Shown here piece after piece: positions 1 to 32,890 of a DNA stretch of 32,890 nt. Origin of the DNA: an uncultured Actinomycetes bacterium (lineage in GTDB: Bacteria; Actinomycetota; Thermoleophilia; RBG-16-64-13). The notes under the pieces were generated by a model. It saw only the letters and a program-made list of their open reading frames with translations, did not search any database and was not told where the DNA came from. The stretch spans positions 1 through 32,890 of the forward strand of contig CAIQPS010000134.1 of the NCBI GenBank assembly GCA_903873715.1, given 5' to 3'. The translations under genes and the position numbers were made by a program. Numbering within the stretch: the stretch's first letter is position 1; every line of letters starts with the position of its first letter.

Positions 1-130
1 CCGCCGCGCTGGTGGTGCCCAAAGCCCCGCAGCCGACCACGACCGCGAAGCCTGAGTTCAGGCGGCGTTGTCCCTCGGCCCCGATCCCGGGGAAGATGAT
101 CTGCCTGGAGTAGCGGTCCTGCTGTTCCAC
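1..130 (-). CDS. ThiF/MoeB/HesA-family E1-like adenylyltransferase, N-terminal fragment
   Basis: Only the first 43 codons lie in the window; the gene runs off the left edge. The visible protein starts [17 protein letters not shown] and continues to [10 protein letters not shown], the usual N-terminus (DRYSRQ) and the glycine-rich nucleotide-binding loop of the ThiF/MoeB/HesA family. These enzymes adenylate the C-terminus of ubiquitin-like sulfur carriers (ThiS, MoaD, CysO). The GTG start at 130 has a GAGGGGG ribosome site about 6 nt upstream. It lies downstream of metY and cysK on the same strand, so a role in sulfur transfer, for example to a CysO-type carrier, is reasonable but inferred. 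Family is well supported; the exact subfamily is not. Confidence 0.8.
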
Positions 131-165
131 GCGGCCCCCTCGCTCTGTGCGGGACGCCGGTACTG

Positions 166-196
166 GAGACTCACACGGAGTCTCGGCCTAGAGGCC
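166..196. other. Two short inverted repeats before the ThiF-like gene
   Basis: GAGACTC-ACACG-GAGTCTC (166-184, 7-bp perfect arms) is followed directly by GGCCT-AG-AGGCC (185-196). They lie between the stop of the putative small ORF (197) and the ThiF-like start (130). No T-run follows on the minus strand, so this is not a standard intrinsic terminator. It could be an mRNA hairpin or a protein site. Confidence 0.35.
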
Positions 197-298
197 TCAG
201 CCACCCCCGGTGCCGCCGCGCCGCCCGTTCCTCAGCGACAATGCTAGCAAAGCCACGACTATCACCACTATAAGGACTATCTCGAGCCAGGAACCGAT
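197..298 (-). CDS. Possible 33-residue single-pass membrane peptide with an AUC start
   Basis: In the 267-bp gap after cysK a minus-strand frame reads IGSWLEIVLIVVIVVALL, then a basic RNGRR stretch and a Gly-rich end, stopping at TGA 197-199. This is a clean single transmembrane helix followed by positive charge. A GAAGGAG ribosome site lies 7 nt before ATC (296-298), and two -10-like boxes lie just upstream. No ATG, GTG or TTG sits at the expected place; internal GTGs would cut the helix. Either AUC is used as start, there is a sequence error, or the frame is chance. It resembles no family I can name. Confidence 0.3.
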   Translation of the reverse strand: MGSWLEIVLIVVIVVALLALSLRNGRRGGTGGG

Positions 299-319
299 GG
301 CAGCGCTCCTTCGACGGCG

Positions 320-342
320 ACTATACCCCTGCGGGTATTCTA
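320..342 (-). promoter_or_regulatory. Promoter region with ATACCC-N4-GGGTAT operator-like dyad
   Basis: On the minus strand an extended -10 (TGATAGAAT, hexamer at 337-342) is followed 11 bp later by TATAGT (320-325). The intervening DNA is a perfect dyad, ATACCC-CTGC-GGGTAT on the plus strand (323-338), overlapping both -10 boxes. Such A/T-flanked C3-N4-G3 dyads resemble operators of CsoR-family repressors (CsoR for Cu(I), CstR for persulfide). Beside cysK, metY and a ThiF-like gene, a persulfide or metal sensor is plausible. No regulator gene is in view. Confidence 0.5.
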
Positions 343-397
343 TCACGCGATGCGGACCGAGCCCGCCACCGTCCCGCGCCTGCGGGTCGCAGACCGC

Positions 398-1369
398 TCA
401 GATGGCGAACAGGTCGGTCGAGAGGTACCGCTCCCCCGCGTCGGGCAGGATGACGACGATGGTCTTGTCCTCGAACTCGGGCAGCCGGCCCAGCCGGACA
501 GCCACCGCCGCCGCCGCGCCGCTCGAGATACCGCAGAGGATGCCCTCTTCGCGGGCCAACCGCCGGGCCATCTCGATGGCCTCGTCGTTCTCGACGGGTT
601 CGACTCGATCGACCAGCGACAGGTCGAGGTTCTGCGGGATGAAGCCGGCCCCTATCCCCTGGATCTTGTGCGGCCCCGGCCGCAGGGGCTGACCCGCCAG
701 CGTCTGGGATATCACCGGGCTGGCGGCCGGTTCGACCGCCACGGAATAGAGGGGCTTGCCCTGCACCTTCTCGAAGTAGCGGGAGATGCCGGTGAGCGTG
801 CCGCCCGTCCCGACCGGCGACACGAGCACGTCGGCGGTCCCCTCGGTGTCGTCCCAGATCTCCAGACCGGTGGTCTTCTCGTGGATCATCGGGTTGGCCG
901 GGTTGTTGAACTGCTGGGGCAGATAGAACCTCTCGGGGTCGCTCGCCTGCATCTCTTCGGCGGCCCGCACCGCTCCGTTCATGCCCTCGGCGCCCGGGGT
1001 CAGGATCACGTTCGCCCCGAAGAACTGCAGCACCTTGCGGCGCTCGATGCTCATGGTCTCGGGCATGGTGAGGTGCAGCTTGTAGCCGCGGGCGGCGCAG
1101 ACATAGGCCAGAGCGATGCCGGTGTTGCCGCTGGTGGGCTCCACGATCTCGCAGCCGGGCCGGATGCGGCCCTTGTCTTCGGCGTCCCACACCATGGCCG
1201 CCCCAACCCGGCACTTGACCGAATAGGCGGGGTTGCGCCCCTCGATCTTGGCGAGGATGGTGGCCGATGTCTTACCGATCACCCGGTTGAGGCGCACCAA
1301 CGGGGTGTGCCCGATGGACAGCGAGTTGTCGTCGTAGACGCGGAAGATGTGGCCGTGGTCCTGCTGCAT
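398..1369 (-). CDS. cysK: Cysteine synthase (O-acetylserine sulfhydrylase), PLP-dependent
   Basis: Fold-type II PLP enzyme of 323 residues, the usual CysK length; it forms cysteine from O-acetylserine and sulfide in the cytosol. The PLP lysine is K52 in NPAYSVKCR, preceded by the conserved [11 protein letters not shown] segment (residues 19-29). [11 protein letters not shown] is the substrate and PLP asparagine loop, GTGGTLTG the phosphate-binding loop, and [10 protein letters not shown] lies near the C-terminus. Start: ATG at 1369 with AGGAGG about 5 nt upstream. It follows metY on the same strand after a 136-bp GC-rich spacer and is probably in the same transcription unit. A cystathionine beta-synthase is an alternative label, but no CBS domain follows the catalytic domain. 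Confidence 0.93.
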
Positions 1370-1399
1370 CGTGCCTCCTAAGGCCTTCTAGCGAGTCCC

Positions 1400-1424
1400 G
1401 GCGCCGCAGCTTCGCGGCGGCGCC
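1400..1424. repeat. REP-like GC palindrome between metY and cysK
   Basis: GGCGCCGC (1400-1407) and GCGGCGCC (1417-1424) are perfect 8-bp arms around AGCTTCGCG. The centre CTTCGCG recurs in similar palindromes at 3850-3866 and 18992-19008, with CTCCGCG at 18641-18670. The remainder of the 136-bp spacer (1425-1500) is GGCGCC-rich, with no ORF I can support. Confidence 0.45.
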
Positions 1425-1505
1425 GCTCACACCCGGGGCGACGCGCATGGGCGCCGCCGCCGGAGCCGGGGCGGCGCGGCGCGAAGCCGCCCGCCGCCCG
1501 GTCAC

Positions 1506-2822
1506 TCATCGTTGCGAAGCCGCCAGTGCCTGGTCCAGGTCGGCGATGATGTCCTTGACGTCCTCTATACCCACCGAGATGCGCACCAAGTCGGGAGTGA
1601 CCCCCGCGGAGACCTGCTCCTCGGGCGACAGCTGCTGATGAGTCGTCGCCGCCGGTTGGATCACCAGGGTCTTGGCATCCAGGATGTTGGCCAGATGCGA
1701 GGCCAGCTTCACCGACTCGATGAACTTCTTGCCCGCCTCCAGGCCGCCCTTGACCCCGAACGAGAAGACGGCGCCGGGCCCCAGCGGCAGCAACCGCTTG
1801 GCCCGCTCGTAGTCGGGGTGCGAAGGCAGACCGGCGTAGTCGATCCACGAGACAGCCGGGTGTCCCGCCAAGAACTCAGCCACAGCTTGAGCGTTAGATG
1901 CGTGGGCTCGGGCCCGCAGAGGCAGGGTCTCCAGACCCTGGATGAACAACCAGGAGTTGAACGGCGAGACCACGGCGCCCAGGTCGCGCATCAGACCGGT
2001 GCGGATCTTGAGCAGGTAGGCCAGCCCGGGAGCCACCGCCTGTGGGTGGTTGCCGAACGCCTCCCAGAAGTTGACGCCGTGATAGGCGGCATCGGGCTCG
2101 GTGATCTCCGGATACCGGCCGGCCGCCTTCCAGTCGAACGTGCCCTTGTCCACCACGGCGCCGCCGATGGAGGTCCCGTGGCCCCCGATGATCTTGGTGA
2201 GCGAGTAGACCACTATGTCGGCACCGTAGGCGAACGGGTCGAAGAGCGGGGGCGGCGTCACCGTGTTGTCGACGATGAGGGGCAGCTTGTAGCGCCGCGC
2301 CACCTCCGCGATCCCCTCGAGGTCGTCCACGTTGCCCTTCGGGTTCCCGATGGACTCGGTGTAGAGCAGGCGGGTGTTCTCGTCGATGGCCCGCTCGAAG
2401 TTCTTCGGGTCCCGGGAATCGACGAAGCGGGCCTCTATGCCGAACCGCTTGAGCGGGAAGCTGAACTGGGTGTACGTGCCACCGTAGAGCTTGTCGCCGG
2501 TCACGAAGTTCTGCCCCGCCGACGTGATGGCCGCGACGGCGTAGAAGATGGCCGCCATCCCGGAGGCCGTGGCCACCGACCCGGCCGCACCGTGTAGAGC
2601 TGCGAGCCTCTCCTCGAGGACACCGGTGGTGGGGTTCATGAGCCGGGTGTAGATGTTGCCGAACTCCTTGAGGGCGAACAGGTTCGCGGCGTGGTCGCAG
2701 TCGCGGAACACGTAGCTGCTCGTCTGATACAGGGGCACGGCGCGGGACAGGGTCTCCTGGTCGGGCGTGTGACCCGCGTGGAGAGCCAGAGTGTCGATGT
2801 GATACTGGGGCTGGTCGGCCAT
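1506..2822 (-). CDS. metY: O-acetylhomoserine sulfhydrylase (MetY-type Cys/Met metabolism PLP enzyme)
   Basis: A 438-residue member of the Cys/Met metabolism PLP family, fold type I. It makes homocysteine from O-acetylhomoserine and sulfide. The N-terminus [13 protein letters not shown] and [10 protein letters not shown] are typical of Met[22 protein letters not shown] and the PLP lysine in [16 protein letters not shown] are all present. The C-terminal [20 protein letters not shown] closes the family fold. MetY-type proteins are about 430 residues, longer than cystathionine gamma-synthases (about 380), which favours this call. Start ATG 2822, with GAGAGGA upstream. It is the first gene of the metY-cysK set, suggesting that sulfide is used in both branches. 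Confidence 0.9.
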
Positions 2823-2878
2823 CGTCGCATCCTCTCGCTACAGCGGCCCTCTCCAGGCCGGACCGGAACAACGCGCAG

Positions 2879-2908
2879 ACTGTACAGCCTAGCGGGAAGA
2901 AACGGCAA
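2879..2908 (-). promoter_or_regulatory. Candidate metY promoter
   Basis: On the minus strand TTGCCG (2903-2908) and TACAGT (2879-2884) are 18 bp apart, each matching 4 of 6 consensus positions. The start would lie about 50 nt upstream of metY. A small CGGCC-GGCCG stem sits in the presumed leader. No SAM riboswitch or T-box signature was seen. Confidence 0.35.
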
Positions 2909-2985
2909 CAAGGGCGCGGGGCGCGGACCACGATCGGGTGGCGCCGCCTTCCGGCGGACGCACGGCGGACTGCGGACCGGTCCCC

Positions 2986-3321
2986 TTAGGGGCCGACCTT
3001 CCGCTTCGGCCGTCCCACCGGATCGACGACCTGTTTGGCCGCCTTCTTCTCCTCGGTCGTCAACTGGCCCGGCTCGACCGCACGGACGATCGTCAGGCGG
3101 CCATCGACCGGGCAGCGCTGGATCTTGGCCCACCCCAGGTCCAGCTTGTGCCAGGAGAACTCGCCCACCCAGATGGTCGTGAACAGATGGCCGTCGCGGC
3201 AGCGCGCGATGACCTCACCGTCGCGCTTGAAGCCTTTGCGGTGCGCTATCACGGCGCCGGCAGCGAAGGCGATGAAGCCCGCGACCACGATGACTATGAG
3301 AGGGATGATGGGTGGTGTCAT
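2986..3321 (-). CDS. Small conserved membrane protein with Cys-containing C-terminal domain
   Basis: 111 residues. Residues 4-26 form one hydrophobic helix (PPIIPLIVIVVAGFIAFAAG), then a basic HRKGFKR. The cytoplasmic part carries RCRDGHLFTTIWV and QRCPVDG, a pattern I associate with short actinobacterial membrane proteins of unknown role; the two Cys are spaced like a small metal site but are only a single pair. The C-terminus is Lys/Arg-rich. ATG 3321 has no ribosome site; a TACAAT box ends 8 nt upstream, so translation is probably leaderless. It lies downstream of the HAD gene but is likely transcribed from its own promoter. Function unknown. Confidence 0.7.
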   Translation of the reverse strand: MTPPIIPLIVIVVAGFIAFAAGAVIAHRKGFKRDGEVIARCRDGHLFTTIWVGEFSWHKLDLGWAKIQRCPVDGRLTIVRAVEPGQLTTEEKKAAKQVVDPVGRPKRKVGP

Positions 3322-3329
3322 AGGGGACC

Positions 3330-3349
3330 ATTGTACCGGCTCGCGCCGG
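3330..3349 (-). promoter_or_regulatory. Leaderless-type promoter with adjacent GCGA-loop hairpin
   Basis: TACAAT (3330-3335, minus) ends 8 nt before ATG 3321, placing the transcript start at or next to the start codon. Immediately upstream, CCGGC-N4-GCCGG (3336-3349) reads on the minus strand as a 5-bp stem with a GCGA loop. It could end HAD-operon transcripts, although no T-run follows. Confidence 0.45.
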
Positions 3350-3368
3350 GGTGAGGTGCAGACGGCAC

Positions 3369-4373
3369 TCAGACCCCGAGCCGGTCGAGCAACTGGGGCA
3401 GGTCGGCGAGCGTGCGCAGCACGTGGTCGGGCATGTCCGGGCCGCCGATCGCGCGGATGCGCTCGAACTCGGCCGGGGTGGTCACGCCCGTGAGCACCAG
3501 CGCTGTCACCATGCCGGCGCGGATGCCGAACCCGATGTCCGTGCTCATCCGGTCCCCGATGAACAGCGTCTGCCCCGGGGCGACGCCGGTGACCTTCGAG
3601 AGGATCTCGGCCAGTCCCAGCCCGGGCTTGCCCATGTAGGTGGGCTCCTTCTGGGCGGCGGTCGCCACGGCGGCTATCACGGAACCGGCCCCCGGGAGCA
3701 GGCCGGCGGGTGTCGGGAAGGTGCGGTCCGGGTTGGTGCCGACGAACAAAGCCCCGCCGAGCACGGCCGCCTGGGCCTGGGCGAGCATCTTGAAGTCGAA
3801 CCCCCGGTCCATGCCGACCACCACCGCCTGGAAGGGGGCACCGGACGGCGCCGCGCTTCGCGCGGCCCCGAGTGTCGCGGCAGGCGTAGCCGCATCGGCG
3901 GCGCCGGCGGGCGCGCCTGCGCCCGGCGCCTGCGCCGCGGCCACGGTGAGCTCACCACCGGCGTGCACCGGTTCCAGTCCGGCCTCCGCAAGCTCCCGCA
4001 TCAACCCGGGTTCGCCGACCACCAGCACCGGCGCGCCCTGCGGCAGCCGCTGGCGCAGCCACTGGCCGGTGACGTACCCGGACGTGAACACCCGCCCGAC
4101 GCCGGCGGGGAAGCCGGCCGCGGCCAGCCTCTCCGAGACGGCCTCCCTGTGGGCGGTCGAGTTGTTGCTGACGTAGCGCAGGTCGAGACCGCGGCGCACC
4201 ACCTCGGTGAGCGCGGCCGGGGCATCGGGCAGCACGGAGCCGCCCAGCCAGACCACCCCGTCCAGGTCGACCGCCACCAGACGGATCCCCCCCGGGATGC
4301 CCACGTCGATCGTCCGGTCCCCGATGGTCCTGGCGGCCGCGAAGAACGGGTCGTTCCAGGTGCTCTCGCCCAT
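3369..4373 (-). CDS. NagD-type HAD-superfamily sugar or nucleotide phosphatase
   Basis: 334 residues. DLDGVVWLGG holds the HAD nucleophile Asp and acid/base Asp (motif I); YVSNNS is motif II; the lysine in YMGKPGLGL is motif III; LFIGDRMSTDIGFG is motif IV. The NagD/p-nitrophenylphosphatase group is indicated by the DGVVW and GKPxxG motifs and the cap between motifs II and III. An Ala/Gly/Pro-rich insertion of roughly 35 residues (about 3838-3945) interrupts the cap just before the conserved FQAVVVGMDRGF segment. ATG 4373 overlaps the TGA of the DUF362 gene (TGATG), so the two are translationally coupled. The longer frame running to 5534 is rejected because it overlaps the upstream gene. Substrate unknown. 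Confidence 0.85.
   Translation of the reverse strand: MGESTWNDPFFAAARTIGDRTIDVGIPGGIRLVAVDLDGVVWLGGSVLPDAPAALTEVVRRGLDLRYVSNNSTAHREAVSERLAAAGFPAGVGRVFTSGYVTGQWLRQRLPQGAPVLVVGEPGLMRELAEAGLEPVHAGGELTVAAAQAPGAGAPAGAADAATPAATLGAARSAAPSGAPFQAVVVGMDRGFDFKMLAQAQAAVLGGALFVGTNPDRTFPTPAGLLPGAGSVIAAVATAAQKEPTYMGKPGLGLAEILSKVTGVAPGQTLFIGDRMSTDIGFGIRAGMVTALVLTGVTTPAEFERIRAIGGPDMPDHVLRTLADLPQLLDRLGV
3850..3866. repeat. REP-like palindrome inside the HAD phosphatase gene
   Basis: GCCGCGC-TTC-GCGCGGC has 7-bp perfect arms and a 3-nt loop. It lies inside the Ala-rich insertion of the HAD gene and stays in frame. Its centre GCTTCGCG matches the intergenic palindrome at 1400-1424. Confidence 0.45.
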
Positions 4374-5611
4374 CAGACCAACCCCATCCCGTGCACGAGC
4401 CGTCCCAGGCCCGTGAACTCCAGCTCGATTGCCGCGTTCGGGCACACCTCGTGGCAGCAGAAGCACTGGATGCACTTCTCGTCCTCCACGACCGCCACGC
4501 GGGTCTTCTTGTCCATCTCGATGGCCTTCCCCGGACAGGCCTGCGCGCACGCGCCGCATACGGTGCACGGCCCCACCTTGGGCCGCGGGCGCGGCTGGAA
4601 GCCGCTGCGCATGAAGGAGCGGGGCCGGTCGGCGATCCACTGGGCGCGGCCCAGGCCGCCCCGGTCGAGATACTTGCCCGGCATGGCGAAGTCCTTGACC
4701 GCGAACTCCGAGAAGGGCCGGCCCACCGCGGTCACCGCATCCTCCGGCCTGCCCCGCCACATGCCCCGGTCGCGGGCGGCGGCCAGGTACGGCACGGCCA
4801 CGGGGTCTATCCCCGCGATGGCACAGCACGCAAGGTCGGCGGCTATGGCATCCTCGGAGGCCAGCAGGAAGTCCATCTTCCGCGAGGTGCCCTTGGTGCT
4901 CGGGCCCTGCCCCTCCATCGCCAGGATGCCGTCGACGATGTTCAGGCGGGGCCGCGCCAGCCCGGCTACGTCGAGCAGCATGTCGCCGAAGAGCTTGGGC
5001 TCGGGCAACTTGGCGTGGTAGCCGACCTTGGTCAGCCCGGGGATCAGCCCGAACAGGTTCTTGGTCGCGCCGCTCAGCACCTGGAAGGTGTGGGTCTTGA
5101 ACTTGGACATGTTGATGAGACCGTCGCAGTTGAGATACGAGCGGAGCAGTTCCACCCGGCGCGCCTGCCTGCCGTCGGGATGGCTGATGACGTCCCATTC
5201 GGTCTCGTAGCTCAACTCGAAGTCGTACCGGTCGGCGACCTCGCGGTAGCCGGCCCGGCGGAACACCCCCACCATGACGCTCTTGAGCGGCACGATCCCC
5301 GCCCCCGGGCTCTCCACGACGACGGGGTACCCGCCGGCTTCCCGGATGGCCAGGGCGACCGCCGCCACCAACAGGGGATGCGTGCAGATGGCCCGGTCCG
5401 GAGTCGCCGGCATGATGATGTTCGGCTTCAGCCCGATGCGCTCGCCCGGTCGCACGAAGGAGGCCATGCCGCCGAGCGGGGCCAGCAGGTCGCGCACGGC
5501 GGCGCGCAGGTGGTCGATGTCGTAGTCCTCGCAACGGACGAGCGAGACCGCCCCGGCCCGCGCGGCGAGATGCACCGCCGGTCCGGCGGCCGCCTTGTGA
5601 TCGGCTTCCAT
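4373..5611 (-). CDS. DUF362-domain protein with two C-terminal [4Fe-4S] sites (copy 2)
   Basis: 412 residues. The N-terminal DUF362 domain (about 30-310) includes RIGLKPNIIM, VVVESPGAG, the SKFKTH loop and KNLFGLIPGLTKVGYH. The C-terminal ferredoxin domain has CTVCGACAQACP and CIQCFCCHEVCP, two CxxCxxCxxxCP sets, the second with an extra Cys. Cytosolic; DUF362 proteins are iron-sulfur proteins of unsettled function. ATG 5611 overlaps the stop of the upstream paralog (TGATG), which excludes the longer start at 5683. It clearly arose by tandem duplication with the 5611-6825 gene. Redox or electron-transfer role inferred. Confidence 0.87.
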   Translation of the reverse strand: MEADHKAAAGPAVHLAARAGAVSLVRCEDYDIDHLRAAVRDLLAPLGGMASFVRPGERIGLKPNIIMPATPDRAICTHPLLVAAVALAIREAGGYPVVVESPGAGIVPLKSVMVGVFRRAGYREVADRYDFELSYETEWDVISHPDGRQARRVELLRSYLNCDGLINMSKFKTHTFQVLSGATKNLFGLIPGLTKVGYHAKLPEPKLFGDMLLDVAGLARPRLNIVDGILAMEGQGPSTKGTSRKMDFLLASEDAIAADLACCAIAGIDPVAVPYLAAARDRGMWRGRPEDAVTAVGRPFSEFAVKDFAMPGKYLDRGGLGRAQWIADRPRSFMRSGFQPRPRPKVGPCTVCGACAQACPGKAIEMDKKTRVAVVEDEKCIQCFCCHEVCPNAAIELEFTGLGRLVHGMGLV

Positions 5612-6825
5612 CAGACTATCCCGAGCCCGTGCATGAGTCTGCCCGCGCCCGTGAACCGCAGTTCGATGGCGGCGTGCGGGCACACCTCATGGCAGCAGTA
5701 GCAACGGATGCACTTCTCGTCGTCCACTCGGGCGACCCGGGGCTTCTTCTCCATGGATATGGCCTGGACCGGGCAGGCCTGCTCGCACGAACCGCAGATG
5801 GTGCACGGGCCCACCTGTGGGCGGGGGCGGGGGCTGAAGCCGTTGCGCAGGAAGTTCCGCCCCACCTCACCGATGACCGGCAACTCGAGCCCGTTGCTGG
5901 CCACGCCCTTCACCGGCGGTTTGAAGTCACGCACCGCCACATCGGCAACGGCCGGTCCGAACACGGGCACGCCGGCCAGACGGCCGTCCCACAGACCGTG
6001 CGCCAGCGCCCGCTCGACCACCGGGACGGCCCGGAGATCGAAGCCGGCTATGCCGCAGCACACCGCATCCATCGAGATGGTGTCCGCACCCGCCAGCAAC
6101 AGGCCCACGTTCCGCGGCTTGCCACCGGTACCTGGGCCTTGGCCCTCCATCCCCACCACCGCGTCCATCACGTTCAGCCGTGGCTTCATCAGGGCGGCCA
6201 CGTCCAGCAGCATCTCCGCGAACCGCTCCTTCTGCGGATACTTGCCGTGGTAGCCCACCTTGGTCAGCCCGGGGATGAGCCCGAACAGGTTCTTGGTGGC
6301 GCCCGTCAGGATCATCCAGGAATGGGTCTTGAACTTCGGGATGTTGATGAGCCCGTCCACCTGCATGGCCGAGCGCACGATCTCGACCTTCTTGAATGCC
6401 CGGCCTTCCGCATAGGGCACCCAGTCCCACTCGGTCTCCAGGCTGAGTTCGAAGCCGTTGCTGTCCGCCACCGCCTGGTACCCGGCCTTGGCGAACTGGC
6501 GGGCAAGGACCCTGGGCGACGGGATGATCCCCGACCCGGGGCTCTCCAGCACGACCGGGGACGCGCCGGCCTCCCTCACTTCGAGGGCGACCGCGGCCAG
6601 CACGGCCGGGTGGGTGACGATCGCCTGGTCCGGGTCGGACCCGAGGAGCAGGTTCGGTTTCAGGCCGATCCGCTCGCCCGGCTTGACGAAGGCGGCCATA
6701 CCGCCCAGCGGCGCGAGAGCTTCATGAAGCGCCGCTCGGACTCCGTCGATCTGGTAGTCGTTGCACCTGACTATGGAAACGGGGCCGTTGAGGGCCCCGG
6801 CCCTGACGTCCGTGGGATGTGTCAC
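5611..6825 (-). CDS. DUF362-domain protein with two C-terminal [4Fe-4S] sites (copy 1)
   Basis: 404 residues, colinear with the next gene: RIGLKPNLLLG, VVLESPGSG, PKFKTHSW, KNLFGLIPGLTKVGYH, then CTICGSCEQACP and CIRCYCCHEVCP for two [4Fe-4S] clusters, ending in a similar GAGRLMHGLGIV tail. The start is GTG 6825 (VTHPTDV) with AGGAGGT about 3 nt upstream and a TAGAAT box at 6852-6857. First gene of a three-gene coupled unit (DUF362, DUF362, HAD). It is divergent from a flavin reductase-like gene 93 bp away, so electron exchange between the two is possible but not shown. Confidence 0.87.
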   Translation of the reverse strand: MTHPTDVRAGALNGPVSIVRCNDYQIDGVRAALHEALAPLGGMAAFVKPGERIGLKPNLLLGSDPDQAIVTHPAVLAAVALEVREAGASPVVLESPGSGIIPSPRVLARQFAKAGYQAVADSNGFELSLETEWDWVPYAEGRAFKKVEIVRSAMQVDGLINIPKFKTHSWMILTGATKNLFGLIPGLTKVGYHGKYPQKERFAEMLLDVAALMKPRLNVMDAVVGMEGQGPGTGGKPRNVGLLLAGADTISMDAVCCGIAGFDLRAVPVVERALAHGLWDGRLAGVPVFGPAVADVAVRDFKPPVKGVASNGLELPVIGEVGRNFLRNGFSPRPRPQVGPCTICGSCEQACPVQAISMEKKPRVARVDDEKCIRCYCCHEVCPHAAIELRFTGAGRLMHGLGIV

Positions 6826-6851
6826 GGCACCTCCTGTCGAATACGGCTGCT

Positions 6852-6857
6852 ATTCTA
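6852..6857 (-). promoter_or_regulatory. Candidate -10 box of the DUF362 operon
   Basis: TAGAAT on the minus strand (5 of 6 consensus), about 27 nt before the GTG start, leaving a short leader that contains the ribosome site. No convincing -35 is visible. The 93-bp divergent gap must also hold the promoter for the 6919 gene, which I could not place. Confidence 0.4.
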
Positions 6858-6918
6858 TCCTCCCAGAGGCGCACGAAGCTTTTGCCCTGAGGGCCGTTCA
6901 TGGGGAGGGAGATGTTCG

Positions 6919-7644
6919 ATGGCCGCTATGAACTTCAAGAGCACCCTGCTGGAGAAGATCCCGCGCAGTAGCGACACCACCAGCTACCGCTTCTCCCGCC
7001 CTGCGGACTACACCTTCAAGGCCGGACAGTGGTTCACCATCACCGTCCCGGCGCCGAGCGGTCCGCTCGACCACCACTTCAGCCATGCCGACTCGCCCAC
7101 CGAGCCGCACATCGAACTCACCACCCGGCTCACGGGGTCCGAGTTCAAGACGGCGCTGGACGGACTACCCATCGGCGCCGAGGTGGACATCCAGGGGGCC
7201 TACGGCGCCTTCCTGTTCGGATACGACAAGCCCAAGATCGCCTTCCTCACCGGCGGCATCGGCGTGACCCCGGTAAGGAGCATGCTCCGCTACCTGGCGG
7301 ACACGGACGGTGCCGGCCGCGTGCCCGGCCAGGAGCTGGCTGTGTTCTACGGCAGCATGACCGAGGACGGCATAGTCTACAAAGACGAGTTCGACGGGTT
7401 CGAGCAGAAGATCTCGGAGCTGCGGGTGACGCACGTCATCACGAATCCCACGCCCGAATGGAAGGGCTACGGTGGCTTCATCACCGCGGGCATCATCCGC
7501 GCCGAACTCTCCGACCCTTCCGACTGGACCTACTATGTGGTGGGCCCGCCTCCGATGATCACCGCCATGGACAGGGTCCTGGCCCAACTCGAGATCCCGC
7601 AGGGCCAGATCGTGGTCGAGAGCTTCGCCGGCTACGCTTCGTGA
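6919..7644 (+). CDS. Ferredoxin-NADP reductase-like flavoprotein
   Basis: 241 residues: an FNR-type FAD-binding beta-barrel (about 1-100) then an NAD(P)-binding domain. FKAGQWFTI, GAYGAFLFG, the pyridine-nucleotide loop LTGGIGVTPVRSML and VVGPPPMI are in the usual order. The flavin motif, normally RxYS or RHFS, reads HHFSHAD, with His in place of the Arg that binds the FAD phosphate; the CGPP cysteine is Val. No [2Fe-2S] domain is fused, so it probably works with a separate partner. ATG 6919 has GGGGAGGGAG 7 nt upstream. pabB-C follows by 40 bp, suggesting co-transcription. Partner and substrate unknown. Confidence 0.82.
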   Translation: MAAMNFKSTLLEKIPRSSDTTSYRFSRPADYTFKAGQWFTITVPAPSGPLDHHFSHADSPTEPHIELTTRLTGSEFKTALDGLPIGAEVDIQGAYGAFLFGYDKPKIAFLTGGIGVTPVRSMLRYLADTDGAGRVPGQELAVFYGSMTEDGIVYKDEFDGFEQKISELRVTHVITNPTPEWKGYGGFITAGIIRAELSDPSDWTYYVVGPPPMITAMDRVLAQLEIPQGQIVVESFAGYAS

Positions 7645-7684
7645 CCGGCTCGGTCCTGCCGGGCGAACATCCACCTATCTTCAC

Positions 7685-9799
7685 GTGAATCTCAACGACC
7701 TGCCCCGGGGTGCCGGGACCGTGATCTTCCCGGGCAACGGCGCCTGGCTGCCGCGCGCGGCAGCGAGCGGGATGGCCGTGGGCGCCGCGGCGCCCGTCGG
7801 GGCCGCGACCGCGAGCGCCACACCGGGTCCGAGTGGCACAGCCGCGCCGAGCGCCGCGCCCGCGCCCCTGCCCCCCTCCAGACCTGCCGGAGACCCGGCC
7901 GTCATCCTGTCGAACCCGGAGCGCATCCTCACCGCCTCCACGCCGGAGGTGCTGCCGGTGCTGCTCGACGAGATCGAGGCGGAACAGGCGCGTGGCTGCT
8001 ACGTAGCCGGCTACCTGGCATACGAGGCCGGGAGCGCCTTCGGCTTGAAGGTCCGTCAGGGGCCGGCGCGGCCCCTGCCCGCCGGCGCCGTGGCCTGCGA
8101 CTCCATCCCGCTGGCCTGGATGGCCGTATACCGTCCCGAGTCCGCCCTCTTCGTACCCGGCGATGAATGGGCCGCCTTCCTTGCCGGCCTGGACGTCTCG
8201 GCCGTGGCCGCCCGCGTTGCGGCCATCACGCCGGAACTGAACGTCACCAAGGAGCAGTACACCGAGGCCATCGGCCGGGTCCGCGACTACATCGCCGCGG
8301 GCGACACCTACCAGGTGAACTACACGGTGCGCGCCCGATACGACCTGAACGCGCCGGGCGGCGCCGGCAAGCAGGGTGCCGCGGGCGTGGCCGGCGCGTC
8401 GGACGGCAACGGCGCCGTCCCGCCCCTCGATCCCCTGGAGTACTTCCTCGCCCTGGTGGTCCGCCAGGCCGTGCCCTACGCCGCCTATCTCGACCTGGGC
8501 GGGAGCCAGGTGCTCAGCCTCTCGCCCGAACTGTTCCTCCGGCGCGACGGCGAGATCCTCGAGAGCAGGCCCATGAAGGGCACCCGACCCCGGGGCCTCA
8601 CCCACCCTGCCGATGTGGCGCTCGCGTACGAACTGGCCGAGACCGAGAAGGAACGGGCCGAGAACCTGATGATCGTCGACATGGTGCGCAACGACCTCGG
8701 GCGGGTGTCCCGCACGGGCACGGTGCACGTGCCGTCGCTCTTCGTGGTGGAGCCCTACCGCACGGTCTGGCAGATGACCAGCATCGTCCAGGGACCGCTG
8801 CAGACCGGGGCCGGACTCACCCAGATCATGCGGGCCGTCTTCCCGGGGGCCTCCATCACCGGAGCACCCAAGCATCACACCATGGAGATCATCAGCGAGG
8901 TGGAGACCGAGCCCCGCGGCGTCTACACAGGCACCGTCGCGCTGTTCGCGCCGGGCGGCGACTTCACCGGCAACATCGGCATCAGGACCATCGTGCACCG
9001 CGAAGGCCGGTGCGTGTTCGGCGTGGGGTCAGGGGTGGTATGGGATGCGCAGGCCGCCGCCGAATACGAGGAGACGCTCGCCAAGGGGGCCTTCGCGCTC
9101 GCTCCGCCCAGCGGGGAGTGGCGTCCGCGCCGCACCCAGGCCGACGACACCGCCCGCGCAGACCTGGGGCTCTTCGAGACCATGTACCTGCAGACGGACG
9201 GCTCGTATCGGGATCTGCAGAGGCACCTCGGGCGCCTGTCCGCGTCGGCCGGCGCCCTCGGCCTCCCTTACCACGAAGACGAGGTGGTGGCGGCACTGGA
9301 GGGGCTGTCGGATTCGCACGGAGGCCCGCTGGTGGTGCGCCTGGACCTCGACGCCTCCGGCGCGATAGGCCTGTCCATGCGCGAGGTGCCGACCGCTCCG
9401 GAGGAGCCGGTATGGCTGCTCGTCTCCCCCTTCCGCGTCGACCAGGAAGACCCGCTGCTCGTCCACAAGACCACCCGGCGCGGCTTCTACGACCGCGAGC
9501 ACCGGCGGGCCGTGGCCGAGGGCTGCTTCGACGCGCTGTTCGTCAACCGGCTCGACCGGGTCACGGAGGGCGGCATCACGAACGTCTTCGCCCGCTTTGG
9601 TGAAGCCTGGGTCACTCCCCCGTTGTCAGACGGATCGCTCCCGGGTGTGTGGCGGGCTGGGTTCATCGCGGAACACCACGCCATCGAGCGCTCCCTCACC
9701 CTCGACGAGCTCCTGGCCGCGGACGAACTCGTGGTAGGCAACTCGGTGCGCGGTACCGTGCGGGTGGCCGGCTTGATCGCCGACCCGCTGACCTACTGA
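7685..9799 (+). CDS. pabB: Fused aminodeoxychorismate synthase component I / aminodeoxychorismate lyase
   Basis: 704 residues, a PabB-PabC fusion that turns chorismate into p-aminobenzoate for folate. The chorismate-binding domain (about 190-465) shows DTYQVNYTVR, SRPMKGTRPRG, ENLMIVDMVRNDLGR and FPGASITGAPK. The Lys of MKGT is diagnostic of PabB; TrpE has Ala there. The class IV aminotransferase domain (about 490-704) shows LGLFETM, the PLP lysine in HKTTRRGFYD and RVTEGGITNVFAR. Two Ala/Gly/Pro-rich insertions occur at about residues 20-65 and 220-245. The GTG at 7685 has no clear ribosome site, so the start is uncertain. The PabA amidotransferase partner is not in the window. Confidence 0.92.
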   Translation: MNLNDLPRGAGTVIFPGNGAWLPRAAASGMAVGAAAPVGAATASATPGPSGTAAPSAAPAPLPPSRPAGDPAVILSNPERILTASTPEVLPVLLDEIEAEQARGCYVAGYLAYEAGSAFGLKVRQGPARPLPAGAVACDSIPLAWMAVYRPESALFVPGDEWAAFLAGLDVSAVAARVAAITPELNVTKEQYTEAIGRVRDYIAAGDTYQVNYTVRARYDLNAPGGAGKQGAAGVAGASDGNGAVPPLDPLEYFLALVVRQAVPYAAYLDLGGSQVLSLSPELFLRRDGEILESRPMKGTRPRGLTHPADVALAYELAETEKERAENLMIVDMVRNDLGRVSRTGTVHVPSLFVVEPYRTVWQMTSIVQGPLQTGAGLTQIMRAVFPGASITGAPKHHTMEIISEVETEPRGVYTGTVALFAPGGDFTGNIGIRTIVHREGRCVFGVGSGVVWDAQAAAEYEETLAKGAFALAPPSGEWRPRRTQADDTARADLGLFETMYLQTDGSYRDLQRHLGRLSASAGALGLPYHEDEVVAALEGLSDSHGGPLVVRLDLDASGAIGLSMREVPTAPEEPVWLLVSPFRVDQEDPLLVHKTTRRGFYDREHRRAVAEGCFDALFVNRLDRVTEGGITNVFARFGEAWVTPPLSDGSLPGVWRAGFIAEHHAIERSLTLDELLAADELVVGNSVRGTVRVAGLIADPLTY

Positions 9800-9846
9800 C
9801 CCGCGCCGAGGGCTGCGCCGATGGGCAGCACGCCGCGCAGCCGGCT

Positions 9847-9878
9847 GGGCGCCGCCGGTGCCCGCAAGCCCGGCGCCC
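9847..9878. terminator. GC-rich hairpin between convergent genes
   Basis: GGGCGCC (9847-9853) and GGCGCCC (9872-9878) flank an 18-nt loop in the 86-bp gap between the ends of pabB-C and the lipoprotein gene. It may stop transcription from both sides, but no T-run is present on either strand. Confidence 0.35.
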
Positions 9879-9885
9879 GGCGCCG

Positions 9886-10884
9886 CTACTTTATCGACCC
9901 GGTGACCTGGATGGCATCCACGTCTATGGCGGTCCCGGTGGCACTGCCGTTCTTGTCGCCACTCCAGGAGATCTTGACCGTGTGGGTCTTGAGATCGAGG
10001 ATGCCGGTGTCCCAGATCTCCTGCTTGTTCTTGTTGGTCGCGCTGTAGAGGTCCACCGTCGCGTCGGGCCCTCCGTCTATGCTCACCTTCGCCTGGCCGT
10101 AGCCCGGGCCGGTGCGTCCGATCCAGACCAGCTTGATGCCACTGAACTTGATGGTGACCGACGCGCCGGACTTGTCGGCCTGCTTGAAGGTGCCGCCCGA
10201 GGCGGAGGACGACGTGATGGTGGACCACGTGCCGGCGTACTTCAGAAGGGTGTAGGTCTGCTGCACGGTCCCGGTCAGCACGCCGGAGATGATGATGTTG
10301 TCCACGTTGATGTTGGTGGCCTCGGCCTTCTCGTTCTTCTTACCGGTCCAGGAGATCACGAGCGTGTGGTCCCCGAGTTCGAGGCTGCCGCTCTTCCATA
10401 CCTTCTGCTTCCACTCCGCGGTGGCGCTGTACAGGTCGACGGTCTGGGAGGCCCCGTCGTCCAAAGTGACCTCGGCCTCCCCGTATTGGGGCGACTTCTT
10501 GGCGATCCAGGAGGCGCCGTCGCCGTAGAAGCGGATGGTCACCTTGCAGCCCGAGGCGTTCGTGATGTCCAGATCCCCGCCGGATGCCGACTTGGCGGCC
10601 ACAGTGGTCCACTTGCCCGAGTAGATGAAGCGGGTGTCGTCCTGCTCGTGCCCCACGGTCGGCGGGAAGCTCGATCCGGTGGTGGACGTGGTGGCTTCCG
10701 TGTCGGACGTGGACGTTGACGGCTCCGCGGTGGTCGTCGTCGAATCGGTCACGCTCGTGGTAGTGCTGGTCTCTGCGGAGCCACCGCAGCCGGCCAGTAC
10801 CAGGGCGAGTATCGTGGCGAGGACGAGGCAGAGCACGGTCAGGCTCAGAGCGGCGGTGGACTTCTTCGCGGTCGCCGGCGTCAT
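9886..10884 (-). CDS. Secreted lipoprotein with two galactose-binding-like beta-sandwich repeats
   Basis: 332 residues. A lipoprotein signal peptide ends in LALVLAGC (lipobox LAGC), then a long Ser/Thr-rich linker (about residues 40-80), then two repeats of about 115 residues. Repeat 1 has YSGKWTTV, ASWIAKKSPQYGEAEV and TVDLYSATAEWKQKVW; repeat 2 has YAGTWSTI, LVWIGRTGPGYGQAKV and TVDLYSATNKNKQEIW. This SGxW...VDLYS pattern is common in actinobacterial secreted proteins and glycosidases as a carbohydrate-binding-like module; no catalytic domain is present. ATG 10884 follows AAGGAGGT, which excludes the longer start at 10923. Surface carbohydrate binding is inferred. Confidence 0.85.
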   Translation of the reverse strand: MTPATAKKSTAALSLTVLCLVLATILALVLAGCGGSAETSTTTSVTDSTTTTAEPSTSTSDTEATTSTTGSSFPPTVGHEQDDTRFIYSGKWTTVAAKSASGGDLDITNASGCKVTIRFYGDGASWIAKKSPQYGEAEVTLDDGASQTVDLYSATAEWKQKVWKSGSLELGDHTLVISWTGKKNEKAEATNINVDNIIISGVLTGTVQQTYTLLKYAGTWSTITSSSASGGTFKQADKSGASVTIKFSGIKLVWIGRTGPGYGQAKVSIDGGPDATVDLYSATNKNKQEIWDTGILDLKTHTVKISWSGDKNGSATGTAIDVDAIQVTGSIK

Positions 10885-10963
10885 AGTGACCTCCTTGGCC
10901 AAGGGGAACGGCCAGGAGCACACGCTGCTGTTCCCCCCTGGAATGAGAAGCGGTCCCGCGTCC

Positions 10964-10993
10964 AGAATGCGCGCTCTCCGACTTGGATGTCAA
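10964..10993 (-). promoter_or_regulatory. Lipoprotein promoter with perfect -35
   Basis: Minus strand TTGACA (10988-10993), an 18-bp spacer and CATTCT (10964-10969). The -35 is perfect, the -10 poor. The start would be about 75 nt before the ATG. The rest of the 257-bp gap to uppP has no supported ORF. Confidence 0.45.
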
Positions 10994-11109
10994 GCGCGCG
11001 ACCCGCCGGGACGCCCTCCGAACCTGGCCGTTACCTGAACGATGCGCGGTGCGACAGGACCGCGCGGAGCCACGGACGACAGACGGTCGGCATGCGCGGG
11101 CCCGCCCGC

Positions 11110-11125
11110 GGCGGCTCACGCCGCC
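11110..11125. terminator. Hairpin downstream of uppP
   Basis: GGCGGC-TCAC-GCCGCC, a 6-bp GC stem with a 4-nt loop, 17 nt beyond the uppP stop. No T-run follows, so its role as a terminator is only possible. Confidence 0.3.
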
Positions 11126-11141
11126 CGCCGCGCCCCCCGCT

Positions 11142-12014
11142 CTACCCTATCGTGGCCGCCCTTACTCCCGCCGCGATGAGCACCAGGATCAACACTCCGA
11201 AGGCGAAGCGGTACCACACGAACCCGCGCAGCGAATGGGAGCGCAGGTAGCCGAGCAGGAACCGGGCGGCCAGATAGCCGCTCACCAACGCGGTGACTAT
11301 GCCGATGAGGAACGGCAGCGCGGTACCCGCCGGCAGACCACCGCCGGCCGCCACTTTCAGGCCCTTGTAGACCGCACTCCCCCCGATGATGGGGATGGTG
11401 AGCAGGAAGGCGTACCGCACCGCTTCGTCGCGGGTGATCTTGAGCCCCCGAAGAGCCGTCAGCGTGACGCCCGAGCGAGAGACACCCGGCGCCAAAGCGG
11501 CGGCCTGGGCGATCCCGATGAAAAGAGCTTGATACCAGCGGACCGAGGTGAGGTTCTTGCCTTCTGCGCCGCCGGTCTTCTTGCTGTCGGGCGCCCACGC
11601 GTCGACCACCCACATGATGACGCCGAAGGCGATCATGAGGACGGCCATGAGCCAGGGCTCGCCCAGCCGCTCCTCGATGACGTTCTCGAAGAGGACCCCG
11701 ATGATCCCGGCGGGGATGGTGCTTATGAGCAGCATCCATGCAAGCTTCTCGTCGCGGGTCGCGATCTTGCGCCTCCAGATGCTGCCGAAGAACGCCTTGA
11801 GGACGCGCCACACTTCCTTGTACATCAACACCAGCACCGCGACGAAAGTCCCCAGGTGGAGAGCCACGTCGAAGGTCTTCTCAAGGTCGAGCGACATGGT
11901 CAGATGCCAGCCGAACAGCCACGGCACCAGAAGCAGATGGGCGGAACTCGAGATCGGGAAGAACTCGGTGATCCCCTGGACCAATCCGAGGATGACCGCT
12001 TGGATGTTCGACAT
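11142..12014 (-). CDS. uppP: Undecaprenyl-diphosphate phosphatase
   Basis: 290 residues, a polytopic membrane protein of the UppP/BacA family, which removes a phosphate from undecaprenyl diphosphate to recycle the lipid carrier for cell-wall synthesis. Both family motifs are present: LVQGITEFFPISSSAHL near the N-terminus, with the active-site Glu and Ser/His, and APGVSRSGVTLTA in the middle. About seven to eight hydrophobic helices can be traced. ATG 12014 shares its A with the acnA TGA (TGATG), so translation is coupled to aconitase, an unusual partner. Bacitracin tolerance is the known side effect of this family. Confidence 0.94.
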   Translation of the reverse strand: MSNIQAVILGLVQGITEFFPISSSAHLLLVPWLFGWHLTMSLDLEKTFDVALHLGTFVAVLVLMYKEVWRVLKAFFGSIWRRKIATRDEKLAWMLLISTIPAGIIGVLFENVIEERLGEPWLMAVLMIAFGVIMWVVDAWAPDSKKTGGAEGKNLTSVRWYQALFIGIAQAAALAPGVSRSGVTLTALRGLKITRDEAVRYAFLLTIPIIGGSAVYKGLKVAAGGGLPAGTALPFLIGIVTALVSGYLAARFLLGYLRSHSLRGFVWYRFAFGVLILVLIAAGVRAATIG

Positions 12015-14791
12015 CAGGCCTCCATCTTGAGACGGAGCACCCGGAGCAACACGCCGCCGTTCTTGTAGTACTCGACGTCCACTGTGGAATCGAGACGGGC
12101 CTTGCAGGTGAGTCGCAGGTCTTCGCCGCCGGGACGATGGATGGCCACGAGGACCTCGGCACCGGGCCCGATGTCCTCACCGACCCCGATCGTGTCGACG
12201 ACCTCGTCGCCCGTGAGCCCCAGGCTCTCCACCGTCACGCCCTTCTCCAGTTCGAGCGGCAGGACGCCCATGCCCACCAGGTTGCTCCGGTGGATGCGCT
12301 CGTAACTCTCGGCGATGACCACCTTCACGCCCAGCAGCGCCGGGCCTTTGGCGGCCCAGTCGCGGGAGCTGCCGCTGCCGTACTCCTTGCCCGCGAACAC
12401 CACCAGCGGCACGCCCTCCTCCTGATACCGCAGGGACGCGTCGAAGATCGACAGCAGTTCGCCCGACGGCTGATGGGTGGTCCAACCGCCCTCGCGGCCT
12501 CCGGCCATGTGATTCTTGAGGCGGACGTTGGCGAACGTGCCCCGCATGAGGACCTCGTGGTTGCCTCGCCGGGCGCCGTAGGTGTTGAAATCGGCCTGCT
12601 GCACGCCGTGGGCCAGCAGGTACTTGCCCGCCGGGGTGTCCACCCCGATGGAACCGGCCGGGGAGATGTGGTCCGTGGTGACGGAGTCGCCCAGGATGGC
12701 GAGTATGCGCGCGCCGGACAGGTCCGCGGGGCCGGCCGGCTCCGCCGCGGCGCCGCTCGGCTCCGAGCCGGCGGCCGCGCCGATCCCTTCGAAGAAGGGC
12801 GGTTCCTGCACGTAGGTGGAGTCCTTGTCCCACTGATAGAGGGCGCCTGCCGGCACGTCCAGCTCCTGCCAGGCCATCGTGCCTTTGAGCGCCGCCGCGT
12901 ACTCCTCGCGGAACAAGTCCGGGCTGAGCGCCGTGGCCGCCAGTTCGGAGACCTGCTCCACCGACGGCCAGATGTCGGCCAGATAGACCGGCCGCCCGTC
13001 GGCACGGGTACCGAGCGGGTCGTTGGCCAGGTCGATGTCGACCGTACCGGCCAGAGCGAACGCGACCACCAGGGGCGGCGAGGCCAGGTAGTTGGCCCGC
13101 ACCAGCGGATGGATGCGGGCTTCGAAGTTGCGGTTGCCGCTGAGCACGGCGGAGACCACCAGCTTGTCTTCCTTGATGGCCCGGGACAGGTCGTCCGAGA
13201 GAGGCCCACTGTTGCCGATGCAGGTGGCGCAGCCGTAGCCGCAGGCGCCGAAGCCGATCTCCTCGAGGGATCCGAGCAGGCCGGCGTCGGCCAGGTAGGC
13301 GGTCACGGCCCGCGATCCGGGGGCCAGGCTGGTGCGCACCCAGGGCCTGGGCTTGAGCCCCAGGGCGGCTGCGTTGCGGGCCAAGAGCCCGGCCGCGAGC
13401 ATCAGCGCCGGGTTCGAGGTGTTGGTGCAACTGGTGATGGAGGCGATCACGACGTCGCCGTCATGGATGAGTTCGCGCCTGCCGGCGACCTCCGCCTTGG
13501 CCGCGGAGACCTCCGTCCGGCCCTGCGACAGCGCGGGCAGGCTCTGGCGGAACTTCCGGGACATGTCTTCGAGCAGCACCCGGTCCTGCGGGCGGCGCGG
13601 GCCGGCGAGGCTCGGCCGCACGTCGGCCAGGTCGAGTTCGACCACCCAGGAGTATTCCGGGTCGGGCGCGCCCTCTTCGCGGAACAGGAGTTGGTCCTTG
13701 GCATAGGCCTCCACCCGGGCGCAGAGGTCGTCGGAACGGCCGGTCTGGCGCAGGTAGGAGATGGTCTCCCCGTCGACCGGGAAGAAGCCGCAGGTGGCCC
13801 CGTATTCGGGCGACATGTTGGCCACGGTGGCCCGGTCGGCGAGCGGCAGGCTTTCCGCGCCCGGGCCGAAGTATTCGACGAAGCGGTTCACCACGCCGAC
13901 CTGCCGCAGCAGTTCGGTGACCGTGAGCACGAGATCGGTGGCGGTCGCCTGCGGCGACAGCTTGCCGGTGAGGCGGACCCCCACCACCTGCGGGACCAGC
14001 ATGAAGTACGGCTGGCCAAGCATGACCGCCTCGGCCTCGATGCCGCCCACGCCCCAGCCCAGTACGCCCAGGCCGTTGATCATGGTGGTGTGGGAGTCGG
14101 TGCCGATGACCGTGTCGGGGGAGGCCCACGGCAGGGTGTCGGCGGCGGGGGCGCCGGAGGCCGGCGCAGCCGCGCCGGAGGCCCCGTCCCGTCTGACTAC
14201 CTGAGCCAGGTATTCCAGGTTCACCTGGTGGCAGATGCCGGCGCCCGGCGGGACGACCCGCAGGTTGGCGAACTCGCCCTGTGCCCAGCGCAGAAGGGCG
14301 TAGCGCTCGCCGTTGCGCTGCATCTCGATGTCCATGTTGAAGTCGCAGGCGCCGGGCACGCCGGCGTTGTCGATCTGCACGGAGTGGTCGATCACCAGGT
14401 CCACCGGAACGCCCGCGTCGATGATGGACGGGTCTCCCCCCGCCCGGGCCATCGCGGAACGCATGGCAGCGAGGTCCACCACGCACGGCACCCCGGTGAA
14501 GTCCTGGAGCAGCACGCGCGCAGGCATGAAGGCGAACTCGGGGCGCTCGGCGCTGCTGGGATCCCAGTCGAGAAGGGCCATGACGTCCTTCTCCTCCACG
14601 ACACCCTGGCCGCAGAAGCGCAGGCCGTTCTCGAGGAGGACGCGGATGGAGTACGGCAACCGGGCGATGTCGCGCCCGGTCGCGGCTGCGAGTTCGCGCA
14701 GCCCGGCTACGCGGGCTGCGCCGCCCGGCAGTTCGACGGTCTTCCAGGCTCCGAACGGGCCGCCGGCACCGCCTGCGGCCCCTGAAGTCAT
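12014..14791 (-). CDS. acnA: Aconitate hydratase A (aconitase)
   Basis: 925 residues, the AcnA/IRP-type length. It interconverts citrate and isocitrate in the TCA cycle. Cluster cysteines are in ITSCTNTSNP and GCATCIGNSG; TDSHTTMINGLG, GDSVTTDHISPAGS, NTYGARRGNHEV and KEYGSGSSRDWAAKGP mark the active site and swivel domain. Ala/Gly/Pro-rich extra segments lie near residue 215 (14140-14190) and in the linker before domain 4 (12725-12785). ATG 14791 is chosen because GGAGG lies 8 nt upstream; the further-upstream GTG at 14806 falls inside that ribosome site. It follows the leuA terminator by about 45 nt with no clear promoter, so read-through is possible. Confidence 0.95.
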   Translation of the reverse strand: MTSGAAGGAGGPFGAWKTVELPGGAARVAGLRELAAATGRDIARLPYSIRVLLENGLRFCGQGVVEEKDVMALLDWDPSSAERPEFAFMPARVLLQDFTGVPCVVDLAAMRSAMARAGGDPSIIDAGVPVDLVIDHSVQIDNAGVPGACDFNMDIEMQRNGERYALLRWAQGEFANLRVVPPGAGICHQVNLEYLAQVVRRDGASGAAAPASGAPAADTLPWASPDTVIGTDSHTTMINGLGVLGWGVGGIEAEAVMLGQPYFMLVPQVVGVRLTGKLSPQATATDLVLTVTELLRQVGVVNRFVEYFGPGAESLPLADRATVANMSPEYGATCGFFPVDGETISYLRQTGRSDDLCARVEAYAKDQLLFREEGAPDPEYSWVVELDLADVRPSLAGPRRPQDRVLLEDMSRKFRQSLPALSQGRTEVSAAKAEVAGRRELIHDGDVVIASITSCTNTSNPALMLAAGLLARNAAALGLKPRPWVRTSLAPGSRAVTAYLADAGLLGSLEEIGFGACGYGCATCIGNSGPLSDDLSRAIKEDKLVVSAVLSGNRNFEARIHPLVRANYLASPPLVVAFALAGTVDIDLANDPLGTRADGRPVYLADIWPSVEQVSELAATALSPDLFREEYAAALKGTMAWQELDVPAGALYQWDKDSTYVQEPPFFEGIGAAAGSEPSGAAAEPAGPADLSGARILAILGDSVTTDHISPAGSIGVDTPAGKYLLAHGVQQADFNTYGARRGNHEVLMRGTFANVRLKNHMAGGREGGWTTHQPSGELLSIFDASLRYQEEGVPLVVFAGKEYGSGSSRDWAAKGPALLGVKVVIAESYERIHRSNLVGMGVLPLELEKGVTVESLGLTGDEVVDTIGVGEDIGPGAEVLVAIHRPGGEDLRLTCKARLDSTVDVEYYKNGGVLLRVLRLKMEA

Positions 14792-14835
14792 AGTCATATC
14801 CTCCACGCCTCTCTGTCGCTCACTTCGCCGCCAAC

Positions 14836-14864
14836 AAAAAGGCCCGGTGCAGTGCCACCGGGCC
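14836..14864 (-). terminator. Intrinsic terminator of leuA
   Basis: On the minus strand GGCCCGGTG pairs with CACCGGGCC around a 6-nt loop (14841-14864) and is followed by TTTTT (14836-14840). It lies 9 nt past the leuA stop. acnA starts only about 45 nt further on. Confidence 0.85.
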
Positions 14865-14872
14865 GCTCATTC

Positions 14873-16453
14873 CTAAAGGTATACCCGGTCGCCCCGCGCC
14901 CCGCCGGCCTCGCGGCCCCGGGCGTGGTTGTTGAGCGCCCGCACGTACGCCTTGGCCGAAGCCTCGAGCACATCTATGGAGACCGCCTGGCCGGCATAGC
15001 GCTTCCCATCGACCTCGACCACCACACGGACCTCGCCGAGCGAATCCTTGCCCGAGGTGATCGACCGCACCTGGTAGTCCATGAGCCTGCCGCTCACCCC
15101 CACCGCATCGTCGATGGCAAGGAACACCGACTCCACCGACCCGCCGGAGAAGGCTTTGCCCGCCTGGGGCTTGCCCTCCGTGCGCACTCCCACCTGACCC
15201 GACGAGATGATCTCCGAGCCGGCGGCCACGTAGAAGTGGTCGAGGGAGTACACATCCTCCCGCTCGCGGATCTCTTCGCCCACCAGGGCTTCCAGGTCGG
15301 CGGTGGTGACTTCCTTCTTGCGGTCGGCGATCTCCTTGAAGCGCTGGAACGCCAGGTCCAGATCCTTGCCCTCCAGATGGATGCCCAACTCGGCCAAATG
15401 GGTCCGCAGCGCGTGGCGCCCGGAATGTTTGCCCAGCACGATGTCGGATTCGGTCAGCCCGATGTCCTTAGCGTGCATGATCTCGTAGGTGGAGCGCTCC
15501 TTCAGCAGGCCGTCCTGGTGGATGCCCGATTCGTGAGCGAACGCGTTCTTGCCCACGATGGCCTTGTTGGCCTGCACCATCTGCCCGGTGTAGCTGGACA
15601 CCATCCGGCTGGTGCGGAAGATCTCGGTGGTGTTCAGCCGGCACGGCCTCTGCAGGATATCGGCCCGGGTGACCAGAGCCATGGCGATCTCCTCCAGAGC
15701 CGCATTGCCGGCCCGCTCACCCAGACCGTTCACGGCCACTTCCACCTGGGTGGCGCCCCGTTCGACGGCGGCCAGGGAGTTGGCCACGGCCAGCCCCAGG
15801 TCGTTGTGGCAGTGCACGCTCACCACGACGTCCTTCAGGCCGGGCGCCTTCTCATACAGGCTGTCCATCAGCGCCGCGTACTCGGTCGGCAGGGTGTACC
15901 CCACCGTGTCGGGCACGTTGATGGTGGTGGCGCCGGCCTCGATGGCCGTCTGCAGCACCGTAGCCAGAAAATCGACCTCGGAGCGGGTGGCGTCCATCGC
16001 GGAGAACTCCACATCCCCGGGGCACAGCGAAGCGGCCAGTTCCACCATCTTCTTGGTCAGCGCGATGACCTCTTCGCGGGAGGCGCGCATCTGGTGTTTC
16101 AGGTGGATGTCGGAGGTCGAGACGAACGTGTGGATGCGCGGGCGCTCGGCGTCCTTGATGGCATCCCAGCAGGTGCGGATGTCCTGCTCGACGCACCGCG
16201 CCAGGCCGCAGATGACCGGGCCTTTGACCTCACGGGCGATGGTCCTGACGGCGTCGAAATCACCAGGGCTGCTGGCCGGGAACCCCGCCTCGATGACGTC
16301 CACTCCCAGCCGGGCGAGCTGATGGGCGATCTCCAGCTTCTCCGACGCGTTCAGGCTACTGCCCGGCGATTGTTCGCCGTCGCGCAGGGTGGTGTCGAAG
16401 AAGACGACCGGCTTACCGATATTCCGACGGCCAGATGCCGTGACAGTGGACAT
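14873..16453 (-). CDS. leuA: 2-isopropylmalate synthase
   Basis: 526 residues. It condenses acetyl-CoA with 2-oxoisovalerate, the first committed step to leucine. FFDTTLRDGEQSPG holds the metal-binding Asp, VHCHNDLGLAVAN the metal His pair, and VNGLGERAGNAALEE the second DRE-TIM signature; the C-terminal portion (about 390-526) matches the leucine-binding regulatory domain (SGGSVESVFLAIDD). ATG 16453 is preferred because GGAGG ends 7 nt upstream; the earlier ATG at 16459 directly abuts the ribosome site. A leader peptide with four Leu codons precedes it (16532-16579). Citramalate synthase and homocitrate synthase are alternatives, less likely given that leader. Confidence 0.94.
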   Translation of the reverse strand: MSTVTASGRRNIGKPVVFFDTTLRDGEQSPGSSLNASEKLEIAHQLARLGVDVIEAGFPASSPGDFDAVRTIAREVKGPVICGLARCVEQDIRTCWDAIKDAERPRIHTFVSTSDIHLKHQMRASREEVIALTKKMVELAASLCPGDVEFSAMDATRSEVDFLATVLQTAIEAGATTINVPDTVGYTLPTEYAALMDSLYEKAPGLKDVVVSVHCHNDLGLAVANSLAAVERGATQVEVAVNGLGERAGNAALEEIAMALVTRADILQRPCRLNTTEIFRTSRMVSSYTGQMVQANKAIVGKNAFAHESGIHQDGLLKERSTYEIMHAKDIGLTESDIVLGKHSGRHALRTHLAELGIHLEGKDLDLAFQRFKEIADRKKEVTTADLEALVGEEIREREDVYSLDHFYVAAGSEIISSGQVGVRTEGKPQAGKAFSGGSVESVFLAIDDAVGVSGRLMDYQVRSITSGKDSLGEVRVVVEVDGKRYAGQAVSIDVLEASAKAYVRALNNHARGREAGGARGDRVYL

Positions 16454-16498
16454 ACCCATACCTCCAGACTGCTGCGTTCCAATGATAACCGCTGACAT

Positions 16499-16541
16499 GC
16501 CGGGTGAGCGCCGGCGCGCGACGATATCCCCCTAACGGGGG
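16499..16541 (-). promoter_or_regulatory. leuA leader hairpins
   Basis: CCCCC-TAAC-GGGGG (16528-16541) holds the leader-peptide stop codon in its loop. GCCGG-N7-CCGGC (16499-16515) follows on the mRNA. A ribosome stalled at the Leu codons or at the stop would affect the first stem. There is no T-run between the leader stop and leuA, so a classical terminator is not evident; the control could be translational or Rho-dependent. Confidence 0.45.
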
Positions 16542-16579
16542 CGCAGAAGCAGGAGCGAGTTGGTCCTTCCGGTCTCCAT
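16532..16579 (-). CDS. leuL: leuA leader peptide (attenuation), four consecutive Leu codons
   Basis: A 15-codon ORF, METGRTNSLLLLRPR, with the codons CTC-CTG-CTT-CTG in a row, 78 nt before the leuA start. Runs of the regulatory amino acid in a short upstream ORF are the hallmark of leu-operon attenuation: scarce Leu-tRNA stalls the ribosome and changes the folding of the leader RNA. The stop codon sits in a stem-loop. A TACACT box ends 9 nt before the ATG and there is no ribosome site, so the leader mRNA is nearly leaderless. The four Leu codons use three different synonymous codons. Found by reading; too short for standard gene finding. Confidence 0.75.
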   Translation of the reverse strand: METGRTNSLLLLRPR

Positions 16580-16588
16580 GAGGGCGAG

Positions 16589-16597
16589 AGTGTAGCA
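16589..16597 (-). promoter_or_regulatory. leuA leader extended -10 promoter
   Basis: TGCTACACT on the minus strand: extended TGn plus TACACT (16589-16594), 9 nt before the leader-peptide ATG. The -35 is weak, as expected for extended -10 promoters. Confidence 0.55.
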
Positions 16598-16635
16598 CGC
16601 GCGACCCAGGCGAAAGACCGAGCGCGGGCGCGGTA

Positions 16636-16678
16636 CTGGGCCCACGACTGGACCCGGAGCTGGACCTTGGGCTGGACC
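16636..16678. repeat. Four direct repeats CTGG(A/G)CC with exact 12-bp period
   Basis: CTGGGCC at 16636, CTGGACC at 16648, 16660 and 16672; the phase is exactly 12 bp. They lie 40 to 90 bp upstream of the leuA leader promoter and just before the divergent DUF3795 promoter. Such an iteron-like array could be a cooperative binding site, or a short tandem repeat of no function. Confidence 0.65.
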
Positions 16679-16690
16679 TTCGTCCAATGG

Positions 16691-16716
16691 CCGTTCCCAG
16701 CGAACGGTGTCATAGT
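16691..16716 (+). promoter_or_regulatory. Candidate promoter and dyad for the DUF3795 gene
   Basis: CCGTTC-CCAGC-GAACGG (16691-16707) is a perfect 6-bp-arm dyad. It is followed by an extended -10-like TGTCATAGT (CATAGT 16711-16716). The dyad covers the spacer and -35 position, as an operator would. No -35 is recognisable. Confidence 0.35.
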
Positions 16717-16764
16717 GTTTCGAGTATGTGGGCTACCGAGGTCCGCAGCGGAAGGAGCTCCACC

Positions 16765-17301
16765 GTGTCCACCGCGTCCGATAGTCTCGCCTCCACGCCA
16801 CCTGCCAAGGCTGCCGTCTGTGGGCTGTTCTGCTCTGCCTGCACGTTCTACATCGGGACCCACGAGGACCCGGCCCGGATCGACCGGATGGCCGCCACCT
16901 TCGGTGTGAGCAGGGAAGTCCTGCTCTGCGACGGCTGCCGCGGAGACCGACGCCTCTACTACTGCAGAGACTGCTACATGCCCATCTGCGCCGCCGACCG
17001 CGGCCTTTCATTCTGTGGGGAGTGCCCGGACTGCCCCTGCTCCGAACTGGAGGCGTTCGTCCAAGAGCGGCCCCATCGGGCCGACATCCACGCCGACCTC
17101 GCGCGCATCCACGAGATCGGACCGGACGCATGGCTGGCCGAGGCGACCGAGAAGTACTCCTGCCCCGCGTGCGGCACCCTCAATTCGGCCTACGACCTCA
17201 TGTGCCGCAAGTGCGGCCACGACCCCGCCAGCCCATACGTCGAGACCCACCGGGACGCCATCGTCGCCCGCCTTCGCCAGGACCAGGCCCGGCGTCGATA
17301 G
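16765..17301 (+). CDS. DUF3795-domain Cys-rich protein with C-terminal zinc ribbon
   Basis: 178 residues. The N-terminal part matches DUF3795 (CGLFCSACTFYIGT, CDGCRGD, YYCRDCYMPIC, GLSFCGECPDCPC), with paired Cys that probably bind metal. A second Cys4 unit near residues 130-155 (YSCPACGTLN then MCRKCGHD) is a typical zinc ribbon, an addition to the basic domain. Cytosolic, no hydrophobic helix. GTG 16765 is chosen because AAGGAG lies 7 nt upstream; the frame extends back to 16687 but without a ribosome site. It is divergent from leuA. Function of DUF3795 is unknown to me. Confidence 0.8.
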   Translation: MSTASDSLASTPPAKAAVCGLFCSACTFYIGTHEDPARIDRMAATFGVSREVLLCDGCRGDRRLYYCRDCYMPICAADRGLSFCGECPDCPCSELEAFVQERPHRADIHADLARIHEIGPDAWLAEATEKYSCPACGTLNSAYDLMCRKCGHDPASPYVETHRDAIVARLRQDQARRR

Positions 17302-17406
17302 CGATCCACGGCGGTTCCGGCGCTGGAGACGTGGACGGGGGCTCCACCGCCCAGGCCTCCGGCCTTGCGCCTCCAGCGGCCCGGAGAGTAGACTTCGCGC
17401 TGTCAA

Positions 17407-17420
17407 AGTGAGCAGTCACT
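17407..17420. other. Small dyad upstream of the nitrilase gene
   Basis: AGTGA-GCAG-TCACT, 5-bp perfect arms, about 30 nt before the nitrilase GTG. It may be an operator; no convincing -10/-35 pair was found in the 147-bp gap. Confidence 0.25.
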
Positions 17421-17448
17421 CATTTCGCATTCGATAAGGAGAGGTGCT

Positions 17449-18627
17449 GTGCTCAAGGAGTACCCGAAGTTCAGGGCGGCGGCCGTCCAGGTCTCCCCCG
17501 TCTACCACGACAAGCCCATTTACTTCGATCAGCCGGCCACTCTTGCCAAATACCTGGACGCCATCAAGGAAGCGGCGGACAACGGCGCGGAACTCGTGGT
17601 CTTCCCCGAACTGGCCATCCCCGGCTACTGCCACTTCTGCCTCGAGATAAACCGTGGTCCGGAATACACCGGCATCTGGGCGGAATACCTGCGTCACGGC
17701 ATCGAGGTGCCGAGCGAGGAGACCGACCTCCTCTGCCGCGCCGCCCGCCAGAACAAAGTCAACATCGTCATGGGCATCAACGAGCGGGTGGCCAAGTATG
17801 GCGGCCGCCAGCACAACGCGGCCCTGTTCATCAACAAGCAGGGTGAGATCGTCCACGTACACCGCAAGGTGAACATCACCGTCCAGGAGCTGCTCATCCA
17901 CACCCGCGGCAACGGCGGGAAGAACCTGTGGATCCCGGAGTTCGACTTCGGCAAGATCAGCTCGCTCATCTGCGGCGAGCACAACCAGCCGATGCTCTGG
18001 AACAACTACATCATCCAGGGCGCGAAGGTGAACTGCTCCATGTGGCCCGGGTACCTGGGCGGCGCCGAGGAACTCCCGTGGGTGACGCCGGCCATGACGA
18101 CCGCCGTGGCCGCCACCGGCGCCATGTGGTGCGTCCTCGCGGCCGAGTACATCCCGCCGGAGAAGCGGCCCACCGACTTCTACCCCAACACGAGCTTCTA
18201 CCAGAGCTTCGGCGGCAGCGCGATCATCAGCCCGTTCGGCGAGATCGTGTCCGGTCCGCTGCGTGACGAGGAAGGCATCGTCTACGGCGATATCGACCTC
18301 AAAGTCAACGAGATGGCCCGCGGCATCATCAACATCACCGGCCTCTACAGCCGGTGGGACATCCTGAGCCTGCGCGTGCGCCAGAACGACTACGAGCCCA
18401 TCGTGCCGATGGAGGCCATGGAAGAGGGCGCCCCGGCGATGCCGATGGAGACCTGGCAGGGAACGTCGGCCGGAGCCAGCGCGGCCGCCACCGTCCCGTA
18501 CGCCGCACCTCAGCCGACCGCGGCCCAGCGCGCGGCCGATGCGAGCCCGGAAGACATCAAGGAACTGAAGGCCAAGATCGCCGAACTCGAGCGGTTGTTG
18601 GCGAAGACGGAGAGCAAGAAGGACTAA
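17449..18627 (+). CDS. Nitrilase-family carbon-nitrogen hydrolase with C-terminal coiled coil
   Basis: 392 residues. The catalytic triad of the C-N hydrolase superfamily is visible: Glu54 (VVFPELAIPGY), Lys140 (VHRKVNIT) and Cys175 (SLICGEHNQPM), with a second Glu147. The CGEHNQPM context is closest to the nitrilase and aliphatic amidase branches, so it should act on a nitrile or amide; the substrate cannot be read. After about residue 320 comes a Met/Ala/Pro-rich linker (insertion-like, about 18420-18540), then an alpha-helical heptad segment (DIKELKAKIAELERLL) near the C-terminus. GTG 17449 has AAGGAGAGG upstream. An M19 dipeptidase gene follows 64 bp later. Confidence 0.85.
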   Translation: MLKEYPKFRAAAVQVSPVYHDKPIYFDQPATLAKYLDAIKEAADNGAELVVFPELAIPGYCHFCLEINRGPEYTGIWAEYLRHGIEVPSEETDLLCRAARQNKVNIVMGINERVAKYGGRQHNAALFINKQGEIVHVHRKVNITVQELLIHTRGNGGKNLWIPEFDFGKISSLICGEHNQPMLWNNYIIQGAKVNCSMWPGYLGGAEELPWVTPAMTTAVAATGAMWCVLAAEYIPPEKRPTDFYPNTSFYQSFGGSAIISPFGEIVSGPLRDEEGIVYGDIDLKVNEMARGIINITGLYSRWDILSLRVRQNDYEPIVPMEAMEEGAPAMPMETWQGTSAGASAAATVPYAAPQPTAAQRAADASPEDIKELKAKIAELERLLAKTESKKD

Positions 18628-18640
18628 GCAGCCGGTCGAC

Positions 18641-18670
18641 GGCGCAGCCCCGCTCCGCGGCGGCTGCGCC
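18641..18670. repeat. REP-like hairpin between nitrilase and dipeptidase genes
   Basis: GGCGCAGCC (18641-18649) and GGCTGCGCC (18662-18670) are perfect 9-bp arms; inside them CCGC-TCC-GCGG extends the stem. The centre CTCCGCG is close to the CTTCGCG of the palindrome at 1400-1424. It lies in the 64-bp intergenic spacer and may tune read-through. Confidence 0.5.
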
Positions 18671-18691
18671 ACTCCGGCGGCCAGGAGGGAC

Positions 18692-19807
18692 ATGCGCTTC
18701 TTCGACGCCCACTGCGACACCATCGGGCCCATCCTGGAGAGCGGGGCCGACTTCCTCGTGCGACCCGAAGACCGCGCCGCGGCTGCCGCGCGCGGCACCC
18801 TCGCCCCCCACATCACCCTCCCGGCCCTCAGGGCCGGCCGCATCGGGGCCCAGGTATTCGCGAGTTGGGTCTGGGGGAGCAACTACAAGGGCCGGGAGTT
18901 CGAGACGGGCATGGCGAAGGTCGCGGGGGTCCGCAAGCTCTGCGCCGACCACCCCGCCGACCTGTTCCTCGCCTCCACCGGTGACGACCTGGCCGCGCCC
19001 TTCGCGGCGGCCGCCGCCGATGGGCCTGGCGCCGCTGCCTCACAGGCGCGCATCGCCGTCCTCCCCAGCCTGGAGGGGTCCGACTCCCTGGCCGGCAACA
19101 TCGACAATCTCTTCGCCTTCTACGACGAGGGCGTGCGCCTCCTCACTCTCGCCTGGGACGACACCCCGTTCTGCGGATCCACCTACGGCGACGGGTCGGG
19201 ACTCACCAAGCTCGGTGTCGATCTGGTGGCGGCCTGCGAATCACTCGGCGTGATGATCGACGTGTCCCATCTCTCCGACCAGGGCTTCGCCGATCTGTGC
19301 GCCGTCGCCGAGCGGCCGTTCGTAGCCAGCCACAGCAACTGCCGGGCCATCTGCCCCAGCCCCCGAAACATGACCGACGGCATGATCAGGGACATGGCCG
19401 AGCGGGGCGGCGTCATGGGCATCACCCTCGCGGCGGGCTTCCTCTCCCGCGACTTCTTCGAACTGGAGCGGTCCGGCATGGGCGAGGCGCTCCATGCGGT
19501 CCGCGCAGGCGAGATGAGCTACGAAGAGGCAGAGAAGCTGTCTGCCGAGGCCCTGGCCGGCGCGCAGCTGCCCGCGCTGACCGCCCTGGTCGAGCACGTG
19601 AAGTGGGCCATCGACAAAGGCGGCGAGGATGCGGTGGGGCTCGGCGGCGACCTCGACGGGGTCGATCACCTCCCCGCGGGCTTCCACGGCGCGGAGGACT
19701 ACCCGCGCATCGAAGACGTGCTGAGGGCCGGCGGCCTCACCTCCGGCCAGGTGGACAAGGTCTGTCACGGCAACTTCCTGAGGGTCTTCAAAGAGATCCT
19801 CGGCTGA
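18692..19807 (+). CDS. M19-family membrane dipeptidase (renal dipeptidase type)
   Basis: 371 residues; zinc peptidase of the M19 family in the amidohydrolase fold. FDAHCDT holds the HxD metal pair; the Glu of LPSLEGSDS is the bridging ligand; IDVSHLSDQGF and VASHSNCRA hold the other His ligands; VGLGGDLDGVDHLP is the C-terminal Asp loop. No signal peptide is seen, as in most bacterial members, so it is cytosolic despite the name. An Ala/Gly-rich segment (about 18992-19050) precedes the bridging Glu and contains a REP-like palindrome. ATG 18692 follows AGGAGGGAC. Substrate is probably a dipeptide; a link to the upstream nitrilase is plausible. Confidence 0.88.
   Translation: MRFFDAHCDTIGPILESGADFLVRPEDRAAAAARGTLAPHITLPALRAGRIGAQVFASWVWGSNYKGREFETGMAKVAGVRKLCADHPADLFLASTGDDLAAPFAAAAADGPGAAASQARIAVLPSLEGSDSLAGNIDNLFAFYDEGVRLLTLAWDDTPFCGSTYGDGSGLTKLGVDLVAACESLGVMIDVSHLSDQGFADLCAVAERPFVASHSNCRAICPSPRNMTDGMIRDMAERGGVMGITLAAGFLSRDFFELERSGMGEALHAVRAGEMSYEEAEKLSAEALAGAQLPALTALVEHVKWAIDKGGEDAVGLGGDLDGVDHLPAGFHGAEDYPRIEDVLRAGGLTSGQVDKVCHGNFLRVFKEILG
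18992..19008. repeat. REP-like palindrome inside the dipeptidase gene
   Basis: GCCGCG-CCCTT-CGCGGC with 6-bp arms; the centre reads CTTCGCG, as at 1400-1424. It is in frame and encodes part of an Ala-rich stretch. Confidence 0.4.
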
Positions 19808-19815
19808 CGGGCGCT

Positions 19816-19835
19816 CCCGGCGCAGCAACGCCGGG
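19816..19835. terminator. Hairpin between convergent genes
   Basis: CCCGGCG-CAGCAA-CGCCGGG, a 7-bp perfect GC stem in the 56-bp gap between the dipeptidase and transglutaminase-like genes. It has no T-run but is well placed to end both transcripts. Confidence 0.45.
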
Positions 19836-19863
19836 GATCGGGCCATGTGCGACTCAGACCCGC

Positions 19864-20547
19864 CTAGCGGGCCGGCGCCTGCCTCGACACACGGACCGCT
19901 ATCGCCAGTCCCAGCCGCCGCCACGCAACCCGCTCTCCCCAGCCGATGATGGCCAGGCTCCCGAGCAGGATCATCAGCTTCTGGATCAGGGGCATCGGCG
20001 TCCAGTGGTAGCCCACCCGCACCTTGATCACCGACCAGAGCGGGATCTTCTTTGGCAACTTGGCCAGCCATCCGCCTCCGCTGTCGGAGACGAACGAGGT
20101 AGCGGCGTCCTCCATGCTCGGAGCGTTCTTGCCCGGATAGTCGACCCACACGTGATCGAACGAGTAGCGAAGGGTGTACTGCATCCCCTTGGCCTGGAAG
20201 ATGCTGGCGGCCAGCAGTGCCCGCGCCTGGCAGTCACCCGCCCGGTCGCGCAGCACCTCGGGAACCGTCGGGAAATACCAGGGCAGACGGTACACGTCCC
20301 ATGCCGGCTCGTAGTCGACGTAGCCGAGGGAGAAGTCCTCGATGGTCTTGTAGTCGCGAGGAAGGGTGTCAGCGATCCCGGCGACGGCCGCCGCATCGAC
20401 AGGCGGGGAGAAGAGACGGGTCAGGGAACTCGCCAAAGGCCTTGGATCGGGGTAGACGACCGCGCCTATCCACAGCACGACGAACAGCGCCACGAGAAGA
20501 TGCCGTACTGCTTTGCGGCCGCGACGCCGCTCCCCATTCGCGCTCAC
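19864..20547 (-). CDS. Transglutaminase-like membrane-associated protein
   Basis: 227 residues from the chosen start. One N-terminal helix (VRHLLVALFVVLWIGAVVY) is followed by an extracytoplasmic domain with GDCQARALLAASIF and DHVWVDY, the Cys and His surroundings of transglutaminase-like (papain-fold) domains; a second hydrophobic helix (LMILLGSLAIIGW) and an Arg-rich tail follow. Whether it is a peptidase or a cross-linker is unknown. GTG 20547 has AGCAGG 5 nt upstream; GTGs at 20553 and 20568 are alternatives, the latter lying within an inverted-repeat arm. The frame continues to 20706 but would overlap the SRPBCC gene. Probably co-transcribed with that gene. Confidence 0.7.
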   Translation of the reverse strand: MSANGERRRGRKAVRHLLVALFVVLWIGAVVYPDPRPLASSLTRLFSPPVDAAAVAGIADTLPRDYKTIEDFSLGYVDYEPAWDVYRLPWYFPTVPEVLRDRAGDCQARALLAASIFQAKGMQYTLRYSFDHVWVDYPGKNAPSMEDAATSFVSDSGGGWLAKLPKKIPLWSVIKVRVGYHWTPMPLIQKLMILLGSLAIIGWGERVAWRRLGLAIAVRVSRQAPAR

Positions 20548-20564
20548 TATCACCTGCTTTGATA

Positions 20565-20607
20565 GCACCGCGCCGTCCCGTCCCCCCGAGCGGAAACGGC
20601 GCGGTGC
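20565..20607. other. 12-bp inverted repeat between the SRPBCC and transglutaminase-like genes
   Basis: GCACCGCGCCGT (20565-20576) and ACGGCGCGGTGC (20596-20607) match perfectly across 19 nt. It fills the intercistronic space and could form an mRNA stem that sets relative expression. No T-run follows. Confidence 0.55.
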
Positions 20608-20614
20608 CGGGATT

Positions 20615-21064
20615 CTATCGCAAATCCCCCGGCTGCAAGAGGCGTTTGAGATTCGACATCCCCTGCCTGTATGCGCGCTTGAAGAAAGGCCGGAAGACCA
20701 GCACATCGCCCGCGGCCATGTAGAAGGGGGTGGCCTTGTAATCGATGGTGAAGGTCACCCGGGTGGCTGCTCCCTCAGGACTGAAGACCCAGCTTTTTCG
20801 GGCCGGGATCCCAAGCAGCGGAGCGATCACCTCCCACCTCTCGTCCGCCTCGAAGCAGTCGGTCGTCCACACCGACCGAAGGGGCAGGCCGGCGACCAGC
20901 ACCCGACATTCGAGGACCGGCCGCCCGGCGGACACCTCCGTGCCCCGCAGCCGGGCCTCCCGTACGTAGGTGAAGTACCGCGGGATGTTCTGGCAGTCTG
21001 TCGCGTACCGGAAGACCTCTGACACGGGTCTTTCGATAAGGACGCTCTCGACGATGCGGGTCAT
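20615..21064 (-). CDS. SRPBCC (START/Bet v1-like) ligand-binding protein
   Basis: 149 residues matching the polyketide cyclase/dehydrase type of SRPBCC fold: an N-terminal strand (ESVLIERPVSEVFRYAT), the YFTYVREARL segment, the central WEVIAPL, VTFTIDYKATP, and a long C-terminal helix (FKRAYRQGMSNLKRLL). Such proteins bind hydrophobic ligands in a cavity; the ligand cannot be inferred. ATG 21064 has GGGAGG about 5 nt upstream. It is divergent from the dehydratase gene, sharing a 118-bp control region that contains TGTGA-T-TCACA (21095-21105). Confidence 0.8.
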   Translation of the reverse strand: MTRIVESVLIERPVSEVFRYATDCQNIPRYFTYVREARLRGTEVSAGRPVLECRVLVAGLPLRSVWTTDCFEADERWEVIAPLLGIPARKSWVFSPEGAATRVTFTIDYKATPFYMAAGDVLVFRPFFKRAYRQGMSNLKRLLQPGDLR

Positions 21065-21146
21065 CGGCGCCTCCCTTATTTACCGTGCGGTCACTGTGAT
21101 TCACACCATATCAGTACCGGCCACAGGAAGTGCGACATATTTGCCC

Positions 21147-21175
21147 TTGCCATATCATCGGCCGCAAACTAACCT
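21147..21175 (+). promoter_or_regulatory. Candidate leaderless promoter of the dehydratase unit
   Basis: TTGCCA (21147-21152), a 17-bp spacer and TAACCT (21170-21175, TAnnnT type) that ends 7 nt before ATG 21183. There is no ribosome site upstream of that ATG, so a leaderless transcript fits. Confidence 0.4.
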
Positions 21176-21182
21176 GTCCACG

Positions 21183-22250
21183 ATGCCAAGCGCCTACTAC
21201 ACCTGCAACCTGCTGCCCCTGGAACTCGTGGCCCGCGCCGGATTCGACCCGCGCTGGCTCGGAGAGCACCTCCAGGACCCTGGGGCGCCGGCCCGCCGGG
21301 ACGCGCTTAGCATCCATCCCATGACCTGCCCGTACGTCACCCGCCTCGTGACGGCCGCGGACGCCCTTTTCGACGAAGCCACCGATGGGGACGTGCTCCT
21401 GGTGCCCGGCGGCTGCGACGCCATGCGGCGCCTGGGCGACCTGATGGCGGCCACGTATCCCGGCCGGGTGTTCGTCGTGCCGTTGGGACGGTCGGCCGGC
21501 GACCACGCCGCGGAGGATCTGGCGGTGGAACTGGCCCGGCTGGATACCTGGCTGCGCGATAAGGGCGGTGCCGCGCGTGGCGCGGATGTGCCCGGCGGCG
21601 CGGCTGCGAGCGGCGCTGACGCGCCTGGCGCCGCAGGCGAAGCCGGCGGCGCCCCCACCCCGGTCAAAGAACTCCCCAAGGTCGAATATCCGGCGGCGCC
21701 CAGGCCCGGCGGCGTCTTCGTGGTCGCGGGACCGCTCACCGACAACTCCCTGCTCACCCTCATCGAGCGCTTGGGCGCTACGGTGTCGGGTCTCGAGTCC
21801 TGCACGTCGCCCGACCGGTGGAGGCCGCTGGCCGCCGCCGGCGAAGCCGCCGCTGCGGCCGACCCCGACTCATACCTGGCCCTTGCCCGGCAGATCCTGG
21901 ATCTCGGGATGTGCCCCCGCCGCTCCACCGTGGAGCGCCGCGCCCATCTGGCTCTGCGTCTCGACGAGAGCAGACCGTCCTCGGTCATCTACGCCCGCCA
22001 GAGCTTCTGCGATCCCGGAGCGTACGACGCGGTGCTGGTCGCGGAACTGGCGGAGGAGCGCGGGCTCCCCTACCTGGAGATCGAGGTGGGATTCCCGTTC
22101 GAGGCCAGCGGTCCGCTGCACACCCGCGTCGAGGCCTTCCTCGAGGCCCAACTCTTGGACGACGACCTGCTCGACGATCTGGACGAGTTGCTGGACGATG
22201 ATCTCTTGAGCGACGAGTCGCTCGACGACCTCCTGGACGAGGAGGACTAG
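21183..22250 (+). CDS. 2-hydroxyacyl-CoA dehydratase-family subunit (HgdB/FldC type), small subunit
   Basis: 355 residues. Family cysteines occur in the expected order: YYTCNLLPLELV, HPMTCPYVT, PGGCDAMRRLGDLM and SFCDPGAY, candidate ligands for a [4Fe-4S] cluster. Family members remove water from (R)-2-hydroxyacyl-CoA or reduce benzoyl-CoA by radical chemistry. Two unusual parts: an Ala/Gly-rich insertion (about 21565-21660) before KVEYPAAPRPGGVFVV, and a C-terminal tail of about 30 residues made almost only of Asp, Leu and Glu. The earlier in-frame start at 20970 is rejected because it runs through the divergent control region and the SRPBCC gene. Its TAG is directly followed by the ATG of the second subunit. 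Confidence 0.82.
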   Translation: MPSAYYTCNLLPLELVARAGFDPRWLGEHLQDPGAPARRDALSIHPMTCPYVTRLVTAADALFDEATDGDVLLVPGGCDAMRRLGDLMAATYPGRVFVVPLGRSAGDHAAEDLAVELARLDTWLRDKGGAARGADVPGGAAASGADAPGAAGEAGGAPTPVKELPKVEYPAAPRPGGVFVVAGPLTDNSLLTLIERLGATVSGLESCTSPDRWRPLAAAGEAAAAADPDSYLALARQILDLGMCPRRSTVERRAHLALRLDESRPSSVIYARQSFCDPGAYDAVLVAELAEERGLPYLEIEVGFPFEASGPLHTRVEAFLEAQLLDDDLLDDLDELLDDDLLSDESLDDLLDEED

Positions 22251-23492
22251 ATGCCCGGCATGGCCGACGTCACCGGCAACACCCTGAACGCAGCCCTCAT
22301 CCGGACCGCGTTCCTCGCGTCGATGCGGTTGAAGGCGCTGCAGAACCGCACCGCCCATTCCTATCTGATGATGCACAGCCTGGCCGCCTCGCTCGAGATG
22401 TTCAAGCCGGGCGCCATCGTTCCCTGGGTCTCGTACCTCTTCCCCACCGAGATCCTGAGTTCCTACGGCATCACCCCGATGATCCCGGAGATCGGCTCCG
22501 CCACCATAACGGGCAGCGATCTGCGGGAAGCCGCCGAAGCCGCCGCCGCACGGATGGCTCTCGCCCGCGACGTCTGCAGCTACCATCGCACCGCGCTCGC
22601 GTCGGTGGAGAACGACATGCTCCCCGCACCCACGATGTGCCTCGGCACCACGCCCCTCTGCCTGGGCAAGGAGATGCTCCTGGAGATGCTCGCGGTGCGG
22701 CACGACGTGCCGTTCCGGGAGATCCGGGTGCCCCTGCCTCCGGACGAGGGCGAGTCGTCCCCGGAAGTCGTCGCCGACGTGGCCGAGCAGATCCGGGTGC
22801 TGCACGACGACATCGGCCGCTGGACCGGCCGCAAGCCCGACCTCAGAAAGGCCGTGGTGCTCTCCAACCGGGCGTCGAAGGCCTGGGGCGAGATCATGCG
22901 GGCCCGCCTGGCGGGCGAACTGGAACTGAACGGCCGCAAGACCTTCGCCCTCGTCTTCCTGGGCCAGTTGCTCTGGGGCACCGCGGAAGGCGCCAAGGAC
23001 TTCGAGCGGCTCCTCACCGAGCGGGGCCGCCGCGACCTCGTGGCCCCCACCCCACCGCCGGGCCGCCCGCTCAAGAAGTTGCTGTGGCTGCACACCGTGC
23101 CGCACCACGACCGCGAGATCTTCGACCTCATAGAGCAGCGCGGCGCCACGGTGACATTCGAAGAGATGGGCCAGATGCACGAGGACCTCATCGACCCGGA
23201 CGACCCGTTCCCGGGACTGGCCCGCCGCCTCACCGACCACACGCTCTGGGGCACCTCCGCGCGCCGGGCACGCCTCAACGTCGCCCTCGCCAAACGATTG
23301 AAGGTCGACGGCGTGGTGCACTTCAACCATTGGGGCTGCCGGCACGGCCTTGGTTCCGTCCCTGTGATCAGGGCGGCCTTCATGGAGGCCGGCATCCCGT
23401 TCCTCGCTATCGACGGCGACGCTCTGGCCCGGGGCGGCCCCAACCAGGAGAAGTCACTCCAGCAGATGGAGAGCTTCCTGGAACTGCTGTAG
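22251..23492 (+). CDS. 2-hydroxyacyl-CoA dehydratase-family subunit, large subunit
   Basis: 413 residues, family related to HgdA/HgdB and BcrB/BcrC. YLFPTEILSSYGITP, the Cys of DVCSYHR and PTMCLGTTPLC, and the C-terminal HWGCRHGLGSVPVIR followed by GIPFLAIDGDAL and the closing MESFLELL are family landmarks. It starts immediately after the stop of the first subunit, a sign of a two-subunit complex. The ATP-driven activator (HgdC/BadF type) that normally fires these enzymes is absent, so activation would need a gene elsewhere, or it is a double-cubane-type relative. Substrate unknown; the CoA-transferase at 27068-28864 offers a possible acyl-CoA source. Confidence 0.82.
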   Translation: MPGMADVTGNTLNAALIRTAFLASMRLKALQNRTAHSYLMMHSLAASLEMFKPGAIVPWVSYLFPTEILSSYGITPMIPEIGSATITGSDLREAAEAAAARMALARDVCSYHRTALASVENDMLPAPTMCLGTTPLCLGKEMLLEMLAVRHDVPFREIRVPLPPDEGESSPEVVADVAEQIRVLHDDIGRWTGRKPDLRKAVVLSNRASKAWGEIMRARLAGELELNGRKTFALVFLGQLLWGTAEGAKDFERLLTERGRRDLVAPTPPPGRPLKKLLWLHTVPHHDREIFDLIEQRGATVTFEEMGQMHEDLIDPDDPFPGLARRLTDHTLWGTSARRARLNVALAKRLKVDGVVHFNHWGCRHGLGSVPVIRAAFMEAGIPFLAIDGDALARGGPNQEKSLQQMESFLELL

Positions 23493-23505
23493 GCCGAGGT
23501 CCCGC

Positions 23506-24315
23506 ATGAGCGACGGCAAGGGCGCGAAAGACCTCTCCCAGGACCGCTTCGGCAAGTACGCCGCCAGTTATGTCGCGAGCCCACACCACGCGTCCGGCCC
23601 CGACCTGTGGCGGCTGGTGGAGTTGGCCGGCGAGCATCCCTCGTGGAAAGCCCTGGACATAGCGACCGGCGGCGGACACACCGCCCTGGCGATCGCACCA
23701 CACGTCGCCCACGTCGTCGCCAGCGACATCACCGAGCCCATGCTCGAAGCCGCCCGTGGGTTCATCCTCGGCAAGGGAGCAACCAATGTCGACTTCGCCC
23801 TGGCCGATGCCGAGGCCCTGCCTTTCTCAGACGAGAGCTTCGATCTGGTCACCTGCCGCATCGCGGCGCACCACTTCCCCGAACCGGCCCGCTTCTGTTC
23901 CGAGGTGCTGCGGGTGCTGCGCCCGATGGGCCTGTTCCTGTTCCAGGACCAGGTGACGCCGGAAGACGGGGAGGCCGCGGACTGGATCACCGGCTTCGAG
24001 AAGCGGCGCGACCCCAGCCACCAGTTCGCCCTGTCCGGCGCCGAATGGCTCCGCCTGCTCGGCGCCACCGGCTTCAGCGTGGAGACGGAGGACACCTTCG
24101 AGAAGCGCATCGACCTTCTGAAGTGGGTCTCCGACCAGGAGGGCACCGCCGAAGACCTTGAGGAACTGCGCGACCGCCTACGCCATATCCCGGCTTCAGC
24201 GCGGGATTGGATGCGCCCCACGGGCATCGACACCGGCAAGGCGGAGTTCAGCATCCACCACGTGGTGATCAGCGCCCGCAAGACCGGACTCGGCGACATG
24301 GGCGCCGGCTGCTAG
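23506..24315 (+). CDS. Class I SAM-dependent methyltransferase
   Basis: 269 residues, Methyltransf_11/UbiE-like. The SAM-binding loop is ALDIATGGGHTAL (GxGxG variant), then ASDITEPML (acidic residue for ribose), ADAEALPFSDESFDLV and the post-motif LRVLRPMGLFLFQD. N-terminal DRFGKYAASYVAS is the usual start of UbiE-type enzymes. It lies 13 nt behind the dehydratase subunit and is probably co-transcribed, so it may act on the same pathway; the substrate cannot be read. The stop TAG at 24313-24315 shares the palindrome CTAG with the stop of the opposing gene. Confidence 0.85.
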   Translation: MSDGKGAKDLSQDRFGKYAASYVASPHHASGPDLWRLVELAGEHPSWKALDIATGGGHTALAIAPHVAHVVASDITEPMLEAARGFILGKGATNVDFALADAEALPFSDESFDLVTCRIAAHHFPEPARFCSEVLRVLRPMGLFLFQDQVTPEDGEAADWITGFEKRRDPSHQFALSGAEWLRLLGATGFSVETEDTFEKRIDLLKWVSDQEGTAEDLEELRDRLRHIPASARDWMRPTGIDTGKAEFSIHHVVISARKTGLGDMGAGC

Positions 24316-24875
24316 ACCGTTCCTTCCTCTTCCTTCACGAAGAGCATCTCGCGTCCCCAAGCATCCGCAAGGCAGAACAGCCCGGAATCGTACACATGGT
24401 CGAGCACCTTGGCCTGGTCCATGTGTCCAGGGTCCATGAACAGGCGCCCCGTCGACTTCAACACCCTGCCGATGTCGGAGAGCAGGCCGGCCTTGTCCTT
24501 GACCGAATGGAACGTGTCGAGCAGGAGCACCAGGTCGACCGAACCGGTCGGGATGGCGACCGGATGGGACTGCAGGAGCACGGTGTAGACGTTGTCGAGA
24601 CCCTCGCGGGCCGCCTTTTCGCGCACCGCCTGCAACGCGGCCTTCTCGACGTCCACTGCCACCAGCTTGGAGCCCGGGACGTGCTTGGCGATGGGGATGG
24701 TGACCCGGCCGGGCCCGCAACCCCAGTCCACGATGGTCTCGCCGGGCTGGGGCGCCGCCCGTTCCAACTGCCTGCCGGGCACGCCAAGATGCAGCCTCTC
24801 TTGAACGCGATATTGAAGGAGCATGGCCCGATAGAGCCTGCTCGCCGTGGGTTTCGGCACTGTAAGGTCCCGCAT
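24312..24875 (-). CDS. Class I SAM-dependent methyltransferase, short
   Basis: 187 residues. VDWGCGPGRVTIPIA is the SAM-binding loop, LVAVDVEKAAL the ribose-binding acid, and SVDLVLLLDTFHSV the fourth strand. It lacks an extended C-terminal lid, so it is of a different subfamily from the gene it faces. ATG 24875 has AGGAG 7 nt upstream, which excludes the longer start at 25088. Convergent with the preceding methyltransferase: their stops overlap in CTAG (24312-24315). Substrate unknown. The 215-bp gap to the next gene (24876-25090) has no supported ORF. Confidence 0.82.
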   Translation of the reverse strand: MRDLTVPKPTASRLYRAMLLQYRVQERLHLGVPGRQLERAAPQPGETIVDWGCGPGRVTIPIAKHVPGSKLVAVDVEKAALQAVREKAAREGLDNVYTVLLQSHPVAIPTGSVDLVLLLDTFHSVKDKAGLLSDIGRVLKSTGRLFMDPGHMDQAKVLDHVYDSGLFCLADAWGREMLFVKEEEGTV

Positions 24876-25090
24876 GGTCCGCTCCTGGCCTCGTCCCCCT
24901 CCGGGACTACTGAGAAACGGACCTCCACGTCGCTTCTCGACCAACCCTGGGGCCATCCTACTCGCCTCGAGGGGGTTTCCGCAACGACAGGAATATGGGA
25001 ATCGTGCAAGAATTCGATTAGCAGGCTGCTGAAAAGCCTTACACAACGCACGCATCTGGTGCATTTCTGGGGAAGGAGCACCACCCACAT

Positions 25091-25855
25091 ATGGCCGAGA
25101 CCGAACGCACCCTCGCCGTATTCATCGACTTCGAGAACCTGGCGATCGGCTTCAAGCACCGCCGCGGCGAGTTCGACATCCACAAGATCCTCGAGCGCCT
25201 CGTCGAGAAGGGCAAAGTCATCGTCAAGAAGGCGTACGCCGACTGGGGCGAGTACAAGCAATACACCAAGCCGCTCCACGAGAACGCCATCGAGCTCATC
25301 GAGATCCCACGGCGTTCCATGACCGGCAAGAACTCGGCGGACATCCGCCTGGCTGTCGACGCGATGGACCTGGCGTGGTCCAAGGAACACATCGACACCT
25401 TCGTCATCGTGTCCGGCGACTCCGACTTCTCTCCGCTGGTGTCCAAGCTCAAGGAGAACGGCAAACACGTCATCGGCTTGGGCATGAAGGCGTCCACCTC
25501 GGACCTTCTTGCGGGCAACTGCGACGAGTTCATCTTCTACGAGGACCTCGAGAAGCCGACGGTCATCCCGGCCGCGCCCGGCCCGGCGGCAGTGGAGGTC
25601 GAGCCCGAGAAGAAAGAGGTCTTCGACCTGCTGCTCGAGTCCATCGGAGCCCTCATCCGCGAGAACAAGGACCCCATCTTCGCCTCCATGGTCAAAGACA
25701 CCATGCAGCGCAAGAAGCCGTCGTTCAACGAGTCCGCCTACGGCTACCGCAGCTTCAGCAACGTGCTGCTCGACGCGGAGAAACGGGGCTTCATCAAGCT
25801 CCACCGCGACAAGAAGGCCGGCTGGACGTACGTCGTGGAGGGCTTCGTCGAGTAG
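25091..25855 (+). CDS. NYN-domain (LabA/DUF88) protein with OST-HTH domain
   Basis: 254 residues. The PIN-like NYN domain (residues 1-150) has three acidic sites: FIDFENL, NSADIRLAVDAMDL and SGDSDFSPL, the metal-binding set of these RNase-like domains. A Pro/Glu-rich linker is followed by an OST-HTH/LOTUS-type winged-helix domain (about 175-252, ending SFSNVLLDAEKRGFIKL and WTYVVEGF), which binds RNA in other proteins. Together they point to an RNA-processing or regulatory nuclease in the cytosol. ATG 25091 has AAGGAG about 14 nt upstream, somewhat far, so the start is less certain. Target RNA unknown. Confidence 0.87.
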   Translation: MAETERTLAVFIDFENLAIGFKHRRGEFDIHKILERLVEKGKVIVKKAYADWGEYKQYTKPLHENAIELIEIPRRSMTGKNSADIRLAVDAMDLAWSKEHIDTFVIVSGDSDFSPLVSKLKENGKHVIGLGMKASTSDLLAGNCDEFIFYEDLEKPTVIPAAPGPAAVEVEPEKKEVFDLLLESIGALIRENKDPIFASMVKDTMQRKKPSFNESAYGYRSFSNVLLDAEKRGFIKLHRDKKAGWTYVVEGFVE

Positions 25856-25858
25856 GCG

Positions 25859-25886
25859 TTGCCACCGCTCCTTTTCTGACTAGAAT
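25859..25886 (+). promoter_or_regulatory. Sigma-70-type promoter of the ACT gene
   Basis: TTGCCA (25859-25864), a 16-bp spacer and TAGAAT (25881-25886), each 5 of 6 matches. The transcript would start near 25893 with a leader of about 95 nt. Confidence 0.65.
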
Positions 25887-25904
25887 CAAGTAAGAGCCTG
25901 CTGC

Positions 25905-25959
25905 CCGCCCAAGAGCCTATGCTCGTAACGGGCGGCTCCCTCCGGCGCATCTCTGCGCC
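25905..25959 (+). promoter_or_regulatory. Structured leader of the ACT gene
   Basis: CCGCCC (25905-25910) pairs with GGGCGG (25930-25935) around an inner GAGC-CTAT-GCTC stem (25913-25924); then GGCGCA-TCTC-TGCGCC (25944-25959). Neither is followed by a T-run. It matches no riboswitch family that I can identify. Confidence 0.5.
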
Positions 25960-25986
25960 GTCCTCCAACGGCAGGAAAGGAGCGCA

Positions 25987-26409
25987 ATGGACGCTTTCGT
26001 CGAGAAAGAGGACGTCTGGGCGGCAAGCGTAGAGGAGACCCCAGGGGCGCTCGGCGCGGTGCTGTCCGCTCTCACGGATGCCGGTGTGGACCTCGACTTC
26101 CTCGTCATGCGCCGTGCGCCTGACAAGCCGGGCACTGGAGCACTCTTCGTCACCCCCATCGTCGGCGACCGGGAGATGCGCGCGGCCACGGCCGCCGGGT
26201 TCTCGGTGACGCACAAGCTACACTCCGTCCGGGTGGAGGGCGCGAACGAACCAGGCATCGCGGCCACCCTGGCAAGGGACATCGGAGACGAGGGGATCAA
26301 GATCCGCGGCATGTCGGCGGCCGTATCGGGCAGCAGGTTCGTGGCGCACTTCGGGCTGGACTCGGCCGAGGATCAAACCGCGGTGATCGAACTCCTGTCG
26401 AAGCTCTAG
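25987..26409 (+). CDS. Stand-alone tandem ACT-domain protein
   Basis: 140 residues with two ACT repeats: first VEETPGALGAVLSALTDAGVD (about residues 16-36), second EGANEPGIAATLARDIGDEG (about 83-102). The second half shows the PGxxxxLxxxxxxxGI ligand-binding loop. ACT domains sense amino acids or other small molecules. No catalytic domain is attached, so it should act as a regulator or binding subunit. ATG 25987 is preceded by GGAAAGGAG. Likely transcribed alone from the promoter at 25859, with a hairpin-rich leader. Ligand unknown. Confidence 0.82.
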   Translation: MDAFVEKEDVWAASVEETPGALGAVLSALTDAGVDLDFLVMRRAPDKPGTGALFVTPIVGDREMRAATAAGFSVTHKLHSVRVEGANEPGIAATLARDIGDEGIKIRGMSAAVSGSRFVAHFGLDSAEDQTAVIELLSKL

Positions 26410-26412
26410 AAG

Positions 26413-26433
26413 GCCGGCCGCGAGCGGCGGCCC
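26413..26433. terminator. Short GC dyad between convergent genes
   Basis: Overlapping GC inverted repeats around CCGCGAGCGG lie in the 33-bp gap between the ACT and Tag-like genes. It is placed as a terminator would be, but no T-run is seen. Confidence 0.25.
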
Positions 26434-26442
26434 TCGAGCCGA

Positions 26443-26892
26443 CTAGCGACTCTGTCCGTGATGCCCGTGCCCCTCCCAGTCGGGCACGGTCTCTCCCACC
26501 ATGGCCAGGAAGTAATACGCCGTCGAGTCGCCCATGAAGGCGAAGTCGCGCTTCAAGGCGCCGACCGCGCCCTCGTAACTCCCCTGCGCCCGCAGGTACC
26601 TGTCGAACCCGCCGTGCTCCCTGTCCAACTTGGCGATCGTGGCCGCGTTGTCGATGATGGCGCGGATCTTCCGGCGGTTCCGCACAACCCGGTGGTCGTT
26701 CATGAGCCGCTCCACATCGTCGCCCGTCATGGCCGTCACCTTGTCGATGTCGAAACCGAGGAAGGCGTCACGGATGCCGCCCCACTTGGCCTCCACCACC
26801 TTCCAGTTGATCCCGGTGGTCATGATGATCATGCTCATGGCCTCGAGATAGCCCGAGACCGATGACGGCTTCTCGAACGGCGGACCGTGCAT
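26443..26892 (-). CDS. DNA-3-methyladenine glycosylase I-like protein (Tag family), short
   Basis: 149 residues. GINWKVVEAKWGGIRDAFLGFDIDKVTAMTGDDVERLMND then VRNRRKIRAIIDNA correspond to the helical core of Tag, which removes N3-methyladenine from DNA; FAFMGDSTAYYFLAMVGE is the conserved later segment. It is about 40 residues shorter than typical Tag (about 190), lacks the N-terminal Cys-Trp metal segment, and ends in HGHH. ATG 26892 has GGGAGGG 6 nt upstream. Activity is uncertain because zinc ligands are missing or displaced. The homology is clear. Confidence 0.78.
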   Translation of the reverse strand: MHGPPFEKPSSVSGYLEAMSMIIMTTGINWKVVEAKWGGIRDAFLGFDIDKVTAMTGDDVERLMNDHRVVRNRRKIRAIIDNAATIAKLDREHGGFDRYLRAQGSYEGAVGALKRDFAFMGDSTAYYFLAMVGETVPDWEGHGHHGQSR

Positions 26893-26985
26893 CCACACCC
26901 TCCCTCGCTGGACCGGAAGAGAACGGGGCCAGATTACCCCATCGAGGCGCTGGTCATGCACCGGGTTCGGCGGGGCAGGCGAACG

Positions 26986-27019
26986 AAAAAGCCCCGCCCC
27001 CGAGACTCGGGGGCGGGGC
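26986..27019 (-). terminator. Strong intrinsic terminator after the CoA-transferase genes
   Basis: GCCCCGCCCCCGAG pairs with CTCGGGGGCGGGGC (26991-27019) around a 1-nt centre, followed on the minus strand by TTTTT (26986-26990). It ends the transcript from the 27068-28864 pair, before the Tag-like gene. Confidence 0.9.
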
Positions 27020-27067
27020 CAGGACTTCAGCACAACGGTGCGGCGGCGTCGCCGCCGGCCGGCGGTG

Positions 27068-27838
27068 CTACCGCCCGATGACCACTTTCAGCGGGTCGAC
27101 CTCGTCGCGCAGGATGCGCAGCTCTTCCGCGGTCGGCGCTTCGGTGCGGCCGATCACGTCCGGGATGATGAGCTCGAAGCCGGTGTTCTCTTTCACCTGC
27201 TCGATCTCGACACCCGGGTTGAGCGAGACCACCATCATGGCCTTGGACTCGGGATGGAACTTCATGACCGCCAGGTCCGTGATGATCATGTAGGGGCCGC
27301 CCTCGGGCAGACCGGCCTCTTCGCGGGCGTTGCCGCCGGTGAGGAAGCCCGGGGAGGTGATGTAGTCGCACTTCTCGACGAAGCGGTCCTTGCTGTGGAC
27401 GGTCATGATCATCGTCCGCCAGCAGAGGGAGGCGAAGTCGTTGGCGCCGCCCGAGCCCGGGAACCGGACCTTCGGATGGCTGTAGTCACTGCCGACCATC
27501 GTCGAGTTGATGTTGCCGTACTTGTCGATCTGCGCGCCGCCGAGGAAGGCGTAGTCCACCATGCCGCGGGCGCAGGTGGTCATCATCTCGGACATGCCGG
27601 CAGCCATGATGGCCTTGTAGAAGGTCCGGGAGTCGCCCACGGAGATGGGCATGGACGGCAGCATCGGGGCCACGCCGCCGGCCTCGAACAGGATCACGAG
27701 GTTGGGCGAGCAGGTCTTCTGCGAGAGCATCGCGGCGGCACAGGGAGCGCCGGTGCCGACGGCCACGGTCTTCCCGTCTTCCAGGTTCCGCGCGGCCACG
27801 CAGATCATGAGTTCCATAGTGTTGTATTCAGGCGCCAT
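27068..27838 (-). CDS. CoA-transferase subunit B (glutaconate CoA-transferase type)
   Basis: 256 residues, a family I CoA-transferase beta-type subunit close in size to GctB (about 266). The likely catalytic Glu is E52 in VILFEAGGVAP, at the place of GctB Glu54. AFLGGAQIDKYGNINS and FPGSGGANDFAS are strongly conserved in this group. It shuttles CoA between acids, for example acetyl-CoA and a dicarboxylic acid; IpdB of steroid degradation is an alternative relative. ATG 27838 has GGAG-GAGAG upstream. It is 42 bp downstream of subunit A and ends at the intrinsic terminator. Confidence 0.88.
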   Translation of the reverse strand: MAPEYNTMELMICVAARNLEDGKTVAVGTGAPCAAAMLSQKTCSPNLVILFEAGGVAPMLPSMPISVGDSRTFYKAIMAAGMSEMMTTCARGMVDYAFLGGAQIDKYGNINSTMVGSDYSHPKVRFPGSGGANDFASLCWRTMIMTVHSKDRFVEKCDYITSPGFLTGGNAREEAGLPEGGPYMIITDLAVMKFHPESKAMMVVSLNPGVEIEQVKENTGFELIIPDVIGRTEAPTAEELRILRDEVDPLKVVIGR

Positions 27839-27880
27839 ATCTCTCCAGCTCCTTAGCTAGTCTGAGTCAATCGTCAGCGG

Positions 27881-28864
27881 CTAGGCTTCGACCACGTTCT
27901 CGAGCTTCTGGAGTTCCTCCATGCGCTTGAGACCGCCGCATTTCTCGAGGTATTCCTCGAAGTTCGCGGAGCTGTAGATGTAGTGATCGAGGAACTTGGC
28001 GAAGGCTTCCGGGTCCTTCTCGACCTTGAGCCACTCGGCGAGGTGCGCTTCATCCGAGAAGTAGCAGTACGCCATGTTGCCCGGGTAGCTGCCGTACGGA
28101 GCTTCCACGACCGCGTCCACCATGTAGTACGGGATGGCGGTGATGGTGGGATTCTCGCGGATGATCGAGTTGCTCACGATCTTCTCGGCGGAGATGATGA
28201 GGTGCTTGGCCGCACGGGCCAGTTCCAGGTCGGCCACAGAGATGCCCTTGATGACACAGTTGCCGTACATGTCGGCTTCGTGCACGTGGATGGCCACGAC
28301 ATCAGGCCAGCACGCCGGGACGGCAGCGTACTTCTTGCCGGTGAACGGGCACTCGATGACCTTGGCGGCCGACATCTTGAAGGTGTCGGTGCCGAGGATG
28401 CTGCGGACGATCCCGAAGGAGACGCCCTCGGCGGCGGCTTTGAGGCGGACGTCGAGCGCGTAGTTGCTCCACTCGGTCAGCTTGAGTTTGCCGGCCTGCA
28501 CGTACTTGCGGGCGTTCGGCGAGAGGCCGCGGGCTTCGAGGCCTACGATGTAGGCGGCGTCGCAGCGGTCGATGCACTCGCCGGCGACCAGCAACTGGAA
28601 GTCGTGAGTGGAGGTGTGGCCGAGGAACCCGAGGTTCTTCTTCCTCTGGCGGATGATCTCGTGGATGATCATGCTGGGGATCCGGTTGGCGCCGAATCCG
28701 CCTGCCGCGAAGTAGTCCCCGTCGTGGACGAACTTCTCGACGGCTTCCTTCTCGGTCATCCGTTTGTCGACCATGGCCCGGGACTTCTGGCGGAAGAACT
28801 CGCGGGCCTTGTCCGGATCCGGATCCGTGAAGATCGGGTTGATACCCTGGTCTAGCACTTCCAT
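27881..28864 (-). CDS. CoA-transferase subunit A (glutaconate CoA-transferase type)
   Basis: 327 residues, close to GctA (about 320). FVHDGDYFAAGGFGANRIP contains the CoA-binding loop of the family, followed by LGFLGHTSTHDFQLLV and DVVAIHVHEADMYGNCVIKG. Forms a heteromer with the next gene's product. ATG 28864 has GGAGAGG 4 nt upstream, which excludes the upstream frame to 28993. Together with the dehydratase-family genes at 21183-23492 it recalls the hydroxyglutarate route of glutamate fermentation (Gct plus Hgd), but the two loci are several kb apart, so the link is inferred. Confidence 0.88.
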   Translation of the reverse strand: MEVLDQGINPIFTDPDPDKAREFFRQKSRAMVDKRMTEKEAVEKFVHDGDYFAAGGFGANRIPSMIIHEIIRQRKKNLGFLGHTSTHDFQLLVAGECIDRCDAAYIVGLEARGLSPNARKYVQAGKLKLTEWSNYALDVRLKAAAEGVSFGIVRSILGTDTFKMSAAKVIECPFTGKKYAAVPACWPDVVAIHVHEADMYGNCVIKGISVADLELARAAKHLIISAEKIVSNSIIRENPTITAIPYYMVDAVVEAPYGSYPGNMAYCYFSDEAHLAEWLKVEKDPEAFAKFLDHYIYSSANFEEYLEKCGGLKRMEELQKLENVVEA

Positions 28865-28904
28865 ATCCTCTCCTTGGTGTTCCAAAGGGTGGCGAACACA
28901 ACCT

Positions 28905-28920
28905 GGTCTCTCGCGAGACC
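28905..28920. other. 16-bp dyad in the CoA-transferase leader
   Basis: GGTCTC-TCGC-GAGACC, 6-bp perfect arms with the core palindrome TCTCGCGAGA, 40 nt before the ATG of subunit A. It could be an operator or an mRNA hairpin. The 296-bp region 28865-29160 otherwise has no ORF or clear promoter that I can support. Confidence 0.4.
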
Positions 28921-29160
28921 GTTTCGTCGCGACCGCGATCGCCCCCAAACGAGCACATGCCGCAGGACCGGGCACTACACTGGTCCGTCGCACGACGACC
29001 GTAAGGGCCCAACCAAATTGTGAAGGCTATCACGAAGAGTGACCAGTCGGAAGCCGTGGCAACGGCCCATCCGAGGCCCACAATCCCGATAGGCGGCGTT
29101 TGGTTCCGCTCAGCGGGCCACGTGCTCCACCTGCCGGGATGGGAGCGCCGAGAGCCTTGC

Positions 29161-29913
29161 CTACCGGCCGGAGCGCAGCGCCTCGGCCAGCCCCCCGGGA
29201 AGTCCCGCGGCGATCATCGCCGAGCACACCGCTTCGACGTCGTATGCCACCCGCACCGCCTCGGCGCTCAAGCCGGCCGCCGCGCCGGCGGCGGTCTCAG
29301 GCCCGGTCCCTCCGACCTCCCGCAGCACCGTGTACATCGCCCGCGAGTCGCCGTCCTTGGGACGCCCGACCGACCCCGCGGCCACGAACAACACTCCCCC
29401 ATACGGGCGAGCCCACTGCTCGTGGGTGTGGCCGAAGGCCAGCGCCTGGTCCATCGCCTCGGCCGCCAGACGGAGGAACGTCGCCTCTTCACGGTCGCGC
29501 AGCAGGTACTCGTTGATGCGCCGGGGACTGCCGTGCACCAGGTGGACAGACGCGCCGCCCGCGGAGACGTGCCGGTCGCGAGGCAGGGAGCGCAGGAACG
29601 CCTTCCTCTCGGGTGTCACCTCTGCGGCCGTGAAGGCGTACGAGGCGGCCCCCATCCGCTCGGCCTCGGGCGTCGCGTAGAAGCAACCGCAGTCGCCGGT
29701 GTCGCGGCCGATGCCGTCGTCATAGTTGCCCAGGACCACGGGGATTCCCGCGTCGCGGATGATGTCTATCACGCCGTTGGGGTCCGGGCCGTAGCCCACC
29801 AGGTCGCCCAAGCAGTAGGTCTGACCGATGCCCCGGAGGGCTATGTCGGCCAGCACCGCTTCCAGAGCGAGCCGGTTTCCGTGGATGTCCGAGATGAGGG
29901 CGCAGGAGGCCAT
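29161..29913 (-). CDS. Calcineurin-like metallophosphoesterase
   Basis: 250 residues. The dinuclear-metal motifs are in order: SDIHGN (DxH), LGDLVGYGP (GDxxxxG), LGNYDD (GNxD with Tyr for His), HLVHGSPR and AFGHTHEQW (GHxH). It belongs to the YfcE/MJ0936-like phosphodiesterases or protein phosphatases; the substrate is unknown. ATG 29913 lies 4 nt beyond the arsM stop, so it is the third gene of the acr3-arsM unit, an uncommon member of arsenic operons. An Ala/Gly-rich stretch (ETAAGAAAGLSAEA) lies near the C-terminus. Confidence 0.87.
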   Translation of the reverse strand: MASCALISDIHGNRLALEAVLADIALRGIGQTYCLGDLVGYGPDPNGVIDIIRDAGIPVVLGNYDDGIGRDTGDCGCFYATPEAERMGAASYAFTAAEVTPERKAFLRSLPRDRHVSAGGASVHLVHGSPRRINEYLLRDREEATFLRLAAEAMDQALAFGHTHEQWARPYGGVLFVAAGSVGRPKDGDSRAMYTVLREVGGTGPETAAGAAAGLSAEAVRVAYDVEAVCSAMIAAGLPGGLAEALRSGR

Positions 29914-29917
29914 CCGG

Positions 29918-30766
29918 CTACGGCTTCACCGCCGTGATGGACGACGAGAGCACGTATTCCTCGAGCTTGGTCCAGGGTTTCCAGTCGCGGATGAATTCCT
30001 TGCTCTCGTCCTTGGGGCTGATCGAGATGTCCGTGAACCCGGCCTCGCCCAGCAGGCTCTCCAGTTCCGGCACCGACGAGGCCCCGGCCACGCAACTGCA
30101 GACCAGGTCCATGTCCTTCAGCCAGTCGGCCGGGAACGGAGCCACCCGGACGACGTCGCTCACGGCTATCCGGCCGCCCGGCTTGAGCACCCGGAACGCC
30201 TCGCGGAACACCGCCGGTTTGTCCGGAGACAGGTTGATCACGCAGTTGGAGATGATCACGTCGACGGCGTTGTCTGCCACCGGAAGGTGTTCGATCTCAC
30301 CCAGCCGGAAGTCCACGTTGTTCTTGCCCGACGACCGGGCGAGCTCACGGGACCGGGCGACCATCTCCGGGGTCATGTCCACGCCGATGGCCATCCCGGT
30401 CGGACCGATGGCCCGGGCCGCCAGGAAGCAGTCGAACCCTGCGCCCGACCCCAGGTCGAGCACCACTTCTCCGGCTTTGAGCGCGGCGATGGCCTGCGGG
30501 TTGCCGCAGCCCAGACCCAGGTTGGCGCCTTCCGGCGCTTCGGCCAACTCCTCCACGCTGTACCCGAGCTGACGAGAGATCTCGTCCTGGTCGGCCGCCG
30601 CCTGGGGCGCCGCCGTGCCGCAGCAACTCGATGTCTGCGCGGTCGCGGCCGGAGCGGCCGTCTCCCCACAACACGAGCCGCCGCCCGGGATGCCGTTCTC
30701 CACGATGCCCGCGTACCGGTCGCGCACCGCTTTACGTACCTGATCCTGCTCCTGGCTCTGAGCCAT
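29918..30766 (-). CDS. arsM: Arsenite S-adenosylmethionine methyltransferase
   Basis: 282 residues. SAM loop VLDLGSGAGFDCF; the three arsenic-binding Cys are in LGLGCGNPQ, ISNCVINL and CSCVAGASS, matching Cys72, Cys174 and Cys224 of characterised ArsM. It methylates As(III) to methyl and dimethyl species. The N-terminus carries two extra vicinal Cys pairs (GSCCGE and SSCCGT) in an Ala-rich region, common in some ArsM proteins and perhaps As-loading. ATG 30766 has GGAG 8 nt upstream; the GTG at 30775, which overlaps the acr3 TGA, is an alternative. It sits between acr3 and a metallophosphoesterase. Confidence 0.93.
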   Translation of the reverse strand: MAQSQEQDQVRKAVRDRYAGIVENGIPGGGSCCGETAAPAATAQTSSCCGTAAPQAAADQDEISRQLGYSVEELAEAPEGANLGLGCGNPQAIAALKAGEVVLDLGSGAGFDCFLAARAIGPTGMAIGVDMTPEMVARSRELARSSGKNNVDFRLGEIEHLPVADNAVDVIISNCVINLSPDKPAVFREAFRVLKPGGRIAVSDVVRVAPFPADWLKDMDLVCSCVAGASSVPELESLLGEAGFTDISISPKDESKEFIRDWKPWTKLEEYVLSSSITAVKP

Positions 30767-30771
30767 CCTGC

Positions 30772-31836
30772 TCACTCCTCTCTCACGCCTTCGGCGGCGG
30801 GCGCCGCCTGCGGCCAGTATTTACGCTGGAAGTAGAGGGCCACGTTCACCAGCCCTATCAGCACGGGCACCTCCACCAGAGGCCCGATGACCGTCGCGAA
30901 CGCCTGGTCGGAGTTCAGTCCGAACACCGCCACCGCCACCGCGATGGCCAGTTCGAAGTTGTTCGACGACGCGGTGAAGGACAGAGTGGCGCTCTTCGAA
31001 TAGTCAGCCCCGACCCGCTTGCCCATCCAGAAGCTCACGAAGAACATCACCACGAAGTACACGAGCAGCGGGATGGCCACCCGCACCACGTCCAAGGGCA
31101 GCCTGACGATGTATTCCCCTTTGAGGGAGAACATCACCAAGATAGTGAACAGCAGCGCGATGAGCGTGATGGGGCTTATCCGCGGGATGAACTCGCCGTG
31201 ATACCAATCCTTGCTCTTGAAACGCAGCAGGACGAAGCGGGTGATGACGCCGGCCGCGAACGGGATGCCCAGGTAGATACCCACGCTCCTCGCGATCTGC
31301 GCCATGCTCACATGCACCTGCGCCTGCTCGAGGCCCAGCCAGCCGGGAAGCACGGTCAGGAACACGTAGGCGTAGACGGAGTAGAAGAGCACCTGGAACA
31401 CGGAGTTGAGCGCCACGAGCCCCGCCGCGTATTCGCTGTCGCCCTTAGCGAGCTCGTTCCACACGATGACCATGGCGATGCAGCGGGCAAGTCCCATGAG
31501 GATGACGCCCTGCATGTAGCCCGGCATGTCGAACAGCAGGAGGACGGCCAGGAAGAACATGATGATGGGCCCTATCACCCAGTTCTGCACGAGTGAGAGC
31601 CCCAACACCCGCCAGTTGCGGAACACCTCGCCCAGCTCCTCGTAGCGCACCTTGGCGAGGGGCGGATACATCATCACGATGAGCCCCACCGCTATGGGGA
31701 TGGACGTCGTCCCGATGGATGCACTCTGTATGGCCTTGCCGATCTGCGGCCAGACATATCCGGCACCGACCCCTATGGCCATGGCCAGGAAGATCCACAA
31801 CGTCAGATAGCGATCGAGAAAAGAAAGGCGTTTCAT
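30772..31836 (-). CDS. acr3: Arsenite efflux transporter, ACR3 family
   Basis: 354 residues, inner-membrane protein with about ten hydrophobic helices. The conserved [11 protein letters not shown] segment contains the Cys required in ACR3 proteins; [14 protein letters not shown] and VQNWVIGP are also typical. It exports As(OH)3 driven by the proton gradient and needs no ATPase. ATG 31836 is first in a three-gene unit whose promoter lies 40 to 70 bp upstream. Its TGA overlaps the GTG codon 9 nt before the arsM ATG. Confidence 0.94.
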
Positions 31837-31877
31837 TGGGCCCGTCCCTGGATGAGTGGTGGCCTCCGCACAGCGTT

Positions 31878-31906
31878 ATGATAGGACTGCGACAGCACGT
31901 ATGCAA
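31878..31906 (-). promoter_or_regulatory. acr3-arsM operon promoter
   Basis: On the minus strand TTGCAT (31901-31906), a 17-bp spacer and TATCAT (31878-31883). The -35 lies directly beside the ArsR dyad, so one bound repressor could block both directions. Confidence 0.6.
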
Positions 31907-31907
31907 G

Positions 31908-31929
31908 TAACCGCTTACACGGTTATAAT
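31908..31929 (+). promoter_or_regulatory. arsR promoter with overlapping ArsR operator
   Basis: TATAAT (31924-31929), a perfect -10, is overlapped by the dyad TAACCG-CTTACA-CGGTTA (31908-31925), the likely ArsR site. Its -35 (ATGCAA) is weak. The -10 ends 9 nt before ATG 31939, so the mRNA is close to leaderless. Confidence 0.65.
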
Positions 31930-31938
31930 GGAGACACG

Positions 31939-32289
31939 ATGGCTCTATCCGCTCGCACATTGGCCTCCGTCTACAAGGCGCTCGCCGACGAGACGCGCAT
32001 CCAGATGCTCGCCCTCCTGCTGGAACAGCCGGAACTGTGCGTCTGCCATTTGGAGAGGGCGCTCGAGATCACCCAGTCGAAGGCGTCGCGCCACCTGCGC
32101 TATCTCTTGAACGCCGGGCTGTTGGAGGACCGCCGCGAGGGCGTGTGGATGCACTACCGCCTGGCCCCCGGTATGCCGCCGGAGCTCCGTTCTCTTGTCG
32201 AAGCGGTGGGTGCCAGCCTGGATCCCGCCGTGCTCGCCGACCTGCGGGCCAAGCTCGACACGTCCATCTGCACGCCGGTGGCCTGCTAG
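31939..32289 (+). CDS. arsR: ArsR-family arsenite-responsive repressor
   Basis: 116 residues. Winged helix-turn-helix with ALADETRIQMLALL, then the metal-sensing ELCVCHLERAL (CxC in helix 3, the As(III) site of ArsR), recognition helix SKASRHLRYLLNAGLL, and wing RREGVWMHYRLAP. The C-terminal Cys in ICTPVAC may be further ligands. It represses its own gene and the divergent acr3 unit until As(III) binds. Its TAG shares CTAG with the stop of the opposing gene. Confidence 0.93.
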   Translation: MALSARTLASVYKALADETRIQMLALLLEQPELCVCHLERALEITQSKASRHLRYLLNAGLLEDRREGVWMHYRLAPGMPPELRSLVEAVGASLDPAVLADLRAKLDTSICTPVAC

Positions 32290-32890
32290 GCGTTCGGCTG
32301 CACGAGCTGGTACTGCTCGTACGTCGCCCGGAACTCATCCCGGGCCGTCTGGCCCTCCCTGAAGTACGCCGTGGCCGCCGCATCGTCGCCATCCCGGTAG
32401 GCCTCGACCCCGTCGATGGTCGCCTGGATGCGGTCTCGCATGTAGCCGGCCGCCTTCTTGAGCAGCGCGTCGGCTTCGGTGAAGGCCGGCGGCGTGTACA
32501 AGGCCGACAGGTCGTGCACCGCGCTGTTCAGGTCTTCCAGCATGTTCTTCAGCTCGGTGGTGACGGACTGAGGCACGGCGGGGGCCGTCGAGTTGATCTG
32601 CTTGGCCAGTTCCGGTATGCGCGCGTCGTCGTCGGCGAGCATGCCGGCCAGCGCTCCCAGGATCGTCAGATAGTGCTCGCCCGAGACCGACGTGCCGGTA
32701 GGTTCGGACGAAGTGGTCGAGGCTTCCGTCGTGTCGGTGCTCGAGGTGTCCGGCACGGTGGTGGACGTCTCGGGAGCGAGGGTGGTCGTGGTACCCGGCG
32801 CGACGGTGGTGCCGACCGGGATGGTGGTACCGGCTGAACCTCCACCGTCGTCGCTGACGAGCAGGATGGTGGCCGCCGCGGCCGCTGCCG
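32286..32890 (-). CDS. Membrane-anchored or secreted protein with Ser/Thr-rich linker, N-terminus cut
   Basis: About 201 residues are visible, running off the right edge. It begins AAAAAATILLVSDD, the end of a hydrophobic segment (signal or membrane anchor), then a Thr/Ser/Pro-rich linker of about 50 residues (PGTTTTLAPETSTT and similar), then a helical domain (about 32290-32680) with no family I recognise; it may be a secreted alpha-helical bundle. The linker resembles that of the lipoprotein at 9886-10884. The internal GTG at 32756 is not the start, since the frame is open and hydrophobic upstream. Stop in the CTAG shared with arsR. Function unknown. Confidence 0.65.
   Translation of the reverse strand, partial: AAAAAATILLVSDDGGGSAGTTIPVGTTVAPGTTTTLAPETSTTVPDTSSTDTTEASTTSSEPTGTSVSGEHYLTILGALAGMLADDDARIPELAKQINSTAPAVPQSVTTELKNMLEDLNSAVHDLSALYTPPAFTEADALLKKAAGYMRDRIQATIDGVEAYRDGDDAAATAYFREGQTARDEFRATYEQYQLVQPNA

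Follow-up and report, generated by a model that had tools for sequence, protein, structure and literature searches.

The window that we have analysed, i.e., the whole stretch of 32,890 nucleotides, is the full contig C134 of an uncultured Actinomycetes genome (G000; 3.33 Mb in 169 contigs, 96.9% complete), with uncultured Actinomycetota MAGs among its near kin. It carries two directly adjacent genes of the PF06050 (HGD-D) family, and the features of interest are as follows.

21183..22250, + strand: small subunit, 355 aa, PF06050; BzdN/DCCP-like, predicted [8Fe-9S] double-cubane subunit
21204 (C8), 21327 (C49), 21414 (C78), 21801 (C207), 21912 (C244) and 22008 (C276), + strand: small-subunit ligand codons, from the alignment to BzdN
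21567..21677, + strand: Ala/Gly-rich linker, small-subunit residues 129-165, of variable length in orthologues
22152..22247, + strand: acidic Asp/Leu C-terminal tail, small-subunit residues 324-355, conserved in kind in orthologues
22251..23492, + strand: large subunit, 413 aa, PF06050; predicted catalytic [4Fe-4S] subunit
22575 (C109), 22659 (C137) and 23337 (C363), + strand: large-subunit ligand codons, from the alignment to BzdO/HadB
23506-24315: SAM methyltransferase, a real gene downstream of the pair
27068..27838, - strand: GctB-like CoA-transferase subunit, best PDB match 1poi_B (168.7 bits)
27881..28864, - strand: GctA-like CoA-transferase subunit, best PDB match 1poi_A (135.7 bits)

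The first-pass annotation had placed the pair in this family with a zero-gap junction between the genes, and its coordinates, junction and family are all correct. The small-subunit gene starts with the ATG at 21183 and ends with the stop codon at 22248-22250, the large-subunit gene begins with the ATG at 22251 (a gap of 0), and the two products score 83.8 and 151.8 bits against PF06050, where the gathering cut-off is 28.4. According to a profile search of the whole genome, this is the only PF06050 pair in G000. For the NCBIfam equivalogs of double-cubane proteins (DCCPs), BzdN, HadB and HadC, the pair scores far under the cut-offs.

Family cysteines had been claimed for both subunits, and we have found six in the small and three in the large subunit, all of them kept in relatives. 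In a profile alignment, C8, C49, C78, C207, C244 and C276 of the small subunit correspond one-to-one to C36, C73, C100, C263, C293 and C327 of BzdN, which are the ligands of its [8Fe-9S] cluster (PMC11971306). None of the six varies among the complete orthologues or the distant small subunits that we checked, while in the same alignment HadC is without two of them (the equivalents of C8 and C207) and MbdN without three. From this ligand pattern, the small subunit is predicted to hold an [8Fe-9S] double cubane, and the earlier label "dehydratase-like" is doubtful for this subunit, since the six-cysteine pattern is that of BzdN and DCCPs and not of HadC. By profile, the small subunit is closest to DCCP (112 bits). 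Equivalog scores are 51.4 bits for NF040772 of the DCCPs (cut-off 350) and 24.3 bits for TIGR03190 of BzdN (cut-off 453.8). The AlphaFold model, built on a shallow alignment, is of moderate quality (pLDDT 70.0, pTM 0.68), and with it the best Foldseek match is BzdN (8s02_B, TM 0.60). The Ala-rich insertion noticed earlier is also present; it is a variable-length Ala/Gly-rich linker in the orthologues and is disordered in the model (pLDDT <50 for residues 130-170).

In the large subunit, Cys109, Cys137 and Cys363 correspond to C95, C128 and C380 of BzdO and are conserved in relatives; this subunit is accordingly listed above as the predicted carrier of the catalytic [4Fe-4S] cluster, with three Cys ligands. 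In addition, W59 and E80 sit at the positions of Trp46 and Glu65 of BzdO. The BzdO residue His131 is not conserved, its position in the alignment being K140, and the family has specific residues of its own, H112 and N359-H360-W361 (the NHWGC motif). His112 is invariant and close to the first ligand, and His360, near the third ligand, is found in 19 of 20 members. The profile scores are tied between HadB (93.5 bits) and BzdO (93.6 bits), and the BzdO equivalog TIGR03191 has no match in G000. The AlphaFold (AF2) model is again from a shallow alignment (pLDDT 80.6, pTM 0.83), and Foldseek brings up HadB, MbdO and BzdO at TM 0.74-0.77, with HadB as the best.

We have placed both subunits in a tree of 60 rows (IQ-TREE, LG+C20; HgdAB and FldBC are not among the rows, and the small-subunit row for the distant relative L131 is a DCCP homologue and not its true small subunit, which is an ATPase fusion). 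One clade (support 98/96) holds the window-type large subunits together with those of 15 distant relatives, apart from BzdO, HadB, MbdO and the c29 proteins (100/99). Likewise, the small subunits form one clade (99/95) apart from BzdN, HadC, MbdN and the c17 proteins (95/79), and the DCCPs are separate. Within its own lineage, the window type has long branches. The pair thus does not fall inside a characterised clade but in a supported clade of its own outside BCR/MBR/HAD and DCCP. A simple BzdNO or HadBC orthologue is rejected by the equivalog scores and the tree. The earlier suggestion of a two-subunit enzyme with perhaps a new substrate agrees with this placement, i.e., within the BCR/HAD superfamily and outside every characterised clade that could be tested. 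The 3-methylbenzoyl-CoA reductase (MbdONPQ, PDB 9g87/9gai) has the superfamily fold in common with the pair and is also a heterodimer with two ATPase subunits, but it differs in the incomplete cysteine set of MbdN and belongs to a separate clade.

The wider lineage appears in 61 of the 396 Actinomycetota genomes sampled, a count for which the search profile already included distant members and in which some weaker matches may be other branches, and also in at least one Clostridia genome. No published description of it was found in the open-access literature, most subscription papers lying outside this search. A contig of an Elusimicrobia MAG (L013) carries a 76% identical pair, likely through misbinning or transfer.

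As the small subunit matches DCCP best, the pair might be a DCCP-like double-cubane reductase of small molecules that acts on no CoA thioester. Indeed, known DCCPs reduce acetylene, hydrazine and azide (PMC11971306), and the DCCP structures (PDB 6eno/7yyl) have in common with our case the six-cysteine [8Fe-9S] pattern of the small subunit and a BadF-type ATPase partner. DCCPs, however, are homodimers with a double cubane in each monomer, whereas the window encodes two unlike subunits, the large one with three ligand cysteines only. Together with the separate DCCP clade and the CoA-transferase genes that are the conserved neighbours (see below), this makes the DCCP-like reading very improbable.

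The enzyme had also been described as lacking an activator. For the neighbourhood this holds, as the window has no PF01869 activator gene, but for the genome it does not: there are four PF01869 domains in G000 on two other contigs, in two genes on C160 and in one 1042-aa protein, with a DUF2229 domain, on C75. The gene order on C160 is a TetR-like regulator (assigned by eye), KorA, KorB, KorC, a BzdP-like ATPase, BzdQ, a ferredoxin and a Fer2/Fer4 protein. BzdQ passes its equivalog (TIGR03192, 418.3 bits against a cut-off of 380.2), and so does KorA (478 against 411). Both cluster-type cysteines are present in the sequence of the BzdP-like ATPase, which gets no equivalog call as BcrA, BcrD or BzdQ. 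The search for an activator elsewhere in the genome, proposed with the first-pass annotation, has therefore found one, and the idea of a missing activator is rejected: the BzdQ equivalog with its BzdP-like partner and the KorABC/ferredoxin genes co-occur with the pair. Most likely, the ATP-driven electron pump of the pair is encoded elsewhere in the same genome. The C75 protein (L018:8245-11373; two BcrAD_BadFG domains plus DUF2229) probably serves another system, since long proteins of this kind occur across the class, even in genomes without an HGD-D protein.

Among 18 genomes of the family, the pair and the C160-type ATPase occur together in 12, the ATPase occurs alone in one (G015, 87% complete), and five have neither. 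Here orthologues were counted at identities of at least 53% for the large subunit and at least 74% for the ATPase, and in G013 (64% complete) the ATPase was counted from a 67% fragment at a contig end. The hypergeometric p value of this co-occurrence is 0.0007, which ignores the relatedness of the genomes. In G000, G008 and G010 no PF06050 protein other than the pair was found; therefore, the only PF06050 proteins that the ATPase pair could serve there are those of the window-type pair. G000 carries the pair and the ATPase on different contigs, and wherever both were located in a family genome, their loci are separate. Distant members of the lineage give a more direct view of this partnership: the small subunit and a BadF-type ATPase share one reading frame (L015:11122-12909 and L131:10555-12195, the latter also with the six cysteines) or are encoded side by side (L133). 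On the other hand, the ATPases of G003, G005, G011 and G012 are not dedicated to the window-type pair, because their genes sit with those of a different HGD-D pair (c17/c29), together with genes for an enoyl-CoA hydratase and a CoA ligase; in G005 they are also found directly beside true BzdNO.

Two of these clusters can be described further. At L094:11202-17286, the actinobacterial MAG G005 has a bzdNOPQ cluster with a true BzdO (584 bits), a ferredoxin and a Fer2/Fer4 protein. At L092:12247-18261, and likewise at L093-L095, the unassigned c17/c29 HGD-D pair, an enoyl-CoA hydratase, a ketopantoate-reductase-like protein and a CoA ligase are located beside BzdPQ.

For the C-terminal tail of the small subunit, said earlier to be some 30 residues of Asp and Leu only, the length is right (32 residues) and the "only" is not, as the composition is 14 D, 12 L, 4 E and 2 S. 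In the orthologues, an LDDDLL-like core past the last helix is followed by few to about 30 residues, the length varying freely. An acidic end of the DLF type is also present in the Fer2/Fer4 Fe-S protein (as read in its orthologues), in c61 and in the BzdN of G005, and the BzdN of strain CIB ends in SEEELF. With a regular expression for the acidic motif, drawn up after some tails had been seen, 11 of 372 called genes near these loci were matched, all of them encoding the small subunit, the Fe-S protein, c61 or BzdN (the BzdN match was unforeseen), against 0 of 197 genes in other loci. A mere low-complexity accident is unlikely, because the acidic D/L/F character of the tail persists in the orthologues and partner proteins have the motif as well. 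Judging from the sequences, the DLL/DLF tail probably serves to dock a shared partner in the electron-transfer module. The c61 protein itself is small (86-92 aa) and unannotated, with genes adjoining those for the ATPase and ferredoxin (L092:9715-9975 and L094:10900-11178).

With the tail and the electron module in view, the pair resembles the BZD-type class I benzoyl-CoA reductase of Aromatoleum sp. CIB (BzdNOPQ) in several respects: a heterodimer of a predicted double-cubane subunit and a three-cysteine [4Fe-4S] subunit, the Trp and Glu at W59 and E80, a BzdQ-equivalog ATPase with a BzdP-like neighbour and Kor in the genome, and an acidic C-terminus, ending in LF in BzdN. It might then be a divergent reductase of benzoyl-CoA, or of a substituted benzoyl-CoA, that replaces BzdNO in this lineage. 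We regard this as improbable. The pair is outside the BzdN/BzdO clade, the score for BzdN is 24.3 against 453.8 bits with no BzdO match, and the large subunit has no equivalent of His131 but carries the family-specific His112 and NHWGC. Unlike in BzdNOPQ, the catalytic and ATPase genes of the window type are apart. Furthermore, the Oah equivalog is absent from G000 as well as from G001, G006, G008, G010, G015, G016 and G017, which argues against a classical benzoyl-CoA pathway in G000.

The genes around the pair point to its substrate class. The methyltransferase gene had been taken as a sign of a shared pathway; the gene is real, but the link fails, since no orthologue lies at the pair locus in any of 11 relatives (0/11), and we regard it as a local neighbour. 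Better conserved are the GctA- and GctB-like genes, which are syntenic with the catalytic pair in six genomes. Orthologues of the GctA-like subunit, 73-83% identical, are located beside the pair in five relatives, and GctB orthologues (79% identity or more) are confined to genomes that have the pair; E52 of the GctB-like subunit aligns with the catalytic Glu position. Several relatives have one or two further CoA-transferase pairs upstream. These conserved CoA-transferase neighbours point to a CoA-thioester substrate.

2-Hydroxyacyl-CoA dehydratases classically work with a CoA-transferase of the GctAB type, and the best match of the neighbouring genes is glutaconate CoA-transferase (1poi). The main rival reading is accordingly a dehydratase, in which the GctAB-like enzyme would give CoA to a 2-hydroxy acid, e.g., (R)-2-hydroxyglutarate, and the pair would remove water through a ketyl radical after one-electron activation by the C160 ATPase. 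HadBC (PDB 3o3m) and HgdAB have in common with the pair the fold, the heterodimer and the three-cysteine [4Fe-4S] large subunit, besides the CoA-transferase nearby. Dehydration is also favoured by the fold of the large subunit, which matches HadB best, by the profile tie between HadB and BzdO, by the missing BzdO His131 and by the lack of an Oah equivalog in G000. Nevertheless, we consider this reading unlikely, though less so than those discussed above. The small subunit has six cluster cysteines, two of which (at the C8 and C207 positions) HadC is without, the tree places the pair outside the HadB/HadC clade, and G000 has an ATPase pair of the BzdP/Q type rather than a single adjacent HgdC. 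The presence of another ATPase and of Kor next to the BzdQ equivalog fits a stoichiometric electron supply better than a catalytic activation.

Given the ligands for a double cubane and the dedicated supply of electrons, we favour reduction over dehydration. We put at about 0.6 the probability that the two subunits form the catalytic heterodimer of an Fe-S enzyme that depends on ATP, works at very low potential, belongs to a BCR/HAD superfamily lineage separate from BCR, MBR, HAD and DCCP, and reduces a CoA thioester. In such a reductase, a 2-oxoacid would reduce ferredoxin via KorABC, and the BzdP/BzdQ-like ATPase of C160 would energise the electrons by ATP hydrolysis. These would then pass to the [8Fe-9S] double cubane of the small subunit and on to the large subunit, whose open-coordinated [4Fe-4S] cluster would reduce the CoA-thioester substrate. 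Formation or recycling of this thioester is probably the task of the GctAB-like CoA-transferase. In this scheme the cluster types, the electron path, the role of the tail and the reduction itself are what we infer from the homology, ligand cysteines, clade and co-occurrence observed above.

A more specific proposal, which we hold tentatively and at somewhat less than even odds, is that uncultured Actinomycetota and at least one Clostridia genome harbour a third heterodimeric BCR/HAD lineage, which would have kept the double cubane, would use ATP to reduce a CoA thioester that is not a benzoyl-CoA, and would use its acidic tail to dock a separately encoded BzdPQ/Kor module. In PMC11971306, BzdNO is called the first double-cubane enzyme for which a catabolic role has been defined. 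Were a heterodimer lineage apart from it to combine these cluster ligands with other active-site surroundings (His131 absent, His112 invariant), the chemistry that can be reached below the normal biological redox window would become wider; the proteins also form a defined set for testing. The case further shows that the absence of an activator nearby need not mean that there is no activator, as the pump can sit at another locus.

Two further observations concern the rest of the window. A NYN-domain protein (25091-25855) is 80-93% identical in relatives and follows the pair in every locus that is long enough, and its function looks unrelated to the pair. At 29161-32289 lies an arsenic cassette consisting of ArsR, Acr3 and the arsenite methyltransferase ArsM together with a phosphoesterase.
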